Below, piece by piece: positions 1 to 64,000 of a stretch of 64,000 bases of DNA. Origin of the DNA: Rhodococcus sp. Z13 (GTDB lineage Bacteria; Actinomycetota; Actinomycetes; Mycobacteriales; Mycobacteriaceae); contig NZ_CP107551.1 of the NCBI RefSeq assembly GCF_025837095.1, forward strand, positions 2,536,668 through 2,600,667. The letters run 5' to 3'. Within the stretch, counting starts at the first letter, position 1; every line of letters starts with the position of its first letter. The notes under the pieces were generated by a model that had not been told where the DNA came from, ran no database searches, and saw only the letters and a list, made by a program, of their open reading frames with translations. A program made the translations under genes and the position numbers.

Positions 1-585
1 GACGAGCCGTTCGGTCCACAGGCGCCGCACCTGCTCGACCACCGCGTCGCGGTCACCGGTGTTGTCGAGCCAGACGTCGGCGACCTCGCGGCGTTGTTCC
101 ACGGTCGCCTGCGCCGCGATGCGGGCGCGGGCGTCGGCCTCCGGCATGCCGCGCTGTTCGACGAGCCGCCGCAGGCGCTGGTCCTCGTCGGCGTGGACCA
201 CCGCGACGAGGTGGAATCCCGCCGCCATGCCGCCTTCGACGAGCAACGGGATGTCCTGCACGACGATGCCGTCGGCGGGTGCGGCGGCCACCAGTTCGGC
301 GGTGCGCCGGCCGACCCGCGGGTGGGTGATGGCGTTGAGCACGGCCCGGGCCTCGTCGCTGGCGAACGCCCTGGCGGCGAGGGCGGGCCGGTCGAGACTG
401 CCGTCCGGCTGGAGGATGTCCTCCCCGAAGGCGTCGACGAGTTCGGCGAGTCCGTCGGAGCCGGGCGCGACCACCTCCCGGGCGATGGCGTCGGCGTCGA
501 CGAGCACCGCGCCCAGGTCGACGAGTTCCTTGGCGACGGTCGACTTGCCCGCCCCGATTCCTCCGGTCAGCCCCATTCTCAGCAC
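1..585 (-). CDS. coaE: Dephospho-CoA kinase, 3' end outside the window
   Basis: Dephospho-CoA kinase catalyses the last step of coenzyme A synthesis, ATP-dependent 3'-phosphorylation of dephospho-CoA, in the cytosol. The N-terminus carries the P-loop GLTGGIGAGKST, followed by the DADAIAREVV segment typical of CoaE, and PLLVEGG. The start is read as GTG at 585 because a -10-like GAGACT (minus strand, 592-597) lies 6 nt upstream, which suggests a leaderless message. All 195 visible codons are open and the gene runs off the window edge. Mycobacterial CoaE proteins carry an extra C-terminal GrpB/UPF0157-like domain; whether this one does cannot be seen. The order rpsA then coaE is shared with Mycobacterium, although here four genes lie between them. 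Confidence 0.93.
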   Translation of the reverse strand, partial: MLRMGLTGGIGAGKSTVAKELVDLGAVLVDADAIAREVVAPGSDGLAELVDAFGEDILQPDGSLDRPALAARAFASDEARAVLNAITHPRVGRRTAELVAAAPADGIVVQDIPLLVEGGMAAGFHLVAVVHADEDQRLRRLVEQRGMPEADARARIAAQATVEQRREVADVWLDNTGDRDAVVEQVRRLWTERLV

Positions 586-631
586 GCCGACAGTCTCGCA
601 TCACCGCGCCGCCCCGGCATCATCGCGGTCG

Positions 632-1088
632 CTACGAGCCTTCCCGCATCGTCGGACCCGACAGGGCGATGACGTACTCCCCCGCCTCCTCGTCGAAGTC
701 GACGGTGTACAGGGTGGGGTAGTAGCCGGTGCGCCGGTAGGCGGCCGGCTGCTCGACGACCTCCCGCAGGGACGGCCGGGTGGCCAGCCGGTCCCGGGTC
801 ATCATCGGCTCGATGAAGACGAACTCGCCGTCCCACGACCCGTGGAGCAGCACCTCGGTGAACTCGAAGGAGCCGGGGGCCACGCCGTCGGCGGCGTTCG
901 TCCGGTGCATGCCCATGAACGGCACGGTGTTCTCGACGGGCGAGCCCGGCGGGGCGGAGCCCGCGGGGACGTAGCGGGGGTCGGGCCGCGCCGCCGGCCT
1001 CCGGGAGGAAGCCGTCGCCGCAGCCGGTCGGGGCGAGTGCGGCGCTCGCCACGAGGCCGAGTCCGGTGATCGATCGGACGATGCGCAT
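632..1088 (-). pseudogene. Putative lipoprotein gene interrupted by a frameshift
   Basis: An ATG at 1088 opens a good lipoprotein signal peptide (MRIVRSITGLGLVASAAL, then APTGC with the lipid-accepting Cys). Around 990-1000 the coding signal moves to another frame, which runs through DPRYVPAGSAPPGSPVENT and MPFMGMHRTNAADG to a stop at 632. Removing one C in the run on the complement of 985-1000 would join the halves into a protein of about 150 residues. The C-terminal half has an FTEVLLHGSWDGEFVFIEP segment that looks like a real folded domain, but I cannot name the family with confidence. It may be a true pseudogene or a sequencing indel in a GC-rich run. Confidence 0.6.
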
Positions 1089-1147
1089 TGACTGCCCTGT
1101 TCGGGTCGAGGGGTCGGTGGTGGGGGCCGGTGTCGGGCGGTGCGCGG

Positions 1148-2536
1148 TCATCGGGAGGTACGCACGACCTGCCCGACGCGCAGCACCCCGTGGGCATCGT
1201 GTTCGTCGGCGAGGGCACCGAGCCAGTGCGCGGTGTCGTCGTCGTAGGTGCGGGCGATCCGGGCCGGGTCGCCGGTGGCCGCGAAGTTGGGCATCGCCGT
1301 CCCCGTGGTCCACGGCGCCAGCGCCCGGTCGAGGACGTGGGTGTGCGGGACGACGGCGTCGGCGACCGGCGGGGCGAGCACCCCGATGACCATCACGGAG
1401 AAGGCGGCGTCGCGGTGGCAGAAGACGCTGCGGTGCCGCGGTTCCCGGTCCAGCGCACCGCCGAGCAAGCGCAGCTCGACGATCGTCTGCGGCGAGTGCG
1501 AGCCCGGCCCCGCGACCGCCAGCAGGGCGTCGATCGCCTCGTGGGTCAGGTCACGGGTCAGTGCGCTGTACTCGTGGGAGGGCATCGGGTCGACCGGGTC
1601 GGCGTGCACGGCCCCGAGCGCCGTGTAGGGCAGTGTGCCGATGCCGTCGAGGATCGGGGTGGCCACACCGCGCAGGGCACCGATGATCGCTTCTGCGTCG
1701 GCCGCGTCCGCGACGCTCGCGAACCGGACGGAGACGGTGGCACGTCCCGCGAGGGGTCGGGGCACTCCCGGCAGCGGCGGGAGCTGGAGGAAGGCCAGCG
1801 AGGTGGAGGTGTGCTCGGGCAGGTCCGCGCACAGGTCCAGCCAGGTGTGGGCCACCGCCGCGGCGTCCGCGCCGTCGAAGTACAGGGCGCCGCCGTAGAA
1901 GCTCGGCAGGGGCATCAGGTCGATCTCGACGGCGGTGACGATCCCGAGGGTCGCCTTGCCGCCGCGCAGTCCCCGGAACAGTTCGGCGTGCTGGTCGGGG
2001 GTCACGCGGAGCACGTCCCCGTTGCCGGTGACGAGGTCGAAGGCCCGCACGTGGTCGGCGGACAACCCGTAGGTGCGCACCAGGGGCCCGACGCCCCCGC
2101 CGGTCAGGAAGCCGGCCACGCCGACGTTCGGGGACGATCCGGCGAGCGGGGCCAGGCCGTGGGGCGCGGCGGCGTCGATGACCTGCTGCCACACCAGCCC
2201 GGCGCCGAGCCGCGCGGTGCGGGTGCCCGGATCGATCGTGCATTCGGTGAGGCGGGCGGTGTACACGAGCAGGACGTCGTCGCCGAGCGGCACGGCACCG
2301 TGCCCGGTGCGTTGCACGGCCACCTTCAAATCGTGTTCGGCGGCGAACCGGACAGTGGTGACGACGTCGAACGCGGACTCGACGGCGATCACCGCCCGGG
2401 GCCGGACCGGGACGGCGAGGTTCCAGGGTGTGGCGGCGTCGTAGCCGGGTTCGCCGGGGAGGGCGACGGATCCGGAGATCGTCGTGCGGAGCGTGTCGAG
2501 GGGGTCGGTACCGAGGGTGGGCATCCGGGAGGTCAT
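1148..2536 (-). CDS. FAD-binding oxidoreductase of the berberine bridge enzyme type
   Basis: This 462-residue protein has the FAD_binding_4 fold (about residues 40-200: RPRAVIAVESAFDVVTTVRF, TGGGVGPLVRTYGLSADHV, RGGKATLGIVTAVEI) and a C-terminal BBE-like region. His79 in the RTGHG motif is at the position of the histidine that carries 8-alpha-linked FAD in this family. The usual second attachment Cys (GxCPTVG) is replaced by Ser135 in AGSSPNVG, so flavin attachment is probably by one covalent bond. Such enzymes oxidise alcohols, sugars or alkaloid-like substrates with O2; the substrate here is unknown. The ATG at 2536 is chosen because AAAGGA lies about 8 nt upstream. That ribosome site lies inside a 13-bp perfect inverted repeat, so initiation or transcription may be controlled there. 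Confidence 0.85.
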   Translation of the reverse strand: MTSRMPTLGTDPLDTLRTTISGSVALPGEPGYDAATPWNLAVPVRPRAVIAVESAFDVVTTVRFAAEHDLKVAVQRTGHGAVPLGDDVLLVYTARLTECTIDPGTRTARLGAGLVWQQVIDAAAPHGLAPLAGSSPNVGVAGFLTGGGVGPLVRTYGLSADHVRAFDLVTGNGDVLRVTPDQHAELFRGLRGGKATLGIVTAVEIDLMPLPSFYGGALYFDGADAAAVAHTWLDLCADLPEHTSTSLAFLQLPPLPGVPRPLAGRATVSVRFASVADAADAEAIIGALRGVATPILDGIGTLPYTALGAVHADPVDPMPSHEYSALTRDLTHEAIDALLAVAGPGSHSPQTIVELRLLGGALDREPRHRSVFCHRDAAFSVMVIGVLAPPVADAVVPHTHVLDRALAPWTTGTAMPNFAATGDPARIARTYDDDTAHWLGALADEHDAHGVLRVGQVVRTSR

Positions 2537-2545
2537 CTGCACTGT

Positions 2546-2579
2546 CCTTTCGTCACAGGTTCTCGGCTGTGACGAAAGG
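2546..2579 (-). promoter_or_regulatory. 13-bp perfect inverted repeat over the ribosome site of the FAD oxidase
   Basis: The arms CCTTTCGTCACAG (2546-2558) and CTGTGACGAAAGG (2567-2579) are perfectly complementary, with an 8-nt spacer. The downstream arm, read in gene direction, contains the AAAGG ribosome site of the oxidase gene that starts at 2536. It could be a repressor operator or an RNA hairpin that hides the ribosome site. No dedicated regulator gene is adjacent apart from the large SARP regulator upstream. Confidence 0.6.
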
Positions 2580-2650
2580 GTGCCGAGGCGCACTTGGCGG
2601 GTTCTTGCGGCGCGATCCGCGCGCCGTCCAGGCGTCCTCCAAGGACCGGT

Positions 2651-2742
2651 CAGGTCGGGATCGACCGCGTCGGTTCAGGTCGGGATCGACCGCGTCGGTT
2701 CAGGTCGGGATCGACCGCGTCGGTTCAGGCCGGGATCGACCG
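2651..2742. repeat. 25-bp tandem repeat at the 3' end of the SARP regulator gene
   Basis: Three identical 25-bp units (2651-2675, 2676-2700, 2701-2725) are followed by a partial fourth unit (2726-2742, one mismatch) that is the coding end of the regulator gene itself. The stop codon of that gene (complement of 2725-2727) lies at the unit junction, so the array looks like repeated duplication of the gene's own terminus. In gene direction each unit contains a short GGTCG/CGACC stem. Confidence 0.9.
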
Positions 2743-5700
2743 TGCGTAGGCCGCGAGGCCCAGCATCCCCGTGCGGGTCGCCGCGTCGGCGATGTCGGCG
2801 ATCTCGCGGCTGCGCTGCGCGGACGGTGGCCTCAGCTGGGCACGCAGCAACCGGCACCGCAACAGGGTCGGTGGGCTCGCGGTGCGGGTCGCGAGCTCCT
2901 CGGCCCGATCGAGCAACCGCACGGCGTCGTCGGTGCGGCCGAGCAGCGCCTGCAGCCGCGCACAGACCTCCGCCACCGAGCCGATCACCCCGACCTGCCC
3001 CACCGTCGCGATGCGGTCGGTGAACGGGCCGAGCAGGTCGAGGAACAACTCGGCGTACTCGACGAGCCCGAGGTCGGCGACGACCCGCCCGATGAGGGTC
3101 CGGTGCCCGAGGGTCGTCCACGTGAAGGGGGCGCCCTTGGCCGCCCACTGCTCGATGTCACGGGCGACGGTCTCGGTGTCCCGGCGGGCACCGGCGATGG
3201 CGATGCTCCACGAATCCGGTTCCACCGTGCCGGGATCCGCGTCGGCGAGGGTGCCGCACTCCCATTCGAGGGTGTTGGTGGCCAGGTCGGCGCTGCCCGC
3301 CGTGTACAGCTCGGTCTGCAGATGGAACTGCCGGGCGGTCTCGTAGTGGCGCCTACCCTCGGCGAAGTCCCCGTGCCACACCGCGAGGGTCGCCTCCATC
3401 CAGCGCAGCTGCACGCGGATCACGGGCAGCCGCAGCAGGTCGCAGCCGATGATGCCCCGGCGGACGTGGTTCGTGGCGGCGTCGACGTCGGCCAGGTTCA
3501 TCCGGGCCATGCTCCCGAGGGCGTGGGCGAGCACCTCGTCGAAGCGGCTCTGCTGGTGCGGAAGGGCGAGGAGTTCGTCGATGAGAGCGACGGATTCGTG
3601 ACTGTGCGTCGCGACCCCCGAGTAGAGGAGGAGCCGACCCAGCAGGGCGTCGGCGAGCACGTCGGGGTCGTGGAGGTCGCGTGCGATCTCGAGGGCGGTC
3701 CGGCTCAGGCCGTCGGGCACCGACGAGTCGGGGTGGTAGCAGTACCCCGCGGCCAGTGCGGCGAGCACCCGGACGCGGGCCGCACGGTCGTCGGCGACGA
3801 ACGGTTCGAGGGCCGCGAGCCGTTCGAGGACGGGTCCCGGATCCTTGCCGTAGGACACCCACGGCCATGCCCCGGCGGAGCGCAGCAGGGTCGCGGCCAG
3901 GCGCCCCGCCGTCGCGGTGCGGCCGTCCCGCACCGCGTCGAGGAGACCGGCCTCCACGGCGTCGAGCACGGTCTGTCCCCGCCCGGATCGCACGAGCTCC
4001 TCGACGTGGGCGACGAGCAGGTCGTCGCGGGTGCCGGGATCCCGGTCGGAGGCGGGCAGCAGGTCGAAGGCCCGCACGGCGGCGTCCCACCAGCGGGCCG
4101 CCTCCTCGGAGATCCACCGGTCGGTGGCCTCCCGCGCCGCGACGACGCACGCGTCGAGCACGTCGCGCGGATCGACGAGGGGTGACGCGGCCACCAGGTG
4201 CTGGGCGCGGCGGCTCGCCCGGTCGGGGTCCGCGGAGTCGGCCAGTGCCTCCGCGACCCGCGCGTGGATGCGCTGGCGCCGGATGGCGGGGATGGCGGCG
4301 AGCACCTCCTCCCGCAGCAGTCCGTGGGCGAAGGCGTAGCCCCGCAGGCCGGGGTCGGCGACGATGATGCGTTCGTCGGCGGCGCCGTCGAGGTAGTCGG
4401 CGAGGGTGTCGGGATCGAGGCGGGTCGCGGCGGCGAGGATGTCCATCTCGATGGTGTCGCCGACGATCGCGGCGACCCGCAGGACCTGCAGGACGGCCGG
4501 TTCCACCGCGGCGAGCCGCCGGCCGAGGACGGAGCGGACGGCCATCGGGATGCCGCCGTCGAGGCGTTCGTCGCGGGGCAGCCGGGCGTATTCGGACACG
4601 AACAGCGGGTTGCCGCCGGTCCGTTCGGCGAGCAGGCGGGCCTCACCGGCGTCGAGCGGTTCACCGCTCACGTGACCGGCCAGGGCGGCGACCTCGGTCT
4701 CCGCGAGGGCCGGGACCTCGAGGTGCCGGTTGCCGTCGCCGTGCAGGACCGCGTCCACGAGTCTCTGCACGCCGGGGGTGGTCTCGGAGTCCCGGAGGGT
4801 GCACACGAACCAGACGCCGCGTTTGTGCAGGGCGCCGGCGAGATGGAGCAGGCAGCGCAGGGAGGCCGCGTCGACCCACTGGATGTCGTCGAGCACGACG
4901 GTGAGCACAGGGGTGCGGGTCGCGGCGGTCTCGATAGCGGTCAGGACCCGTTCGTAGACGGCGAACCGGGCTTCGTCGGACTCCACCCCGGTGGGTGGGA
5001 TCAGGGTGTCGTCGGCATCGGCGCCGAGCTCGCGCAGGACCCGCCGGACGGGCCACCACGCCGGTGCGCCGTCGTCCTCGAGGCAGCGGGCCCACACGGT
5101 GGTGCCGCCGACCGCGGCGGTGCGCACCTCGCACTCCTCCGCGAGGCGGGTCTTGCCGATGCCGGCGGGCCCGGTGAGCACGACCCAGCGGGTGGCGCCG
5201 GACCGCACCTCGTCGAGCATCCGGTCGAGGGTACCGGTCTCGGCGGTGCGGCCGACGAACATGCGCCCGGGTGCCGGGACCTCCGCGGCGACGGCCGGGC
5301 TGGACGGTGAGGGGACCTCCTCCGCTCCCGTCCAGCCCCGGGTGCGGGGCCAGGCCGCCAGACCCGGTTCGTGCCGGAGGATCGAGCCCTGGAGGTCGAC
5401 GAGTTCCGTCCCGGGCCGCAGTCCCAGATCGGCGTCGAGCCGGTTCTCGTGCAGGCGGAACTGTTCGAGGGCCTCCGACGAGCGGCCCGCCCGGTGCAGG
5501 GCGAGCATGCGTAGCCAGCAGGTGCGGTCGCGGTAGGGGAACTCGGTGCACAGTTCGGTGGCGTCGACGAGTGCGGGCGCGAGCCGGCCCAGCGCGAGCA
5601 GCGCGGTGATCCGTGTTTCGCGGCATTCGATGCGCACCTCGTCGAAGGAGGCGGCGGCGACCTCCACCCAGTGTTCGTCGCGCAGGTCGTCGAGGAGGTG

Positions 5701-6144
5701 TCCGCGCACCGATCCGAGGGCCCGGTCGGCCGTCTCCAGGGCGAGTTCCCAGGCCCCGTCCTCGGCGTGGCGCCGGGCGGTCTCGGCGTCGTCGAGGAAG
5801 CGGGACAGGTCCACCCTGTCGGCGGGGATGTCGAGGACGTAGCCGGGTGGCTGGCGCACGATCGGGGAGGCCGCACTGCTCCCCCCGCGCAGGACCCGCC
5901 GCAGGTTGGAGATGTAGGCCTGCAGGCTCGCCGTCGCACTGGCGGGCGCGTCGTCCTGCCACAGGGCGTCGATCAGCCGGTCGGTGGAGACCACGCGGCC
6001 GCGGTTGAGCAGCAGGACGGCGAGGACCGCCCGTTGCTTGCGCGGCCCGAGATCCACCTGCGCCGCGGACGAGGAAGATCCGGCGCCCTCGTCGTCGGCC
6101 GGATCCCGCAGCACCGCCAGTGGTCCCAGCACTCGGTACTGCAT
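2725..6144 (-). CDS. SARP/AfsR-type transcriptional regulator with AAA ATPase domain
   Basis: A 1139-residue large SARP. The N-terminal OmpR-type winged helix (residues about 30-90, with PRKQRAVLAVLLLNRGRVV and LQAYISNLRRVL) is followed by a bacterial transcriptional activation domain (about 100-255). A linker leads to a P-loop ATPase with Walker A GPAGIGKT at 325-332 and Walker B VLTVVLDDIQWVD near 413-425. The rest is helical and TPR-like. Such proteins bind direct repeats and recruit RNA polymerase, often for secondary metabolism, but no biosynthetic cluster is visible here. The ATG at 6144 is chosen over upstream in-frame codons because MQYRVLGPLAVL is the typical family start and GGGAGC lies upstream. 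The target genes are unknown. Confidence 0.9.
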   Translation of the reverse strand: MQYRVLGPLAVLRDPADDEGAGSSSSAAQVDLGPRKQRAVLAVLLLNRGRVVSTDRLIDALWQDDAPASATASLQAYISNLRRVLRGGSSAASPIVRQPPGYVLDIPADRVDLSRFLDDAETARRHAEDGAWELALETADRALGSVRGHLLDDLRDEHWVEVAAASFDEVRIECRETRITALLALGRLAPALVDATELCTEFPYRDRTCWLRMLALHRAGRSSEALEQFRLHENRLDADLGLRPGTELVDLQGSILRHEPGLAAWPRTRGWTGAEEVPSPSSPAVAAEVPAPGRMFVGRTAETGTLDRMLDEVRSGATRWVVLTGPAGIGKTRLAEECEVRTAAVGGTTVWARCLEDDGAPAWWPVRRVLRELGADADDTLIPPTGVESDEARFAVYERVLTAIETAATRTPVLTVVLDDIQWVDAASLRCLLHLAGALHKRGVWFVCTLRDSETTPGVQRLVDAVLHGDGNRHLEVPALAETEVAALAGHVSGEPLDAGEARLLAERTGGNPLFVSEYARLPRDERLDGGIPMAVRSVLGRRLAAVEPAVLQVLRVAAIVGDTIEMDILAAATRLDPDTLADYLDGAADERIIVADPGLRGYAFAHGLLREEVLAAIPAIRRQRIHARVAEALADSADPDRASRRAQHLVAASPLVDPRDVLDACVVAAREATDRWISEEAARWWDAAVRAFDLLPASDRDPGTRDDLLVAHVEELVRSGRGQTVLDAVEAGLLDAVRDGRTATAGRLAATLLRSAGAWPWVSYGKDPGPVLERLAALEPFVADDRAARVRVLAALAAGYCYHPDSSVPDGLSRTALEIARDLHDPDVLADALLGRLLLYSGVATHSHESVALIDELLALPHQQSRFDEVLAHALGSMARMNLADVDAATNHVRRGIIGCDLLRLPVIRVQLRWMEATLAVWHGDFAEGRRHYETARQFHLQTELYTAGSADLATNTLEWECGTLADADPGTVEPDSWSIAIAGARRDTETVARDIEQWAAKGAPFTWTTLGHRTLIGRVVADLGLVEYAELFLDLLGPFTDRIATVGQVGVIGSVAEVCARLQALLGRTDDAVRLLDRAEELATRTASPPTLLRCRLLRAQLRPPSAQRSREIADIADAATRTGMLGLAAYARSIPA

Positions 6145-6411
6145 GCGGTGAGCTCCCTCGCCCCGTCCGACCCCGACGATTGTTGCAGTGTAGGGACAGT
6201 TCCCACCGTCTGCGCGACATCGGCTCCACACCGCCGCCCGCGGAACCACGTGTCGATCACGGCGTGGTCACGGACGGGTCGCGTGCTCGTCCGGAAATCG
6301 GACACACCCCGTCCCACCTGCGGCATATGCGTGGAAGCAGGGTTCCAGTCCGTTATCGTCGTTGCGAAGCGTCCGACCCCGGCTCGTCCGGATCATCCGA
6401 GAAGGCAGGCC

Positions 6412-6627
6412 ATGCGATCCTCCCACTCTTACGTCGGTCGGCACCGCCTCGGCACGGAGAACGGTGTTCACTGCATCCTCATCCCCGAGGTCGCCGCCGC
6501 CCTCGCCGAGCACCGGCGCAACTGGTTCACCTCGCTCGTGACGAATGCGCGGCACAGCCAGGCCGCGATCCGTAAGCGCACGGCAGCCCTGCCGACGGCC
6601 CAGTGGGCGTCCCCCGCGGTGGGCTGA
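6412..6627 (+). CDS. Small 71-residue protein of unknown function
   Basis: The ORF starts at ATG 6412 behind GAGAAGGC and ends at 6627, just before a strong terminator hairpin. It encodes a basic protein (MRSSHSYVGRHRLGTENGVH at the start) with no clear membrane segment or signal peptide. The ribosome site, the downstream terminator and the position in an otherwise empty 600-bp gap support a real gene. I do not recognise a family. It is divergent from the SARP regulator, so the two may share a control region at 6145-6411. Confidence 0.6.
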   Translation: MRSSHSYVGRHRLGTENGVHCILIPEVAAALAEHRRNWFTSLVTNARHSQAAIRKRTAALPTAQWASPAVG

Positions 6628-6649
6628 GCACCGCTTCACACATCGACGA

Positions 6650-6688
6650 CGGCGCCGGCCCTCTCCCGTTCGGGAGGGGCCGGCGCCG
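6650..6688 (+). terminator. GC-rich hairpin terminator after the 71-aa gene
   Basis: CGGCGCCGGCCCTCTCCCG pairs with CGGGAGGGGCCGGCGCCG with a single bulged base and is followed by TTTCGT. The position 23 bp after the stop codon of the small plus-strand gene fits an intrinsic terminator. Confidence 0.8.
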
Positions 6689-6723
6689 TTTCGTCCGTGC
6701 CTCCGTACGGGAGGTCCGGAAAA

Positions 6724-6755
6724 GGCGGCCCCGCACCGTGTGGTGCGGGGCCGCC
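6724..6755 (-). terminator. Intrinsic terminator of rpsA
   Basis: A perfect 14-bp stem (GGCGGCCCCGCACC at 6724-6737 with GGTGCGGGGCCGCC at 6742-6755, loop GTGT) is followed in the minus direction by TTTTCC. It lies 19 bp after the rpsA stop. Confidence 0.88.
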
Positions 6756-6773
6756 CGGGTGAAGCGTTGTGCG

Positions 6774-8231
6774 TCAGGCGTTGCCGGACAGCTTCTCGCG
6801 GAGCGCAGCGAGCTGGGCGTCGCTGGCGAGCGATCCACCGGTCTCGGAGGCCGACTCGGCACCCGACTCGGAGGAGTAGTTGCCACCGGACACGCCGGCC
6901 GCAGCCTCGGCGGCCTCGTCGGCAGCCATCTTCTCGATCTGAGCGGTGTGCATCTTGTGGCGACGCTCGGCCTCGGCGTAGCGGGACTCCCACTCCTCAC
7001 GCTGCTTCTCGTAGCCCTCGAGCCATTCGTTGGTCTCGGGATCGAAGCCCTCGGGGAAGATGTAGTTGCCCTGCTCGTCGTAGCTGTCGGCCATGCCGTA
7101 CTTCGACGGATCGAACTCGGCGGTGTAGTCCTCGTTGGCCTGCTTCAGCGACAGCGAGATGCGACGACGCTCGAGGTCGATGTCGATGACCTTGACCATC
7201 GCATCGTCGCCGACCGCGACGACCTGGTCCGGAACCTCGACGTGGCGCTCGGCCAGCTCGGAGATGTGGACGAGGCCCTCGATGCCCTCCTCGACGCGGA
7301 CGAAGGCGCCGAACGGAACGAGCTTGGTGACCTTGCCCGGAACGATCTGGCCGATCGCGTGGGTGCGGGCGAACTGACGCCACGGGTCTTCCTGGGTGGC
7401 CTTGAGCGACAGGGAGACGCGCTCGCGGTCGAGATCGACGTCGAGGACCTCGACGGTGACCTCGGTGCCCACCTCGACGACCTCGGACGGGTGATCGATG
7501 TGCTTCCAGGACAGCTCGGAGACGTGCACGAGGCCGTCGACACCGCCGAGATCGACGAAGGCGCCGAAGTTGACGATGGAGGACACGACGCCCTTGCGGA
7601 CCTGACCCTTCTGGAGCTGGTGCAGGAACTCGCTGCGGACCTCGGACTGGGTCTGCTCGAGCCATGCGCGGCGCGACAGGACCACATTGTTGCGGTTCTT
7701 GTCGAGCTCGATGATCTTGGCCTCGATCTCCTTGCCGACGTACGGCTGGAGGTCGCGGACGCGACGCATCTCGACGAGCGAGGCGGGCAGGAAGCCGCGC
7801 AGACCGATGTCGAGGATCAGGCCGCCCTTGACGACCTCGATGACGGTGCCCTTGACAGCCTCGTCCTTCTCCTTGAGCTCCTCGATCGTGCCCCAGGCGC
7901 GCTCGTACTGCGCACGCTTCTTGGACAGGATCAGGCGGCCTTCCTTGTCCTCCTTGGTGAGAACGAGGGCCTCGACCTCATCGCCCACCGACACGACCTC
8001 GTTGGGGTCGACATCGTGCTTGATGGAGAGCTCGCGGGACGGGATGACGCCTTCGGTCTTGTAACCGATGTCGAGCAGCACCTCGTCGCGGTCGACCTTG
8101 ACGATGGTGCCTTCGACGATGTCGCCATCGTTGAAGTACTTGATCGTGGCGTCGACGGCGGCGAGGAAATCCTCGGCGGAGCCGATGTCGTTGACGGCTA
8201 CCTGCGGCGAGGTGACGGTGGTGGAGGCCAT
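6774..8231 (-). CDS. rpsA: 30S ribosomal protein S1
   Basis: A 485-residue S1 protein with four S1 OB-fold repeats: about 35-105 (GDIVEGTIVKVDRDEVLLDIGYKTEG), 125-190 (AVKGTVIEVVKGGLILDIGLRG), 205-280 (GQVRKGVVSSIVNFGAFVDL) and 295-370 (GQIVPGKVTKLVPFGAFVRV). An acidic, low-complexity C-terminal tail follows, which is typical of actinobacterial S1. The protein binds mRNA on the small subunit and supports initiation on structured leaders. The ATG at 8231 (MASTTVTSPQVAVNDIG) is chosen over upstream in-frame codons because it matches the usual S1 N-terminus. A strong terminator follows the gene. The polA-rpsA-coaE neighbourhood is as in Mycobacterium but interrupted by inserted genes. Confidence 0.98.
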   Translation of the reverse strand: MASTTVTSPQVAVNDIGSAEDFLAAVDATIKYFNDGDIVEGTIVKVDRDEVLLDIGYKTEGVIPSRELSIKHDVDPNEVVSVGDEVEALVLTKEDKEGRLILSKKRAQYERAWGTIEELKEKDEAVKGTVIEVVKGGLILDIGLRGFLPASLVEMRRVRDLQPYVGKEIEAKIIELDKNRNNVVLSRRAWLEQTQSEVRSEFLHQLQKGQVRKGVVSSIVNFGAFVDLGGVDGLVHVSELSWKHIDHPSEVVEVGTEVTVEVLDVDLDRERVSLSLKATQEDPWRQFARTHAIGQIVPGKVTKLVPFGAFVRVEEGIEGLVHISELAERHVEVPDQVVAVGDDAMVKVIDIDLERRRISLSLKQANEDYTAEFDPSKYGMADSYDEQGNYIFPEGFDPETNEWLEGYEKQREEWESRYAEAERRHKMHTAQIEKMAADEAAEAAAGVSGGNYSSESGAESASETGGSLASDAQLAALREKLSGNA

Positions 8232-8437
8232 GTGTTGAGTTGCTCCGGACGGGTTGTTAGTCGGTTGGTCAAATGCGGTCGGGCTCGCGATCCACCCATT
8301 GCCGCGAGGCGATGTGCGGGTCACGGCGAGTGGAGCGGATCGACCCGGGAGCCGAACAGCGGACACTCGCGATCACCAGGCTACGCGTCGGAGGGGACCT
8401 GGGCAAACCGATACGCAGGACCACTCGCGCGACCCTC

Positions 8438-8443
8438 TAGGCT
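8438..8443 (+). promoter_or_regulatory. -10 element of the methyltransferase gene, leaderless
   Basis: TAGGCT ends 7 nt before the ATG at 8451, so the predicted transcript starts at or next to the start codon. No ribosome site is present. Confidence 0.6.
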
Positions 8444-8450
8444 GGACCAT

Positions 8451-9398
8451 ATGTCCGGATCCGAAAACGCCTCCCCCGCACCGTCGCAGCCCGGCGACGA
8501 TTCCCCGACGTCGCAGGTCGGAGGCACCCCAGCGGAGCCGGCCGAGGAAACCGAGCGGCACGCCACCGCGGCCGAGCTGCTCGGCGAGACCCGGCCGGCC
8601 CGGACCCGTCTCGGCTCCCTCGCCAGCGAACGCGCCAACCGCACCTGGTGGGACGCCGACGCCGACGACTACCACCGTACCCACGGCGAGTTCCTCGGGG
8701 TGGACTCGAGCGAGGGCGAGTTCGTGTGGTGTCCCGAGGGGCTCCACGAGGCCGACGTGCAGCTGCTGGGCCCGGTCGCGGGGCGCGACGTGCTCGAGAT
8801 CGGCTGCGGGTCCGCGCCGTGCACCCGCTGGCTCGACGGCCTGGGTGCCCGCGCGGTGGGCCTGGACGTCTCGGAGGGGATGCTGCGTCGCGGCCTCGCC
8901 GCGATGGACGCCGCGGGCCGGCGGGTGCCGCTGGTGCAGGCGGGCGCCGAGAACCTGCCGTTCCCGGACGCGAGTTTCGACATCGTGTGCTCGGCCTTCG
9001 GCGGGGTGCCCTTCGTCGCCGACTCGGCGCGGGTGATGCGGGAGGTCGCGCGGGTGCTGCGGCCGGGTGGACGCTGGGTGTTCTCGGTGAACCACCCGAT
9101 GCGCTGGATCTTCGCCGACGATCCGGGCGAGCAGGGACTGGTCGCGATGTTCTCCTATTTCGACCGCACCCCCTACGTGGAGTTCGACGCCGAGGGCGAG
9201 GCGGTCTACGCCGAGCATCACCGGACGATCGGCGACCGGGTCCGCGAGCTGGTCGCGGCCGGGCTCGAGCTCTACGACATCGTCGAACCCGAGTGGCCGG
9301 AGCATCTCGACCGCGAGTGGGGTCAGTGGAGTCCGTTGCGCGGGGAGATCTTCCCCGGCACCGCGATCTTCTGCAGCCGCAAACCGGAGCGGGCCTGA
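8451..9398 (+). CDS. Class I SAM-dependent methyltransferase
   Basis: This 315-residue protein has a class I methyltransferase core. Motif I is VLEIGCGSAPCTRWL near residue 120, the acidic loop is GLDVSEGML, and ENLPFPDASFDIVCSAF and VLRPGGRWVFSVNHP follow in the UbiE/Methyltransf_11 pattern. The first 50 residues are Pro/Ser/Glu-rich and probably disordered. Mycobacteria have a similar methyltransferase in this region, but the substrate is unknown. The start is ATG 8451, with a TAGGCT hexamer 7 nt upstream. It is transcribed divergently from rpsA. Confidence 0.9.
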   Translation: MSGSENASPAPSQPGDDSPTSQVGGTPAEPAEETERHATAAELLGETRPARTRLGSLASERANRTWWDADADDYHRTHGEFLGVDSSEGEFVWCPEGLHEADVQLLGPVAGRDVLEIGCGSAPCTRWLDGLGARAVGLDVSEGMLRRGLAAMDAAGRRVPLVQAGAENLPFPDASFDIVCSAFGGVPFVADSARVMREVARVLRPGGRWVFSVNHPMRWIFADDPGEQGLVAMFSYFDRTPYVEFDAEGEAVYAEHHRTIGDRVRELVAAGLELYDIVEPEWPEHLDREWGQWSPLRGEIFPGTAIFCSRKPERA

Positions 9399-9418
9399 CC
9401 CCAGCTCCGGCCCCCCGG

Positions 9419-9436
9419 CCGGTCCCCACCGACCGG
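9419..9436. terminator. Short hairpin between convergent genes
   Basis: CCGGTC (9419-9424) pairs with GACCGG (9431-9436) around a 6-nt loop, between the ends of the methyltransferase and the ABC ATPase. There is no T-tract, so it is only a possible bidirectional terminator. Confidence 0.35.
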
Positions 9437-9439
9437 GGA

Positions 9440-10213
9440 TCAGAGGAGCCGGGACAGGAACTCCCGGGTGCGGCTCTCCTTCGGGTTCGACAGCAGTTCG
9501 CGCGGGTCGCCGGCCTCGACGACGACACCGCCGTCCATGAACACCAGCTGGTCGGCGACCTCCCGGGCGAAACCCATCTCGTGAGTGACCACGACCATCG
9601 TCATGCCGCCCTCGGCGAGATCGCGCATGACGGCGAGCACCTCGCCGACGAGTTCCGGGTCGAGCGCCGAGGTGGGCTCGTCGAACAGCATCAGCTTGGG
9701 TTCCATCGCCAGCGCCCGGGCGATCGCGACACGCTGCTGCTGCCCGCCGGACAGCTGGGCCGGATAGGCGTCGGCCTTGCTCGCGAGCCCGACCCGTCCG
9801 AGCAGGTCCCGTGCCCGCTCGATCGCCGCGTCGCGTTTGACCTTCTTGACGAGGATCGGGGCCTCGATCACGTTCTCGAGGACGGTGCGGTGCGGGAACA
9901 GGTTGAAGTGCTGGAACACCATGCCGATGTCTCGGCGTTGCCGCGCCGCCGCGCGCGGGTGCAGCTCGTACAGCCTGGAGCCGCGTTCGGCGTAGCCGAC
10001 GAGTTCACCGTCGACGTAGAGCCGACCGGCGTCGACCCGTTCGAGGTGGTTGATGCACCGCAGGAAGGTCGACTTGCCGGAGCCGGACGGGCCGATGAGG
10101 CAGGTGACCTGGCCGCGGCCGACCTCGAGAGAGATGCCCTTGAGCACCTTCACGGCACCGAAGCTCTTGCAGACCCGGTCGGCCCGGACCATGGGGGTGT
10201 CGGCTGTGGTCAC
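9440..10213 (-). CDS. Polar amino-acid ABC transporter, ATP-binding protein
   Basis: A 257-residue GlnQ/HisP-type ATPase that powers uptake of a polar amino acid. Walker A is GPSGSGKST, the Q-loop is in [12 protein letters not shown], the signature is LSGGQQQR, Walker B is [14 protein letters not shown] and the H-loop is VVTHEMGFA. The GTG start at 10213 overlaps the stop of the permease gene in GTGA, so the two are translationally coupled. It is the last gene of the permease/ATPase pair served by the lipoprotein encoded just upstream. Confidence 0.95.
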
Positions 10214-11196
10214 CTCGCGTCCTCTCCTGGTGCGCCGGGCTTGGGGGTGTCGAGGGTCAGTCCCGCGACCGGCGTGTTCTGCGCGTCGGCCAGGGCCTGC
10301 AGCTGCCGGGCGGTGAGCTGCCGGCTCACACCCTTCGAGAAGTACCGCTCGAGGTAGAACTGGCCGATCATGAGCACGCTGGTGATGGCGAGGTACCAGG
10401 TGGCCGCGACCAGCAGCAGCGGGATGGGCTGGAAGTTCGCGCCGGAGATGTCCCGGGCGCGGCCGTACAACTCGAGGCTGTAGGGCACGGCCGCGACCAG
10501 CGAGGTGGTCTTGAGCATGCTGATCAGTTCGTTGCCGGTGGGCGGGATGATCACCCGCATCGCCTGCGGCAGCACGGTGCGCCGGATGGTCTGCGACCAC
10601 GACATGCCGAGCGCGGTGGACGCCTCGATCTGCCCTTCGGGCACCGACGAGATGCCGGCCCGCACGATCTCGGCCATGTAGGCGGCCTCGTTGAGGGCGA
10701 GGCCGATCACCGCGAACAGGAACGCCGCGTTGATGCCCTGCACGTCGATGTGGACGAACTGGTGGACGAACGGGATGCCGATGTCGATCTGCTTGTAGAT
10801 CGACGGGAACAGGCCCCACAGCACCAGCTGCACGTACACCGGGGTGCCACGGAAGACCCACAGGTACAGCCACGCCACCGAGCGCAGCACCGGATTCGGG
10901 GACAACCGCATCACGGCGAGCAGCACACCGAGGAGTACGGCGAACAGCATCGCGAGCACCGTGAGCTGGATGGTCTTCCACGCGGCGGCGGTGATCCGGC
11001 GGTCGAACAGGTACTGGAAGTAGACGTCCCAGCGGTAGGCCTCGTTGGTGGCCGCACCCCAGGCGAACAGGCCCAGGGCGATCAGGACGAGGGCGCCGGA
11101 GATCCACCGGCCGGGATGGCGCAGCGGTACCGCGCGGATCGGTTCCGGTTCGTCCTGTCGCGGGTCCGCGGGTGACGCGGACGTGGACTCGCTCAT
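10210..11196 (-). CDS. Polar amino-acid ABC transporter permease
   Basis: A 328-residue inner-membrane permease of the HisMQ family. A cytoplasmic N-terminal extension of about 30 residues precedes the first membrane segment ([17 protein letters not shown]). The EAA loop that docks the ATPase reads [23 protein letters not shown] single permease gene is present, so it is likely to work as a homodimer. GAGGAAGGGA lies ahead of the ATG at 11196. The stop overlaps the ATPase start, and 11 bp separate it from the substrate-binding protein gene upstream. Confidence 0.94.
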
Positions 11197-11207
11197 GGTT
11201 CCCTTCC

Positions 11208-12140
11208 TCAGCTCGTCGCACCGTTGATCTGCGAGGTGGTGATCGCACCGTCCTCCATACCCCAGCGCTCGAGGATCTGCGCGTACACGCCGGTGTCGAC
11301 GAGGTTCTGCACCGCCTGCTGCAGGACCGGCCCGAACGGCGAGTCCTTGGCGACGACGAACCCGTAGGGCGCGGCGTCGAAGAGGGGCCCGGCGTCCTCG
11401 AGGCGTCCCTCGCTGCGGGCGATGACGTAGGCCGTGACCGGCGAGTCGGCGGACATCGCGTCGACACGGCCGAGGATCAGGGCATTGGCGGCCTCGTCCT
11501 GGCTGTCGTACTTGACCTTGTCGATCGGCGGCAGACCGCGGGCGATGCATTCCTCGCTCTTGGCCGGGACCTCCTCGATGTCCTCGATGGTGGTGGTCTG
11601 CACCGCGACCCGCAGTCCGCACGCGTTGTCGGGGTCGACGGGCTCACCGGTGCGCTGAGCCCACTGCACCCCGGCGCTGTAGTAGGTGACGAAGTCGACC
11701 GTCTCCTCGCGTTCCTTGGTGTCGGTGAACGACGAGGACCCCATCTCGAAGGTGCCGGCCTGCACGGCCGGGATGATCCGGTCGAAGTCGGATTCGGTGA
11801 ACACCGGTGTCAGGCCGAGGACGTCGCCGAGCGCTTCGACGAGTTCGACGGCGAATCCCACGATGGTGCCGTCGTCGTCCTTGAACTCGTTGGGCGCGTA
11901 AGGGGTGTTCACACCGATCTCGAGGGTGCCACCGTCGGCGATGTCCGGGGGTATCTGCGCGGCGATGGCGTCGGACTTCTCGGCGCGGATGCGCTCCCCC
12001 GGCGGCACCGTCGATTCGGTGTTCACGACGCATCCGGTCGCGAGGGTGAGTACAGCCAGCACCCCGATCGGTCCGCACAACCTCCGCGCGAGACGACGCC
12101 GGAGCGTCTCCCCGCGCCGCGTGTGCGCTGCTGGATTCAC
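11208..12140 (-). CDS. Amino-acid ABC transporter substrate-binding lipoprotein
   Basis: A 310-residue SBP_bac_3 protein that captures an amino acid outside the membrane for the adjacent permease and ATPase. The N-terminus has an arginine-rich stretch, a hydrophobic segment ([15 protein letters not shown]) and a lipobox ending LATGC. Family features include [32 protein letters not shown] and [11 protein letters not shown]. The start is taken as GTG 12140 because it gives a complete signal peptide. No clear ribosome site is present and GATACT lies just upstream, so the message may be leaderless. The ligand cannot be read from sequence. Confidence 0.92.
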
Positions 12141-12186
12141 AGTCGCACAGTATCCAACCCGGAGGGGAGCCGGACGCAAACCGAGG

Positions 12187-13275
12187 TCAGGCGCGCAGTC
12201 GCTGCACGACGGCCTCGGTGAAGCCGGTTGTCGACGCCGTGCCACCGAGATCGGGGGTGGCGATGCCGGCGGCGACGGTGGCCCGCACCGCGTCCTCGAT
12301 GCGGCGTGCGGCGTCGATGAAGTAGACGTCCTCGCGCGCGCCGACACGGTCGAGAAGCATGGCGGCGGACAGCATCAGGGCGATGGGGTCGGCGCAGTCC
12401 TGCCCGGCGATGTCGGGTGCTGCGCCGTGTGCGGCCTGCGCCATCGTCTTGGTGCGCGAGGCGTTGATGGACGCGGCGGTGCCGAGGGAGCCGGACAGTT
12501 CGGCGGCGAGATCGGACAGGATGTCGCCGAACATGTTCTCCGTCACCACGACGTCGAACTCCTCACCGCGGCGCACGAGCAGCGCGGCCATCGCGTCGAC
12601 GTGGGCGTCGTCGACCGTCACGCTCGGGTACAGCCGACCGACCTCCCGGCACACGTCGCGGAACAGTCCCGTGGTGTGGGAGAGCACGTTCGCCTTGTGC
12701 ACGACGGTGACCCGCTTGCGGCGCCGCGAGGCGAGGTCGAAGGCGGTGTGGGCGATACGTTCGCACGCCGCGCGGGTGATCACCCCGACGGCGAGCGCCA
12801 CGTCCGGGGTGGGCATGAATTCGCCGCTGCCGACGGCCATGTTCCGGTCGGCGTAGAAACCCTCGGTGTTCTCGCGGACGAGGACGAGGTCCATCTTCGG
12901 CGACACCGCCCGCACACCCGGGAGCGCGCAGGCGGGACGGATGTTGGCGAACAGGTCGAAGTGCTTGCGGATCCGGCCGCCGGGGGTGAGTTCGCCGCGG
13001 AACGCCTCGGGATAGGAGGCGCTGTCGTGGGGGCCGAGGATCCAGGCCTCGAGTCCTTCGAGCGCCGCGAGGGTGCTGTCGGGCAGAGGGCTGCCGTGGG
13101 TCTCGATGGCGGAGGTCCCGATGGGCAGCGGCACCCATTCGACGGGCGGTCCACCGGCGGCCTCGACGGCGGCGTCGACGACGGTCCGGGTCGCGGGCAC
13201 GATCTCGGGACCGATGCCGTCCCCCTCGAGGATGCCGATGCGATAGGGCCGGAGCATTGCGGTGTCGTCGATCAC
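12187..13275 (-). CDS. Isocitrate/isopropylmalate dehydrogenase family enzyme
   Basis: A 362-residue beta-decarboxylating dehydrogenase: GILEGDGIGPEI at the N-terminus, the family arginine and lysine motifs (NIRPACALPG, VRENTEGFYADRN, VVHKANVLSHT) and a metal/substrate region TENMFGDILSDLAAELSGSLG. These enzymes oxidise a 2-hydroxyacid (isopropylmalate, isocitrate, tartrate or D-malate) with NAD(P). The ENTEGFYAD pattern is closer to isocitrate or tartrate/malate types than to LeuB, so I do not assign leuB. The start is GTG 13275 or ATG 13257. The divergent 2H phosphoesterase gene begins within about 20-40 bp, leaving a very compact shared control region. Confidence 0.85.
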   Translation of the reverse strand: MIDDTAMLRPYRIGILEGDGIGPEIVPATRTVVDAAVEAAGGPPVEWVPLPIGTSAIETHGSPLPDSTLAALEGLEAWILGPHDSASYPEAFRGELTPGGRIRKHFDLFANIRPACALPGVRAVSPKMDLVLVRENTEGFYADRNMAVGSGEFMPTPDVALAVGVITRAACERIAHTAFDLASRRRKRVTVVHKANVLSHTTGLFRDVCREVGRLYPSVTVDDAHVDAMAALLVRRGEEFDVVVTENMFGDILSDLAAELSGSLGTAASINASRTKTMAQAAHGAAPDIAGQDCADPIALMLSAAMLLDRVGAREDVYFIDAARRIEDAVRATVAAGIATPDLGGTASTTGFTEAVVQRLRA

Positions 13276-13294
13276 CCGGCCATCATTGCCTACC

Positions 13295-13813
13295 GTGGTC
13301 CAATCGGTGGAACTGCTCCTCGATGCGGGGCTCGACGCGGTGGTGCGCGACGAGTGGTCTCGGCTGCTCGAGGCGGGTATCGCGAGTCAGGGGCGGATCC
13401 GTTCGGAGTCCAACCGCCCGCACATGACGTTGTTCGTGGCGCGGGAGATCCCGGCCGAACTCGAGGAGGCGGTGCAGGCGGCGATCGCCGTGCGGCGGCT
13501 CACCGTCCGGCTCGGCGGTGTGGTGGTCTTCGGGGGCCGGCACGCGACCCTGGCCCGGGCAGTGGTGCCGTCGGCGGAACTGCTGGACCTGCAGGCCCGC
13601 GTGTACACGGCGCTGGCCGGATGTCCCGGGATCCCGGATCACATCCGCCCGGGGGAATGGACCCCGCACGTGACGTTGGCCCGCCGGGTCCCGTCCGCAC
13701 GGCTCGGCACCGCGCTGCTGGCAGTGCAGACCCCGGAACGAAAGCTGCTGGGTTCGAGTGCGGGGATCCGTCGCTGGGACGGTGAGGCCCGCCGCGAGTG
13801 GCTCCTCGTTTGA
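13295..13813 (+). CDS. 2'-5' RNA ligase family (2H phosphoesterase) protein
   Basis: This protein of about 172 residues has the two HxT/S signature motifs of the 2H phosphoesterase superfamily, RPHMTLFVA and WTPHVTLARRV. The two histidines would form the catalytic pair acting on 2',5' or cyclic phosphodiesters. In-frame GTG codons at 13262, 13295 and 13307 are possible starts. 13295 is preferred because 13262 overlaps the divergent dehydrogenase gene. The biological substrate in bacteria is generally unknown. Confidence 0.85.
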   Translation: MVQSVELLLDAGLDAVVRDEWSRLLEAGIASQGRIRSESNRPHMTLFVAREIPAELEEAVQAAIAVRRLTVRLGGVVVFGGRHATLARAVVPSAELLDLQARVYTALAGCPGIPDHIRPGEWTPHVTLARRVPSARLGTALLAVQTPERKLLGSSAGIRRWDGEARREWLLV

Positions 13814-13921
13814 GGCACGTGCACGGTCACGATCGCGTAACGTGACTTATCAACACCTGGCGGGAAGAAACCCGGAGGGCCGGGTGTTGAAGACGGGACA
13901 TACTCGAACGAAAGGACCCTC

Positions 13922-14308
13922 TTGCCTACACAGACCCTCACACAGCAGAACTTCGACGAGGTCGTCACCGGCAACGACATTGTACTCGTCGATTTCTGGG
14001 CCGACTGGTGCGGACCGTGCAAACAGTTCGCGCCGACCTTCGAGGCCTCGTCGGACAAGCACCCCGACGTCGTCCACGGCAAGGTCGACACCGAGGCCGA
14101 GCAGGCGATCGCCGCGGCGGCGAACATCCGCTCGATCCCGACCGTCATGGCCTTCCGTGAAGGCATCCTGGTCTACAACCAGGCCGGAGCTCTCCCGCCG
14201 GCCGCCCTCGACGATCTGGTCTCCCAGGTGAAGGCTCTCGATATGGACGAGGTCCGCAAGCAGATCGCCGCAGCCCGCGCCGCCGAGGCCCAGGCACCAC
14301 GACCGTAG
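13922..14308 (+). CDS. trxA: Thioredoxin
   Basis: A 128-residue thioredoxin that reduces protein disulfides in the cytosol. The active site is WCGPC within VDFWADWCGPCKQFAP, and the conserved cis-proline is in SIPTVMAF. The C-terminus extends about 15 residues beyond a minimal thioredoxin (VRKQIAAARAAEAQAPRP). The start is TTG 13922, set by AAAGGA 6-7 nt upstream. The leader contains an imperfect inverted repeat (CAACACCTGGC at 13851-13861 with GCCGGGTGTTG at 13879-13889). A terminator hairpin follows. The main trxA of these bacteria is usually next to trxB near the origin, so this is probably a second thioredoxin. Confidence 0.93.
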   Translation: MPTQTLTQQNFDEVVTGNDIVLVDFWADWCGPCKQFAPTFEASSDKHPDVVHGKVDTEAEQAIAAAANIRSIPTVMAFREGILVYNQAGALPPAALDDLVSQVKALDMDEVRKQIAAARAAEAQAPRP

Positions 14309-14328
14309 ACGAGGCGAACGAAGCCGAC

Positions 14329-14364
14329 GGCGCCGCCCGGGGATCGGGGATCCCGGGGGGCGCC
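14329..14364 (+). terminator. Hairpin terminator after the thioredoxin gene
   Basis: GGCGCC-G-CCCGGG pairs with CCCGGG-GG-GGCGCC around an AT-poor loop and is followed by TTCGTCGTT. It lies 21 bp after the thioredoxin stop codon. Confidence 0.65.
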
Positions 14365-14443
14365 TTCGTCGTTCTACGGCGGAATCGTCCATCTACAGCG
14401 GTGCCGTACCCGCGTCGTGCACGCCCGGGCCGCCGGAGCGGGG

Positions 14444-17167
14444 TCAGTGCGCGGCGGCGTCCCAGGTGCGGCCGTAGCCGACGGACACCTCGAGCGGCAC
14501 GGACAGCTCGATGACCGAGTCCATCTTGTCGCGCACCAGCGCCTCGACCTGCTCGCGTTCGGACTCGACGACCTCGAGCACGAGTTCGTCGTGTACCTGC
14601 AGCAGCATCCGCGACCGCAGCCCGGCCTCGCACAGCGCCTTCTGCACGTCGATCATCGCGACCTTGATGATGTCGGCGGCGGTGCCCTGGATGGGGGCGT
14701 TGAGCGCGGCGCGTTCGGCGACCTCCCGGCGCTGCCGGTTGTCGCTGTTGAGATCGGGCAGATAGCGGCGGCGACCGTAGAGGGTGGAGGTGTAGCCCAC
14801 CTTGCGGGCCTCCTCGACGACGTTGTGCAGGTAGTCACGCACCCCACCGAAGCGGGTGAAGTATGCCTCCATCTGCTCGCGGGCCTCGTCGATGGAGATC
14901 TTCAGCTGCTGCGCGAGACCATAGGCGCTGAGCCCGTAGGCCAGCCCGTAGGACATGGCCTTGACCCGGCGCCGAAGCTCGGGGGTGACCTCCTCCGCCG
15001 GCACCCCGAAGGCCCGCGACGCCACGAAGGTGTGCAGGTCCTCGCCGGTGCGGAAGGCCTCGATCAGGCCCTCGTCGGCCGACAGGTGCGCCATGATGCG
15101 CATCTCGATCTGGCTGTAGTCGGCGGTGAGCAGCAGATCGAAACCCTCGCCGACGACGAACCCGTCACGGATGCGTCGACCCGCCTCGGTGCGGACCGGG
15201 ATGTTCTGCAGGTTCGGGTCGGTCGACGACAGGCGGCCGGTCGCGGCGACCGTCTGGTTGAAGGTGGTGTGGATGCGGCCGTCGTCGGCCACCGACTTCA
15301 CGAGCCCGTCGACGGTGGTCTTCATCTTGGTGTGCTCGCGGTGCGCGAGAAGGTGTTCGAGGAAGGGATGGCCCGTCTTGTCGAACAGGTTCTGCAGGGC
15401 GTCGGCGTCGGTGGTGTAGCCGGTCTTGGTCTTCTTCGTCTTCGGCATCTCGAGTTCGTCGAAGAGCACCACCTGCAGCTGCTTCGGCGATCCGAGGTTG
15501 ATCTGCTTGCCGATGACCTCGTAGGCGGCGTTCGCGGCCGCGGCGACCTGAGCGGCGAACTCCGACTGCAGGTCGTGCAGATGGTCGATGTCGACTGCGA
15601 TGCCGGTGGATTCGAGGTCGGCGAGGACCTCGAGCAGCGGCAGTTCCATGTCGGTGAGCAGGTGCGTCGACTCGATGGCCTCGAGTTCGGTGTCGAGCGC
15701 GGCGGCGAGGTCGACGACGGCCCGCGCCGCGAGGATCTGGCTCTCGGCGACCTGCGCGTCCGCGGCGTCCTCGTCGTCGAGCAGCGACAGTTGCTGCGCG
15801 CCGGTGTCCTCCACGCGCAGTTCGCGCTTGAGGTAGCGCAGCGACAGGTCGTCGAGCTTGAACGACCGCTGCCCGGGCCGCACGAGATAGGCGGCGAGTG
15901 CGGTGTCGCTGGTGATCCCGGCGACCGTCCAGCCCCGGCCCCGCAGCGCGTGCAGCGCCGACTTCGCTTCGTGCACGGCCTTTTCCACGGCCGGGTCGGC
16001 GAGCCACGCGGCGAGCGCGGTCTCGTCCTCCGGGGTGAGCGCGAGGGTGCTGACGTAGGCACCCTCCCCATCGGCTCCGGCCACGGCGATCGCGGTGGCG
16101 TCGCCGCCGTAGGGGGTGCCGGTGCCGGTCACGGCCAGGCCGTGCCGCTTGCCGGCCGGGGCGTGTTCGGCCAGCCAGTCGCCGAGCGCACCCGGTTCGA
16201 CGATGCCGCCGCGCACCTCGAAGCCCTCCTCGGCCTCGGGTTCGGCGGAGGACAGGGTGTCGAACAGCCGGTCGCGCAGGACCTTGAACTCGAGGTCGTC
16301 GAACAGACGGTGGATGCGGTCGCGGTCCCAGGGGGCGAGGGCGAGCTGGTCGGGGGTGTACGGCACGGCGACGTCGCGGACCATCTCGGTGAGCTGCCGG
16401 TTGAGCAGCACGTTGGACAGGTTCTCGCGCAGCGCGTCGCCGGTCTTGCCGCGCACCTCGTCGACGCGGTCGACGAGGCCGCTGAGGCTGCCGTACTCGC
16501 GGATCCACTTGGCGGCGGTCTTCTCCCCCACTCCGGGGATGCCGGGCAGGTTGTCGCTCGGGTCGCCGCGCAGCGCCGCGAAGTCGGGATACTGCTGGGG
16601 CGTCAGGCCGTACTTCTCCTCGACCGCCTCCGGGGTGAAGCGCGTCAGGTCGGACACGCCGCGCCGCGGGTACAGCACGGTGACGTCGTCGTTGACGAGC
16701 TGCAGCGCGTCGCGGTCGCCGGTGACGACGAGCACCCGGAAGCCCTGGTTCTGCGCCTGGGTGGCGAGGGTGGCGATGATGTCGTCGGCCTCGTAGCCCT
16801 CGATCGCCATGACCGGGATGCCCATCGCGCCGAGGACCTCCTTGGTGAGGTCGATCTGGCCCTTGAAATCGTCGGGGGCGGCGCTGCGCTGGGCCTTGTA
16901 GGCGGCGAACAGTTCGGCGCGGAAGGTCTTGCGGCTGACGTCGAATGCCGCGGCGACGTGGGTGGGCTGCTCGTCGCGCAGGAGGTTGATGAGCATCGAG
17001 GTGAACCCGTAGACCGCGTTCGTGGTCTGCCCGCTGTGGGTCTTGAAGTTCTCGGCGGGCAGCGCGTAGAACGCCCGGAAGGCCAGCGAGTGCCCGTCGA
17101 GGAGCAGCAGGGTCGGGCGGTCGACGGCGGACGCAGCGGTCTTCGGAGAAGTGGATGCACGGGTCAC
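14444..17167 (-). CDS. polA: DNA polymerase I
   Basis: A 907-residue family A polymerase for gap filling and Okazaki fragment processing. The N-terminal 5'-3' nuclease domain (about 1-300) has LLLLDGHSLAFRAFYALP, EGYEADDIIATLA and GDRDALQLV, with a helix-hairpin-helix GDPSDNLPGIPGVGEKTA. The central 3'-5' exonuclease-like domain lacks the acidic metal ligands, as in mycobacterial PolA. The polymerase domain has motif A ADYSQIEMRIMAHLS, motif B RRRVKAMSYGLAYGL and motif C LLQVHDELVLEVV. GTG 17167 is chosen because TAGACT lies 7 nt upstream (leaderless). Three 28-bp repeats separate it from pdtaR upstream. Confidence 0.97.
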   Translation of the reverse strand: MTRASTSPKTAASAVDRPTLLLLDGHSLAFRAFYALPAENFKTHSGQTTNAVYGFTSMLINLLRDEQPTHVAAAFDVSRKTFRAELFAAYKAQRSAAPDDFKGQIDLTKEVLGAMGIPVMAIEGYEADDIIATLATQAQNQGFRVLVVTGDRDALQLVNDDVTVLYPRRGVSDLTRFTPEAVEEKYGLTPQQYPDFAALRGDPSDNLPGIPGVGEKTAAKWIREYGSLSGLVDRVDEVRGKTGDALRENLSNVLLNRQLTEMVRDVAVPYTPDQLALAPWDRDRIHRLFDDLEFKVLRDRLFDTLSSAEPEAEEGFEVRGGIVEPGALGDWLAEHAPAGKRHGLAVTGTGTPYGGDATAIAVAGADGEGAYVSTLALTPEDETALAAWLADPAVEKAVHEAKSALHALRGRGWTVAGITSDTALAAYLVRPGQRSFKLDDLSLRYLKRELRVEDTGAQQLSLLDDEDAADAQVAESQILAARAVVDLAAALDTELEAIESTHLLTDMELPLLEVLADLESTGIAVDIDHLHDLQSEFAAQVAAAANAAYEVIGKQINLGSPKQLQVVLFDELEMPKTKKTKTGYTTDADALQNLFDKTGHPFLEHLLAHREHTKMKTTVDGLVKSVADDGRIHTTFNQTVAATGRLSSTDPNLQNIPVRTEAGRRIRDGFVVGEGFDLLLTADYSQIEMRIMAHLSADEGLIEAFRTGEDLHTFVASRAFGVPAEEVTPELRRRVKAMSYGLAYGLSAYGLAQQLKISIDEAREQMEAYFTRFGGVRDYLHNVVEEARKVGYTSTLYGRRRYLPDLNSDNRQRREVAERAALNAPIQGTAADIIKVAMIDVQKALCEAGLRSRMLLQVHDELVLEVVESEREQVEALVRDKMDSVIELSVPLEVSVGYGRTWDAAAH

Positions 17168-17174
17168 GCGTGTC

Positions 17175-17180
17175 AGTCTA
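17175..17180 (-). promoter_or_regulatory. -10 element of polA, leaderless
   Basis: TAGACT on the minus strand ends 7 nt before the GTG start of polA at 17167. The spacing fits a transcript that starts at the start codon. Confidence 0.65.
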
Positions 17181-17190
17181 GGGACCCGTG

Positions 17191-17274
17191 GCGACACCGA
17201 CCGGAGGACCGGTCGAAGGCGACACCGACCGGAGGACCGGTCGAAGGCGACACCGACCGGAGGACCGGTCGACG
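17191..17274. repeat. Three 28-bp tandem repeats between pdtaR and polA
   Basis: Units at 17191-17218, 17219-17246 and 17247-17274 are identical except for the last base pairs of unit three. In gene direction each unit forms a perfect small hairpin, CGACCGG with CCGGTCG around TCCT. The array starts 10 bp after the pdtaR stop and ends just upstream of the polA -10 element. It may be a multiplied terminator or polA upstream DNA. Confidence 0.9.
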
Positions 17275-17283
17275 CAGCGGGAG

Positions 17284-17898
17284 TTATCCGGCGGACTCCT
17301 CGCCCAGGTTCTCGATGACGACCACGGCGACCTGCTTCATGGTGGTGCGCCGGTCCATGGCGGTGCGCTGGATCCACCGGAAGGCCTCGGGTTCGGTCAT
17401 CGCGTGCTTGTCCATGAGCAGCCCCTTGGCGCGGTCGACGAGCTTGCGGGTCTCGAAGCGTTCGTTGAGTCCCTGCACCTCGCGTTCGAGTTCGCGCAGT
17501 TCCGCGAAGCGGCTGACGGCGACCTCGATGGCCGGCACGAGATCGCTCTTGGAGAACGGTTTGACGAGATACGCCATGGCACCGGCGTCCCGGGCGCGCT
17601 CGACGAGTTCACGCTGACTGAAGGCTGTGAGAATAACCACAGGTGCGATACGGCGCTGGGCGATCTCGGAGGCGGCGTCGATGCCGTCGCGGCGGGGCAT
17701 CTTGACGTCCATGATGACCAGATCCGGCTTCAGCTCCTCGGCGAGCTCGACGGCCCGCTGTCCGTCGCCGGCCTCACCCACGACCTCGTAGCCCTCCTCA
17801 CGGAGCATCTCCACAAGATCGAGCCTGATCAGAGCCTCGTCCTCGGCCACCACGACCCGACGGGACGTTGCGGTGCTGTCGTGCGGCGCGGCTGCCAT
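17284..17898 (-). CDS. pdtaR: ANTAR-domain response regulator (antiterminator)
   Basis: A 204-residue two-domain protein. The receiver domain (about 13-130) has the acidic pocket VVAEDEA, the phosphoacceptor Asp64 in VIMDVKMPRRDG, and the conserved Thr/Lys in ILTAFSQ and YLVKPFS. A coiled linker (AELRELEREVQGLNERFETRK) leads to the C-terminal RNA-binding ANTAR domain (VDRAKGLLMDKHAMTEPEAFRWIQ). When phosphorylated by the PdtaS kinase, which is encoded elsewhere, such proteins bind paired hexaloop hairpins and prevent termination. ATG 17898 has AGGGGAAGG upstream. The gene sits beside the tRNA and polA, an order like that of Mycobacterium. Confidence 0.95.
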   Translation of the reverse strand: MAAAPHDSTATSRRVVVAEDEALIRLDLVEMLREEGYEVVGEAGDGQRAVELAEELKPDLVIMDVKMPRRDGIDAASEIAQRRIAPVVILTAFSQRELVERARDAGAMAYLVKPFSKSDLVPAIEVAVSRFAELRELEREVQGLNERFETRKLVDRAKGLLMDKHAMTEPEAFRWIQRTAMDRRTTMKQVAVVVIENLGEESAG

Positions 17899-18006
17899 GG
17901 TCGGGCCTTCCCCTCGGTACGGACGGTCCCCTGCGCGGGGGTGGAACGTAAGAAGGGTACCGGTGAGCGCCCGCTTCGCCCGATCCTCTACAGTGGTGTC
18001 CGCAAC

Positions 18007-18083
18007 GCCCCCGTATCCCAATTGGCAGAGGAAACGGATTCAAAACCCGTCCAGTGTGAGTTCGAGTCTCACCGGGGGCACCA
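18007..18083 (+). tRNA. tRNA with anticodon CAA (nominally tRNA-Leu), short variable arm
   Basis: A cloverleaf can be drawn by eye. The acceptor GCCCCCG (18007-18013) pairs with CGGGGGC (18073-18079). The D-loop contains GG. The anticodon arm is ACGGA-TTCAAAA-CCCGT, giving CAA. The T-arm is GTGAG-TTCGAGT-CTCAC. The discriminator is A and CCA is encoded (18081-18083). CAA reads UUG leucine codons. Bacterial tRNA-Leu normally has a long variable arm, yet only about 5 nt are present here, and the last anticodon-stem pair is A-C. It could be an unusual tRNA-Leu or a divergent tRNA. Confidence 0.85.
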
Positions 18084-18162
18084 CTTCCGGTCGAGGCCAC
18101 ACGGGCCGGCCCGAGTGGCACGGATCCCGTGGATCCGCCCGCCGCTGTCGTACTGTTCCGGC

Positions 18163-18693
18163 GTGGACATCTGGGTTCCTGTCGTCGTTGCACTGGTCAC
18201 CGGTTCGGTGACATCGGGTTTCGTGTTCCTCCGCCGCGAACTGGCCCGTCGGAACCTCCGGACCCGGGTCGCCGCCGATCTCGCCATCTACAAGGAACTC
18301 GGCGACGAGTTCCGCAAGCGCGCCCTCCGGGAGAGCATCGATGCCCGGTTGTGGCAGCTGGCGGCGCAGTCGATGCCCCTGCCGGCGGGATCGCGCCCGA
18401 AGCCCCGGTTCCGCCGCGTGCTGGCGCTCGCCGGAGTCGTTCTCGCGATCGTCGCCGTGTTCGTGGTCCTGGAGTGGTTCCTGGGGATCGGGGACGAGCT
18501 CTCCGTCCGGGTGGCCGCGGCTCTGCTGGGCGGTGTCCTGGTCGGCTTCTGGGTTCCGGCCCTGGTCACCGAGCCGACGGAGGCGAGGGATCGGCAGCTC
18601 ACCCGCGCGCTGCGGGAGCGGCGGTCCATGGAGCAGCTGCAGAACGGATCGGGTGCGGCCGGTGCTCCCCCGGACCTGGCGGACATCGCGTAG
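18163..18693 (+). CDS. Membrane protein of unknown function
   Basis: A 176-residue protein with an N-terminal membrane helix (VDIWVPVVVALVTGSVTSGF), a basic helical cytoplasmic stretch (about 22-85) and two more helices (VLALAGVVLAIVAVFVVLEW; VAAALLGGVLVGFWVPALV), then a polar tail. I do not recognise a family. GTG 18163 is chosen because TACTGT ends 6 nt upstream (18151-18156), suggesting a leaderless message. The stop codon lies within the first of two 18-bp tandem units. The divergent LexA-like gene product is encoded just downstream on the same strand. Confidence 0.75.
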   Translation: MDIWVPVVVALVTGSVTSGFVFLRRELARRNLRTRVAADLAIYKELGDEFRKRALRESIDARLWQLAAQSMPLPAGSRPKPRFRRVLALAGVVLAIVAVFVVLEWFLGIGDELSVRVAAALLGGVLVGFWVPALVTEPTEARDRQLTRALRERRSMEQLQNGSGAAGAPPDLADIA

Positions 18694-18723
18694 CAGTGCC
18701 ACCCGGCGTAGCAGTGCCGCCCG
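18688..18723. repeat. 18-bp tandem duplication across a stop codon
   Basis: Units 18688-18705 and 18706-18723 differ at one base. Each contains GCGTAG, so the TAG stop of the membrane protein gene (18691-18693) has been duplicated together with 12 bp of downstream DNA. Confidence 0.85.
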
Positions 18724-18746
18724 GACGTCGAGTCGGTGCCGCCCAC

Positions 18747-18752
18747 TACGAT
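18747..18752 (+). promoter_or_regulatory. -10 element of the LexA-like gene, leaderless
   Basis: TACGAT ends 7 nt before the GTG at 18760. No SOS box of the mycobacterial type (TCGAAC-N4-GTTCGA) is visible in the 100 bp upstream. Confidence 0.6.
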
Positions 18753-18759
18753 TCGCCGG

Positions 18760-19422
18760 GTGACCGGTTACGACGAGTTCGACATGTTCGGGGGCCTCGA
18801 CCCCTCCTCCCTCCCGCTCCGCCAGCAGCAGATCCTGCTCGCGATCCGGGACTGGATCGTCGCCCACGGTTGTGCCCCGAGCACGCGGCAGATCGCGGAC
18901 ACCGTGGGGCTGCGGTCGACGTCGACGGTCTCGCGGCATCTGAAGGCGCTGGAGGAGAAGGGTTTCCTGCGGCGCGGCAGTGCCGTGACCCGGCAGCTCG
19001 ACGTACGTCCCTTCCTGGGCGCCTCCGGCGGGGAGGGTGGCTCGGACGACACCGTCACGGTTCCGGTGGTCGGCGACATCGCCGCCGGTGCGCCGATCCT
19101 CGCCGAGGAGCACACCGACGACCTGCTCACCCTCCCCCGCGACCTGACCGGTTCGGGCACCGTGTTCGCCCTGCGGGTGCGGGGCGAGTCGATGGTCGAC
19201 GCCGCGATCTGCGACGGCGACGTCGTGGTGGTGAAGCAGCAGCACGAGGCGCATTCGGGGCAGATCGTCGCCGCGATGATCGACGGGGAGGCCACTGTCA
19301 AGGTCTTCCGGCGGCGCAACGGTCACGTCTACCTCGAGCCGCGGAATCCCGCCTATCCGGTCATCGACGGCGACGGCGCGGTGGTGCTGGGTGTCGTCGT
19401 GTCGGTGATGCGCCGGATCTGA
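18760..19422 (+). CDS. LexA-like autocleaving repressor, divergent type
   Basis: A 220-residue protein with a LexA winged helix (about 17-80: LRQQQILLAIRDWIV, STRQIADTVGLRSTSTVSRHLKALEEKGFL) and an S24 peptidase domain. The cleavage site fits A109-G110 in VGDIAAGAPI. The catalytic Ser144 is in RGESMVDAAI and the general base Lys181 in EATVKVFRR. All residues for RecA-stimulated self-cleavage are therefore present. The DNA-recognition helix (ADTVGLRSTSTVSRHL) and linker differ from the standard actinobacterial LexA pattern as I know it, and the gene is not beside nrdR. It may be a second LexA paralogue rather than the main SOS repressor. GTG 18760 is preferred over the upstream in-frame GTG 18736 because of the -10 spacing. 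Confidence 0.8.
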   Translation: MTGYDEFDMFGGLDPSSLPLRQQQILLAIRDWIVAHGCAPSTRQIADTVGLRSTSTVSRHLKALEEKGFLRRGSAVTRQLDVRPFLGASGGEGGSDDTVTVPVVGDIAAGAPILAEEHTDDLLTLPRDLTGSGTVFALRVRGESMVDAAICDGDVVVVKQQHEAHSGQIVAAMIDGEATVKVFRRRNGHVYLEPRNPAYPVIDGDGAVVLGVVVSVMRRI

Positions 19423-19432
19423 CCGGCCGGGG

Positions 19433-20278
19433 TCAGCCGCAGAACGCATCGGGTACGCCGGGCGGCAGCGCGTCGAGCAGGTTCTGCGCGGGCCCGCCGA
19501 GCAGCGGGTCGTCGGTCAGCGGTCCCAGCGGCGGGCAGTCCTGCAGGCGGGGTCCCGGTTCCGGTGCGGGCGCCGGGCCGTCCGCGAAGGCACCGAGCAC
19601 GTGGTCGGTGAGCTGCCCGGCCGACCCGCCGGTGGACGCGGCGACGGAGAAGTCCGCCCCGAACGAGGCGGACGCGTGGAACGAGCGGTCGTCGCTCCAT
19701 CCCCACTTGGTGCCGATCACACCGGGGAGCGCGGCGGTGCCGTAGTCCTGCCGGGTCCCGTCCGCGGCCGTGTCGTGGGCCGAGGCCATCGCGGCGAGCA
19801 CCGGAGAACCGGGATCGGTGCGTTTCTTGGTCTCGAGATAGGTGACCATGTCGTGCGTCGAGGTGGTGCCGGCACCCCAGTATCCGGGCACGTGGGTGTC
19901 GGTGAGCCCGAATTCGGTGGCGGTCGCGGCGATCGCCTGCGGGTACCTCGCGTGGAGCCGGTCGGCGATCGCGTCGTCGGAGGACCGGATCATCTCGACG
20001 GCGTCGGCGCGGTCGGCAGGATCACCGTGCTGCACCACGTATTCGGCCAGGTACAGCTTGACGATCGACACACCGGCGCGGGACTCGTGTTCGTTCGCCG
20101 TGCCGGCACGCATCCCGCTCGGGGTGTGGGCGAAGGAGATCCGGGTACCGCCCGGCGCGACGATCGCGCCACGGTCGTCGACGATCGGTGCGGGCGCCGC
20201 GGCGGCGACGGAGGCACCGAGGACGGTGAGGGCGGCCGCGGAGACGGTGGCGGTGAGGGTGGTCGCGATGGGGCGCAT
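19433..20278 (-). CDS. Secreted serine hydrolase of the beta-lactamase/PBP superfamily
   Basis: A 281-residue protein with a signal peptide (MRPIATTLTATVSAAALTVL, cleavage after AAAA near residue 28). S71-I-V-K74 matches the catalytic SxxK motif, SSDD near 99-102 resembles the SDN motif, and GTKWGWSDD resembles the KTG motif. This arrangement resembles class A beta-lactamase-like proteins, but the altered second and third motifs make true beta-lactamase activity uncertain. The C-terminal 50 residues are Pro-rich with two cysteines (LQDCPPLGP, PDAFCG) that could form a disulfide. ATG 20278 is preceded by two tight inverted repeats. It is convergent with the LexA-like gene. Confidence 0.78.
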   Translation of the reverse strand: MRPIATTLTATVSAAALTVLGASVAAAAPAPIVDDRGAIVAPGGTRISFAHTPSGMRAGTANEHESRAGVSIVKLYLAEYVVQHGDPADRADAVEMIRSSDDAIADRLHARYPQAIAATATEFGLTDTHVPGYWGAGTTSTHDMVTYLETKKRTDPGSPVLAAMASAHDTAADGTRQDYGTAALPGVIGTKWGWSDDRSFHASASFGADFSVAASTGGSAGQLTDHVLGAFADGPAPAPEPGPRLQDCPPLGPLTDDPLLGGPAQNLLDALPPGVPDAFCG

Positions 20279-20280
20279 AC

Positions 20281-20334
20281 CGGCGGTTACCCCGTCGCAG
20301 GAGGGGTAACCGCCGCGCGGGAAAACCCGCGCGG
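20281..20334 (-). promoter_or_regulatory. Two adjacent perfect inverted repeats upstream of the serine hydrolase gene
   Basis: CGGCGGTTACCCC (20281-20293) and GGGGTAACCGCCG (20303-20315) form a 13-bp perfect repeat with a 9-nt spacer, only 2 bp from the ATG at 20278. CCGCGCGGG (20313-20321) and CCCGCGCGG (20326-20334) form a second 9-bp stem with an AAAA loop. They overlap by 3 bp, so both cannot form fully at once. They may be operators or leader RNA structures. Confidence 0.65.
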
Positions 20335-20438
20335 GAAGACCGCAGGGCGACGCGGCCGGATCCCGGTGTCGGTCCCCTGCCCTACAGTTCTGCCGTCCGG
20401 AGACCGATCCGGACCTTACGACACGAAACGGACCCGCC

Positions 20439-21068
20439 ATGCCGATCTCCGTCACCCCGTCCTCGCACCGGGCGTGTGCTCGTTCCGCCCTCGTGCATCC
20501 TCTCCGCAGCCATACCGACGGCCGTGCCCACACCGACGGTCCCGCCCGGGGCTGCACGGTCCGTACGCGGGCGCGCGGCACCACGATCCCGTTCGGCCGG
20601 AACAGCGACGGCACGGCCGTGTCCTGGGATCTCGCCTCGGGCCGCAACCTGCTCGTCCGCCGCGACGAGCGCCGGTCGTCGCCGAGCGTGGCGCTCGATC
20701 TCATCGCGATGCGGGTGCTGACGGGCGGCACCCACGACCTGGTCGTCGTCGATCCCCACCGGCGCCATCCGTGGCTGGCGGGGCCGGGCACGCTGCCGGA
20801 GGGCTCGCGCCGGGCGACGACGCCGGAGGAGATCGCCCAGGTGGTGGCCGACCTCGATTCGCCGGTCGTGGGGCGCCCCGCGGTGCTGCTCGTCGCAGAT
20901 CTCGCCGCGACGGTCGCGCTGCTCGACGAGGAGGGCCGCGCGCGGCTGGCCGCGGTCGTGCTCGCGTCGGGGGAACGGAACCTGGTGTGCGTCGCGACCA
21001 CGGCGGACACGAATCCGCGCTGGTATCCGGACGGGCTGATCGACGCGTTCGGCGATCTCGTGGTGTGA
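20439..21068 (+). CDS. Degenerate FtsK/SpoIIIE-like protein
   Basis: A 209-residue protein. The pattern TIPFGRNSDGTAVSWDLASG, GRNLLVRRDERRSSPSVALDL, HDLVVVDPHRR and PAVLLVADLAA follows the order of an FtsK/SpoIIIE ATPase domain (preceding GxxxDG, P-loop position, Walker B-like DP, lvvDE). The P-loop GxxxxGKS is replaced by RRDERRSS, so ATP binding is probably lost. Mycobacteriales EccC-type proteins contain similar degenerate repeats, so this may be a free-standing relic or an adapter. This assignment is an inference from pattern only. ATG 20439 is the first in-frame start, and the first 40 residues look unstructured. Confidence 0.5.
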   Translation: MPISVTPSSHRACARSALVHPLRSHTDGRAHTDGPARGCTVRTRARGTTIPFGRNSDGTAVSWDLASGRNLLVRRDERRSSPSVALDLIAMRVLTGGTHDLVVVDPHRRHPWLAGPGTLPEGSRRATTPEEIAQVVADLDSPVVGRPAVLLVADLAATVALLDEEGRARLAAVVLASGERNLVCVATTADTNPRWYPDGLIDAFGDLVV

Positions 21069-21165
21069 GGCGCCGAGGTCACGGTTCCGACTCGCCGGTG
21101 TCGTGCCGGGCGGTGGTGGAGGATCATGGCCGATGCGGCACCGAGCGACACGCACAGGAGCCATC

Positions 21166-21642
21166 ATGACCACCATCCACGTCCATCGGACGACCACCGC
21201 AACCCCCGAACAGATCGTCGCCGGCCTCACCGACTTCGGCCCGGGGCGTCAGGAGATCTTCGGGAACAGCGCGGCCGACTATCTGGAGGTGCATCACCGG
21301 GGCCCGCACGACGCCGACGTCACGGAGGGCTCGAACCACATCTGGGAACGCTTGCACTACGACTGGAGCGAACCTCGCCGGGTACGGATGACGACCACCG
21401 ATTCCAATCTGTGGGGCGGCTCCTCCGGGCACGTCTACACCATGACGCAGCAGCCGTCGGGGACGACCGACGTCGATGTCGTCGTGGTCCGCGACGGGAA
21501 GAACCTCCGGGGGCGGATCGTTGCGGCGGCGCTCGGACTCGCCGGTTCCCGGTTCTTCGGAAGGCAGCTCGAGAGATCCGTCGCGGCCATCGAGGCCCGC
21601 AACGGCGGCCCCGGTGGCGGAGCAACGGATCCGGGGCGGTGA
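21166..21642 (+). CDS. SRPBCC (START-like) family protein
   Basis: A 158-residue protein with the helix-grip pattern of polyketide cyclase/dehydrase-like proteins: an N-terminal beta strand (TTIHVHRTTTATPEQIVAGL), a central beta-sheet (EGSNHIWERLHYDWSEPRRVRMTTTDS, GHVYTMTQQPSGTTDVDVVVV) and a C-terminal long helix (LAGSRFFGRQLERSVAAIEAR). Such proteins bind lipids or other hydrophobic ligands. ATG 21166 has GGAG upstream. It converges on the class II amidotransferase gene, with 10 bp between the stops. Confidence 0.8.
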   Translation: MTTIHVHRTTTATPEQIVAGLTDFGPGRQEIFGNSAADYLEVHHRGPHDADVTEGSNHIWERLHYDWSEPRRVRMTTTDSNLWGGSSGHVYTMTQQPSGTTDVDVVVVRDGKNLRGRIVAAALGLAGSRFFGRQLERSVAAIEARNGGPGGGATDPGR

Positions 21643-21652
21643 TCCCCCGGCC

Positions 21653-22531
21653 CTATCTCGCCGAGGCTTCTTCGCTGCGCGTCGCCCCCGCGGTCTGCCG
21701 CACGGGCGGGATGGGGTGGAACGGCCGGAAGTCGTCCGTCCCGGCGTGGATGATCCCGGCGTGCGACTCGGGCACCTCGTTCCACAGGCCTTCGAGGTCG
21801 CGTAGCGGTTCGGAGACGACGAAGCGGGTGTCGTCGCCGTAGCGGCGCAGCACCTCGACCTCGGGGTGCAGGGCCCGGACCTTCTCGATCTCCGTCGAAT
21901 AGAACAGCGAGCGGGTCTGCTGTGCGGTCGAGTACCGGAACACCCAGATCGATTCACCGTCGGTGGTCGCCAGGGTCGCCTGCACGGCGTTCTCGATGCC
22001 GTGCCGTGCGGCGACGTCCTCGACGAACCCGACTGTGCGGGCGACCGCGGTGAAGGGATCGTCGGCGAGCCCGAAGGTCAGGGCGAGGAAGAACAGCATC
22101 TCCGAGTCGGTCGTGCCCTCGATCGAGGAGTACAGGCTCGGGTCGACGGCCATCGCGAGGTCGCGTTTGATCCGCAGGAACTCGTGGACCTCGCCGTTGT
22201 GCATCCACAGCCAGTTGTCGTGCCGGAAGGGATGGCAGTTGCTGCGCTGCACCTCGGATCCGGTGGAGGCCCGCACGTGGGCGAACAGCAGCGGGGTCCG
22301 GATCTGACGGGAGATCTCGACGAGATTGCGGTCGTTCCATGCCGGTTCGACGCTCTTGAACAGCGCGGGTTCGGAGCCCTCGCCGTACCAGCCGATCCCG
22401 AAACCGTCACCGTTGGTGGTGGTCGCACCCATGTGGGAGTGCAGGGCCTGGTCGATCAGGGAGTGGACGGGACGGAACAACAGATCCTCGACGAGGATCG
22501 GATCGCCGGAGTACGCCATCCATCTGCACAC
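21653..22531 (-). CDS. Class II glutamine amidotransferase
   Basis: A 292-residue Ntn hydrolase domain protein. GTG 22531 is chosen because it places Cys at position 2 (V-C-R-W-M-A-Y), which must be N-terminal after Met removal to act as the nucleophile. GGAGAG lies upstream. Other family features are NGDGFGIGWYG (glutamine site), LLFAHVRASTG, NCHPFRHDNWLWMHNGEV and EGTTDSEMLFFLAL. No synthase domain is attached. It resembles the YafJ-like amidotransferases rather than EgtC with certainty, and no ergothioneine genes are adjacent, so the acceptor is unknown. Confidence 0.88.
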   Translation of the reverse strand: MCRWMAYSGDPILVEDLLFRPVHSLIDQALHSHMGATTTNGDGFGIGWYGEGSEPALFKSVEPAWNDRNLVEISRQIRTPLLFAHVRASTGSEVQRSNCHPFRHDNWLWMHNGEVHEFLRIKRDLAMAVDPSLYSSIEGTTDSEMLFFLALTFGLADDPFTAVARTVGFVEDVAARHGIENAVQATLATTDGESIWVFRYSTAQQTRSLFYSTEIEKVRALHPEVEVLRRYGDDTRFVVSEPLRDLEGLWNEVPESHAGIIHAGTDDFRPFHPIPPVRQTAGATRSEEASAR

Positions 22532-22661
22532 CTCTCCATTCAAACCATGGGGTGGCGTCGGTGTACGGACTTTGGCGGTATCGGCCGGACGGGTCCCCGG
22601 CGGCCTCGTAGGCTGGACGCGTCGATGCGTTCGGCACGCACCGGAACTGGACGGACTCGCC

Positions 22662-23474
22662 ATGACCGGTTCCTCCGGACCTCCCGGTCCGCACGAGCGG
22701 CGACGGGTGATCGTGGCCGCCCTGGCACGCCCGACCCCGACCGCGCTCGTGCTGATGAGCGTCTGCTTCGTGATGCCGCTCGATCACGTGCACGGCGCCT
22801 CCGAGGTGCTCGTCCTCATGGCGAGTCCGGGCGTGGTGGCCCTCGTCGGGTTCCGGCAGATCCGCCGGATCCTGGCCGCGGAGTATCCGGCGGTGCAGGC
22901 GCTCGAGGCTCGGACCGCGGTGGTGTCCCTCCACCTCGTGGTCTATGCGGGCGTGTACCACCGGATGTCCGTGGTCGATGTGGCGAACTTCGACGAACGC
23001 TTGTCCCGTGTCGATGCGCTCTACTTCTGTCCCACGGTGTTCTCCACCGTGGGATTCGGGGACATCGCCGCGGTGAGCGAGCCGGCGCGCGCGGTGGTGT
23101 CGGTGCAGATGGTCGGCAATCCGATCCTGATCGCACTCGGTATCAGGATGCTCACCGTCGCGGTGGAGTGGCGCCGGCGCCTCGGGGTGACCCTTCTCCC
23201 CGAAGCTCTCCCCGAGGCGCCACGCGCGCCGTCCCGTCCTGCGCCTGGTGCTCGGCCGCGTCGACGTAGGCCGAGGCGAAGACCTCGAGGTGCCGGACGA
23301 AGTCCTCGCGTGCCTCCGCCGGGAGTGCGTCCAGCGCGGTCGCGAGGAGCGACATCTTGCGCTCGAGCTCGGATTCGAACATCGCCCGGCCCGCCGGGGT
23401 CGCCCGCAGGGCCTTCGCACCTCCGCCGGCGCTGTCGAGGCGTTCGACCAGGCCGCGCGCCAGCGCGGCGTTGA
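22662..23474 (+). CDS. Two-TM potassium channel-like protein with an overlapping tail
   Basis: Membrane helices near residues 20-60 and 85-105 precede a pore with the selectivity filter TVGFGD (residues 129-134, in FCPTVFSTVGFGDIAAV) and a final helix (VVSVQMVGNPILIALGIRML). This is the ion-channel-2 pattern of bacterial K+ channels. The credible protein ends near residue 180. The frame stays open for about 90 Arg/Pro-rich residues to 23474, overlapping the convergent marR gene by 323 bp. The tail looks like the antisense of marR, so a lost stop or a frameshift near 23,200 is likely. ATG 22662 is the chosen start. Confidence 0.75.
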   Translation: MTGSSGPPGPHERRRVIVAALARPTPTALVLMSVCFVMPLDHVHGASEVLVLMASPGVVALVGFRQIRRILAAEYPAVQALEARTAVVSLHLVVYAGVYHRMSVVDVANFDERLSRVDALYFCPTVFSTVGFGDIAAVSEPARAVVSVQMVGNPILIALGIRMLTVAVEWRRRLGVTLLPEALPEAPRAPSRPAPGARPRRRRPRRRPRGAGRSPRVPPPGVRPARSRGATSCARARIRTSPGPPGSPAGPSHLRRRCRGVRPGRAPARR

Positions 23475-23727
23475 CCTGGCGGTTCACCGTGGACTGTTCC
23501 AGCCGGAGATCCTCGGCGATCTGCCGCATGGTCCGGGGTTCGTCCGCGCCGAGGAGCAGCCACAGCAGCCGGTTGTCGGCGGCGTTGAGTTCGTTCAGCG
23601 ACTGGGCCGCGCGCTGCCCCCGTTCGAGACGCGCGGTGGCCACCACGAGTCCCCACTCGGGCATGTCGCGTACCGACTCCACCAGGCCTGTGATGGGAAC
23701 CACCCCGTCTCGACTGTCTCTCGCCAC
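23152..23727 (-). CDS. MarR family regulator of the divergent efflux gene
   Basis: A 191-residue winged-helix protein: RLLWLLLGADEPRTMRQIAEDL, EQSTVNRQVNAALARGLVERL (recognition helix and wing) and the dimer helices ERKMSLLATALDALPAEAREDFVRHLEVF. GTG 23727 is the probable start. It is divergent from an EmrB/QacA-type exporter, and the 65-bp gap holds two identical-type palindromes, so it very likely represses both genes until a ligand binds. The last 25 residues (APRGELRGEGSPRGAGATPPRR) overlap the channel gene and may be non-native. Confidence 0.88.
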   Translation of the reverse strand: MARDSRDGVVPITGLVESVRDMPEWGLVVATARLERGQRAAQSLNELNAADNRLLWLLLGADEPRTMRQIAEDLRLEQSTVNRQVNAALARGLVERLDSAGGGAKALRATPAGRAMFESELERKMSLLATALDALPAEAREDFVRHLEVFASAYVDAAEHQAQDGTARVAPRGELRGEGSPRGAGATPPRR

Positions 23728-23734
23728 ACCGACT

Positions 23735-23749
23735 TGTGTACTCTACACA
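23735..23749. promoter_or_regulatory. MarR operator site 1
   Basis: TGTGTA-CTC-TACACA is a perfect 6-bp inverted repeat with a 3-bp centre in the marR/MFS gap. It is the same type as site 2, and the two centres are 23 bp apart (about two helical turns). Confidence 0.8.
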
Positions 23750-23757
23750 TCTCTGAA

Positions 23758-23772
23758 TATGTAACCTACATA
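23758..23772. promoter_or_regulatory. MarR operator site 2
   Basis: TATGTA-ACC-TACATA is a perfect 6-bp inverted repeat with a 3-bp centre, 20 bp before the exporter start codon. The shared consensus with site 1 is TRTGTA-N3-TACAYA. Confidence 0.8.
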
Positions 23773-23792
23773 GCCCCTTACGTCAGGAATAC

Positions 23793-25259
23793 ATGGACAC
23801 CACCACCGCGACGAGCGCGGCGGCACCGAGAATCTCGGACAGCCGCGCCACCGCCGTCATCATCACGCTGTGCTTCGGGTCGCTGGCCGGAGCGCTCATG
23901 CAGTCGCTGGTCATCCCGATCCAATCCGAACTGCCCGCTCTGCTCGACACCTCGGCCGCCAACGCGTCCTGGGCGATCACCGCCACCCTGCTGGCCGGCG
24001 GCGTCTCCATGCCGGTCACCGGGCGCCTGGCCGACATGTACGGCAAGAAGCGCGTCATGGTCGCCTGCGCTGCGATCCTGGTCGTCGCCTCGCTGCTGTG
24101 CGCCGTCGGCACCGGCCTGGTGCCCTTCCTCCTCGGCCGCGCCCTCCAGGGCATCGCGATGGGCTACATCCCGGTCGCCATCTCCGCCGTGCGCGCACTC
24201 GCCCCGAGGGAGAAGCAGGCCACCGCGGTCGCGACCGTCTCCGCCACCCTCGGTGTCGGCGGTGCCATCGGCCTGCCGCTGTCGGCGTGGATCGCCCAGA
24301 CCTTCGACTGGCACGCCCTGTTCTACGTCTCCACCGCGCTGGCGGTCGTCGTGCTCGCCGCCACCGCGCTGGTCGTCCCGGCAACCGGGGACACCCACCC
24401 CGCCCGGCTGGACCTCGTCGGCCTCGCGCTCATGGCCGTCGGTCTCGTCTCGCTGCTCGTCGGCATCTCGAAGGGCTCGACCTGGGGCTGGGGCAGCGGC
24501 ACCACCTGGGCCTGCATCGTCGGCGGCCTCGTCGTCCTGGTGATCTTCGGCCTGTTCGAGCTGCGCCACCACGATCCGCTGGTCGACGTGCGCACCATGG
24601 GACACCGGCCGGTGTTCTTCACCAACATCGCCGCCGTGCTCATCGGTTTCGGCATGATGGCCTCGTCGATCGTCGTGCCGCAGCTGCTGCAGATGGACGA
24701 GCGCACCGGCTACGGCCTCGGCCAGACCATCCTGCAGGCCGGCATGTGGATGTTCCCCGGCGGCCTGATGATGATGGTCTTCGCCCCGATCTCCGCGCGG
24801 CTCATCAACGCCATCGGCGCCCGCCTCACCCTCGCCATCGGCGCCTTCGTCGTCGCCTGCGGCTACGTCTTCGGCGCCTTCATGATGGACGCGCCGTGGA
24901 AGCTGATGGTCAGCGTGATCATCTCCTCCGCCGGTGTCGGCATCGGCTACGCCGCCTTCCCGACGCTCATCATGGACAACGTCCCCCTCGCGGAGGCCGG
25001 GTCCAGCGTCGGCGTCAACTCACTGATGCGCTCGGTCGGCACCACCACGGCCGGTGCCGTCATGGCCGCCGTGCTCACAAGCAAGACGATGGAGCTGGGC
25101 GGTTTCTCGATCCCGAGCGAGTCCGCCTTCCAGCTCTGCTTCTTCGTCGGCGCGGGTGCCGCGGTCGCGGGCGCACTGGTCGCGCTGCTCGTCCCGGCTC
25201 GCACCCGGCGGTCCGCGGGCCGGCCGGACACCCCGGAGCCAGGGAAGGTGAACGCCTGA
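23793..25259 (+). CDS. MFS drug exporter of the DHA2 (EmrB/QacA) family
   Basis: A 488-residue protein with about 14 predicted membrane helices. Motif A-like GRLADMYGKKRVM follows helix 2, and motif C-like VSATLGVGGAIGLPLSAWI is in helix 5. It would export hydrophobic drugs or metabolites in exchange for protons. ATG 23793 has AGGAA upstream. The divergent MarR gene and two palindromic operators indicate inducible control. A stem-loop follows the stop. Confidence 0.93.
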   Translation: MDTTTATSAAAPRISDSRATAVIITLCFGSLAGALMQSLVIPIQSELPALLDTSAANASWAITATLLAGGVSMPVTGRLADMYGKKRVMVACAAILVVASLLCAVGTGLVPFLLGRALQGIAMGYIPVAISAVRALAPREKQATAVATVSATLGVGGAIGLPLSAWIAQTFDWHALFYVSTALAVVVLAATALVVPATGDTHPARLDLVGLALMAVGLVSLLVGISKGSTWGWGSGTTWACIVGGLVVLVIFGLFELRHHDPLVDVRTMGHRPVFFTNIAAVLIGFGMMASSIVVPQLLQMDERTGYGLGQTILQAGMWMFPGGLMMMVFAPISARLINAIGARLTLAIGAFVVACGYVFGAFMMDAPWKLMVSVIISSAGVGIGYAAFPTLIMDNVPLAEAGSSVGVNSLMRSVGTTTAGAVMAAVLTSKTMELGGFSIPSESAFQLCFFVGAGAAVAGALVALLVPARTRRSAGRPDTPEPGKVNA

Positions 25260-25263
25260 CCCT

Positions 25264-25282
25264 CGGGGGCCGCTCCCCCGAT
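25264..25282 (+). terminator. Stem-loop after the MFS gene
   Basis: TCGGGGG pairs with CCCCCGA around CCGCT, starting 4 bp after the exporter stop. No T-run follows. The remaining gap 25283-25501 shows no gene; it should hold the promoter of the next transporter. Confidence 0.5.
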
Positions 25283-25501
25283 CACGGCACACGACAGGCG
25301 CCACGCTCACCCGATCCGGGGCGGCGGGGCGCCCGTCGCGCGTTCCCGGCCCCGTTCCCGCATCCCGCTTCCGTGGCCCGCTTCTGCATCCCGCTGCCGT
25401 GTCTCGGACAGGTGAAATCTCACGCATTCACGCTCCGGCCTGCCGATGTGGGGTGATCCTGGGAAAGATCCACCGTCCACTGACGCAGGTCGGAGGTCCA
25501 G

Positions 25502-27292
25502 GTGCTGGAGTGGGGAACGGTCGTCGCCGACAGCGCGATGTGGACGCTGAAGGCCTACGCGATCACGCTCGTGGTGTTCCTGGCCGTGCTCGTCGCGGTG
25601 GTGCGATTCACCCACTGGGGACGGCAGTGGTGGCGTGTCGCCGGGTCGTTCTTCGATCCCCGCAACGGTCTCGGCGGGCCCGGGCTCGCCGCGGTCGTGC
25701 TGCTGCTGACGGTCTTCGCGGTGCGGATGAACGTGCTGTTCTCGTACTGGTACAACGACTTCTACACGGCCATCCAGAATCTCGACGAGTCGGCGTTCTG
25801 GCGGTTCATGCGGGTCTTCGCGATCCTGGCCACCGTGCACGTGGTGCGCGCCCTGGTCGCCTATCTGCTCGCGCAGACCCTCGACATCCGCTGGCGGACC
25901 CACCTCAACGAGCATCTGCTGGACCGGTGGCTGCGGTCGGGATCCTTCTACAAGGACCGCTTCGTCTCCTCCCCCGTCGACAATCCCGATCAACGGATCC
26001 AGGTGGACATCACCGATTTCGTCACCACGACCCGGGTGCTGTCGATGGGCGCGGTCACCGCGGTGTTGTCGATCGTGAGCTTCACCGGCATCCTGTGGGA
26101 CCTGTCGGGGCCGCTGACGATCTTCGGCACCGAGATCCCGCGCGCGATGGTGTTCCTCGTGTTCGTGTACGTGCTCGTCACCACGGCGGTCGCGTTCTGG
26201 ATCGGCCGCCCGCTGATCCGGTTGAACTTCCTCAACGAGAAACTCGGCGCCACCTACCGGTACGCGCTGGTGCGGGTGCGCGAATACGGCGAGTCCATCG
26301 CGTTCTACCGCGGCGAGAACGTCGAACGCGGCGGACTGCTCTCGAGGTTCGCCGCGGTGATCCGCAACTGGTGGCGGATCGTGTTCCGGATGCTCAAGTT
26401 CGACGGCTTCAACCTGGCCGTGAACCAGACGGCGGTGATCTTCCCGTTCCTCGTGCAGGGCCCGCGCCTGTTCGCCGGGCAGGTCACCCTCGGCGACGTG
26501 ATGCAGACGTCCAACGCGTTCGGCCAGGTGCACGACTCGCTGTCGTTCTTCCGCGAGTCGTACGACGACTTCGCGGCGTTCCGCGCCACCACCATCCGCC
26601 TCAACGGGCTGCTCGACACCACCGAGCACGCCGAGGAACTGCCCACCCTCGCGGCGACCGAGAGCGGGGATCGCCTGGAGCTGGCGGGACTGTCGGTCAC
26701 CACCCCGTCGGGCACACCGCTCGTCGCCGACCTGTCGCTGAGCGTCGCGCCCGGGGAGGCCCTGCTGGTGCGGGGCGCGTCGGGCAGCGGCAAGACCACC
26801 CTGCTGCGGACGATCGCGGGACTGTGGCCCTATGCGCGCGGCACCGTGGATCGCCCCGTCGGTGACGGCCTGTTCCTGTCGCAGGACCCCTACCTGCCGC
26901 TGGGCACTCTGCGCGAGGCCGTCACCTATCCGCACGAGACGGTCCACGACGAACGTGCGGTGCGGGCCGCGCTGGAGCGGGTGCAGCTCGGGCATCTCGC
27001 CGACCGTCTGGACGCGGAGGCGGACTGGGGCCGGACCCTGTCCCCGGGCGAGCAGCAGCGCCTCGGCTTCGCCCGCATCCTGCTGTCGCGGCCGGCGATC
27101 GTGTTCCTGGACGAGGCGACGGCCGCGGTCGACGAGGGACTCGAGGACGCGCTCTACCGCACGGTGCGCGAGGCGCTGCCGGAGTCGGTGATCGTGAGCG
27201 TCGGCCACCGGAGCACCCTGGACCGGTTCCACGACCGGGTGCTCGAACTGCGGGGCGACGGCCGCTGGGCGATCACCGACCGGGTGCCGTGA
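25502..27292 (+). CDS. BacA/SbmA-like ABC transporter (Rv1819c type)
   Basis: A 596-residue fusion of a six-helix SbmA/BacA-like membrane domain (about 1-370, with NVLFSYWYNDFYTAIQN, VRALVAYLLAQTLDIRWRTHLNE and YRGENVERGGLLSRF) and an ABC ATPase domain (Walker A GASGSGKTT, signature LSPGEQQR, Walker B IVFLDEATAAVDEG, H-loop VGHRSTLDRFH). Characterised relatives (Mycobacterium tuberculosis Rv1819c) have an exporter fold but import hydrophilic compounds such as cobalamin and peptides. GTG 25502 follows GGAGG by 5-6 nt. The signature has SPGE instead of SGGE, as in this subfamily. Confidence 0.92.
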   Translation: MLEWGTVVADSAMWTLKAYAITLVVFLAVLVAVVRFTHWGRQWWRVAGSFFDPRNGLGGPGLAAVVLLLTVFAVRMNVLFSYWYNDFYTAIQNLDESAFWRFMRVFAILATVHVVRALVAYLLAQTLDIRWRTHLNEHLLDRWLRSGSFYKDRFVSSPVDNPDQRIQVDITDFVTTTRVLSMGAVTAVLSIVSFTGILWDLSGPLTIFGTEIPRAMVFLVFVYVLVTTAVAFWIGRPLIRLNFLNEKLGATYRYALVRVREYGESIAFYRGENVERGGLLSRFAAVIRNWWRIVFRMLKFDGFNLAVNQTAVIFPFLVQGPRLFAGQVTLGDVMQTSNAFGQVHDSLSFFRESYDDFAAFRATTIRLNGLLDTTEHAEELPTLAATESGDRLELAGLSVTTPSGTPLVADLSLSVAPGEALLVRGASGSGKTTLLRTIAGLWPYARGTVDRPVGDGLFLSQDPYLPLGTLREAVTYPHETVHDERAVRAALERVQLGHLADRLDAEADWGRTLSPGEQQRLGFARILLSRPAIVFLDEATAAVDEGLEDALYRTVREALPESVIVSVGHRSTLDRFHDRVLELRGDGRWAITDRVP

Positions 27293-27578
27293 CGACCCGC
27301 CGCGGCGTGCGCGAAATCGACGGCCGTTCCACATATCTCGACTTATGTCGCCGAACGCGAACGGAATCGATCCGCAGGGCCGAAGGGACCGAATCGGACA
27401 GAAATTCCGACATTCGTCCTGTTTGCAGTTCTCCCGTTTGGAGATGACGCTCAGATCGCGTACTAATTGTGTCGCGTCATCAAACTGTGATGGGGATCAT
27501 GGTTTGACGCACATCAGGCGGGTTCGCAGGGGATCCCGCCGTGAGCTGCTCGGTCGACGAGCGGAGGAACCTTCGACG

Positions 27579-29129
27579 ATGCGCTTGCCCATGCCTCCCA
27601 CGGACTCGATGTTCCTGCTCGGAGAAAGCCGCGACCAGCCGATGCACGTGGGTGGGCTGATCCTGCTGCGACCGGCGCCGGGCACGAACGCCCCCGACCT
27701 CGCACAGATGTTCGCCGGCAACCTCGCCGACGCAACCGATACCGAGTTCGAGGGCACCGGGTCCGATGCCACGGCCGTCGACACCTTCTGGCGCAAGCGC
27801 GCGGTGCGGTCGCTCACCACCCTCGGTCAGTGGGCGTGGGAGGACGACCGGAACTTCGATCTGTCGTATCACGTGCGGCGCAACGCACTTCCGCGTCCGG
27901 GCGGACTCGACGAACTGTGGGAGCTCGTCTCCCGGCTGCACGGCACACTGCTCGACCGGCGGCGGCCACTGTGGGAGGTGCACCTCATCGAGGGTCTCGC
28001 CGACGGCCGCCTCGCCGTCTACACGAAGATCCACCACGCCCTCGCCGACGGGGTGGGCGCGATGAAACTGCTGCGCCGCGCGCTGAGCCCGGATCCGGAC
28101 CGCACCGGGATGCCCGCGCCCTGGGCACCGATCTCCGCGCCCCGCCGGCCGCACGGCGCGGGGACCACGCTCGATCTGCCCGAGGCGGCGGTGCAGGCGG
28201 TCAGGACCGTCGCGACCGACGCGGTGGGGGTCCTGCCGGCCCTGGCCGGCACGGTCGAGCGGGCACTGCGCGGGAAGGGCGGATCGTTGTCGCTCGCCGC
28301 CCCGAACACCATCATCAACGTCCCCGTCACCGGCACCCGCCGGTTCGCGGCCCGCTCCTGGCCCCTCGACCGGCTCCGCGCGGTCGCCGCGGCCGCCGGC
28401 AGTACCGTCAACGACGTCGTGCTCGCGATGTCGTCGGGTGCGCTCCGGGCCTTCCTGCTCGACCACGATGCGCTGCCCGATCGATCGCTGGTGGCGATGG
28501 TGCCGGTGTGCCTGCGGCCCGACAAGGACTGCTCCGGCAACGAGGTCGGCGTCCTGATGTGCGATCTGGGCACCGACGTCGACTCCCCCGCCGAGCGGCT
28601 CGCCACGATCTCGGCGTCGATGACACGCGGCAAGGAGTCGATGCGCGGCATGTCCTCGCTGTCGAGACTGGCGACGAGCGCGCTCGGGGTCGCCCCGCTG
28701 GCGGTGGGCATCCTCACCCGGAACCGGGCGCTGCCCCGGCCGCCCTTCAACGTCATCGTCTCCAACGTGCCGGGATCTCCGGATCCGTTGTACTGGAACG
28801 GCGCCCGGGTGGAGGCGATCCATCCGCTGTCGGTGCCCGTGGACGGTCAGGCGCTGAACATCACCTGCACCAGCACCGACGACGCCATCGCCTTCGGCCT
28901 GACCTCGTGCAGCCGGATCCTGCCGCACCTGCAGCCGCTGCTCGACCATCTCGACGCCGCGCTGGTGGCGCTCGAGGACGCCGTCGGGGTGAGCCCGGCC
29001 CTGAAAACCACCGAGATCACCGAAACCACCGAGGTCACCGAGACCGCCGCGATCACCGATCGGCAGACCTCCCCGGAAGTCACCGACAGCACCCGGGTCC
29101 CCGCGGAGGCGACCGCGCACGCGGTGTGA
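27579..29129 (+). CDS. Wax ester synthase / diacylglycerol acyltransferase
   Basis: A 516-residue WS/DGAT that joins acyl-CoA to diacylglycerol or a fatty alcohol to make storage lipids. The catalytic motif HHALADG is at residues 152-158 within TKIHHALADGVGAM. The conserved C-terminal region has NVIVSNVPGSPDPLYWNG and GLNITC-like QALNITCTSTDD. The N-terminus (MPPTDSMFLLGES) fits the usual PLSPxD start in altered form. A Thr/Glu-rich tail after residue 470 (TTEITETTEVTET) is unusual and probably disordered. ATG 27579 has GAGGAAC upstream. The gap 27293-27578 is more AT-rich than its surroundings and should hold the promoter; no gene is visible in it. Confidence 0.93.
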   Translation: MRLPMPPTDSMFLLGESRDQPMHVGGLILLRPAPGTNAPDLAQMFAGNLADATDTEFEGTGSDATAVDTFWRKRAVRSLTTLGQWAWEDDRNFDLSYHVRRNALPRPGGLDELWELVSRLHGTLLDRRRPLWEVHLIEGLADGRLAVYTKIHHALADGVGAMKLLRRALSPDPDRTGMPAPWAPISAPRRPHGAGTTLDLPEAAVQAVRTVATDAVGVLPALAGTVERALRGKGGSLSLAAPNTIINVPVTGTRRFAARSWPLDRLRAVAAAAGSTVNDVVLAMSSGALRAFLLDHDALPDRSLVAMVPVCLRPDKDCSGNEVGVLMCDLGTDVDSPAERLATISASMTRGKESMRGMSSLSRLATSALGVAPLAVGILTRNRALPRPPFNVIVSNVPGSPDPLYWNGARVEAIHPLSVPVDGQALNITCTSTDDAIAFGLTSCSRILPHLQPLLDHLDAALVALEDAVGVSPALKTTEITETTEVTETAAITDRQTSPEVTDSTRVPAEATAHAV

Positions 29130-29135
29130 CCGCCG

Positions 29136-29915
29136 ATGACGCAGACCGACGAGCCGTCCGTCCGGGTGGAGACGAAGGACCGGGTCACCACGGTGATCCT
29201 GGCGCGACCCGAGCGCCGCAACGCCGTGGACGGGCCGATGGCGGCGGAGCTGGCCGCGGCCTTCCGGACCTTCGACGCCGACCCCGACGCCGATGTCGCG
29301 GTACTCCACGGCGAGGGCGGAACCTTCTGCGCCGGAGCCGATCTGAAGGCGATCGGCACCGACGATCAGAACCGCGTCGAGGTGGAGGGCGACGGCCCGA
29401 TGGGTCCCACCCGGATGATGCTCTCCAAACCGGTGATCGCGGCGGTCGAAGGGCACGCCGTGGCCGGCGGGTTGGAGCTGGCGATCTGGTGCGACCTGCG
29501 GGTGGCGGCCTCCGACGCGGCGTTCGGGGTGTTCTGCCGACGCTGGGGTGTGCCGTTGATCGACGGCGGCACGGTGCGGCTGCCGCGACTGATCGGGGAG
29601 AGCCGCGCGCTGGACATGATCCTGACCGGCCGCCCGGTCGACGCCACCGAAGCCCTGGAGTTCGGGCTCGTCAACCGGGTGGTGGAGCCGGGCACGGCCC
29701 GCGCGGCCGCCGAGGAACTCGCGCGGCAGCTCACCCGGTTCCCGCAGACGTGTCTGCGCAACGACCGCCGCTCGGCCCGGGCGCAGTTCGGGCGCACCGA
29801 GCAACACGCGATGGCCGTCGAGATCCGGCTCGGCCTCGAGTCGCTGGCCGCCGACACCGCGTCCGGCGCCGCGCGGTTCCGCGCCGGGGACGGACGGCAC
29901 GGCAGCTTCTCCTGA
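29136..29915 (+). CDS. Enoyl-CoA hydratase/isomerase family protein
   Basis: A 259-residue crotonase-fold enzyme: ERRNAVDGPMAAEL, the CoA oxyanion loop HGEGGTFCAGADLKAIG, and AVEGHAVAGGLELAIWCDLRVA. The first catalytic Glu of true hydratases is not obvious in GVFCRRWGVPLIDGG, where Arg-Trp-Gly-Val occurs as in many crotonase-family proteins of unknown reaction. It starts 6 bp after the WS/DGAT stop, so the two are an operon, suggesting a role in fatty acid or lipid turnover. Confidence 0.9.
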   Translation: MTQTDEPSVRVETKDRVTTVILARPERRNAVDGPMAAELAAAFRTFDADPDADVAVLHGEGGTFCAGADLKAIGTDDQNRVEVEGDGPMGPTRMMLSKPVIAAVEGHAVAGGLELAIWCDLRVAASDAAFGVFCRRWGVPLIDGGTVRLPRLIGESRALDMILTGRPVDATEALEFGLVNRVVEPGTARAAAEELARQLTRFPQTCLRNDRRSARAQFGRTEQHAMAVEIRLGLESLAADTASGAARFRAGDGRHGSFS

Positions 29916-29951
29916 ACGGGTCCCGAACGGGAGGAGCCCGGACCGCCGCGG

Positions 29952-31556
29952 TCAGTACACGAAGACGGCGCGTTCGGCGAGGTCGAGAACGGGCTGCGGC
30001 AGGATGCCGAGCAGCACGGTGGTGACGGCCGCGAACGCGATCGCCGCGCTCGTCGCGAGGGTGGATGTCGCGAGCCGCGGGGCGTCGGGCAGGGGCTCGC
30101 TGAAGAACAGCAGCACGATCACCCGCACGTAGAAGTACGCCGCGACCGCGCTGACGAGCACACCGACGATCACCAGCGGCGCGGCGCCCGCGCCGACCGC
30201 GGCCCCGAACACCGCGAACTTCGCGATGAACCCGCTCGTGAGCGGGATACCGGCGAGGGAGAGCAGGAACAGCGCGAAGATCCCGCCGAGCAGCGGCGAG
30301 CGCCGGCCCATCCCGGCCCAGCGGGACAGCTCCCAGGCCTCCCCGTCGGGGTCGCGCACGAGCGTCACCACCGCGAACACCCCGACGGTGCCGATGCCGT
30401 AGACCAGCAGGTAGAACAACGTGGACGAGACCCCTGCGGGGGTGCCGGCGACGACACCGGTGAGCACGAAGCCGGTGTGGCTGATCGCCGAGCAGGCGAG
30501 CATGCGTTTGATGTCGTGCTGGGTCACCGCCAGCACCGCCCCGACGATCATCGTCGCGATGGCCACCGCCCACAGGATCGGCCGCCACTGGTCGGCGAGA
30601 CCGGGCACGGCGACGTACAGCACGCGCAGCAGGGCCCCGAAGGCGGCGATCTTCGTCGCGGCGGCCATGAACGCCGTCACCGGGGTGGGTGCGCCCTGGT
30701 AGACGTCGGGGGTCCACGAGTGGAACGGCACCGCGCCGATCTTGAACAGCAACCCGACGGCGAGCAGTCCGGTGCCGAGCAGCGCGATCGTCTCCTCCCC
30801 GGCGTCCTCCCCCACCGCCCGGGCGATCCCGGCGAGTCCGACGGTGCCGGCGTAGCCGTAGAGCAACGCGACGCCGTAGAGGAAGAAGGCCGACGAGAAG
30901 GCCCCGAGCAGGAAGTACTTCAGCGCCGATTCCTGTGACAGCAGCCGCCGGCGCCGCGCGAGACCGCACAGCAGGTACAGCGGCAGCGACAGCACCTCGA
31001 GGGCGACGAACATCGTCAGCAGATCCCCGGACGCCGGGAAGACCAGCATGCCGCCCACCGCGAAGAGCATCAGGGGGAACACCTCGGTGCGGCTCACCCC
31101 CGCCGCGGTGGCCTCCCGTTCGGCGGCGGTGCCCGGGATCGCGGAGGCCTGCGGCGCGAACGCGTCGAGGCGGGCCCCGACGGTCGCGGCGGCGGCCCCC
31201 ACGCCGGCGCGGTCGCGATCGATGCTGCGTTCGGCGACCAGCGCGAGCGACAGCACCGCGACGATCAGGATCGACCCCTGCAGGAACAGTGCGGGCCCGT
31301 CGATCACCACGGCGCCGGACAGGGTCGTGCCGCTGCGTCCGGCCAGGGCCACCACCGCGACGAACGCCGCCACGAGTGCAGCGAACGCGAGGACCACGTG
31401 GGTGCGGTAGCGTCCGCTCGCGGGGACGAACGCCTCGACGAGCACCCCGGCCACCGCGGCGGCGAAGACGATCAGCACGGGGGCGAGCAGACCGTAGTCG
31501 ATCGGCGGGGCCGGGAGGGCCTCGGCCAGGAGCGTGACGCCGGTGGATGCGCTCAT
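29952..31556 (-). CDS. nuoN: NADH-quinone oxidoreductase subunit N
   Basis: A 534-residue antiporter-like membrane subunit of complex I with about 14 helices. It carries the conserved lysine- and histidine-containing helices (ALKYFLLGAFSSAFFLYGVAL; LLFKIGAVPFHSWTPDVYQGAPTPVTAFMAAATKIAAF). It is one of three proton-pumping modules in the membrane arm. ATG 31556 overlaps the nuoM stop in ATGA. It is the last gene of the operon, and the stop is 37 bp from the convergent crotonase gene. The first 40 residues include a helix AGVLVEAFVPASGRY typical of the actinobacterial form. Confidence 0.97.
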   Translation of the reverse strand: MSASTGVTLLAEALPAPPIDYGLLAPVLIVFAAAVAGVLVEAFVPASGRYRTHVVLAFAALVAAFVAVVALAGRSGTTLSGAVVIDGPALFLQGSILIVAVLSLALVAERSIDRDRAGVGAAAATVGARLDAFAPQASAIPGTAAEREATAAGVSRTEVFPLMLFAVGGMLVFPASGDLLTMFVALEVLSLPLYLLCGLARRRRLLSQESALKYFLLGAFSSAFFLYGVALLYGYAGTVGLAGIARAVGEDAGEETIALLGTGLLAVGLLFKIGAVPFHSWTPDVYQGAPTPVTAFMAAATKIAAFGALLRVLYVAVPGLADQWRPILWAVAIATMIVGAVLAVTQHDIKRMLACSAISHTGFVLTGVVAGTPAGVSSTLFYLLVYGIGTVGVFAVVTLVRDPDGEAWELSRWAGMGRRSPLLGGIFALFLLSLAGIPLTSGFIAKFAVFGAAVGAGAAPLVIVGVLVSAVAAYFYVRVIVLLFFSEPLPDAPRLATSTLATSAAIAFAAVTTVLLGILPQPVLDLAERAVFVY

Positions 31557-33211
31557 TCGGATGCACCTTCCTCCCCGGTTCCCGTCGCCGGCGGTCCGGT
31601 CTCGGCGAGCGGACGCTCGACGGGCACGGCCAGTTCCGGTTGCGGCAGGTCGATGGACACGAGGGTGTCGTCGACGGCGGGGGTGATGACGTCGAGGGCG
31701 GGCTTCGGGTAGATCCCGAGGACGAGCAGCAGCGCGAGAAGCGGTGCCACCACGACGATCTCACGTGGCACGAGGTCCGTGAGCCGCGAGCCCGGCTCGT
31801 CGGTGTCCTCCCGGGGCGGCCCGCCCATCATGCGCTGGTAGAGCCACAGCACGTACATCGCGGACAGCACGAGGGCGAGGGTCGCGATCACCGCGCCGGC
31901 CCCGTAGCGCGGGTAGGTGCCGACGAAGACGAGGAATTCGCTGACGAAGGGGGCGAGTCCCGGCAGCGACAGGGTCGCCAGACCCGCGACGAGGAAGCTG
32001 CCGGCGAGCACCGGCGCGACCTTCTGCACCCCGCCGTAGTCGGCGATGAGCCGGGTGCCGCGCCGCGAGACGAGGAAACCGGCGACGAGGAACAGTGCGG
32101 CGGTGGAGATTCCGTGGTTGACCATGTACAGCGTCGATCCGGCCTGTCCCTGCCCGGTCATCGCGAAGATGCCGAGGACGATGAACCCGAAGTGCGAGAT
32201 CGAGGTGTAGGCGATCAGGCGCATCACGTCGGTCTGGCCGATCGCGAGCAGCGCCCCGTAGACGATGGCGATCACCGACAGCGTCACCACCAGGGGCGCG
32301 AAGGTCACCGCCGCGTCGGGGAACAACGGCAGGCAGAACCGCAGCATGCCGAAGGTGCCGACCTTGTCGACGACGGCCATCATGAGCACCGCGACGGCCG
32401 GTGTGGTGCGCACCGCCGCGTCGGGCAGCCAGCCGTGCAGCGGCCACAGTGGGGCCTTGACGGCGAATGCGGCGAGGAAACCGAGGAAGAGCGCCCCGAG
32501 GACCGCGGCGGCGGCGTCGAGGTCCCCGGCGGCAGCCGCGGCGGTGACGACCCGCAGGTCGAAGGTACCGACGCCGGGCTCGGTCCCCAGCCCGGACCGG
32601 GCGGTGACCACGTACAGCCCGATGAGGGCGGCGAGCATCACCAGCCCGCCGAGCAGGTTGTACAGCAGGAACTTCACCGCGGCGCGTGCCCGTTCGCCGC
32701 GGGCGGTGCCGCGGCTGCCGAATCCGCCGATGAGGAAGTACATCGGCACGAGCATCGCCTCGAAGAAGACGTAGAACAGCAGGATGTCGAGCGCGACGAA
32801 GGACACCAGCACCATGGACTCGACGAGCAGGATCAGCGCGGTGTAGGTGTGGGCGGGCCGGGCGCGGCCGTCGTCCTCGGCGCCGGGCCGGTCGTCGTGC
32901 CATCCGGCGACGAGCAGCAGCGGCACCAGCACGGCGGTGAGCAGCACGAGCACCAGCGCGATCCCGTCGACGCCGAGCCGGTAGCCGGCACCGAACGACG
33001 GGATCCACGAGGCCGATTCGACGAACTGGTACCGTGCACCGCCGGTGTCGAAGCCGGCCGCGACGAGCACGCCGACGATCAGCACGGCGAGCGACACCGC
33101 CAGTGCCAGCGCCTTCGCCGTCGCCGGCCGGTGGGTGGGCACAGCGAACACCGCGGCGGCGCCCAGCAGCGGCAGGAGCCACAGGATCGTCAGCCACGGA
33201 ATGCCGTTCAC
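31553..33211 (-). CDS. nuoM: NADH-quinone oxidoreductase subunit M
   Basis: A 552-residue antiporter-like proton-pumping subunit of complex I. Signature segments are LLFYVFFEAMLVPMYFLIGG (with the key Glu), AVKAPLWPLHGWLPDAA (key Lys) and MRLIAYTSISHFGFIVLG. GTG 33211 is chosen because it gives the normal N-terminal helix (GIPWLTILWLLPLLGAAAVF) and has GGTGGAGC upstream; there is a 14-bp gap from the nuoL stop. The C-terminus is Pro/Glu-rich (ETGPPATGTGEEGASE). Coupled to nuoN by a 4-nt overlap. Confidence 0.97.
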   Translation of the reverse strand: MNGIPWLTILWLLPLLGAAAVFAVPTHRPATAKALALAVSLAVLIVGVLVAAGFDTGGARYQFVESASWIPSFGAGYRLGVDGIALVLVLLTAVLVPLLLVAGWHDDRPGAEDDGRARPAHTYTALILLVESMVLVSFVALDILLFYVFFEAMLVPMYFLIGGFGSRGTARGERARAAVKFLLYNLLGGLVMLAALIGLYVVTARSGLGTEPGVGTFDLRVVTAAAAAGDLDAAAAVLGALFLGFLAAFAVKAPLWPLHGWLPDAAVRTTPAVAVLMMAVVDKVGTFGMLRFCLPLFPDAAVTFAPLVVTLSVIAIVYGALLAIGQTDVMRLIAYTSISHFGFIVLGIFAMTGQGQAGSTLYMVNHGISTAALFLVAGFLVSRRGTRLIADYGGVQKVAPVLAGSFLVAGLATLSLPGLAPFVSEFLVFVGTYPRYGAGAVIATLALVLSAMYVLWLYQRMMGGPPREDTDEPGSRLTDLVPREIVVVAPLLALLLVLGIYPKPALDVITPAVDDTLVSIDLPQPELAVPVERPLAETGPPATGTGEEGASE

Positions 33212-33225
33212 CGCTCCACCCCCCG

Positions 33226-35118
33226 TCACAGTGTCACCAGCATCAGAGCGGCGACCACGACGGTCGCGCCGGCGAACATGTACAGCGCGTAGGACCGCAC
33301 GAATCCGGTCTGCAGCCGGCGCAGGCCGCGGGAGAGCGCGCCGACGCCGGTCGCGGCGCCGGTCGTGGACCCGTCGATCGCCACGGATTCGACGCCGACG
33401 AGCGCGCGCACCAGGCCCTGGCCCGGGCGCATGACCACCGCTTCGTTCACCGCGTCGCCGTACAGATCGCGGCGGGCTGCGACGGTCAGCGCCGACACGT
33501 CCTGCGGCGCGGTCTCCGGCACCCGTTCGCGCGCGTACTGCAGGTAGGCGACCGCCACGCCCGCGGCGACGACCGCGAGGGTCAGGGCGGTGACGAGCCA
33601 CACCGGCAGTCCACCCTCGTGGTGGTCGGTGCCGACGACCGGTTCGAGCCAGTGCTGCAGCGCACCGCCGAGTACCAGCAGCCCGCCGGAGAAGACCGAG
33701 CCGACGGCGAGGACGATCATCGGCCAGGTCATCACCGGGGGCGACTCGTGCGGCGCGGTGTCGGCGGCCCAGCGTTTCTCCCCGAAGAAGGTCAGGATCA
33801 TCACGCGGGTCATGTAGAAGGCGGTCAGTCCCGCCCCGAGCAGCGCGGCGGCGCCCAGCACGACGCCTTCGGCGCCGCCCGCCGCGAACGCGACCTCGAC
33901 GATCTTGTCCTTCGAGAAGAAGCCGGCGAAGGGCGGGACGCCGATGATGGCGAGATAGCCGAGTCCGAAGGTCGCGAAGGTGATCGGCATGACGGTGCGC
34001 AGCCCGCCGAAGCGGCGCATGTCGGTCTCGTCGTTCATCGCGTGCATCACCGAGCCGGCGCCGAGGAACAGCCCGGCCTTGAAGAAGCCGTGGGTGAGCA
34101 GGTGCAGGATCGCGAAGGCGTATCCGGCGGGGCCGAGTCCGGCGGCGAGGACCATGTACCCGATCTGGCTCATGGTCGATGCGGCGAGGGCCTTCTTGAT
34201 GTCGTCCTTGGCGCAGCCGATGATCGCGCCGAACAGCAGGGTCGCGGCCCCGACGACGACCACGGCGAGTCGCGCGGCGGGGGCCGCGTCGAAGACGGTG
34301 TCGGCCCGGACGATGAGGTAGACCCCGGCGGTGACCATGGTGGCGGCGTGGATGAGCGCCGAGACCGGGGTGGGGCCCTCCATGGCGTCGCCGAGCCACG
34401 ACTGCAGCGGCAGCTGCGCGGATTTCGCACAGGCGGCGAGCAGCAGGCACAGTCCGAGCGCGGTCACCGTGCCGCTGCTCGCGTCGCGCACCGCGGGGAA
34501 GACGGTGTCGAAGTCGAGGCTGCCGAAGGTGGTGAACAGGATCATCAGGGCGACGAGCAGGCCCATGTCACCGACCCGGTTGACGACGAACGCCTTCTTC
34601 GCGGCGGTCGCGGCGGTCGGCTTGTACTGCCAGAACCCGATGAGCAGGTAGGAGGCGAGACCCACGCCCTCCCAGCCGAGGTAGAGCACGAGGAAGTTGT
34701 CGGCGAGCACGAGCAGCAGCATCGCAGCGAGGAACAGGTTGAGATACGCGAAGAACTTCCGTCGCTCGGCGTCGTGTGCCATGTAGCCGATCGAGTACAG
34801 GTGGATGAGCGAGCCGACGCCGGTGATGAGCAGCACGAAGCAGATCGACAGCGCGTCGAGCCGCAGCGCGAGGTCGACCTGCAGCTCTCCCACGGGAACC
34901 CAGGCGAACAGGGACTGCTGCGCGAGGCGCTCGTCGGCGTCGATGCCGAGCATGGCGACGAACATCGCGGCGCCGACCGCGAACGACGCGAGGGCGGTGG
35001 CGCAGCCGAGGAGGTGCCCCCAGCGGTCGGAGCGGTGCCCGGTCAGCAGGAGCACGGCGGCGCCGGCGAGCGGCAACGCGAACAGCAACCACAGGGCCGA
35101 GCTGGTGAACGAACTCAT
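33226..35118 (-). CDS. nuoL: NADH-quinone oxidoreductase subunit L
   Basis: A 630-residue distal antiporter-like subunit of complex I, with about 16 helices and the long lateral amphipathic helix expected at the C-terminus. Conserved parts are [58 protein letters not shown] in two parts (key Lys and His), and [15 protein letters not shown] lies before the ATG at 35118. It sits between nuoK and nuoM, with 51 bp upstream and 14 bp downstream. Confidence 0.98.
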
Positions 35119-35169
35119 GTCGCGGTTCCTCTCGGCTCGTCGGGATGTCCCACACTCACTCCCGGGTGG

Positions 35170-35469
35170 TCAGTACTTGAGCAGGTCGGCGTTGTCGACG
35201 GACGCGGAGCGGCGGGTGCGGAAGATCGTCACGATGATGGCCAGGCCGACGACCACCTCGGCGGCGGCGACCACCATGGTGAAGAACGCGAAGACCTGCC
35301 CGTGCAGGTTGCCGTGCATCCGCGCGAACGTCACGAACGCGAGGTTGGCGGCGTTGAGCATCAGCTCGACGCACATGAACACCACGATCGCGTTGCGCCG
35401 CAGCAGCACTCCGACCGCGCCGATGGTGAAGAGCAGTGCCGACAGGTAGAGATAGTTCGCGGGGTCCAT
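35170..35469 (-). CDS. nuoK: NADH-quinone oxidoreductase subunit K
   Basis: A 99-residue membrane subunit with three helices ([58 protein letters not shown]). The two conserved glutamates for proton transfer are in CVELML and [11 protein letters not shown] 35469 overlaps the last base of the nuoJ stop (TGATG). Confidence 0.98.
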
Positions 35470-36284
35470 CACCGCTCCTCCCCTCGCTTCTCGGGTCCCC
35501 GGTTGCCGTGCGCCCGGTGCTCCTGCCCGGGTGGCGGCAGGCCGAGATCGGCGTGGTCCCAGTCGCGTCCGATGCGGCCGAGCAGGTCGCCGACGGACAG
35601 TTCGGAGAACGACCCGTCCGGCAGCAGGGCGGGCACGTCGGCGGCGTTGTGCCGGGCGTACACCCCGGCGGCGGGCAACGGGGTGACGCGCTCGCCCTCC
35701 CGGAACCGCCGCTGCGCCAGTTCGCGTTGGGTGGGGCGCGGGCGGAGCCGTTCGCGGTGCGCGAGGACCATCGCGCCGACCGTCGCGGTGATGAGCAGGG
35801 CGCCGGTGAGTTCGAACGCCCACACGTAGTCGACGAACAGCAGCACGGCGAGCGCTTCGACGTTCCCGTCGGCGTCGGCGGCATCGAGGCCGGTGAAGCC
35901 TGCGGCCGAGACGTTGCCGATGCCGCCGATGAGCATCACCGCGAATCCGATACCGACGACGATCGCGAGAACCCGCTGTCCACGGATGGTTTCGACGAGC
36001 GAATCGGCCGAGTCGATACCGACGAGCATGAGCACGAACAGGAACAGCATCATCACCGCGCCGGTGTAGACGACGACCTGCACGACCCCGAGGAACAGGG
36101 CGTCCTGCGCGATGTAGAAGACGGCGAGGACGATCATCGTGGTGGCGAGGAACAGCGCAGAGTAGACGGCCTTGCGGGCGACGACGACCCCGAGCGCGCC
36201 GAGCACGGCGACGGCACCGAGGATCCAGAACTGTACGGCCTCCCCGGTGGAGGTGCGGGTGAGTTCCGCGGCGAGTACGGTCAT
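35469..36284 (-). CDS. nuoJ: NADH-quinone oxidoreductase subunit J
   Basis: A 271-residue membrane subunit of complex I with five helices in the first 180 residues ([41 protein letters not shown] contains the conserved pi-bulge region with GAVMMLF). The hydrophilic C-terminal tail of about 90 residues ([20 protein letters not shown] ... GPEKRGEER) is longer than in E. coli but usual in Mycobacteriales. ATG 36284 overlaps the nuoI stop by 4 nt. Confidence 0.97.
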
Positions 36285-36805
36285 CTCCCACCTCCCTCGG
36301 CGAGAGGGATCGTTCCCCGGTAGTAGTCCTCGTCGGTGGCGCCGGGGACCATGGGGTGCGGGGGCGGGTCCATGCCGGGTTCGAGGGGCGCGAGCAGCCG
36401 GTCCTTCTCGTAGATCAGGTCGGCGCGGTTGTCGTCGGCCATCTCGTACTCGTTGGTCATGGTCAGCGCGCGGGTCGGGCAGGCCTCGATGCACAGTCCG
36501 CAACCGATGCACCGCAGATAGTTGATCTGGTAGATCCGCCCGTACCGTTCGCCGGGTGAGTAGCGTTCGGTGTCGGTGTTGTCGGCGCCCTCGACGTAGA
36601 TGGCGTCGGCGGGGCACGCCCACGCGCACAGTTCGCAGCCGATGCACTTCTCGAGGCCGTCGGGATAGCGGTTGAGGCGGTGCCGGCCGTGATAGCGGGG
36701 AGCGGTGGGTCTCTTCTCCTCCGGATAGTTCACGGTGTTCGGCTTCTTGAACATCGTCGTGAGCGTCACACCGAAACCGGCCAGCGGGCCACGGAATTCG
36801 ACCAT
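36281..36805 (-). CDS. nuoI: NADH-quinone oxidoreductase subunit I
   Basis: A 174-residue peripheral subunit holding the two [4Fe-4S] clusters N6a and N6b. The two cysteine motifs are [12 protein letters not shown] and [12 protein letters not shown], which carry electrons towards N2 in NuoB. The C-terminal part ([21 protein letters not shown]) matches the actinobacterial form. ATG 36805 overlaps the nuoH stop by one base (TGATG). Confidence 0.98.
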
Positions 36806-38091
36806 CACGATCCTCCTGGGACTCGGCTCACCCGGGTGTCCCGGTCGGGGCGCGGGGGTAGCGGCGGCACGGGGAAACCACCGGCGAACGGATCGGCTCC
36901 GATGTCGGCGGGTGGTGCGAGCGCCGGTTCGGCGCGGCGGCTGCGGCGGGCCCGCACGGCGAGGTAGGCGAACAGCAGTGCGGTGGACACGATCCCCGCA
37001 ACGATCAGTCCCGCGGTGGCGGGCAGGACCTCGTCGTCGTCGAGCAGGTGCACGACCGCGACGATCATCACCCACACCACCGAGACGGGGATGAGCAGTT
37101 TCCAGCCGAGCGCCATGAACTGGTCGTAGCGCAGGCGGGGCAGGGTGGCGCGCAGCCACACGAACACGAACAGCACCAGCCACACCTTGAGCACGAACCA
37201 CAGCAGCGGCCACCATCCGGAATTCGCGCCGCTCCACAGGGTGAGCGGCCACGGGGCGTGCCAGCCCCCGAGGAACAGGGTCGTGGCGAGGGCGGAGACG
37301 GTGGTCATGTTGACGTATTCGGCGAGCATGAACATCGCGAACCGCAGCGACGAGTACTCGGTGTGGAAGCCGCCGACGAGTTCGCCTTCGGCCTCGGGCA
37401 GGTCGAAGGGGGCGCGGTTGGTCTCGCCGACCATCGACACCGCGTAGACGAGGAAGGACGGCAGCAGCAGCACGACGAACCACAGTCCGTCCTGGGCGGC
37501 GACGATCCCGGAGGTCGACATGGTGCCGGCCTGCAGGAACACCGCGGCGAACGCCAGGCCCATCGCGATCTCGTAGGAGATGACCTGGGCGGTGGAGCGG
37601 AGTCCGCCGAGCAGCGGGTAGGTGGAGCCGGAGGCCCAGCCGGCGAGCACGATGCCGTAGACACCGACGGAGGTGACGGCCAGGACGTAGAGGACGGCGA
37701 CGGGAAGGTCGGTGAGCTGCAAGGGGGTCCGCGTCCCGAGGATCGACACCTCGGGACCGAACGGGACCACCGCGAACGCCATGAACGCCGGCACCGTCGC
37801 GATGATCGGGGCGAGCAGGTAGACCGGCTTGTCGACGCCTGCGGGGACGATGCCCTCCTTGAGGGCGAGTTTGATGCCGTCGGCGACGGTCTGCAGCAGG
37901 CCCTTCGGCCCGACCCGGTTGGGGCCGACGCGCATCTGCATCCAGGCCATGACCTTGCGTTCGACGAGGATGGCCACGAGCGTGGTCAGCACGAGGAACG
38001 CGAAGATCGCGATGGCCTTGGCGACGACGAGCCACCACGGGTCGATGCCGAACATCGACAGGTCGACGGGTCCTCGGGCGGTGCCGGTCAT
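36805..38091 (-). CDS. nuoH: NADH-quinone oxidoreductase subunit H
   Basis: A 428-residue membrane subunit that forms much of the quinone chamber. Recognisable parts are [27 protein letters not shown] split across helix 1 and the loop, [26 protein letters not shown] (quinone-site loop), and [20 protein letters not shown]. The C-terminal tail of about 60 residues is Pro/Arg-rich and longer than the E. coli protein, as in mycobacteria. ATG 38091 overlaps the nuoG stop in ATGA. Confidence 0.98.
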
Positions 38092-40520
38092 CGTCTCGCC
38101 TCCTCCCCGGTGGGCCGGATGCGCACCACGTCGCCCGCGACGGCGCCGAGGGTGTCGTGCACGAGCGAGCCGGGTGAGGCGGCCGGCAGCCACACGACAC
38201 GCTCCGGCAGCTCGTCGACGACGAGCGGCAGGGTGATCTCGCCGCGTTCGGTGGTGACGGTGAGCAGTTCACCGGCGGCTGCGCCGATCTCGGCGGCGGT
38301 CGCGGCGGACAGGCGGGCAACGGCGGTGCGGGCGGTTCCGGCGAGGTGCGGTTCGTCGTCCTGCAACCGGCCGGTGTCCAGGAGCATCCGCCAGGTCGCG
38401 AGCACCGCCTCGCCGAGCACCGGGCGGGCCGGCGCGGCCGGTGTCACCGGTGCGGGGGCCGGCCGGTGCCCGGTCCAGGTGCCCAGTTCGGCGAGTTCAC
38501 GGCGGAGTGCGGCGAGATCGTCGAGCCGTGCCGGTGCACCGAGCGTCTCGGCGAGCGCGGCGAGCACCCGGTGGTCGGACAGTGCACCGGTGTCGTCCAG
38601 CGCCGCCGGGAACGGGCGTTCGCGGCCCTCCCAGTCGAGGAAGGTGCCGGCCTTCTCGACCACCGGGGCCACGGGGAAGACCACGTCCGCCCGGTCGGTC
38701 ACGGCACTGCGGCGCACCTCGAGGCTCACCACGAAACCGGCGGCGTCGAGGGCGGCGCGCGCCGCGGCGGGATCGGGCAGGTCGGCCGGGTCCACCCCGG
38801 CGACGACCAGCGCGGCGAGGTCCCCGCTCGCGGCGGCGGCGAGGATGCCGGTGGTGTCGCGACCGGGCCGGTACGGCAGGTCGTCGGGCAGTGTCCCCCA
38901 AACGGATTCGATCTCGTGCCGGGCCTGCGGGTCGCCGACGGGCCGACCGCCCGGCAGCAGGGTCGGGAACGCTCCGGCCTCGAGCGCGCCGCGGTCCCCC
39001 GCGCGCCGCGGGATCCAGGCCAGGCACGCGCCGGTGGCGTCGGCGAGGGCCGCGACCGCCGTGGGTCCGCCGGGGACCTCGGCGATCCGCTCCCCCACCA
39101 GGACGAGTGCGCCGGGCGTGCACAGCGCCTCGGTGACGACCGAGTCGGTGCCGCGGAGGTCGTCGAGCAGGCGGGCCTCGTCGCCGGGGGTGCAGGCCAG
39201 GAGCTGCCCGGACAGCTTGCGCAGTCCGCGGTCGGCGAAGGGCGCGAGGGAGAACACGCGCAGCCCGTGGCGGCGGACGGCCTTGCGCAACCGCAGGAAG
39301 ACGATGGGTGATTCCTCCTCGGGTTCGAACCCGACGAGCAGGACGGCGGGTGCCTTCTCGAGGTCGGCGTAGGTCACGTCGAGCCGGCATCCGGCGACCC
39401 GGCCGGTGAGGAAACCGGTCTCCTCCGCAGAGAGGGGGCGGGCACGGAAGTCGATGTCGTTGGTGCCCAGCACGGTTCGCGCGAACTTCGCGTAGGCGTA
39501 GGCGTCCTCCCAGGTGAGCCGCCCTCCGGTGAGCACACCGGTCCGTCCGCGGGCGGCGGTGAGGCCGCGGGCCGCGACGGCGAGCGCCTCGGGCCAGGAG
39601 GACGGCACCAGCGCGCCGGAGTCGTCGCGGACGAGCGGCCCGGTGAGCCGGTCGGTGGCGGTCGCGTAGGTGAAGGCCCAGCGGCCCTTGTCGCAGTTCC
39701 ATTCCTCGTTGACCTGCGGGTCGTCCCCGGCGAGGCGGCGCAGCACGTGTCCGCGGCGGTGGTCGGTGCGTTGCGCGCAGCCACTGGCGCAGTGTTCGCA
39801 CACACTGGGGGTGGACACGAGGTCGAAGGGGCGGGCACGGAACCGGTAGGCCGCGCCGGTCAGTGCGCCGACCGGGCAGATCTGGACGGTGTTGCCGGAG
39901 AAGTAGGACTCGAAGGGTTCGGCGGTGTAGATGCCGACCTGCTGCAGCGCACCGCGGGCGAGCATGTCGACGAACCGGTCGCCGGCGATCTGGTCGGCGA
40001 AGCGGGTGCATCGCGCGCACAGCACGCAGCGTTCGCGGTCGAGCAGGACCTGAGAGGAGATGGCGATGGGTTTCGGGTAGGTGCGTTTGGTGTCCTCGAA
40101 GCGGGTTTCGGCGCGGCCGTTGGACATGGCCTGGTTCTGCAGCGGGCACTCGCCGCCCTTGTCACAGACCGGGCAGTCGAGCGGATGGTTGATCAGCAGC
40201 AGTTCCATGACCCCGGTCTGGGCCTTCGCCGCGACCGGGGAGGAGAACTGGGTGTGCACGACCATCCCGTCGGTGACGACGGTGGTGCAGGAGGCGAGCG
40301 GTTTGCGTTGCCCTTCGACCTCGACGAGGCACTGGCGGCACGCTCCCACCGGCTCGAGCAGCGGGTGGTCGCAGAACCGGGGGATCTGCACGCCGATCAG
40401 TTCGGCGGCACGGATCACGAGAGTGCCCTTGGGTACGGCGATCTCGGTGTCGTCGATGGTGACGTGCACCAGGTCGGTGGTGTCGGCCTTCCCCGGTCCG
40501 GCACCGGCCACGGCGGTCAT
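38088..40520 (-). CDS. nuoG: NADH-quinone oxidoreductase subunit G
   Basis: An 810-residue iron-sulfur subunit of the peripheral arm. The N-terminal [2Fe-2S] motif is [15 protein letters not shown] with a later Cys. The N5 motif is [14 protein letters not shown], the N4 motif is [10 protein letters not shown] with a distal Cys in ICPVGAL, and the extra N7 cluster motif CEHCASGC ... NCDKGRW is present. The C-terminal molybdopterin-oxidoreductase-like domain (about 240-790) has no cofactor motif. ATG 40520 overlaps the nuoF stop in ATGA. Confidence 0.97.
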
Positions 40521-42688
40521 CGCGCCTCTCCTTCCACCGGTGTGTCGGCGGCGAGCGTCGCCCGGTGCGGGTCGAACGGGCAGCCGCCGTGTTCGAAGTG
40601 CGCGAGGTATTCGTCGCGGAAGTACTTCAGCGACGAGGTGATCGGGCTGGTCGCGCCGTCCCCGAGCGCGCAGAAGGCGCGGCCGAGGATGTTGTCGGAG
40701 ATGTCGAGGAGTTTCTCGAGGTCGGCTTCGGTGCCGCGCCCGTGTTCGAGGCGTTCGAGGATCTGCACGAGCCACCAGGTGCCTTCCCGGCAGGGGGTGC
40801 ACTTGCCGCACGATTCGTGGGCGTAGAACTCGGTCCAGCGCAGCACGGTCCGCACCACACAGGTGGTCTCGTCGAAGATCTGCAGGGCGCGGGTGCCGAG
40901 CATGGATCCGGCGGCGGCGACACTCTCGTAGTCGAGGGGGATGTCGAGGTGTTCGTCGGTGAAGATCGGGGTCGACGAGCCGCCGGGGGTCCAGAACTTG
41001 AGCCGGTGCCCGGCCCGCACTCCCCCGGCGAGGTCGAGCAACTCGCGCAGGGTGATGCCGAGCGGTGCCTCGTACTGACCGGGGGTCGTCACGTGCCCGG
41101 ACAGGGAGAACATCGCGAAGCCCGGCGACTTGTCGGTGCCCATCGAGCGGTACCACTCGACGCCGTGGCGGATGATCGGCGGGACGTTGGCGATGGACTC
41201 GACGTTGTTGACCACCGTCGGGCAGGCGTAGAGGCCGGCGACGGCCGGGAAGGGTGGGCGCAGCCGGGGCTGGCCGCGGCGGCCTTCGAGGGAGTCGAGC
41301 AGGGCGGTTTCCTCACCGCAGATGTACGCCCCGGCTCCGGCGTGGACGACGAGTTCGAGGTCGTAGCCGGAGCCGAGGATGTCGCGGCCGAGATAACCGG
41401 CGTCGTAGGCCTCGGAGACGGCGGCGTGCAGGCGCCGCAGCACCGGCACGGCCTCCCCGCGGAGGTAGACGAAGGCGTGCCGGGCGCGGATGGCGTAGGC
41501 GGCGATGATCACCCCTTCGATCAGGGCGTGCGGGGTGGCGAACATCAGCGGGATGTCCTTGCAGGTGCCCGGTTCGGATTCGTCGGCGTTGACGACGAGA
41601 TAGTGCGGTCTGCCGTCGCCCTTGGGGATGAACGACCACTTGGTTCCGGTGGAGAAGCCGGCGCCGCCGCGTCCGCGCAGTCCGGCGTCCTTGACGGCGG
41701 CGATCACCGCGTCCGGGTCCGTGCCGAGGGCGAGGGGCAGGGCCTCGTAGCCGCCGTGGCGCCGGTAGCTGTCGAGGGTCCACGACCGGTCCTCGTCCCA
41801 GTAGCGGGTGAGCACCGGGGTCAGGCCGGCCGGGGGCCGGCCCGGGGCGAGGGCGTCCTCGCCGGTCTGCGGGGGTGCGGGGGCCTGCATGTCGTGCTCG
41901 CGGGCAATCCGCAGCCCGGCGAGGGAGGCGGGGCCGGCGGAGCCGCCCGCCTCGAGCGCGCCGGGCCGGTCGTCGGGGAATCCGGCGAGCAGCCGGGCGG
42001 TGTCCCGGAAGGTGCGCAGCGGTGCCCCGCGGGTGGGGGCCGGGGGTGTGCCGGCGCGCAGGTCGTCGACGAGCGCGGTGGCCGAGTCGACGGTGCAGTT
42101 GTCGAACAGTTCCCAGTTGACGGTCATCACCGGGGCGTAGTCGCAGGCGGCGTTGCATTCGATGTGTTCGAGGGTGATGCTGCCGTCCTCGGTGGTCTCG
42201 TCGTGGCCGACCCCGAGACGCGAGCACAGCGTCGCGAAGATCTCGTCGCCGCCCATGGTGGCGCACAGCGCGTTGGTGCACACGCCCACGTGGTAGCGGC
42301 CCGTCGGGGATCGGCGGTACATGGTGTAGAAGGTGGACACCGCGGCGACCTCGGCGCCGGTGAGCCCGAGGCGGCGGGCGCAGAACTCTATGCCCGCCGG
42401 GGTGACGTAACCGTCCTCGGCCTGCACCAGGTGCAGCAGAGGCAGCAGCGCGGAGCGGGGCTGCGGGTAGCGGGCGACGATGCGGTCGGCGTCGGCGTCG
42501 AGGCGGGTGCGCACGTCGTCGGGATATTCGCGGGGCGCGTCGGGGGGTGTGAGGTGGGTGTCCTCGTCGGGGCGGGGCCCGAGCGGGACGAAGACCGGTG
42601 TGCGGCCGGCGGGTTCGGTCACGGGCACCGCGGCGCCGGGGTCGGTGGTGCCGGTGAACCGGGTGGTCGGCACGAATTCGGTGCTCAT
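40517..42688 (-). CDS. nuoEF: Fused NADH-quinone oxidoreductase subunits E and F
   Basis: One 723-residue open frame covers two subunits that are normally separate. Residues about 45-260 are NuoE, with [2Fe-2S] ligands in [14 protein letters not shown] and [11 protein letters not shown] (N1a). After a linker ([17 protein letters not shown]), residues from about 285 are NuoF: FMN/NADH site [49 protein letters not shown] and the N3 [4Fe-4S] motif [11 protein letters not shown]. No stop lies in the linker on the minus strand near 41,820-41,890. An internal restart at the ATG encoding MQAPAPPQ or a nearby GTG is possible. ATG 42688 overlaps the nuoD stop by 4 nt. Confidence 0.93.
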
Positions 42689-43980
42689 CGATCCACTCCC
42701 CCCATGACCGGGTCGATGCTGGCGACCGTGGCGATGACGTCGGAGACCATGCCGCCCTCGCACATCGCCGCGAGGGCCTGCAGGTTCGTGAAGGACGGGT
42801 CGCGGTAGTGGACCCGGTAGGGGCGGGTACCGCCGTCGCTGACCATGTGCACCCCGAGTTCGCCGCGTGGGGACTCGACGCTCACGTAGACCTGTCCGGC
42901 GGGGACACGGATGCCTTCGGTGACGAGTTTGAAGTGGTGGATGAGCCCTTCCATCGACTCACCCATGATGCGGCGGATGTGGTCGGGTGCGTTGCCGAGC
43001 CCGTCCGGTCCGAGAGCCAGCTGCGACGGCCAGGCGATCTTCTTGTCCTGCACCATGACCGGGCCCGGGCGGAGCCGGTCGAGGCATTGTTCGACGATCT
43101 TCAGCGATTCGTGCATCTCCCGGATGCGCACGAGATACCGCCCGTAGCAGTCGGACCCGTCGTCGGTGGCGACGTCGAACTCGTAGGTCTCGTAGCCGCA
43201 GTAGGGCTGGGCGCGCCGTACGTCGTAGGGCAGCCCGGTCGAGCGCAGGATCGGCCCCGTCACGCCGAGGGCCATGCAGCCGGTGAGGTCGAGACAGCCG
43301 ATGCCGCGGGTGCGGGAGACGAAGATGGGGTTGTCGGTGAACAGCGCCTCGAGTTCGGCGAGCCGGCCCGGCAGCAGTGCCAGCAGGTCGCGGATCATCG
43401 GGACGGCGTCGTCGGGCAGGTCCTGGGCCAGGCCGCCGGGGCGGATGTAGCCGTGGTTCATGCGCAGCCCGGTGATGGTCTCGAAGACGTCGAGGATCAG
43501 TTCGCGTTCGCGGAAGCCGAAGAGCATGGGGGTGGTGGCCCCGAGTTCCATACCGCCGGTCGCGAGCGCCACGAGGTGCGACGAGATGCGATTGAGCTCC
43601 ATGAGCATCACCCGCACCACCTGGGCGCGTTCCGGGACGAGATCCTCGATGCCCAGCAGTTTCTCGACGCCGAGGCAGTAGGCGGTCTCGTTGTGGAAGG
43701 GCGCGAGGTAGTCCATGCGGGTGACGAAGGTGACGCCCTGGGTCCAGTTGCGGTATTCGAGGTTCTTCTCGATGCCGGTGTGCAGATAGCCGATTCCGCA
43801 GCGGGCCTCGGTGACGGTCTCCCCGTCGATCTCGAGGATGAGCCGCAGCACACCGTGCGTGGACGGATGCTGCGGGCCCATGTTCACGACGATGCGGTCC
43901 TCACCGCTGTCGCGGACCGCGGTGGTGATCTCGTCCCAGTCCTGGCCGATGGCGTCGAAGACGGTGGGTTCGGTCGTCAC
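42685..43980 (-). CDS. nuoD: NADH-quinone oxidoreductase subunit D
   Basis: A 431-residue 49-kDa-type subunit that lines the quinone-binding site next to NuoB. Typical parts are [52 protein letters not shown] and [13 protein letters not shown]. The GTG at 43980 overlaps the nuoC stop (GTGA). The first 20 residues ([20 protein letters not shown]) are the usual short extension. nuoC and nuoD are separate, unlike in E. coli. Confidence 0.98.
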
Positions 43981-44696
43981 GTGTACGCCCTCCGTTCGTC
44001 GGGTGGCGGGATGCGTGCCCCCTTGTACTCCACGGGAATTCCACCGAGCGGGTAGTCCTTGCGCTGCGGGTGGCCGTGCCAGTCGTCGGGCATCTGGATC
44101 CGGGTCAGGGCCGGATGCCCGTCGAAGACGAGACCGAAGAAGTCGTAGGTCTCGCGCTCGTGCCAGTCGGTGGTCGGGTAGATGCGGTACAGCGACGGGA
44201 TGTGCGGGTCGGCGTCGGGGGCGGCGACCTCGAGCCGGAGTCGGCGGTTGTGGGTGATGGACACGAGCGGGTAGACGGCGTGCAGTTCCCGGCCGGTGTC
44301 CTGCGGGTAGTGCACACCGCTGACCCCCAGGCACAGTTCGAACCGCAGGTCGGGATGGTCGCGCAGGGTGCGAGCGACCAACGGCAGGTGATCGCGTCGC
44401 ACGTGGACGGTCATCTCGCCGCGGTCGACGACGATCCGTTCGAGGGCGTCGGCGTAACCGACGCCGGTCTCGGTCTCCTTGTCACCGAGGACGTCCTCGA
44501 GGGTGTCGGCGAGGGCGTCGAGGTGGCCACCGTAGGGGCGCGGGGTGCCGCCGGGCAGAACGACGCGGCGCACCAGCCGTCCGTAGCCGCTCGTGTCACC
44601 GGAGTCGCGGACCCCGAACATGCCCGTGCGGACGGCGATGACCTCACCGTCGGGGCCCGGGACGCCGGGCCGGTCGTCTCGTTCGTCGCCGGTCAT
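43977..44696 (-). CDS. nuoC: NADH-quinone oxidoreductase subunit C
   Basis: A 239-residue 30-kDa-type subunit of the peripheral arm. The core has [28 protein letters not shown], and the signature [40 protein letters not shown] in separate pieces. The first 70 residues are an actinobacterial N-terminal extension. ATG 44696 overlaps the nuoB stop in ATGA. Confidence 0.97.
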
Positions 44697-45247
44697 CGTG
44701 GTGGCACCCTCAGTTCGATGAGCGGCCGCTGGGCGAGGGCGGCCTCCTCCGCGGCCCGGATCGCCTCGGCCCGGTTCACCCCGAGCGGCATCTGCTGGAT
44801 CTTCTCGTGCAGCGCGAGGATGGCGTGCAGAAGCATCTCGGGGCGGGGCGGGCAGCCGGGCAGATAGATGTCGACGGGGACGACGTGGTCGACGCCCTGC
44901 ACGATGGCGTAGTTGTTGAACATCCCGCCGGAGGAGGCGCACACCCCCATGGACAGGACCCACTTGGGTTCGACCATCTGGTCGTAGACGCGGCGCAGGG
45001 CGGGGGCCATCTTCTGGCTGACGCGGCCGGCGACGATCATCACGTCGGCCTGCCGCGGGCTGGCACGGAAGGCCTCCATGCCGAAGCGGGCGATGTCGTA
45101 GCGGCCGCCGGCGGTGGCCATCATCTCGATGGCGCAACAGGCCAGCCCGAACGAGGCGGGCCACAGCGAGCCCTTGCGGGCGAACCCGGCGAGTGTCTCC
45201 ACCGTGCTGAGCAGGAATCCGGTCGGTACCTTCTCCTCGAGTCCCAC
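44693..45247 (-). CDS. nuoB: NADH-quinone oxidoreductase subunit B
   Basis: A 184-residue subunit that holds the terminal [4Fe-4S] cluster N2. The ligand cysteines are in [22 protein letters not shown] and LPGCPPRPE. The GTG at 45247 gives [17 protein letters not shown], matching the usual N-terminus, and GGAGGG lies upstream; an in-frame GTG 9 bp further upstream is too close to that site. A 97-bp gap separates it from nuoA, the only sizeable gap in the front half of the operon. Confidence 0.97.
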
Positions 45248-45344
45248 GGCCGTCACCTCCCTCCGGCCCGGAGCACGGGTGCGGTCGCCGGTGCGGCGGA
45301 CCACGCTCCGGGACAACGGTTCCGGAGCGCTGCGGCGAGTGCGG

Positions 45345-45704
45345 TCAGTCCCATGTCAACCCACCTCGCTTCCATTCGTAGGCGTAGGCGACGAACACGT
45401 TGAACATGAACACGGCCATCGCGACCAACCCGAACAGGCCGAGGGCGTCGAAGTGGACGGCCCAGGGGTACAGGAAGACGATCTCGATGTCGAAGATGAT
45501 GAACAGCATCGCGGTGAGGTAGTACTTCACCGGGAACCGTCCCCCCTCGGCAGGTTGCGGGGTGGGGTCGATGCCGCACTCGTACGCCTGGAGTTTGGCC
45601 CGGTTGTAACGCTTGGGTCCGACCAGGCCCGCCACGGCGACGGAGAACAGCGCGAAGGCGACCGCGATCCCACCGAGCACCAGGATCGGTACGTAGACGT
45701 TCAT
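45345..45704 (-). CDS. nuoA: NADH-quinone oxidoreductase subunit A
   Basis: A 119-residue membrane subunit with three helices ([61 protein letters not shown]). The conserved quinone-channel loop has YECGIDP and [19 protein letters not shown] precedes ATG 45704. It is the first gene of the complex I operon, which runs uninterrupted to nuoN. The upstream region 45705-45954 has repeated GCGGATG half-sites. Confidence 0.98.
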
Positions 45705-45759
45705 GCCACCTCCGGTTCCTCGCACGAATCCGGCCGCGGGCCGCGCATCCCCCGCGGGC

Positions 45760-45820
45760 TCACATCCGCCCTGCGGTGTCGTGCATCCGCTCGACGTCGT
45801 CAGGTGGGCTGCGGATGTGA
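45760..45820. promoter_or_regulatory. Repeated half-sites upstream of the nuo operon
   Basis: TCACATCCGC (45760-45769) and GCGGATGTGA (45811-45820) form a perfect 10-bp inverted repeat 41 bp apart. A third related copy, GTGCATCCGC, lies between them at 45781-45790. They lie 55-120 bp upstream of nuoA, so they may be regulator binding sites. No matching regulator is identified. Confidence 0.45.
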
Positions 45821-45954
45821 ACTACGGCACACCCTAGTGCCGTTCGCGTCGGACTTGTCGCGGTTTCACGCCTTCGCTTCGGAGAGGGCGTGTCGGCATG
45901 CGCCGGTGCCGGAAGAGGTGTACGTTCTTCGTCTTCCGATGGGGATCGGTGGGG

Positions 45955-46353
45955 TCAGGACCGGCGGGTGCGGTCGGAGAGCAGGCCGAGGACCTGCCTG
46001 CCGAACCGGATCGGGTCGAGCGGATACCGCGCCGCGACCTCGGCGCCGGACCAGCGCGCGAGCCAGCCGTCGTCGGTGCGCGCGACGAGGACGACGAGGG
46101 GCGGGCAGGGATCGAGTTCGTCCCCGAGCTGCCGGGCCAGCCCCATCCCTCCGGCGGGGACGGCCTCGCCGTCGAGCACGGCGAGGTCGATGCCCCCGGC
46201 GTGCATGCGTTCGAGGACCATCGCCGGCGTCGCGACCTCGACGTGATCGAGGTCCGGCAGGTCGGGATGCAGCCGGGTACCGAGAGCGTCACGGACCCGT
46301 TGCCGCACGGTCGCATCGTCGCTGTAGACGAGGATGTGCAGCGAGTCGGTCAC
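45955..46353 (-). CDS. Receiver-like protein upstream of the nuo operon
   Basis: A 132-residue single-domain protein shaped like a response-regulator receiver: a first strand LHILVYSDDATVRQRV, DLAVLDGEAVPAGGMGLARQL with an Asp at the phosphoacceptor position, and PLVVLVARTDDGWLARWSGAEV. The Lys of the canonical KPF motif is not evident. Mycobacterium tuberculosis has a comparable single-receiver gene (Rv3143) just upstream of nuoA, so the association is conserved. GTG 46353 is set by TAGCAT 7 nt upstream (leaderless). A role in controlling complex I is a reasonable inference but unproven. Confidence 0.8.
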   Translation of the reverse strand: MTDSLHILVYSDDATVRQRVRDALGTRLHPDLPDLDHVEVATPAMVLERMHAGGIDLAVLDGEAVPAGGMGLARQLGDELDPCPPLVVLVARTDDGWLARWSGAEVAARYPLDPIRFGRQVLGLLSDRTRRS

Positions 46354-46360
46354 GCGCCCG

Positions 46361-46366
46361 ATGCTA
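46361..46366 (-). promoter_or_regulatory. -10 element of the receiver-like gene, leaderless
   Basis: TAGCAT on the minus strand ends 7 nt before the GTG at 46353, with no ribosome site between. Confidence 0.6.
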
Positions 46367-46422
46367 GCCGAATCCTGCGGTCCGGTCGGGGAACTCGCGC
46401 GTGCGCCCCGCCGGGGCGCGTC

Positions 46423-46701
46423 TCAGCGATCGACCAGGTGGCGCAGACGATCCAGGAAACCCTGTGTGGCAACGTGTTCCGACGGCTCGTCGTCGAAGAT
46501 GTCGGCAGGCGCGATCATGAGGTGTGCCAGCACGATGCACGCACCCGTGAGCAGGGCGAAGATCCCGCCCATCAGATACGAATTCGTGAACACCGCACCG
46601 AGGAAGCCGATGGCGAGCATTCCCCCGAGCACCAGGATCGCGAGGGCCCGCCTCTGCGACCGTGGTGTGAAGTCGAACATCTCATGCCGTGAAGCGGTCA
46701 T
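46423..46701 (-). CDS. Small membrane protein
   Basis: A 92-residue protein with two adjacent membrane helices (RALAILVLGGMLAIGFLGAVF and MGGIFALLTGACIVLAHLMIA) between polar ends. ATG 46701 is chosen because GGAGAAGG lies 6-8 nt upstream; the in-frame upstream ATG lacks such a site. No family recognised. Upstream, 46702-46972 shows no convincing gene, only a palindrome CCGCTCGA-AG-TCGAGCGG (46827-46844) and a GTGACA/TGTCAC pair near 46870-46905. Confidence 0.7.
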   Translation of the reverse strand: MTASRHEMFDFTPRSQRRALAILVLGGMLAIGFLGAVFTNSYLMGGIFALLTGACIVLAHLMIAPADIFDDEPSEHVATQGFLDRLRHLVDR

Positions 46702-46972
46702 GAACCTTCTCCGTTCCCTCCCCGGAACAGCGCAGATCGTGCCCCCACACTTGCTCATCGCACCGATACGCCCCCGGTGACGATGTGCGACCCCCGACAG
46801 GAGGCCTCTGCGAACTGTTCCCCGTGCCGCTCGAAGTCGAGCGGTTTCGGGTAACAGAATACTATCGAAAGTGACACTTGTCTCCCCTTCTCGCTGTGGA
46901 ATGTCACCAAAGCGTGGCGTTCAGGTGGATGTTCGGGTACCCCGCGACGGTGCAAGAACCGACGACGAAAAA

Positions 46973-47007
46973 CCGCCGGTGACGCGCTCGTCGCGCGTCA
47001 CCGGCGG
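46973..47007 (-). terminator. Intrinsic terminator of the metQNI operon
   Basis: CCGCCGGTGACGCG (46973-46986) pairs perfectly with CGCGTCACCGGCGG (46994-47007). In the minus direction the stem is followed by TTTTTCG. It lies 22 bp after the metI stop. Confidence 0.9.
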
Positions 47008-47029
47008 TTCGGGTCGATCCGGGTGCCGT

Positions 47030-47698
47030 CTACCTGCGGTGCGCCAGGCGCCGGACGGCCCGGTCGCCGATCGACTGCATGATCTGCACCATCACGATGA
47101 GCACGATCACCGCGAGCAACAGCACCGGGGTGTTGAACCGCTGGTAGCCGTAGACGATCGCGAAGTCGCCGAGCCCCCCGCCACCGATGACACCGGCCAT
47201 GGCGGAGTACCCCACCAGCAGCACCAGGGTGAGGGTCGCGCCGGACACCAGCGGGGACATCGCCTCGGGCAGGAGCACCTTGCGGATGATCTGCGCGTTC
47301 GTCGCGCCCATCGCCTGGGCGGCCTCCACCCGGCCCTTGGGTACCTCCCGCAGCGCCGCCTCCACGATGCGCCCGAAGAACGGGATCGCACCGATCGTCA
47401 GCGGCACGATCGCCGCGGTCGGGCCGATCGCGGTGCCCACCACGAAGCGGGTGAAGCCGATGAGCGCGATCAGCAGGATCAGGAAGGGCAGCGACCGGAA
47501 CAGGTTCACGATCACCCCCAGCACGGTGTTGAGCGCGCGCTGCGGCCACAACCCGGCCGGGGACGTCAGATGGAGGACGATGCCGACCAGCACACCGCCG
47601 ACGACGGTGAGCACGAACGACACCAGCACCATGTAGAGCGTCTCGAGCGTCGCCTCCCACACCTCGGGGAACGCGTCGTACCACTGCAGTTTGTTCAT
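47030..47698 (-). CDS. metI: Methionine ABC transporter permease MetI
   Basis: A 222-residue permease of the MetI family with five to six helices. The family pattern is FRSLPFLILLIALIGFTRFVVGTAIG, and the EAA loop EAAQAMGATNAQIIRKVLLPEA docks the ATPase. It imports methionine or its derivatives with MetN and MetQ. ATG 47698 lies 13 bp after the metN stop. A T-tailed terminator follows. Confidence 0.95.
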   Translation of the reverse strand: MNKLQWYDAFPEVWEATLETLYMVLVSFVLTVVGGVLVGIVLHLTSPAGLWPQRALNTVLGVIVNLFRSLPFLILLIALIGFTRFVVGTAIGPTAAIVPLTIGAIPFFGRIVEAALREVPKGRVEAAQAMGATNAQIIRKVLLPEAMSPLVSGATLTLVLLVGYSAMAGVIGGGGLGDFAIVYGYQRFNTPVLLLAVIVLIVMVQIMQSIGDRAVRRLAHRR

Positions 47699-47711
47699 CG
47701 CTCGCGCGTCC

Positions 47712-48731
47712 TCATTCGGTGAGCCCCTCCAGTTCCGTCTCCCTGCCCCACGCCAGCGACAGATAGGGCCGCTCCGCCACGAACCGTTCGACGTGGGCGC
47801 GGTCCGTCCCCTCCACGAACCGCAACCGCATGCGGCCGACGGTGACGCTGCCGACCTGCTCGACCCGGCCGCCGACGACGGCGACATCGGCGTCGAGCGT
47901 GCGGATCATGTCCGCCAGCCACGGTCCGTGCGCGGCCTCCCCGATCGCCGTGACCAGCGCGGTGTCCGCACTCGACCCGGCCGACGGGTCGGTGCCGACC
48001 GGCACCAGGGCGTGCCCGAGCGCCGAGTCCGGATCGGCGACCAGGTCGACGATCCGGCCGGTCTCCACGACACGGCCGGCGTCGAGCCGGGCCGCGGACG
48101 TGCAGATGCGGCGCAGCACCCCCAGCTCGTGGGTGATGACCACGACCGTCACGCCCAGGCGCCGGTTGACCTCGGCGACGAGGTCGAGCACCTGGTCGGT
48201 GGTGTCGGGATCGAGTGCGCTGGTCGCCTCGTCGCACAGCAGCACCTCGGGTTCGGCGGCGAGGGCGCGGGCGATGCCCACCCGCTGCTGCTGGCCGCCC
48301 GACAACTGGGAGGGGAAGGTCTCCTCCTTGCCGGACAGGCCCACCAGGTCCAGCAGTTCCAGTGCGCGCGTGCGGCGCTGCTGCTTGCCGACCCCGGCCA
48401 CCTCGAGGGGGAACTCGACGTTGCGGAGCACCGTCCGCGAGTGCAGCAGGTTGAACTGCTGGAACACCGTGCCGATCCGCCGGCGGGCCGCGCGCAGCTG
48501 CGCACCGGACAGGGTGGACAGGTCGTCCTCACCGAGGAGGATGCGGCCGGAGGTGGGCTTCTCGAGCAGGTTCAGGCAGCGCAGAAGTGTGGACTTGCCC
48601 GACCCGGACGGCCCGACGATGCCGTAGATCTCCCCGTCCGGGATCTGCAGCGACACGCCGCGCAGGGCCGTGACCTCCCCGGCGCGTCCGGCACCGGGGT
48701 AGGTCTTGACGAGGTTCTCGACGACGATCAT
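47712..48731 (-). CDS. metN: Methionine ABC transporter ATP-binding protein MetN
   Basis: A 339-residue ATPase: Walker [11 protein letters not shown]-loop FQQFNLLHSRTV, signature LSGGQQQR, Walker B VLLCDEATSALDP and H-loop VITHELGVLRRI. A C-terminal NIL domain (about 260-335: VTAIGEAAHGPWLADMIRTL, VGSVTVGRMRLRFVEG) is the regulatory domain that senses cytoplasmic methionine in characterised MetN proteins. ATG 48731 overlaps the last base of the metQ stop (TGATG). Confidence 0.96.
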   Translation of the reverse strand: MIVVENLVKTYPGAGRAGEVTALRGVSLQIPDGEIYGIVGPSGSGKSTLLRCLNLLEKPTSGRILLGEDDLSTLSGAQLRAARRRIGTVFQQFNLLHSRTVLRNVEFPLEVAGVGKQQRRTRALELLDLVGLSGKEETFPSQLSGGQQQRVGIARALAAEPEVLLCDEATSALDPDTTDQVLDLVAEVNRRLGVTVVVITHELGVLRRICTSAARLDAGRVVETGRIVDLVADPDSALGHALVPVGTDPSAGSSADTALVTAIGEAAHGPWLADMIRTLDADVAVVGGRVEQVGSVTVGRMRLRFVEGTDRAHVERFVAERPYLSLAWGRETELEGLTE

Positions 48732-49570
48732 CAGTTGGTCGAGTGGACCGGGACGACCGAACCGGAGTAGTTCTCCTCGATCCAGGCCGCGGTCTCCGGC
48801 GACTCGAGGGCCTCGGCGAGCGCGACGACGACCGCGTCGTTCTCGTTCTCGTCGCGGACCACGAGCAGGTTGGCGAACGGGTTGTCCTCGGCCTCCTCGA
48901 CGAAGATGGCGTCCTCGGCGGGGGTCAGGCCAGCCTCGAGGGCGTAGTTCGAGTTGATGACCGCGGCGGTGATCTGGGCGTCGCCGAGCTGACGCGCGAT
49001 CTGGGCACGCTCGATGCCGACGATGTTCAGGTTCTTCGGGTTGGACTTGATGTTGGACTCGGTCACGACCGACAGGTCGGCATCCTCGAAGGGCACGTCC
49101 ATCTCGAGCAGACCGGCCGATTCGAGCAGGTAGAGCGCCCGCGCGAAGTTGGTGGTGTCGCGCGGCACGGCGATGGTGTCGCCGTCCTCGATCCGGTCCA
49201 GCGAGTCGATCTTGTCGGAGTACAGGCCGATGGGCTCGAGGTGCACGTCGGCGACCGCGACGAGGTTGTCGACGCCCTTCTGCTTCTGCCAGTCGATCAG
49301 GTACGGCTCGTGCTGGAAGTAGTTGGCGTCGACGTCGCCGGCCTCGAGAAGCTCGTTGGCGTCGACCTCACCGGTGATCTCCACGATGTCGAGGTCGTAG
49401 TCGCCCAGCGCCCCGCTGTTCTCGATCTGCTCGAGGATCTCGACGTGCGGCGTGGACGAGGCCGCGATCCGGAGGGTGGTTCCGTCGCCTCCCTCGGAGG
49501 ACGAGCAGGCCGCGAGGCCCGCGGCGAGGGTGAGTGCAGCGGACGCGACGACGATTCGGCGCAGGGACAT
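48731..49570 (-). CDS. metQ: Methionine-binding lipoprotein MetQ (NlpA family)
   Basis: A 279-residue substrate-binding protein with a lipoprotein signal (MSLRRIVVASAALTLAAGLAAC, split here; lipid-accepting Cys22). Family pattern: LRIAASSTPHVEILEQI, DVDANYFQHEPYLIDWQK, VHLEPIGLYSDK, IAVPRDTTNFARALYLLE and NSNYALEAGL. GGAAGG lies upstream of ATG 49570. Only 54 bp separate it from the oxygenase gene upstream on the same strand, suggesting co-transcription. Confidence 0.95.
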   Translation of the reverse strand: MSLRRIVVASAALTLAAGLAACSSSEGGDGTTLRIAASSTPHVEILEQIENSGALGDYDLDIVEITGEVDANELLEAGDVDANYFQHEPYLIDWQKQKGVDNLVAVADVHLEPIGLYSDKIDSLDRIEDGDTIAVPRDTTNFARALYLLESAGLLEMDVPFEDADLSVVTESNIKSNPKNLNIVGIERAQIARQLGDAQITAAVINSNYALEAGLTPAEDAIFVEEAEDNPFANLLVVRDENENDAVVVALAEALESPETAAWIEENYSGSVVPVHSTN

Positions 49571-49624
49571 CGGCGAGAACCTTCCGTGTAACGGTACGAG
49601 GTGGTCGTGGACGATCGGATTCGA

Positions 49625-50650
49625 TTATCGAGCGGCGGCGAAGTTGCGGAGGAGTTCCGCGTGAAAACGCTCCGCCACGTTGGGGTGGGCCCGCAGCCGG
49701 GACTTGAGTGCGTTGAGCCCGTAGAGCGCGTGCAGGGTTCCGCCGTGTTCGTCGGGGCCGACACCGCGGGCCTCCGCGGCGAGTTCGGCCGGCAGGTCGA
49801 CGGCGGGCAACGCCTGGTCGAGACCGGGATTGAGGAAGAACGGCAGCGACACCCGGTCGGTGTCGGCCGCGGGCGGGAGCACCCGGTGCACGGTCGCCTT
49901 GAGGTAACCCCCGGTGGCGACCTCGAGCAGCTCCCCGATGTTGACGATGAAATGTCCTGGCAGAGGATCGATCTCGACCCACTCACCGTCACGCTCGACC
50001 TGGAAGCCGGTGCTGCCGGGTTCCGGGTAGAGCAGGGTCAGCGCACCGACGTCCTTGTGGCTGCCGACGCCCTGGTCGGTGACGGAGCCGTCGTGGCCGG
50101 GATAGCGGGCGATCTTCAGCAGCGGGTCGGGGGCGGCGAACGCCTCGGCGAAGTGGTCGGCGGGGGCGCCGAGGGACTCGGCCCACGCGCTGATCAGCCG
50201 CTGACCGACCTGCTCGGCCTCGTCGATCCACCGCAGGGCGAGTTCGCGCAGCCGGGGGATGCGGGCGGGCCACAGGTTGGGTCCGTGCAGCACCTCCCAG
50301 GGACGGTCGGGGTGGATCTCGGCGACGGCGTGGCGTTCCGGGCCGATGTCGAGCTGCTCCCGCCAGTCGATGTACCCCTGGGTGCGTTCCCCGCCGACGC
50401 GGGTGTAGCCGCGGAACTGCGGTGAGTTGACGTTCTCGATCTCGAGCTTGTCGGCTTCCGGCAGCGCGAAGAACTCCCGCGCGACCGCGATCAGTTCCTC
50501 GGCGAAGGCGGGATCGATGCCGTGCCCGGCGAGATGGAAGAAACCGATCTCGTGGGTGACTTCGCGGAGCCGGCCGAGCAGGGCCGCGCGGGTCTCGGCG
50601 TCACCGTCGAGTTCGGACAGGTCGATGACGGGCAGGACCGAGTCGGACAT
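49625..50650 (-). CDS. 2-oxoglutarate/Fe(II) oxygenase, isopenicillin N synthase family
   Basis: A 341-residue DIOX_N plus 2OG-FeII_Oxy protein. The iron ligands are H198 and D200 in GSHKDVGALT and H255 in KATVHRVLPP. R266 and S268 in DRVSLPFF would bind 2-oxoglutarate. The N-terminal part has GFFHLAGHGIDPAF, typical of the family. The substrate is unknown; no beta-lactam synthesis genes are present. AAGGATG precedes ATG 50650. A polycysteine leader ORF lies 140 bp upstream and metQNI follows on the same strand, so a sulfur-compound substrate is a reasonable inference. Confidence 0.9.
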   Translation of the reverse strand: MSDSVLPVIDLSELDGDAETRAALLGRLREVTHEIGFFHLAGHGIDPAFAEELIAVAREFFALPEADKLEIENVNSPQFRGYTRVGGERTQGYIDWREQLDIGPERHAVAEIHPDRPWEVLHGPNLWPARIPRLRELALRWIDEAEQVGQRLISAWAESLGAPADHFAEAFAAPDPLLKIARYPGHDGSVTDQGVGSHKDVGALTLLYPEPGSTGFQVERDGEWVEIDPLPGHFIVNIGELLEVATGGYLKATVHRVLPPAADTDRVSLPFFLNPGLDQALPAVDLPAELAAEARGVGPDEHGGTLHALYGLNALKSRLRAHPNVAERFHAELLRNFAAAR

Positions 50651-50790
50651 GATCATCCTTCTTTCGAAACACATCGTGCGCCCGAGAAGAGCCACGGGCC
50701 GCACAGGACGGGTCTTTGCGACACCCCACGGCGGTCGGCGACGGCGCGAGAAATGCGGAGGGCGGGACCCCGAGGACGGGACGGGTCGGG

Positions 50791-50868
50791 TCAGCGACAA
50801 CAACACGCGGGAGCCACGACGCCCTGAAGGCGTGTGCTCACAACCTGCGTGCACGCGTTGCCGAACAT
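50791..50868 (-). CDS. 25-codon leader peptide ending in a Cys-Cys-Cys tract
   Basis: ATG 50868 follows a near-perfect ribosome site (GGAGGGAAC directly before ATG). The frame encodes 25 residues and ends PACCCR then TGA at 50791. The three cysteines are all TGT, a rare codon in DNA of this GC content, placed just before the stop. A strong upstream stem (GGCCCC-GTC-GGGGCC, 50883-50897) precedes it, and a GCCCG/CGGGC stem lies just ahead of the oxygenase ribosome site. Cysteine-rich leader ORFs acting as cysteine-responsive attenuators are known in mycobacteria. The rest of 50651-51011 shows no gene. Confidence 0.7.
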   Translation of the reverse strand: MFGNACTQVVSTRLQGVVAPACCCR

Positions 50869-51011
50869 GTTCCCTCCGATGAGGCCCCGACGGGGCCCTA
50901 CTACGACACGGAACCACGATGTGGTCGTGATCGAGGCTAATCGCCTTCGGTGCCACCGGGCAAATCGCCCTGCCTCCGGCGCGGCCGGCCGATCACCCGG
51001 CCGCGGTCCCG

Positions 51012-51893
51012 TCACTCCCCGACCGGGCGCCGCGGCGGGAAGTGGCGGATGAGCCCTTCCTGCACGACGGTCGCGACGAGTTCACCCTCGAGCGTGAAGT
51101 AGCGGCCCGTCGCCATGCCGCGGGACCCGGCGGCGACCGGGGACTCCGTCGCGTACAGGTGCCATTCGTCGAAGCGCAGCGGCCGGTGGAACCAGATCGA
51201 GTGGTTCACGGTGGCGGCGACGATGCGGTCGAGGCCCCAGGACAGGCCGTGCGTGGTGAGGATCGAGTCGAGCACGGTGGTGTCCGAGGCATAGCCGAGA
51301 GTCGCGACGTGCAGCAACGGATCGTCGGGCAGGTCGCCGTCGGCGCGCATCCACACACGGTTGTGCCCGAGTGTCTTGCCGCTGTCGCGCAGTACCCAGG
51401 CGGGGTCGTTGGCGTACCGCATGTCGATGGGTTTGAGGGCGCCGACGAAATGCGGCAGTTTGTCCTCGAATCCGCGCAGGCGTTCACCGAGCGGCGGAAG
51501 CGCTTCGGGCAGTGGCACTTCCGGAACGGTCACCGAGTGTTCGAGACCCTTGCCCCACCGCTGGAAGGCGGCGAGCATGACGAACAGTTCCTGCCCGTCC
51601 TGGTAGGCGGTGACCATGCGGTTGGCGAAATCGCGCCCGTCACGGTGTGTGACGACGTGGTAGTCGATCGGCTGCTTCACGTCGCCGCCGCGGATGAAGT
51701 GCGCATTGACGGCGTGCACGGGCCGGTCCCCCACCGTGCGTCCCGCGGCGACGATCGCCTGCGCGACGAGTTGCCCCCCGAAGGTGCGGCTCGCGACCTG
51801 TGCCGGATGCTCACCGCGGAAGACGTTCTCCTCGACCTGATCGAGGTCGAGCAGGTCGAGGAGGACGTCGAGATCCGTGCCCGGTTGCGTCAC
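51012..51893 (-). CDS. tesB: Acyl-CoA thioesterase II
   Basis: A 293-residue double-hotdog thioesterase that hydrolyses acyl-CoA to free acid and CoA. It has the N-terminal hotdog (RGEHPAQVASRTFGGQLVAQAIVAA, HAVNAHFIRGGDVKQPIDY) and C-terminal hotdog (LLHVATLGYASDTTVLDSIL, ATVNHSIWFHRPLRFDEWHLYATESP). GTG 51893 overlaps the pyk stop (GTGA), so translation is coupled to pyruvate kinase, an order also found in Mycobacterium (pykA-tesB1). Confidence 0.95.
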   Translation of the reverse strand: MTQPGTDLDVLLDLLDLDQVEENVFRGEHPAQVASRTFGGQLVAQAIVAAGRTVGDRPVHAVNAHFIRGGDVKQPIDYHVVTHRDGRDFANRMVTAYQDGQELFVMLAAFQRWGKGLEHSVTVPEVPLPEALPPLGERLRGFEDKLPHFVGALKPIDMRYANDPAWVLRDSGKTLGHNRVWMRADGDLPDDPLLHVATLGYASDTTVLDSILTTHGLSWGLDRIVAATVNHSIWFHRPLRFDEWHLYATESPVAAGSRGMATGRYFTLEGELVATVVQEGLIRHFPPRRPVGE

Positions 51894-53311
51894 CGGGTGT
51901 CTTTCTCACCGAGGCGGTGCACGTGGATCAGGTTGGTCGAGCCGGAGCGTCCCGGAGGCGCACCGGCGACGATGACGACGAGGTCGCCGCGCTGGTACCG
52001 CCCGAGCGAGAGCAGCGCCGCGTCGACCTGCTCGACCATCTGGTCGGTGGTGTCCACCGGCTCCACCGAGAAGGTCTCGGTGCCCCAGGTCAGCGCCAGC
52101 TGGTTGCGGATCTGCGGCACCGGGGTGAAGGCGAGCAGCGGCAGCGGGGTGTGCAGGCGCGCGAGGCGGCGCACGGTGTCGCCCGACTGGGTGAAGGCGA
52201 CGAGCGCCTTCGCGTCGAGCCGCTCGCCGATGTCGCGGGCGGCGTAGGAGATGACGCCGCGCTTGGTGCGCGGAACGTGCGTCAGCGCAGGCACTTCCGT
52301 GGAATCACCTTCGACCGCGGCGATGATGCGGGCCATGGTGCGGACCGTCTCGACGGGGAACTTGCCGACGGAGGTCTCACCGGAGAGCATCACGGCATCG
52401 GCGCCGTCGAGGACGGCGTTGGCGACGTCGGAGGCCTCGGCGCGGGTGGGCCGCGAGTTCTCGATCATCGACTCGAGCATCTGCGTCGCGACGATGACGG
52501 GCTTGGCGTTCTCACGCGCGATCTGGATCGCGCGCTTCTGCACCAACGGCACCTCTTCGAGCGGGAGCTCGACACCGAGGTCGCCGCGGGCGACCATCAC
52601 CGCGTCGAAGGCGAGCACCACGGCCTCGAGGTTCTCGACGGCTTCGGGCTTCTCGAGTTTGGCGATCACCGGGACGCGGCGGCCCACGCGGTCCATCACC
52701 TCGTGGACGAGTTCGATGTCCGCCGGGGACCGCACGAACGACAGTGCGATGAAGTCGACACCGAGGCGCAGCGCGAATTCGAGGTCCTCGATGTCCTTCT
52801 CGGACAGCGCCGGCACGGAGACGTTCATGCCGGGCAGCGAGACGCCCTTGTTGTTGCTGACCGGGCCACCCTCGGTGACGCGGCAGACGACGTCGTTGCC
52901 CTCGACCGCCTCGACGACCAGACCGACCTTGCCGTCGTCGACGAGCAGTCGGTCGCCGGCCACGGCGTCCTGGGCGAGTTGCTTGTAGGTGGTGGAGACG
53001 CGGTCGTGATCACCGTCGACGTCGTCGACGGTGATCCGCACGACCTCCCCGTGCTCCCAGACCGTGCTTCCCTCGGCGAAGCGTCCCAGGCGGATCTTGG
53101 GACCCTGCAGGTCGGCGAGGATGCCGACCGCGTGCCCGGATTCCTCCGCGGCCGCGCGGACCCGGTTGTAGTGGCCCTCGTGGTCGGAGTGTTCTCCGTG
53201 GCTGAAGTTCAGGCGGGCGACGTCCATACCGGCGTCGACCAGTTTCCGCAGGACGTCGGGGTCGGCTGTGGCCGGCCCCATGGTGCAAACGATCTTGGTG
53301 CGTCGAGTCAC
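51890..53311 (-). CDS. pyk: Pyruvate kinase
   Basis: A 473-residue glycolytic enzyme converting phosphoenolpyruvate and ADP to pyruvate and ATP. Recognisable parts are the N-terminal RRTKIVCTMGPAT, MDVARLNFSHG, the active-site IAKLEKPEAVENL (catalytic Lys), VMVARGDLGVELP and ATQMLESMIENSRPTRAE. The C-terminal allosteric domain begins near residue 340. GTG 53311 is supported by TAGGCT 6 nt upstream. No T-tract terminator separates it from tesB, which overlaps its stop. Confidence 0.98.
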   Translation of the reverse strand: MTRRTKIVCTMGPATADPDVLRKLVDAGMDVARLNFSHGEHSDHEGHYNRVRAAAEESGHAVGILADLQGPKIRLGRFAEGSTVWEHGEVVRITVDDVDGDHDRVSTTYKQLAQDAVAGDRLLVDDGKVGLVVEAVEGNDVVCRVTEGGPVSNNKGVSLPGMNVSVPALSEKDIEDLEFALRLGVDFIALSFVRSPADIELVHEVMDRVGRRVPVIAKLEKPEAVENLEAVVLAFDAVMVARGDLGVELPLEEVPLVQKRAIQIARENAKPVIVATQMLESMIENSRPTRAEASDVANAVLDGADAVMLSGETSVGKFPVETVRTMARIIAAVEGDSTEVPALTHVPRTKRGVISYAARDIGERLDAKALVAFTQSGDTVRRLARLHTPLPLLAFTPVPQIRNQLALTWGTETFSVEPVDTTDQMVEQVDAALLSLGRYQRGDLVVIVAGAPPGRSGSTNLIHVHRLGEKDTR

Positions 53312-53317
53312 GATTCG

Positions 53318-53323
53318 AGCCTA
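53318..53323 (-). promoter_or_regulatory. -10 element of pyk, leaderless
   Basis: TAGGCT on the minus strand ends 6 nt before the GTG start of pyk. No ribosome site is visible. Confidence 0.6.
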
Positions 53324-53419
53324 GTCGTCACCGCGCTCACCCTCCATTCCGGTCCCCGGGTCGCGTGTCGCCCGCCGGAAACGGGCGGCACGCGACCACC
53401 GGGAGGGATGCCTCGGGGG

Positions 53420-53469
53420 CACGGCGCCGGTGGCGCCTCAAGGGCACGGCGCCGGTGGCGCCTCAAGGG
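53420..53469. repeat. 25-bp tandem duplication across the TM2 gene stop codon
   Basis: Units 53420-53444 and 53445-53469 are identical, and part of a further copy precedes them at 53411-53419. The TGA of the TM2 protein gene (complement of 53463-53465) lies in one unit and is copied in the other. Each unit contains a GGCGCC-GGT-GGCGCC stem. Confidence 0.9.
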
Positions 53470-54392
53470 CGCAGCGGGCGTCCGTACTCGTCGCGAACCT
53501 TGCCGGTGAGCATGAGGATGCCGTCGATCAGCGGCCAGATACCGCCGATGCCGCACGTGAGCCAGGTGACGGCGATCTGTGCGACCGCGAGACCCGGCTG
53601 GTTCAGGTAGAACCGCCCGGCACCGAACGCGCCGAGCAGGATCTCGAGCACGCCGGCCGTGACCTTGCTCTTGTCGGAGTACGGCTCACCGGTGTAGGGG
53701 TCGCGGCCGTAGGGCGCGGACGGGTCGGCGAAGCCGTACATCGAGGCGGGACCGTAGCCGGCCGGCGGCCCGTAGGGTGGGCCGGGCGGAGGCCCGTAGG
53801 GCGACGCGCCCGTGGGCCCGTAGGGCGACGCGCCCGTGGGTGCCTGCCCGTAGGCGGGCGGCGGTGTCGGGCCGCCGGAGGGTGCCTGCGGGGGCTGTCC
53901 GGGCGGGGGTGATCCGATCGGGTACTGCGGGTCGGGTGTGCCGTAGACCGGACCCGCTCCGGTCGCGCCCTGCTCGCCGTAGGGGTAGTCGCCCGGCGGC
54001 GGATAGTCGGACTGGTGGTCCGCCGGCGGCGGGTAGCTCGGGGTGGTGCCCCAGCCGGGGCCGTTGCCGACACCGGAGTAGGTGTCCCAGCCCGGCCCCG
54101 GGGTGCCGGTGGCCCCGCCGAGGGTCTCGGCGGTGGGCGGTTGTTCCGACAGCGACGCCTGGGCGGTGGCGTCGTAGTCGAAGGTGCGGCCCAGATCCAG
54201 GGGCCGGGTGGACGAATCGTGCTCCGGCGCTGCGGTGTCCGATCCCTTGTTCAGGCCGACGGTCGGGTTCTGCTCGGGCGCCGGGTTCTGCTCGGGCACC
54301 GACGTCCCGTTGTCGGAACTCTTGCGCAGGTCCGGCTTCGTCGACTCCGCGTCGGGCTTTCCCGACGCTTCCCCCGGGTCCTGTGTCGTCAC
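53463..54392 (-). CDS. TM2-domain membrane protein with a Pro/Gly/Tyr-rich N-terminal region
   Basis: A 309-residue protein. The first 240 residues are low-complexity and Pro/Gly/Tyr-rich, including the near-repeat [16 protein letters not shown] encoded by a 24-bp direct duplication. The C-terminal TM2 domain has two helices ([43 protein letters not shown]) with the conserved [13 protein letters not shown] and DGI motifs. Mycobacteria have a similar protein between lgt and pykA. GTG 54392 overlaps the lgt stop. Function unknown; low-complexity N-termini of this kind often mediate envelope interactions. Confidence 0.9.
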
Positions 54393-55483
54393 GAATGATC
54401 CCCTTCGCTCTCGCCGGACGTGCTGGCGTCGTCGACTCTACCGGCGGATGCGGACGCATCGGGCGAGCCGGATTTCGCGGCGCGCTCCCCCGTCTTCACC
54501 TCCGCCTTGGCGTCGGTCTTCACCTCGGTCTCGCCGGAGTCCTTCGCCTCGGTCCCGTCGGAAGCCTTCTCGTCGGCGGTCGGCGCCGCCTCGGCCGTGC
54601 CCTCGGTGGCGGTGGCCGGGCTCAGGCTCGCGGGATCCTCCCGGCCCTTGCGGCCGAAGATCACGTACGCGACCGCGAGGACGAACACGATGCCGGAGAT
54701 GAAGCTGTTGATCCGGATGCCGCCGATCTCGGTGGCGGGATCGGTGCGCATCAGCTCGATCCAGAAGCGGCCCGCGCAGTAACCCGCCACGTAGAGGGCG
54801 AACAGGCGGCCGTGGCCGATCGTGAACCGGCGGTCGATCAGCACCAGCAGCACGACGACCGCGACGTTCCACAGCAGCTCGTACAGGAAGGTCGGGTGCA
54901 CGACGAAGGCGACCTCGCCCGTGGACACCCCGTCCACCAGGCCGGGGGCGACCTGCCCGGCGTCGTTGCGGCGCTCGTAGATCTCGAGTCCCCACGGCAG
55001 GGTGGTCTCCCCGCCGTAGAGCTCCTGGTTGAACCAGTTGCCGAGCCGACCGATGGCCTGGGCCAGCAGGATGGGCGGGGCGAGGGCGTCACCGAAGGCC
55101 GGCAGCGGGATGCCGCGGCGGCGGCAGCCGATCCACGCACCCACCGCGCCCAGCGCGACGGCTCCCCAGATGCCGAGACCGCCCTGCCAGATCTTCAGGG
55201 CGTCGACGGGGCTCGCGCCGGCACCGAAGTACTTCTGCCAGTCGGTGAGCACGTGGTAGAGCCGGCCACCGATCAGACCGAAGGGCACCGCCCACACGGC
55301 GACGTCGAGCACGGTGCCGGGCTGCCCGCCGCGCGCGACCCAGCGGCGCTCGCCCCACCAGATCGCCACGACGATCCCGACGATGATGCACAGGGCGTAG
55401 GCACGCAGGGCGAGCGGCCCCACGTACCAGACGCCCTGCGACGGACTCGGCAGATAGGCCAGTACAGACGCAGTCGATGTCAC
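54389..55483 (-). CDS. lgt: Prolipoprotein diacylglyceryl transferase
   Basis: A 364-residue membrane enzyme that transfers diacylglycerol from phosphatidylglycerol to the lipobox Cys of prolipoproteins. Conserved parts are [25 protein letters not shown], the signature [27 protein letters not shown] in two pieces (essential Arg and Asn), and [11 protein letters not shown]. The last 90 residues (from [13 protein letters not shown]) form a charged tail with the repeat [12 protein letters not shown], longer than in E. coli. GTG 55483 overlaps the trpA stop. Confidence 0.97.
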
Positions 55484-56283
55484 GAGTGCACGTTAGCGGA
55501 GCGAACGCCCTTCGCGAGATCCTGCGTGAGTGCCAGGAGCGCGTCGCGTCCCTCACCGGCGGCGGTGACCAGCGCGGAGCCGACGATGACCCCGTCGGCG
55601 TAGGCGGCGATCTCCGCAGCCTGCTCGCCGTTGCGCACGCCGAGTCCGACACCGACCGGGATGTCCGAGTGTGCACGCACCCGCGCGACGAGTTCGGGAG
55701 CGCGGTTGTCGACGCTGTCGCGGGCGCCGGTGACACCCATGGTCGACGTGGCGTAGACGAAGCCGCGGCACTGGTCGAGGGTGTTGACGAGACGCTCGTT
55801 GGTGGACGAGGGAGCCACCAGGAAGATGCGGCCGAGACCGTACTTGTCGGAAGCGGCGATCCACTCCTCCGCTTCGTCGGGGATCAGGTCCGGGGTGATG
55901 ATGCCGAGACCACCGGCGGCCGCGAGGTCACGGGCGAAGTTCTCGATGCCGTACTTGAGCACGAGGTTCCAGTAGGTCATCACGACGGCGGCGCCGCCGG
56001 CCGCGGTGATCGCCTCGACGGCGGGGAACACGTCGCGCACCCGCACACCGTTGGCGAGCGCCTCGACCGCGGCGTTCTGGATGGTGGTGCCGTCCATGAC
56101 CGGGTCGCTGTAGGGGATGCCGACCTCGACGAGGTCGCAGCCGCCCTCGACGAGCGTCTTCATGGCCTCGATCGAACCCTCGACCGTCGGGTAGCCGACC
56201 GGCAGGTAGCCGACCAGCGCGGCGCGGTTCTCGGCGCGGCAGGTCGCGAAGATCTCGGACAGGCGTTCGTGCGGGGCGCTCAC
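55480..56283 (-). CDS. trpA: Tryptophan synthase alpha subunit
   Basis: A 267-residue TIM barrel that cleaves indole-3-glycerol phosphate to indole, which is channelled to TrpB. Catalytic Glu is in [20 protein letters not shown] (with the catalytic Asp of that region), and later motifs are [21 protein letters not shown] and [12 protein letters not shown] 56283 overlaps the trpB stop in GTGA, as expected for equimolar production. Confidence 0.98.
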
Positions 56284-57593
56284 TGTGCTGCTCCTTCGGT
56301 GCGTGCGGCCTCGGTGGTCTCGTCGTCGGGGAGGAGACCGAACCACTTGGCAGCGGTGTCGACGTCCTTGTCACCCCGGCCGGAGAGATTGACGAGGACG
56401 ATGGCGCCCTTGCCGAGTTCGGCGCCGAGCTTCACGGCGCCCGCGACGGCGTGTGCCGACTCGATGGCGGGGATGATCCCCTCGGTGCGACACAGCAGCG
56501 AGAAGGCCTCCATGGCCTCGCTGTCGGTGACCGCGCGGTACTCGGCGCGGCCGGTGTCGGCGAGCCAGGCGTGTTCCGGCCCGACGCCCGGATAGTCGAG
56601 GCCGGCGGAGATGGAGTGCGACTCGATGGTCTGGCCGTCCTCGTCCTGCAGCAGGTAGGAGAACGCGCCGTGCAGGGCGCCGTGGGTGCCGCCGCCGATG
56701 GTCGCGGCGTGGCGGCCGGTCTCCACACCGTCGCCGCCGGCCTCACAACCGACGAGCTTGACGGACACGTCGTCGATGAAGGGGTGGAAGATGCCGATGG
56801 CGTTGGATCCGCCACCGACGCAGGCGACGACCGCGTCGGGCAGTCGACCGGTGAGGGCCCGGATCTGGGCGCGCGCCTCGAGGCCGATGATGCGCTGGAA
56901 GTCACGGACCATCGCCGGGAAGGGGTGCGGTCCGGCGGCGGTGCCGAAGCAGTAGTAGGTGTTGTCGGCGTTGGTGACCCAGTCGCGCATCGCCTCGTTG
57001 ATGGCGTCCTTGAGGGTGCGCGAGCCGGTCTTGGCGGCGACGACCTCGGCGCCGAGCAGTCGCATGCGGGCGACGTTGAGGGCCTGGCGCTTCGTGTCGA
57101 CCTCGCCCATGTAGACGCGGCAGTCGAGACCGAGCAGCGCGCACGCGGTGGCGGTGGCGACGCCGTGCTGGCCGGCGCCGGTCTCGGCGATCACGCGGGT
57201 CTTGCCCATGCGCTTGGCGAGCAGCACCTGCCCCAGCACGTTGTTGATCTTGTGGGAGCCGGTGTGGTTGAGGTCCTCGCGCTTGAGGAAGATGCGGGCG
57301 CCGCCGGCGTGCTCGCTCAGGCGGGTGGCTTCGTAGACCGGGGAGGGGCGACCGGTGTAGTCACGCTGCAGACGGTCGAGTTCGGCGAGGAAGCCGGGGT
57401 CGACGCGCTCCTTCTCGTAGGCGGCGGTGACCTCCTCGATCACCGCCATGAGCGCCTCGGGCACATAGCGGCCACCGAAGACTCCGAAGTGCCCACGGGT
57501 GTCGGGTTCGTGCGCGGTCGGGGTGGCGAGGGCCTCGCTCATCGAGGGAAGCCCTCGCCCCTTGGCGGAAAGTGCGGAATCGTCTGCAGTCAC
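56280..57593 (-). CDS. trpB: Tryptophan synthase beta subunit
   Basis: A PLP enzyme that condenses indole and serine to tryptophan. The PLP lysine is in [18 protein letters not shown], the phosphate-binding loop is [13 protein letters not shown], and [18 protein letters not shown] is typical. GTG 57593 gives 437 residues and is favoured by CAGACT 6 nt upstream (57600-57605). An internal ATG at 57542 ([13 protein letters not shown]) matches where sequence conservation usually begins and is the alternative start. The gap to trpC (57594-57675) holds a 12-bp hairpin. Confidence 0.96.
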
Positions 57594-57612
57594 TCTGTCA
57601 GTCTGCCGCACG

Positions 57613-57647
57613 GGGCGACGCGGATCACGCCCGGGTCCGCGTCGCCC
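57613..57647 (-). terminator. Hairpin between trpC and trpB with a competing stem
   Basis: GGGCGACGCGGA (57613-57624) pairs with TCCGCGTCGCCC (57636-57647), a 12-bp perfect stem with an 11-nt loop. In the minus direction an upstream ATCACG can instead pair with CGTGAT in the loop region, giving a competing structure. No T-run and no leader peptide are visible, so it is a terminator-like or attenuator-like element of unproven role. Confidence 0.5.
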
Positions 57648-57675
57648 GTGATGCCCGATCCACGGGGGGTGACGC

Positions 57676-58485
57676 TCAGCGAGCGGGCTTGGGGCACGAC
57701 GGATGCGTGCCCACCGTCACCAGCTCGGCGACGGCCTGGCGCGGATCGCCGCTGGTCACCAGACCCTCACCGACGAGCACGGCGTCGGCACCGGCGCCCG
57801 CGTAGGCGAGCAGGTCGGCCGGGCCGCGCACACCGGACTCGGCGATCTTGAGGACGTTGCTCGGCAGCCCGGGGGCGATGCGCGAGAAGGTGGTCTTGTC
57901 GACCTCGAGCGTCTTGAGGTTGCGGGCGTTGATGCCGATGACGGTCGCGCCGGCCTCGAGGGCGCGGTCGGCCTCCTCCTCGGTGTGAGCCTCGACGAGC
58001 GCCGTCATGCCGAGCGACTCGACCCGGTCGATCAGGGCGGTCAGCACGGTCTGCTCGAGGGCGGCCACGATGAGCAGCACGATGTCGGCGCCGTGGGCGC
58101 GGGCCTCGTGGATCTGGTAGGGACCCACGATGAAATCCTTGCGCAGCACCGGGATCCGCACGGCGCGGCGCACCGCGTCGAGGTCGGCGAGGCTGCCGTG
58201 GAAGCGGCGTTCCTCGGTGAGCACGCTGATCGCACGCGCTCCCCCGGCTTCGTAGGCCTTGGCGAGCTCGGCCGGATCCGGGATGTCGGCGAGCGCCCCC
58301 TTGGAGGGGCTGGCGCGCTTGACCTCGGCGATGACGGCGATGCCGGGCTCGCGCAGGGCGGCCTTGGCGTCGATCGGCGGGGGCGCACTCGCAGCTGCTG
58401 CCTTGACGGAGGCGAAGTCGACGGCCGCCTCACGGGCGGCGACATCGGCTCGTACTCCCTCGAGAATCGAGTCGAGAACTGTCAT
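57676..58485 (-). CDS. trpC: Indole-3-glycerol phosphate synthase
   Basis: A 269-residue TIM barrel enzyme that closes the indole ring. Conserved parts are [11 protein letters not shown] (catalytic Lys), [51 protein letters not shown] and AESGVRG. ATG 58485 follows an AGGACTCGAGCC leader. An inverted repeat lies 32-60 bp upstream. The protein is monofunctional, with no fused TrpF. Confidence 0.98.
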
Positions 58486-58516
58486 CGTGGCTCGAGTCCT
58501 TTCCCACCCTGGCTCA

Positions 58517-58544
58517 AATCCGATGTGATTAACCTCATCGGATT
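58517..58544. promoter_or_regulatory. 9-bp inverted repeat upstream of trpC
   Basis: AATCCGATG (58517-58525) and CATCGGATT (58536-58544) are perfectly complementary with a 10-nt AT-rich spacer, in the 81-bp gap between the trp membrane protein gene and trpC. It could be an operator or part of a promoter region. Confidence 0.5.
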
Positions 58545-58566
58545 GATCCGAGCCTAGTGGTCGCGG

Positions 58567-59274
58567 TTACGAGGGTCGTCGCCGGGTACCCGATTCACCC
58601 GGCTCGCCCTCGTCGTCCCCGTTTTCCGCAGGATCGTGCGGGTCGACGGTGGGGTCCTCCCCCGCGTCGAGCGCATCCCACAGGACCCGCTCGGTGACGG
58701 GTTCGTCCGAGTCGTCGCGCCGTGTCGCGGCCTCGCGGCGGGCGGCAGGGGCGTCGTAGCGCGACGAGAGCCCGGCCTTCTCCCGCGGGGTCCGCCAGAC
58801 CGCGACGGCCGCCACGAGAGCGACCAGCGTCCCCAGCAACGCCAGCAGGGCGGGCGCGGCGGAGACGTCGACGGCGGTGACCTCCGCGCGGTCGGGCAGT
58901 TCGGCGATGCGCGCCACCGACTCGGGGTCCGCGCCGGAGGCCAGCAGCTGCACGGCGGGGATCCCGGCGGCCACCGCAACGGCGGCCACCGCGACCGCCA
59001 CGACCCGCAGCGCGATCCCCCGCACCGCGAAGACCGCCGCGACGGCAGCGAGCAGCGCGAGCGCGAGCGGCGTCAGGGCCGCGGCCCACTGCCCGCCGAC
59101 GAGGGCGAGTACGCGGTCGACGCCGAGGCCGTCGGAGGAGACGGCCTCGACCCAGGTCATGCGGCTCGATCCCCACAGCATCGCCGCGGCGACCACGAGC
59201 AGTCCCGCGGCCACGACGGTGGGCCGGCGACCCGCCCGGGCATCGCCGGGGACGGGCTGCGGTTCGGTGGTCAC
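58567..59274 (-). CDS. Trp-region membrane protein (Trp_oprn_chp family)
   Basis: A 235-residue protein found in actinobacterial trp operons between trpE and trpC. It has four membrane helices ([77 protein letters not shown]), with the family RMTWVEA segment after helix 1, and a charged C-terminal tail. GTG 59274 overlaps the trpE stop. The function is unknown; an accessory role in tryptophan synthesis or transport is inferred only from position. Confidence 0.9.
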
Positions 59275-60857
59275 CGTGCGTCACCGCCGTAGTTGGACAA
59301 CGTCGACGCGGCGGCGACCGCCGCGAGCGCGGACATCGCCTTGTTGCGGGCCTCGGTGTCCTCGGCGTCCGGATCGGAGTCGGCGACGATGCCGGCGCCG
59401 GCCTGCACGTAGGCGACACCGCCCTTGATCAGGGCGGAGCGGATCGCGATGGCGGTGTCGGCGTCGCCGGCGAAGTCGAGATAGCCGACGATGCCGCCGT
59501 AGATCCCGCGCCGGGTGGGTTCGAGTTCCTCGATCAGTTCCATCGCGCGGACCTTGGGGGCACCCGAGAGGGTGCCGGCGGGGAAGCACGCGGTGACGGC
59601 GTCGAGGGCGTTCCTGCCCTCGGCCAGCCGGCCGGTGACCGTGGAGACGAGGTGCATGACGTGGCTGTACCGCTCGATGTGCCGGTAGTCGTGCACCTCG
59701 ACGGTGCCCGGGGTGCACACGCGGCCGAGGTCGTTGCGGCCGAGGTCGACGAGCATGAGGTGCTCGGCGTTCTCCTTCTCGTCGTTGACGAGGTCCTTCT
59801 CGAGCAGGAGGTCCTCCTCCTCGTCGGCGCCGCGCCACCGCGTCCCGGCGATCGGGTGGGTGGTGGCGACCCCGTCGGACACCGTCACGAGAGCCTCGGG
59901 GCTCGAGCCGACGATGGAGAACGCGGTCTCCCCGTCGGGGCCCGGGATGTGCAGCAGGTACATGTAGGGGCTCGGGTTGGAGGCGCGCAGCATCCGGTAG
60001 ACGTCGATCGGCTCGGCGGGGCAGTCGATCTCGAAACGCTGCGAGAGCACCACCTGGAAGGCCTCGCCCGCCTCGATGTCGCCGATGAGCTTGCGGACGT
60101 CGGTGCAGAAGGACTCGGTGGTGCGCTGACGGCGGTAGGCGGGCTCGGGCCGGGAGAACGTGGCGACCGTGGCGGGGGCCGGGGCCGCCAGGGCGGCGGT
60201 CATCCGGTCGAGCCGGGCGACGGCGTCGTCGTAGGCCTCGTCGACGCGCTCGTCGGAGCCGTCCCAGTTCACCGCGTTGGCGATGAGCCAGATGGTGCCC
60301 TCGTGGTGGTCGACGGCCGCGATGTCGGTTGTCAGGAGCATGACCAGTTCGGGGATCTGCAGGTCGTCCTCGGCGATCACCGGCAGCTTCTCGAGGTGCC
60401 GGACGATGTCGTAGCCGAGATAGCCGACCATGCCGCTGGTGAGCGGCGGCAGGCCGTGGATGCGGTCGGTGTGCAGCAGGTCCAGGGTCTCGCGCAGGAC
60501 GTCGACGGGGTTGCCGCCGGTGGGGGCACCCGCCGGGACGGTGCCGTACCAGGCGGCCTCACCGTCGACGACGGTCAGCGCCGCGGGGCTGCCGGCGCCC
60601 ACGAACGACCAGCGCGACCACGAGCGGCCGTTCTCGGCCGATTCGAGCAGGAAGGTGCCGGGCCGGTTCGCCCCGAGCTTGCGGTAGGCCGACAGCGGGG
60701 TCTCGGCGTCGGCGAGCACCTTGCGGGTCACGGGGACCACGCGGTGCTCGGCGGCCAGCTGCCGGAACTGCTCGCGGGTGGTGGTCGTATCGGACCAACC
60801 ACCACCGGGGGTCGGGTCGGTGGTGGCTGCGGGAATGGTGGTGGGCTCGCCGGACAT
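59271..60857 (-). CDS. trpE: Anthranilate synthase component I
   Basis: A 528-residue chorismate-utilising enzyme that commits chorismate to tryptophan. The N-terminal region has the feedback site [18 protein letters not shown]. The C-terminal chorismate-binding domain has [47 protein letters not shown] and [17 protein letters not shown] 60857 is one of several closely spaced starts (60869, 60866, 60863). Only 45 bp separate it from the DOPA-dioxygenase-like gene upstream, with no Trp-rich leader peptide, so its normal upstream region may have been replaced. Confidence 0.97.
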
Positions 60858-60902
60858 GCGCACCATCATCCCAGGGACGGCGCCGGACGGTGCACGGGGC
60901 GG

Positions 60903-61679
60903 TCAGGCGACCTGGAAGGACCGTTTGGCCAGGCCCATCCAGAAGCCGTCGACGACCTGATCGATGCCGCGTCCGGGCTCGTCGGCGGCACCGAGGGTGA
61001 CGAACAGCGGCGCGAAGTGCTCGACGGTGGGGTGCGCGTAGGGCATGCCGGGGGCGCGGTGCCGGAAGTCGAGCAGGGCGTCGACGTCGCCGCGCGCGAG
61101 CTGTTCGGCGGTCCAGTGGTCGAACTCGGCGGACCAGCCGGGCGCGGGCGCCTCGGGACGCGGGTCGCGCAGGAACGGCAGCCCGTGGGTGGTGAAACCG
61201 GAGCCGATGACGAGCACGCCCTGCTCGCGCAGCGGACGCAGGCGACGGCCCAGGTGCAGCAGACGTTCCGGGTCCAGGCTCGGCAGGGAGATCTGCAGGA
61301 CGGGAATGTCGGCGTCGGGATACATCACGGTCAGGGGCACGTAGGCGCCGTGGTCGAGTCCGCGATGGGGCTGCTGCACGACGCGTTCGTCGTCGGGCAT
61401 CAGCGCGGCGACCTGCCGGGCGAGATCGGGCGCGCCGGGGCTCGGGTAGGTCACCTCGTAGAAGCGGCGCGGGAACCCGCCGAAGTCGTAGACGAGCGGG
61501 GTGCCGGTGGTGGTGGAGCCGATGGTCAGCGGCGCGGATTCCCAGTGCGCGGAGACCACGAGGATCGCGGTGGGCCGCGGCAGGTCGGCCGCCCAGCGCT
61601 GCAGCTGCGACACCCACAGCTCGCTGTCGACGAGGGGCGGCGCGCCGTGGCTGAGGAACAGGGCGGGTACGGTACTCAA
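60903..61679 (-). CDS. 4,5-DOPA-extradiol-dioxygenase-like protein (LigB/YgiD family)
   Basis: A 258-residue class III extradiol dioxygenase-like enzyme. Zn/Fe-site residues are in FLSHGAPPL, VVSAHWES, GLDHGAYVPL and FTTHGLPF, and the C-terminal HPTVEHFAPLFVTLGAAD is typical. Such enzymes open catechol-type rings. TTG 61679 is chosen because AGGGAG lies upstream. It is divergent from a MarR gene across a 14-bp palindrome, so it is probably regulated by that MarR. It lies directly upstream of trpE. Confidence 0.9.
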   Translation of the reverse strand: MSTVPALFLSHGAPPLVDSELWVSQLQRWAADLPRPTAILVVSAHWESAPLTIGSTTTGTPLVYDFGGFPRRFYEVTYPSPGAPDLARQVAALMPDDERVVQQPHRGLDHGAYVPLTVMYPDADIPVLQISLPSLDPERLLHLGRRLRPLREQGVLVIGSGFTTHGLPFLRDPRPEAPAPGWSAEFDHWTAEQLARGDVDALLDFRHRAPGMPYAHPTVEHFAPLFVTLGAADEPGRGIDQVVDGFWMGLAKRSFQVA

Positions 61680-61692
61680 TGTGACTCCCTAG

Positions 61693-61706
61693 GTTGAAGC
61701 TTCAAC
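61693..61706. promoter_or_regulatory. 14-bp perfect palindrome, probable MarR operator
   Basis: GTTGAAGCTTCAAC is a perfect palindrome 13 bp upstream of the dioxygenase-like gene and 67 bp upstream of the MarR gene. It is followed by the AT-rich TATAATAGG, a likely -10 region. TTGAAGCTTCAA-type sites are common for MarR proteins. Confidence 0.75.
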
Positions 61707-61772
61707 TATAATAGGCCACAATCCCGGAGCCATCCATTCCATTCCCCGGCACGGACCCGAGCGAGGACCAGC

Positions 61773-62258
61773 ATGAGCAACGACGACCCGCGGTGGCTCG
61801 ATCCGATCCAGCAGACGGCCTGGCGTTCACTGGTCTCCGTCGTCACCCGGTTGCCCGCCGCCCTGGACACCCAGATGCAGCACGATTCGGACATGACGCA
61901 CTTCGAGTACTTCGTGCTCGCGTTGCTGTCGGAGGCACCCGAGCGCCGGGTGCAGCTCAGCGCGCTGGCGGCGGAGGCCAACGCGTCGCTGTCCCGGCTG
62001 TCGCACGTGGTCACCCGGCTGGGCCGGCGCGGCTGGGTGGAGCGGGAGCCGATCCCCGGCAGCCGCGGCTCGTACGCGGTGCTCACCGACGCCGGCTACG
62101 CGAAGGTCGTCGAGACCGCCCCGAGCCACGTCGAGGCGGTGCGGCGCCTGGTCTTCGACGGCCTCGACGACGAGCAGGTCCGGGAACTGGCCCGGCTCGG
62201 GGCGGCGCTGGTCGAGCAGATGGACAAGGCCATCGCGGGTGGGATCGGGCGGGCCTGA
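61773..62258 (+). CDS. MarR family transcriptional regulator
   Basis: A 161-residue winged-helix regulator: EYFVLALLSEAPERRVQLSALAAEANASLSRLSHVVTRL (in pieces; helix-turn-helix), then the wing GWVEREPIPGSRGSYAVLTDAG and C-terminal dimer helices. ATG 61773 is the first good start. It is divergent from the dioxygenase-like gene. The stop TGA lies in a 27-bp unit that is repeated in tandem downstream. Confidence 0.9.
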   Translation: MSNDDPRWLDPIQQTAWRSLVSVVTRLPAALDTQMQHDSDMTHFEYFVLALLSEAPERRVQLSALAAEANASLSRLSHVVTRLGRRGWVEREPIPGSRGSYAVLTDAGYAKVVETAPSHVEAVRRLVFDGLDDEQVRELARLGAALVEQMDKAIAGGIGRA

Positions 62259-62315
62259 GACACCGCCGGGATCGGGCGGGCCTGAGACACCGCCGGGACC
62301 GGGCGGGCCTGAGAC
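62241..62315. repeat. 27-bp tandem repeat across the marR stop codon
   Basis: Units 62241-62267 and 62268-62294, then a partial third unit 62295-62315. The first unit includes the last codons and TGA of the MarR gene (62256-62258). Each junction can form a CCGCC/GGCGG stem. The array ends 4 bp before the convergent tautomerase stop. Confidence 0.88.
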
Positions 62316-62318
62316 GGC

Positions 62319-62498
62319 TCAGCCGAGGGGTGTGCCGCCCACACCCCAGTTCTCGCGGGGCACCTCGGTGATCGTCACCCACACCGACGACGGGTTCTTG
62401 CCGGCCGCTTCGGCGTAGGCGGCGGTCACGGCGGCGATGACGTTCGCCTTCTGTTCGTCGGTCAGGCCGGGCGTCTGGCTGATCTGGATGAGTGGCAT
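62319..62498 (-). CDS. 4-oxalocrotonate tautomerase family protein
   Basis: A 59-residue tautomerase subunit. The catalytic N-terminal proline is Pro2 (MPLIQISQTPGLTDEQKANV), and the remaining core is TEVPRENWGVGG. Such enzymes form small oligomers and convert enol to keto acids in aromatic degradation, fitting the nearby extradiol dioxygenase-like gene. ATG 62498 lies only 10 bp from the end of an inserted IS element, which separates the gene from its natural ribosome site and promoter. Expression is therefore doubtful. Confidence 0.9.
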   Translation of the reverse strand: MPLIQISQTPGLTDEQKANVIAAVTAAYAEAAGKNPSSVWVTITEVPRENWGVGGTPLG

Positions 62499-62507
62499 GC
62501 AGGCATT

Positions 62508-63449
62508 GAGGTTTTCTCACCAGAGAGTCACCGACGACAGCAAAGACATCCGAACGGTGTGGCGTGAAAAGAGGACGTGGGGTCCTGCCTGGTAGGGATT
62601 GTTTCGAGCAAGAAGCAACCCGGAGCAGGACCCCACGTGATTACCTATCGTGCCACGCTCGACGTGCCCGAGCACACCCTGACCTTCGTCGCCCGTATCC
62701 TCGCTGCCCACCGCCGCAGGACCGATCGCCGGCCGTGGCAGCGGGCCGCGACCGTCTACGTCCAGGCTCTGATGGTGCTGCGGTGGTTCCGCGACGGCAC
62801 CGACGTCGCCACCCTGGCGCGCGATGCCCGCATCTCGCAGGCCACCGCCTACCGGTATCTCCACGAAGGTATCGACGTGATCGCTGCGCACGCCCCGGAC
62901 CTGCACGACGTGCTCGAACGTGGGATCGAGTCCGGCTGGGAGCATGTCTGTCTCGACGGCACCCTCATCGCCTCGACTCGCTGCCGGGAGCGTTCCGAGT
63001 CCGGGCACGACGTGTGGTACTCGGGTAAACATCGCCGCCACGGCGGCAACGTCCAGGTCCTGACCGATCCGACCGGCTACCCGATCTGGGTGTCCGAGGT
63101 TGCCCCCGGTTCGGTGCACGACCTCACCGCTGCTCGTCGGGGCGGGATCCTCGGCGCCCTCTACCACGCTGCCGCCGGCGGGATGCCCACCCTCGCCGAC
63201 AAGGGGTACACCGGTGCCGGGATCGGCGTCCACGTCCCGACGAAAGGCCGTGATCTCGATATCGGCACTCGTTGCCGCAACACGCTGCTGTCTGCGATGC
63301 GTGCTCCGGCCGAACGCGCGAACGCGCTGCTGAAGACCCGGTGGAAGGCGCTGCAGCGAATCAGTCTATGTCCGTGGAGGATCGGCTCGATCGCTGCTGC
63401 GGCTCTCGTTCTTCTTCACCTGCAAGCACCGGCCTGGTGAGAAAACCTC
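62508..63449 (+). mobile_element. Complete IS5-family (ISL2-group-like) insertion sequence
   Basis: A 942-bp element bounded by perfect 16-bp terminal inverted repeats, GAGGTTTTCTCACCAG at 62508-62523 and its complement CTGGTGAGAAAACCTC at 63434-63449. It is flanked by a 3-bp direct repeat ATT (62505-62507 and 63450-63452), which fits the A-N-T target duplication of the ISL2 group. It carries one intact DDE transposase gene and looks recently active. Confidence 0.93.
62637..63440 (+). CDS. IS5-family DDE transposase
   Basis: A 267-residue transposase with an N-terminal helix-turn-helix (VATLARDARISQATAYRYL) and a DDE_Tnp_4-like catalytic domain: D107 in VCLDGTLI, D188 in LADKGYTG and E226 in APAERANALL. 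GTG 62637 (VITYRATLDVPEH) is the family-type start and has GGAGCAGGA upstream. The stop lies inside the right inverted repeat. No frameshift or truncation is visible. Confidence 0.94.
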   Translation: MITYRATLDVPEHTLTFVARILAAHRRRTDRRPWQRAATVYVQALMVLRWFRDGTDVATLARDARISQATAYRYLHEGIDVIAAHAPDLHDVLERGIESGWEHVCLDGTLIASTRCRERSESGHDVWYSGKHRRHGGNVQVLTDPTGYPIWVSEVAPGSVHDLTAARRGGILGALYHAAAGGMPTLADKGYTGAGIGVHVPTKGRDLDIGTRCRNTLLSAMRAPAERANALLKTRWKALQRISLCPWRIGSIAAAALVLLHLQAPAW

Positions 63450-63469
63450 ATTGTCGCAGCCGTCACGGC

Positions 63470-63498
63470 GCGCTCCGCACCTCGGTACTGCGGAGCGC
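63470..63498 (-). terminator. Hairpin after hisI
   Basis: GCGCTCCGCA (63470-63479) pairs perfectly with TGCGGAGCGC (63489-63498) around a 9-nt loop, 15 bp downstream of the hisI stop. No T-run follows. Confidence 0.6.
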
Positions 63499-63512
63499 CG
63501 GGCGTGTGGGGG

Positions 63513-63875
63513 CTATTCGGCGATCGGCTGTGCTTCGAGCAGCACGTCGGTGTCGAAGCAGGTGTGGGTGCCGGTGTGGCAGGCCGCCCCCACCTGGTCG
63601 ACGACCAGCAGCACGGTGTCGCCGTCGCAGTCCAGCCGCACCTCGTGGACGTGCTGGGTGTGGCCGGACGTCTCGCCCTTGACCCAGTACTGCTGCCGGG
63701 ACCGCGAGAAGTAGGTGGCCTTGCGGGTGGCGAGGGTGCGGGCGAGGGCCTCGTCGTCCATCCAGGCCATCATCAGCACCGCCCCGGTGGAGCGTTCCTG
63801 GACGACGGCGGCGAACAGGCCGTCGGCGTTGCGCTTGAGCCGCGCAGCGATCGCGGGATCGAGGATGTCGCTCAT
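63513..63875 (-). CDS. hisI: Phosphoribosyl-AMP cyclohydrolase
   Basis: A 120-residue histidine-pathway enzyme that opens the adenine ring of PR-AMP. Conserved parts are [58 protein letters not shown] and [10 protein letters not shown] with the metal-binding cysteines. It is monofunctional, with no HisE domain. ATG 63875 overlaps the hisF stop in ATGA. Confidence 0.98.
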
Positions 63876-64000
63876 CGGACCGTGATCCCTTCTGCGCGCA
63901 TGGCGTCCTTGACCTGCGCGATGGTGAGTTCCCGGAAGTGGAAGACGCTGGCGGCGAGCACCGCGTCGGCGCCGGCGTGCACGGCGGGCGCGAAGTGCTC
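63872..64000 (-). CDS. hisF: Imidazole glycerol phosphate synthase subunit HisF, C-terminal end
   Basis: The visible 42 C-terminal residues ([20 protein letters not shown], then [18 protein letters not shown]) match the last beta-alpha units of the HisF barrel. The 5' part lies beyond the window. It is translationally coupled to hisI. Confidence 0.95.

Follow-up and report, generated by a model that had tools for sequence, protein, structure and literature searches.

Classical attenuators, such as those of the trp and ilvB operons, have a short leader reading frame containing codons for the amino acid under regulation. Poly-cysteine leader ORFs are also known from mycobacterial sulfur operons (Seliverstov 2005, PMC1262725; Canestrari 2020, PMC8764745). 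Such leaders are short ORFs with a cysteine run near the stop codon, located upstream of sulfur genes and lacking a convincing intrinsic terminator before the first gene; the title of the second report describes them as leaderless.

Here, we discuss a leader of this kind in the window, the 64-kb stretch of Rhodococcus DNA that was analysed. It shares the anatomy outlined above, including the lack of a convincing intrinsic terminator. It differs from the mycobacterial leaders in its target, an importer of MetQNI type that may or may not be preceded by an oxygenase gene, in having a Shine-Dalgarno (SD) sequence, and in a peptide without the RR-VD-R stretch that is present in two other leaders of the same genome; moreover, the sister group of Prescottella and Tomitella shows stop-codon-anchored RNA pairing. 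As in the trp and ilvB attenuators, its short reading frame includes codons for the amino acid proposed to regulate the operon, but unlike them it has no terminator-like site that a terminator scan could find between leader and oxygenase gene, a 5-pair match at 50818-50806 lying inside the leader itself. Because poly-cysteine leaders are known in mycobacteria, and at least two further ones occur in the window's genome, we regard this as a known leader type with a new target. Comparison of related loci makes it probable that the leader attenuates the metQNI operon in response to cysteine, with a 2OG/Fe(II) oxygenase gene as an optional first gene; this would extend cysteine-codon attenuation to organic sulfur uptake.

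Anatomy and conservation of the leader and its operon

The original prediction described a 25-codon ORF with an almost ideal ribosome site and three TGT codons just before its stop. Direct reading (Table 1) bears out the length and the cysteine run, with the refinement that one arginine codon separates this run from the stop (GCG TGT TGT TGT CGC TGA); codon 6 supplies a fourth cysteine. The GGAGGG motif is strong, though closely spaced, with 3 nt between its end and the ATG. The predicted distances of 140 bp from the leader to the oxygenase ATG (50650) and 54 bp from oxygenase to metQ are correct. The metQ stop is overlapped by the metN start, and metI follows 13 bp further on.

Table 1. Positions of the leader, its signals and the operon genes in the window
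Feature	Position	Strand	Basis
Promoter-like element: TTGCCC (50963-50958), 18-nt spacer, TAGCCT (50939-50934)	50934..50963	-	direct reading
Leader Shine-Dalgarno GGAGGG	50872..50877	-	direct reading
Poly-cysteine leader ORF, MFGNACTQVVSTRLQGVVAPACCCR*; ATG at 50868, stop TGA at 50793-50791, 25 codons	50791..50868	-	direct reading; conserved with metQ
Cys run TGT TGT TGT, codons 22-24, proposed sensor	50797..50805	-	direct reading
Untranslated spacer, 140 nt, C > G, includes oxygenase ribosome site AGAAGG (50662-50657)	50651..50790	-	
DIOX_N / 2OG-Fe(II) oxygenase, 341 aa	49625..50650	-	PF14226 + PF03171 above cut-off
MetQ/NlpA-type substrate-binding lipoprotein	48731..49570	-	PF03180 above cut-off
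MetN-type ATPase, C-terminal NIL domain	47712..48731	-	PF00005 + PF09383 above cut-off
MetI-type permease	47030..47698	-	PF00528 above cut-off
Terminator-like hairpin: perfect 15-bp stem, 5-nt loop, TTTTT	46968..47007	-	direct reading

The Cys-tailed leader lies far beyond chance expectation. A scan of the whole 64 kb on both strands returned two ATG ORFs of 12-45 codons with at least three cysteines in the last eight codons, and the leader alone of these has a ribosome site. Under a looser ORF rule than in that scan, dinucleotide shuffles of the sequence before the oxygenase (at most 400 nt), made for 19 leader-bearing loci of relatives, gave a Cys-type ORF in 0-22 of 200 shuffles per locus. 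Conservation is a stronger test than these chance statistics and, judged by comparison of the sequences, the leader withstands it. Each of the 28 distinct leader sequences has two or three adjacent Cys codons close to its stop, and at least three cysteines are present in 27 of them (L029 has only two). The peptides are 15-28 aa long; their bodies vary by group, those of Prescottella and Tomitella differing from the conserved Rhodococcus form, and the adjacent Cys codons are constant. Initiation signals are likewise conserved in relatives, as either an SD or a leaderless start. An element of the form TTGnnn, 17-18 nt, TAGCCT-like precedes the leader in 25 of the 28 sequences, the window's included; it was not picked up by a simple sigma-70 scan. 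In three relatives (L011, L012 and L016) the -10 box ends 8 nt upstream of the ATG, and the leader message is therefore probably leaderless there, as the title of the 2020 report states for mycobacteria. A weak scan, which overlooked the conserved upstream element as well, detected no promoter-like site between leader and oxygenase.

In Rfam, the single match in the window was a tRNA and two leader regions gave no hit at E values up to 1; NCBIfam offered no model for three leader peptides. The further poly-cysteine leaders of the same genome lie before a gene of the sulfite/nitrite reductase type and before a rhodanese locus (two of nine loci inspected). The other gapless match to the Cys pattern in the genome, L094, sits among other reading frames.

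The co-occurrence of an NlpA lipoprotein, a NIL-domain ATPase and a MetI permease corresponds to the MetNIQ importer architecture. MetI reaches its model (NF008049, 214 bits against a cut-off of 212), and the curated methionine cut-offs are missed by MetN (300.8 against 499.7 bits for the equivalog) and by MetQ in both subfamilies (171.3 against 374 and 167.7 against 228.85). The T-tailed terminator claimed after metI, with hairpin and T-run, was identified by reading; the terminator scan, in which the stem can extend into the T-run, omits it.

Association of the leader with the importer

Among 18 genomes of the genus, the oxygenase is present in 16 (E<=1e-80) and a metQ of this type in 14 (E<=1e-40). 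The leader accompanies this metQ in all 14: in the 13 genomes that have both genes, and in the only one (L106) with metQ and an oxygenase remnant. It is found in none of the three genomes with the oxygenase but without this metQ. A named set of 59 loci, which overlaps the 18-genome set, gives the same picture, with the leader in 17/17 Rhodococcus, Prescottella or Tomitella-type loci that have metQNI downstream and in 0/6 close homologue loci that do not. In two genomes of another genus (L121 and L122), no oxygenase was found in the whole genome, and leader and RNA elements lie directly before metQ, so that in three genomes altogether the oxygenase is gone with leader and metQ kept. Natural gene loss thus reveals to which gene the leader belongs: across the loci compared, its presence tracks the importer, not the oxygenase. 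Of the originally proposed linkage between leader, oxygenase and importer, the part joining leader and importer holds, whereas the oxygenase gene is an optional member. As the leader is kept with the importer despite loss of the oxygenase, it most likely turns the importer on at cysteine shortage.

More divergent metQ loci had a leader in 0/8 cases, and a distant MetQ-type gene (G017, 34% identity) has no Cys leader in its upstream stretch. At another such gene (G014, also 34% identity), two GTG frames with scattered cysteines near the metQ start were judged to be chance, and a weak GTG frame with cysteines at L116 was not counted as a leader.

RNA structure and the proposed mode of control

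On our favoured reading of the leader as an attenuator, transcription would start at the conserved upstream element. While charged Cys-tRNA is ample, the ribosome would translate through the Cys run and reach the stop, and the message further downstream would remain off; when Cys-tRNA is short, it would pause within that run, the coverage of the RNA beyond the leader would change, and the operon would be switched on, leading to uptake of an organic sulfur amino acid. The oxygenase would probably act on a methionine- or homocysteine-type compound, feeding cysteine or methionine synthesis.

The sister group offers an RNA switch that can be drawn. In Prescottella-type sequences, 97.4% of cells in the main hairpin are paired, one helix has three of six pairs changed on both sides with a covariation score above all 500 shuffles, and among 120 segments the leader stop region is the top-ranked partner for the hairpin loop, a conserved complementarity. 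In Prescottella and Tomitella the hairpin extends into the oxygenase ribosome site, although in Prescottella the outer pairs there are only 78.1% paired. Further pair types are no more numerous than in shuffles (180 of 500), and in the loop helix, which is broken in some members, no pair has changed on both sides. It is plausible from these alignments that hairpin and stop-region pairing form a switch: the hairpin would extend to the ribosome site of the first gene, and its loop could be captured by the stop-codon region, which a ribosome standing at the stop would mask and one pausing on the Cys run would leave free.

In the window's clade no such structure is supported. The compensating stems called for in the original prediction were not found there; one helix covaries in Prescottella and Tomitella. 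The Rhodococcus alifold is weak, and no conserved RNA structure emerged in the window's clade, where folding energies were no better than column shuffles with the window sequence (-24.6 against -21.3, sd 3.5) or without it (-32.7 against -33.5, sd 4.1). Stop-region complementarity is not significant there: 96% of shuffles were as good in the window, and the shuffle fraction over 12 Rhodococcus sequences was 0.097-1.0. Run against 12 sources, the Prescottella model R1 matched no leader of the window's clade; its one match, in L037 (E 0.67), looks like chance and lies off the leader. A single structure common to all leaders is therefore rejected. An R1 scan of 298 genomes of the order was uninformative, giving no match and recovering no known positive either. 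Folding with a ribosome at the first Cys, the last Cys or the stop did not consistently free the ribosome sites in either group, pseudoknots being outside the reach of the method.

The lack of a common structure in the window's clade would suit Rho-dependent attenuation, in which the C-rich spacer serves as a Rho loading site, hidden by a ribosome paused near the leader end, with no base-pairing switch. C exceeds G in the spacers of all 28 distinct sequences, with a C/G ratio of 2.1 in the first 60 nt in the window, a bias counted within these 28 spacers. Rho was also proposed for mycobacterial cys leaders, in a prediction that its authors called weak (Seliverstov 2005, PMC1262725). In Prescottella, by contrast, the ribosome site carries a conserved hairpin, and we regard Rho control as a possibility on the doubtful side.

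The oxygenase and its relatives

The oxygenase belongs to the DIOX_N/2OG-FeII_Oxy family by both Pfam domains and by its His-Asp-His plus Arg-x-Ser residues, which we take to be the family motif; H198, D200, H255, R266 and S268 do not vary among 12 aligned sequences, one of them the window's. The label of isopenicillin N synthase (IPNS)-like is apt at family level only. The nearest PDB chains are 9ovh (E 7.1e-62) and 6jyv (1e-51), with IPNS chains at about 8e-14, and IPNS is therefore not its closest solved relative.

In several phyla, relatives with 40-57% identity are found again and again next to metQ, luxS, metE, metY or CBS-type genes, and this puts the oxygenase close to methionine/homocysteine metabolism. 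These neighbourhoods make it unlikely that the oxygenase is an unrelated passenger, with the importer alone under cysteine control and the pairing meaningless, even though the gene has apparently been lost twice with leader and metQ retained and occurs without this metQ in three Rhodococcus genomes as well as in G108 and G120. It is highly improbable that the leader encodes a small Cys-rich protein with a function of its own (metal or redox binding) and does not act as a codon sensor: the product appears translated and conserved, but its body differs between Rhodococcus and Prescottella with the Cys run and its position constant, its length varies, and it remains in cis with metQ.

An uncharacterised oxygenase family, extending from Campylobacter to Actinobacteria, is tied to methionine/homocysteine metabolism, and its substrate becomes a tractable question. 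More speculatively, and with little confidence in the whole, the leader could govern a self-contained cysteine rescue unit: MetQNI would import an S-alkyl amino acid, methionine or another, from which the oxygenase would release homocysteine by oxidative dealkylation. In the Prescottella group the leader stop codon would then belong to an anti-sequestor, and the ribosome would gauge cysteine supply through whether it covers or exposes its own stop region. We know of no Fe/2OG oxidative-dealkylation shortcut into cysteine and methionine synthesis.

A search of open-licence literature, by titles and abstract openings, returned no paper on a Cys leader before metQNI in Rhodococcus or on the reaction of this oxygenase. 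The link between oxygenase and importer is not restricted to Rhodococcus and recurs in Campylobacter, Rudaea, Erwinia, Naasia and Microbacterium. In Campylobacter jejuni (L074, matched to Cj1199-Cj1200 by gene order), a homologous oxygenase (41%) is likewise followed by an NlpA/MetQ-type lipoprotein, the pair sitting between luxS and metE; unlike here, no Cys leader was found. One report gives Cj1199 and Cj1200 as raised 6.2- and 14.8-fold in a luxS mutant, where polar effects are possible because the pair is immediately downstream of luxS (PMC2772989). In keeping with the favoured reading, MetQ and MetN are listed as raised in Rhodococcus qingshengii IGTS8 on dibenzothiophene relative to sulfate (PMC8557817).

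The oxygenase and metQNI operon

Direct reading of the sequence bears out the anatomy first described for this operon, in which leader, spacer, oxygenase, metQ, metN, metI and a T-tailed hairpin follow one another in order (see table). The calls for all four genes (oxygenase, metQ, metN and metI) are backed by Pfam. The NCBIfam methionine cut-off is passed by MetI only; because MetN and MetQ fall below theirs, 'methionine importer' denotes a type and not a proven cargo. The leader is no chance ORF. Only two ORFs of its kind (ATG start, 12-45 codons, at least three Cys in the last eight) are present on both strands of the 64 kb, and a ribosome site is found only at the leader.

Features of the operon in window coordinates
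Feature	Position or length	Strand	Basis
Promoter-like TTGCCC/18/TAGCCT	50963-50934	minus	sequence reading
Leader ORF, GGAGGG in front	50868-50791	minus	sequence reading
Spacer, leader to oxygenase	140 nt	minus	sequence reading
Oxygenase	50650-49625	minus	Pfam-supported
metQ	49570-48731	minus	Pfam-supported
metN	48731-47712	minus	Pfam-supported
metI	47698-47030	minus	Pfam-supported
T-tailed hairpin	3' of metI	minus	sequence reading; absent from terminator scan list

About 20 kb from this oxygenase, just outside the window, the own genome encodes another, distant member of the family (34-40% identity; G000:C1 2606637-2607563; loci L003, L004).

Association of the leader with the importer

Among 18 genomes of the genus, the oxygenase was detected in 16 (E<=1e-80) and metQ in 14 (E<=1e-40). 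As the original prediction requires, the Cys leader is conserved in relatives, being present in 13 of the 13 genomes with both genes. It was not found at the three loci with the oxygenase only (L013, L017, L018); two of these genomes carry a distant MetQ-type gene (34% identity) elsewhere, with no convincing leader upstream. In genome G007 neither gene reaches these thresholds, and G016 (locus L106) has kept leader and metQ with just an oxygenase remnant between them.

A set of 59 named loci, overlapping with the genus set, was examined up to 400 nt upstream. The leader is present in all 17 loci of Rhodococcus/Prescottella/Tomitella type that have metQNI downstream, in none of six close homologue loci without metQNI (L043, L050-L053, L078; the oxygenase start of L053 is unresolved), and in two of the remaining 36, namely Microcella L055 and a weaker Dermatophilaceae case (L084). 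Twelve of 14 further family loci also have it. The exceptions are L032, whose genome (G108) has no metQ, as is also true of the oxygenase-bearing G120, and L031, whose genome (G181) has a metQ of 53% identity elsewhere, without leader.

In the wider family, metQ was found in 36 of 201 genomes (E up to 1e-30). For ten of these, in which an oxygenase was not expected or metQ was divergent, about 1.8-1.9 kb upstream of metQ was fetched; two of the 36, G026 and G197, were left out of the inspection upstream of the oxygenase. Two of the ten (L121 and L122, genus g10) have a Cys leader, MRSPATPD[V/A]TTLMRGRCCCMRWR, directly 5' of metQ, with no oxygenase found in the fetched stretch or in either whole genome; other members of g10 have spacers identical to those of Prescottella agglutinans and P. 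subtropica. The Prescottella-type RNA elements are kept in both loci, and because the apparent former oxygenase start continues in frame into metQ, the latter may gain a short N-terminal extension. The leader was not found at the other eight (metQ 36-53% identity). The oxygenase has thus apparently been lost twice while leader and importer stayed, so the leader follows the importer. Of the proposed unit of leader, oxygenase and importer, the link between leader and importer is thus upheld, but the leader persists when the oxygenase is lost.

The leader peptides vary in body from group to group and keep adjacent Cys codons near the stop; that of L029 has two Cys only. Of 28 distinct sequences, 25 have a promoter-like element (none was found in L038, L054 and L055), and two forms can be told apart by how far the end of its -10 box is from the leader ATG. 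The gap is 8 nt in three Rhodococcus relatives, whose message is therefore probably leaderless, a property known from the poly-Cys ORFs of mycobacteria; it is 54-65 nt in all other sequences that have the element, including the window's.

In Microcella alkalica (L055, 6777-6824) the short Cys ORF MARLLCRRCCCRSSL lies ahead of an oxygenase homologue, and metQNI was not detected in the neighbourhood; this may be an independent pairing.

RNA structure of the spacer

In an alignment of 16 distinct Prescottella/Tomitella sequences (A4), a 12-pair hairpin reaches into GUGGGGAAAGG, the oxygenase ribosome site, with 97.4% of cells paired (78.1% for the outer pairs reaching AAAGGA); it is without covariation proof, since eight of the 12 pairs never vary. 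An upstream helix has changes on both sides in three of six pairs. The compensating stems originally sought are therefore represented by this one helix, and by none in the window's clade, where no hairpin, covarying helix or stop/loop complementarity of the Prescottella kind was found. The covariation score of A4 exceeds all 500 shuffles, although the tool cautions that related sequences can give such a score, and the number of pair types is not above shuffles (180/500).

In Prescottella/Tomitella, complementarity exists between the stop-codon region GCGCUGAGACGAG and the hairpin loop CGUCGCAGCGC. Among 120 leader/spacer segments this region is the top-ranked partner of the loop, which in turn is its best target, and shuffled spacers gave an equally good duplex in 0-13% (11 sequences). 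No pair of this helix has changes on both sides in A4, and some members break it. A ribosome-masking calculation that excluded pseudoknots returned no switch in the window's clade or in Prescottella/Tomitella. Because the spacer is C-rich, Rho-dependent attenuation there is a possible alternative to a base-pairing switch.

Earlier predictions of Cys-run leaders concern mycobacteria, Propionibacterium acnes and Bifidobacterium longum, where the genes that follow are cys operons or cbs (PMC1262725), and later papers (PMC13236596 and PMC9094748) cite studies of cysteine-responsive attenuation in M. smegmatis. The window's leader, which precedes a metQNI-type importer instead, is a poly-Cys leader at a new target, to which the sister genus adds a structural proposal.

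Relatives of the oxygenase and further poly-Cys leaders

The nearest PDB chains of the oxygenase are 9ovh and 6jyv, isopenicillin N synthase being much more distant. MetQ homologues share a locus with an oxygenase relative in 27 of the 59 named loci, including Campylobacter, Rudaea, Erwinia, Naasia and Microbacterium; those of L062, L073 and L074 are NlpA family by Pfam, and none scanned passes the NCBIfam MetQ cut-offs. With tblastn, LuxS was detected close by in L056-L058 and L091 (Naasia/Microbacterium) and in the Campylobacter loci L074 and L077. The Pfam LuxS cut-off is exceeded in L058 and L074, and the three scanned LuxS of Naasia type score under the NCBIfam cut-offs. MetE of L074 is over its cut-off, and the MetE-like genes of L075 and L091 and MetH of L079 are under theirs (NCBIfam). 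An O-acetylhomoserine sulfhydrylase exceeding the TIGR01326 cut-off is close by in L066, L068 and L081; it is also the best match of an L090 frame that stays below this cut-off, and further loci have it by tblastn only. L060 and L067 have CBS- and cystathionine-enzyme-type genes, with CBS under cut-off. Homocysteine or methionine is a product or substrate of all these enzymes, and the gene neighbourhoods suggest one metabolic area.

Growth of R. qingshengii IGTS8 on dibenzothiophene is reported to raise MetQ and MetN (PMC8557817), and loss of luxS in C. jejuni to raise Cj1199/Cj1200 (PMC2772989); these data fit but do not prove our reading.

The Naasia/Microbacterium loci (L056, L057, L058, L091) are clusters of metQ-metN-metI, an aminotransferase-type gene, luxS and the oxygenase. 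Some have a TAGCGT-like box closely 5' of the oxygenase ATG, which suggests a leaderless mRNA.

Two of nine own-genome loci inspected, obtained for the best matches only of two family searches, have further poly-Cys leaders. At L109 (C1 about 2818942-2819062) MTGSGVRLVARRHVDFKRVCASCCLPCAACLCADCS lies ahead of a sulfite/nitrite reductase-type gene; at L113 (minus strand) MLTRRRAVDLCRLGGCCCPCC precedes a 154-codon ORF, after which comes a rhodanese gene (rhodanese match C1 697676-698026). An RR-VD-R stretch, absent from the window's leader, is common to the two.
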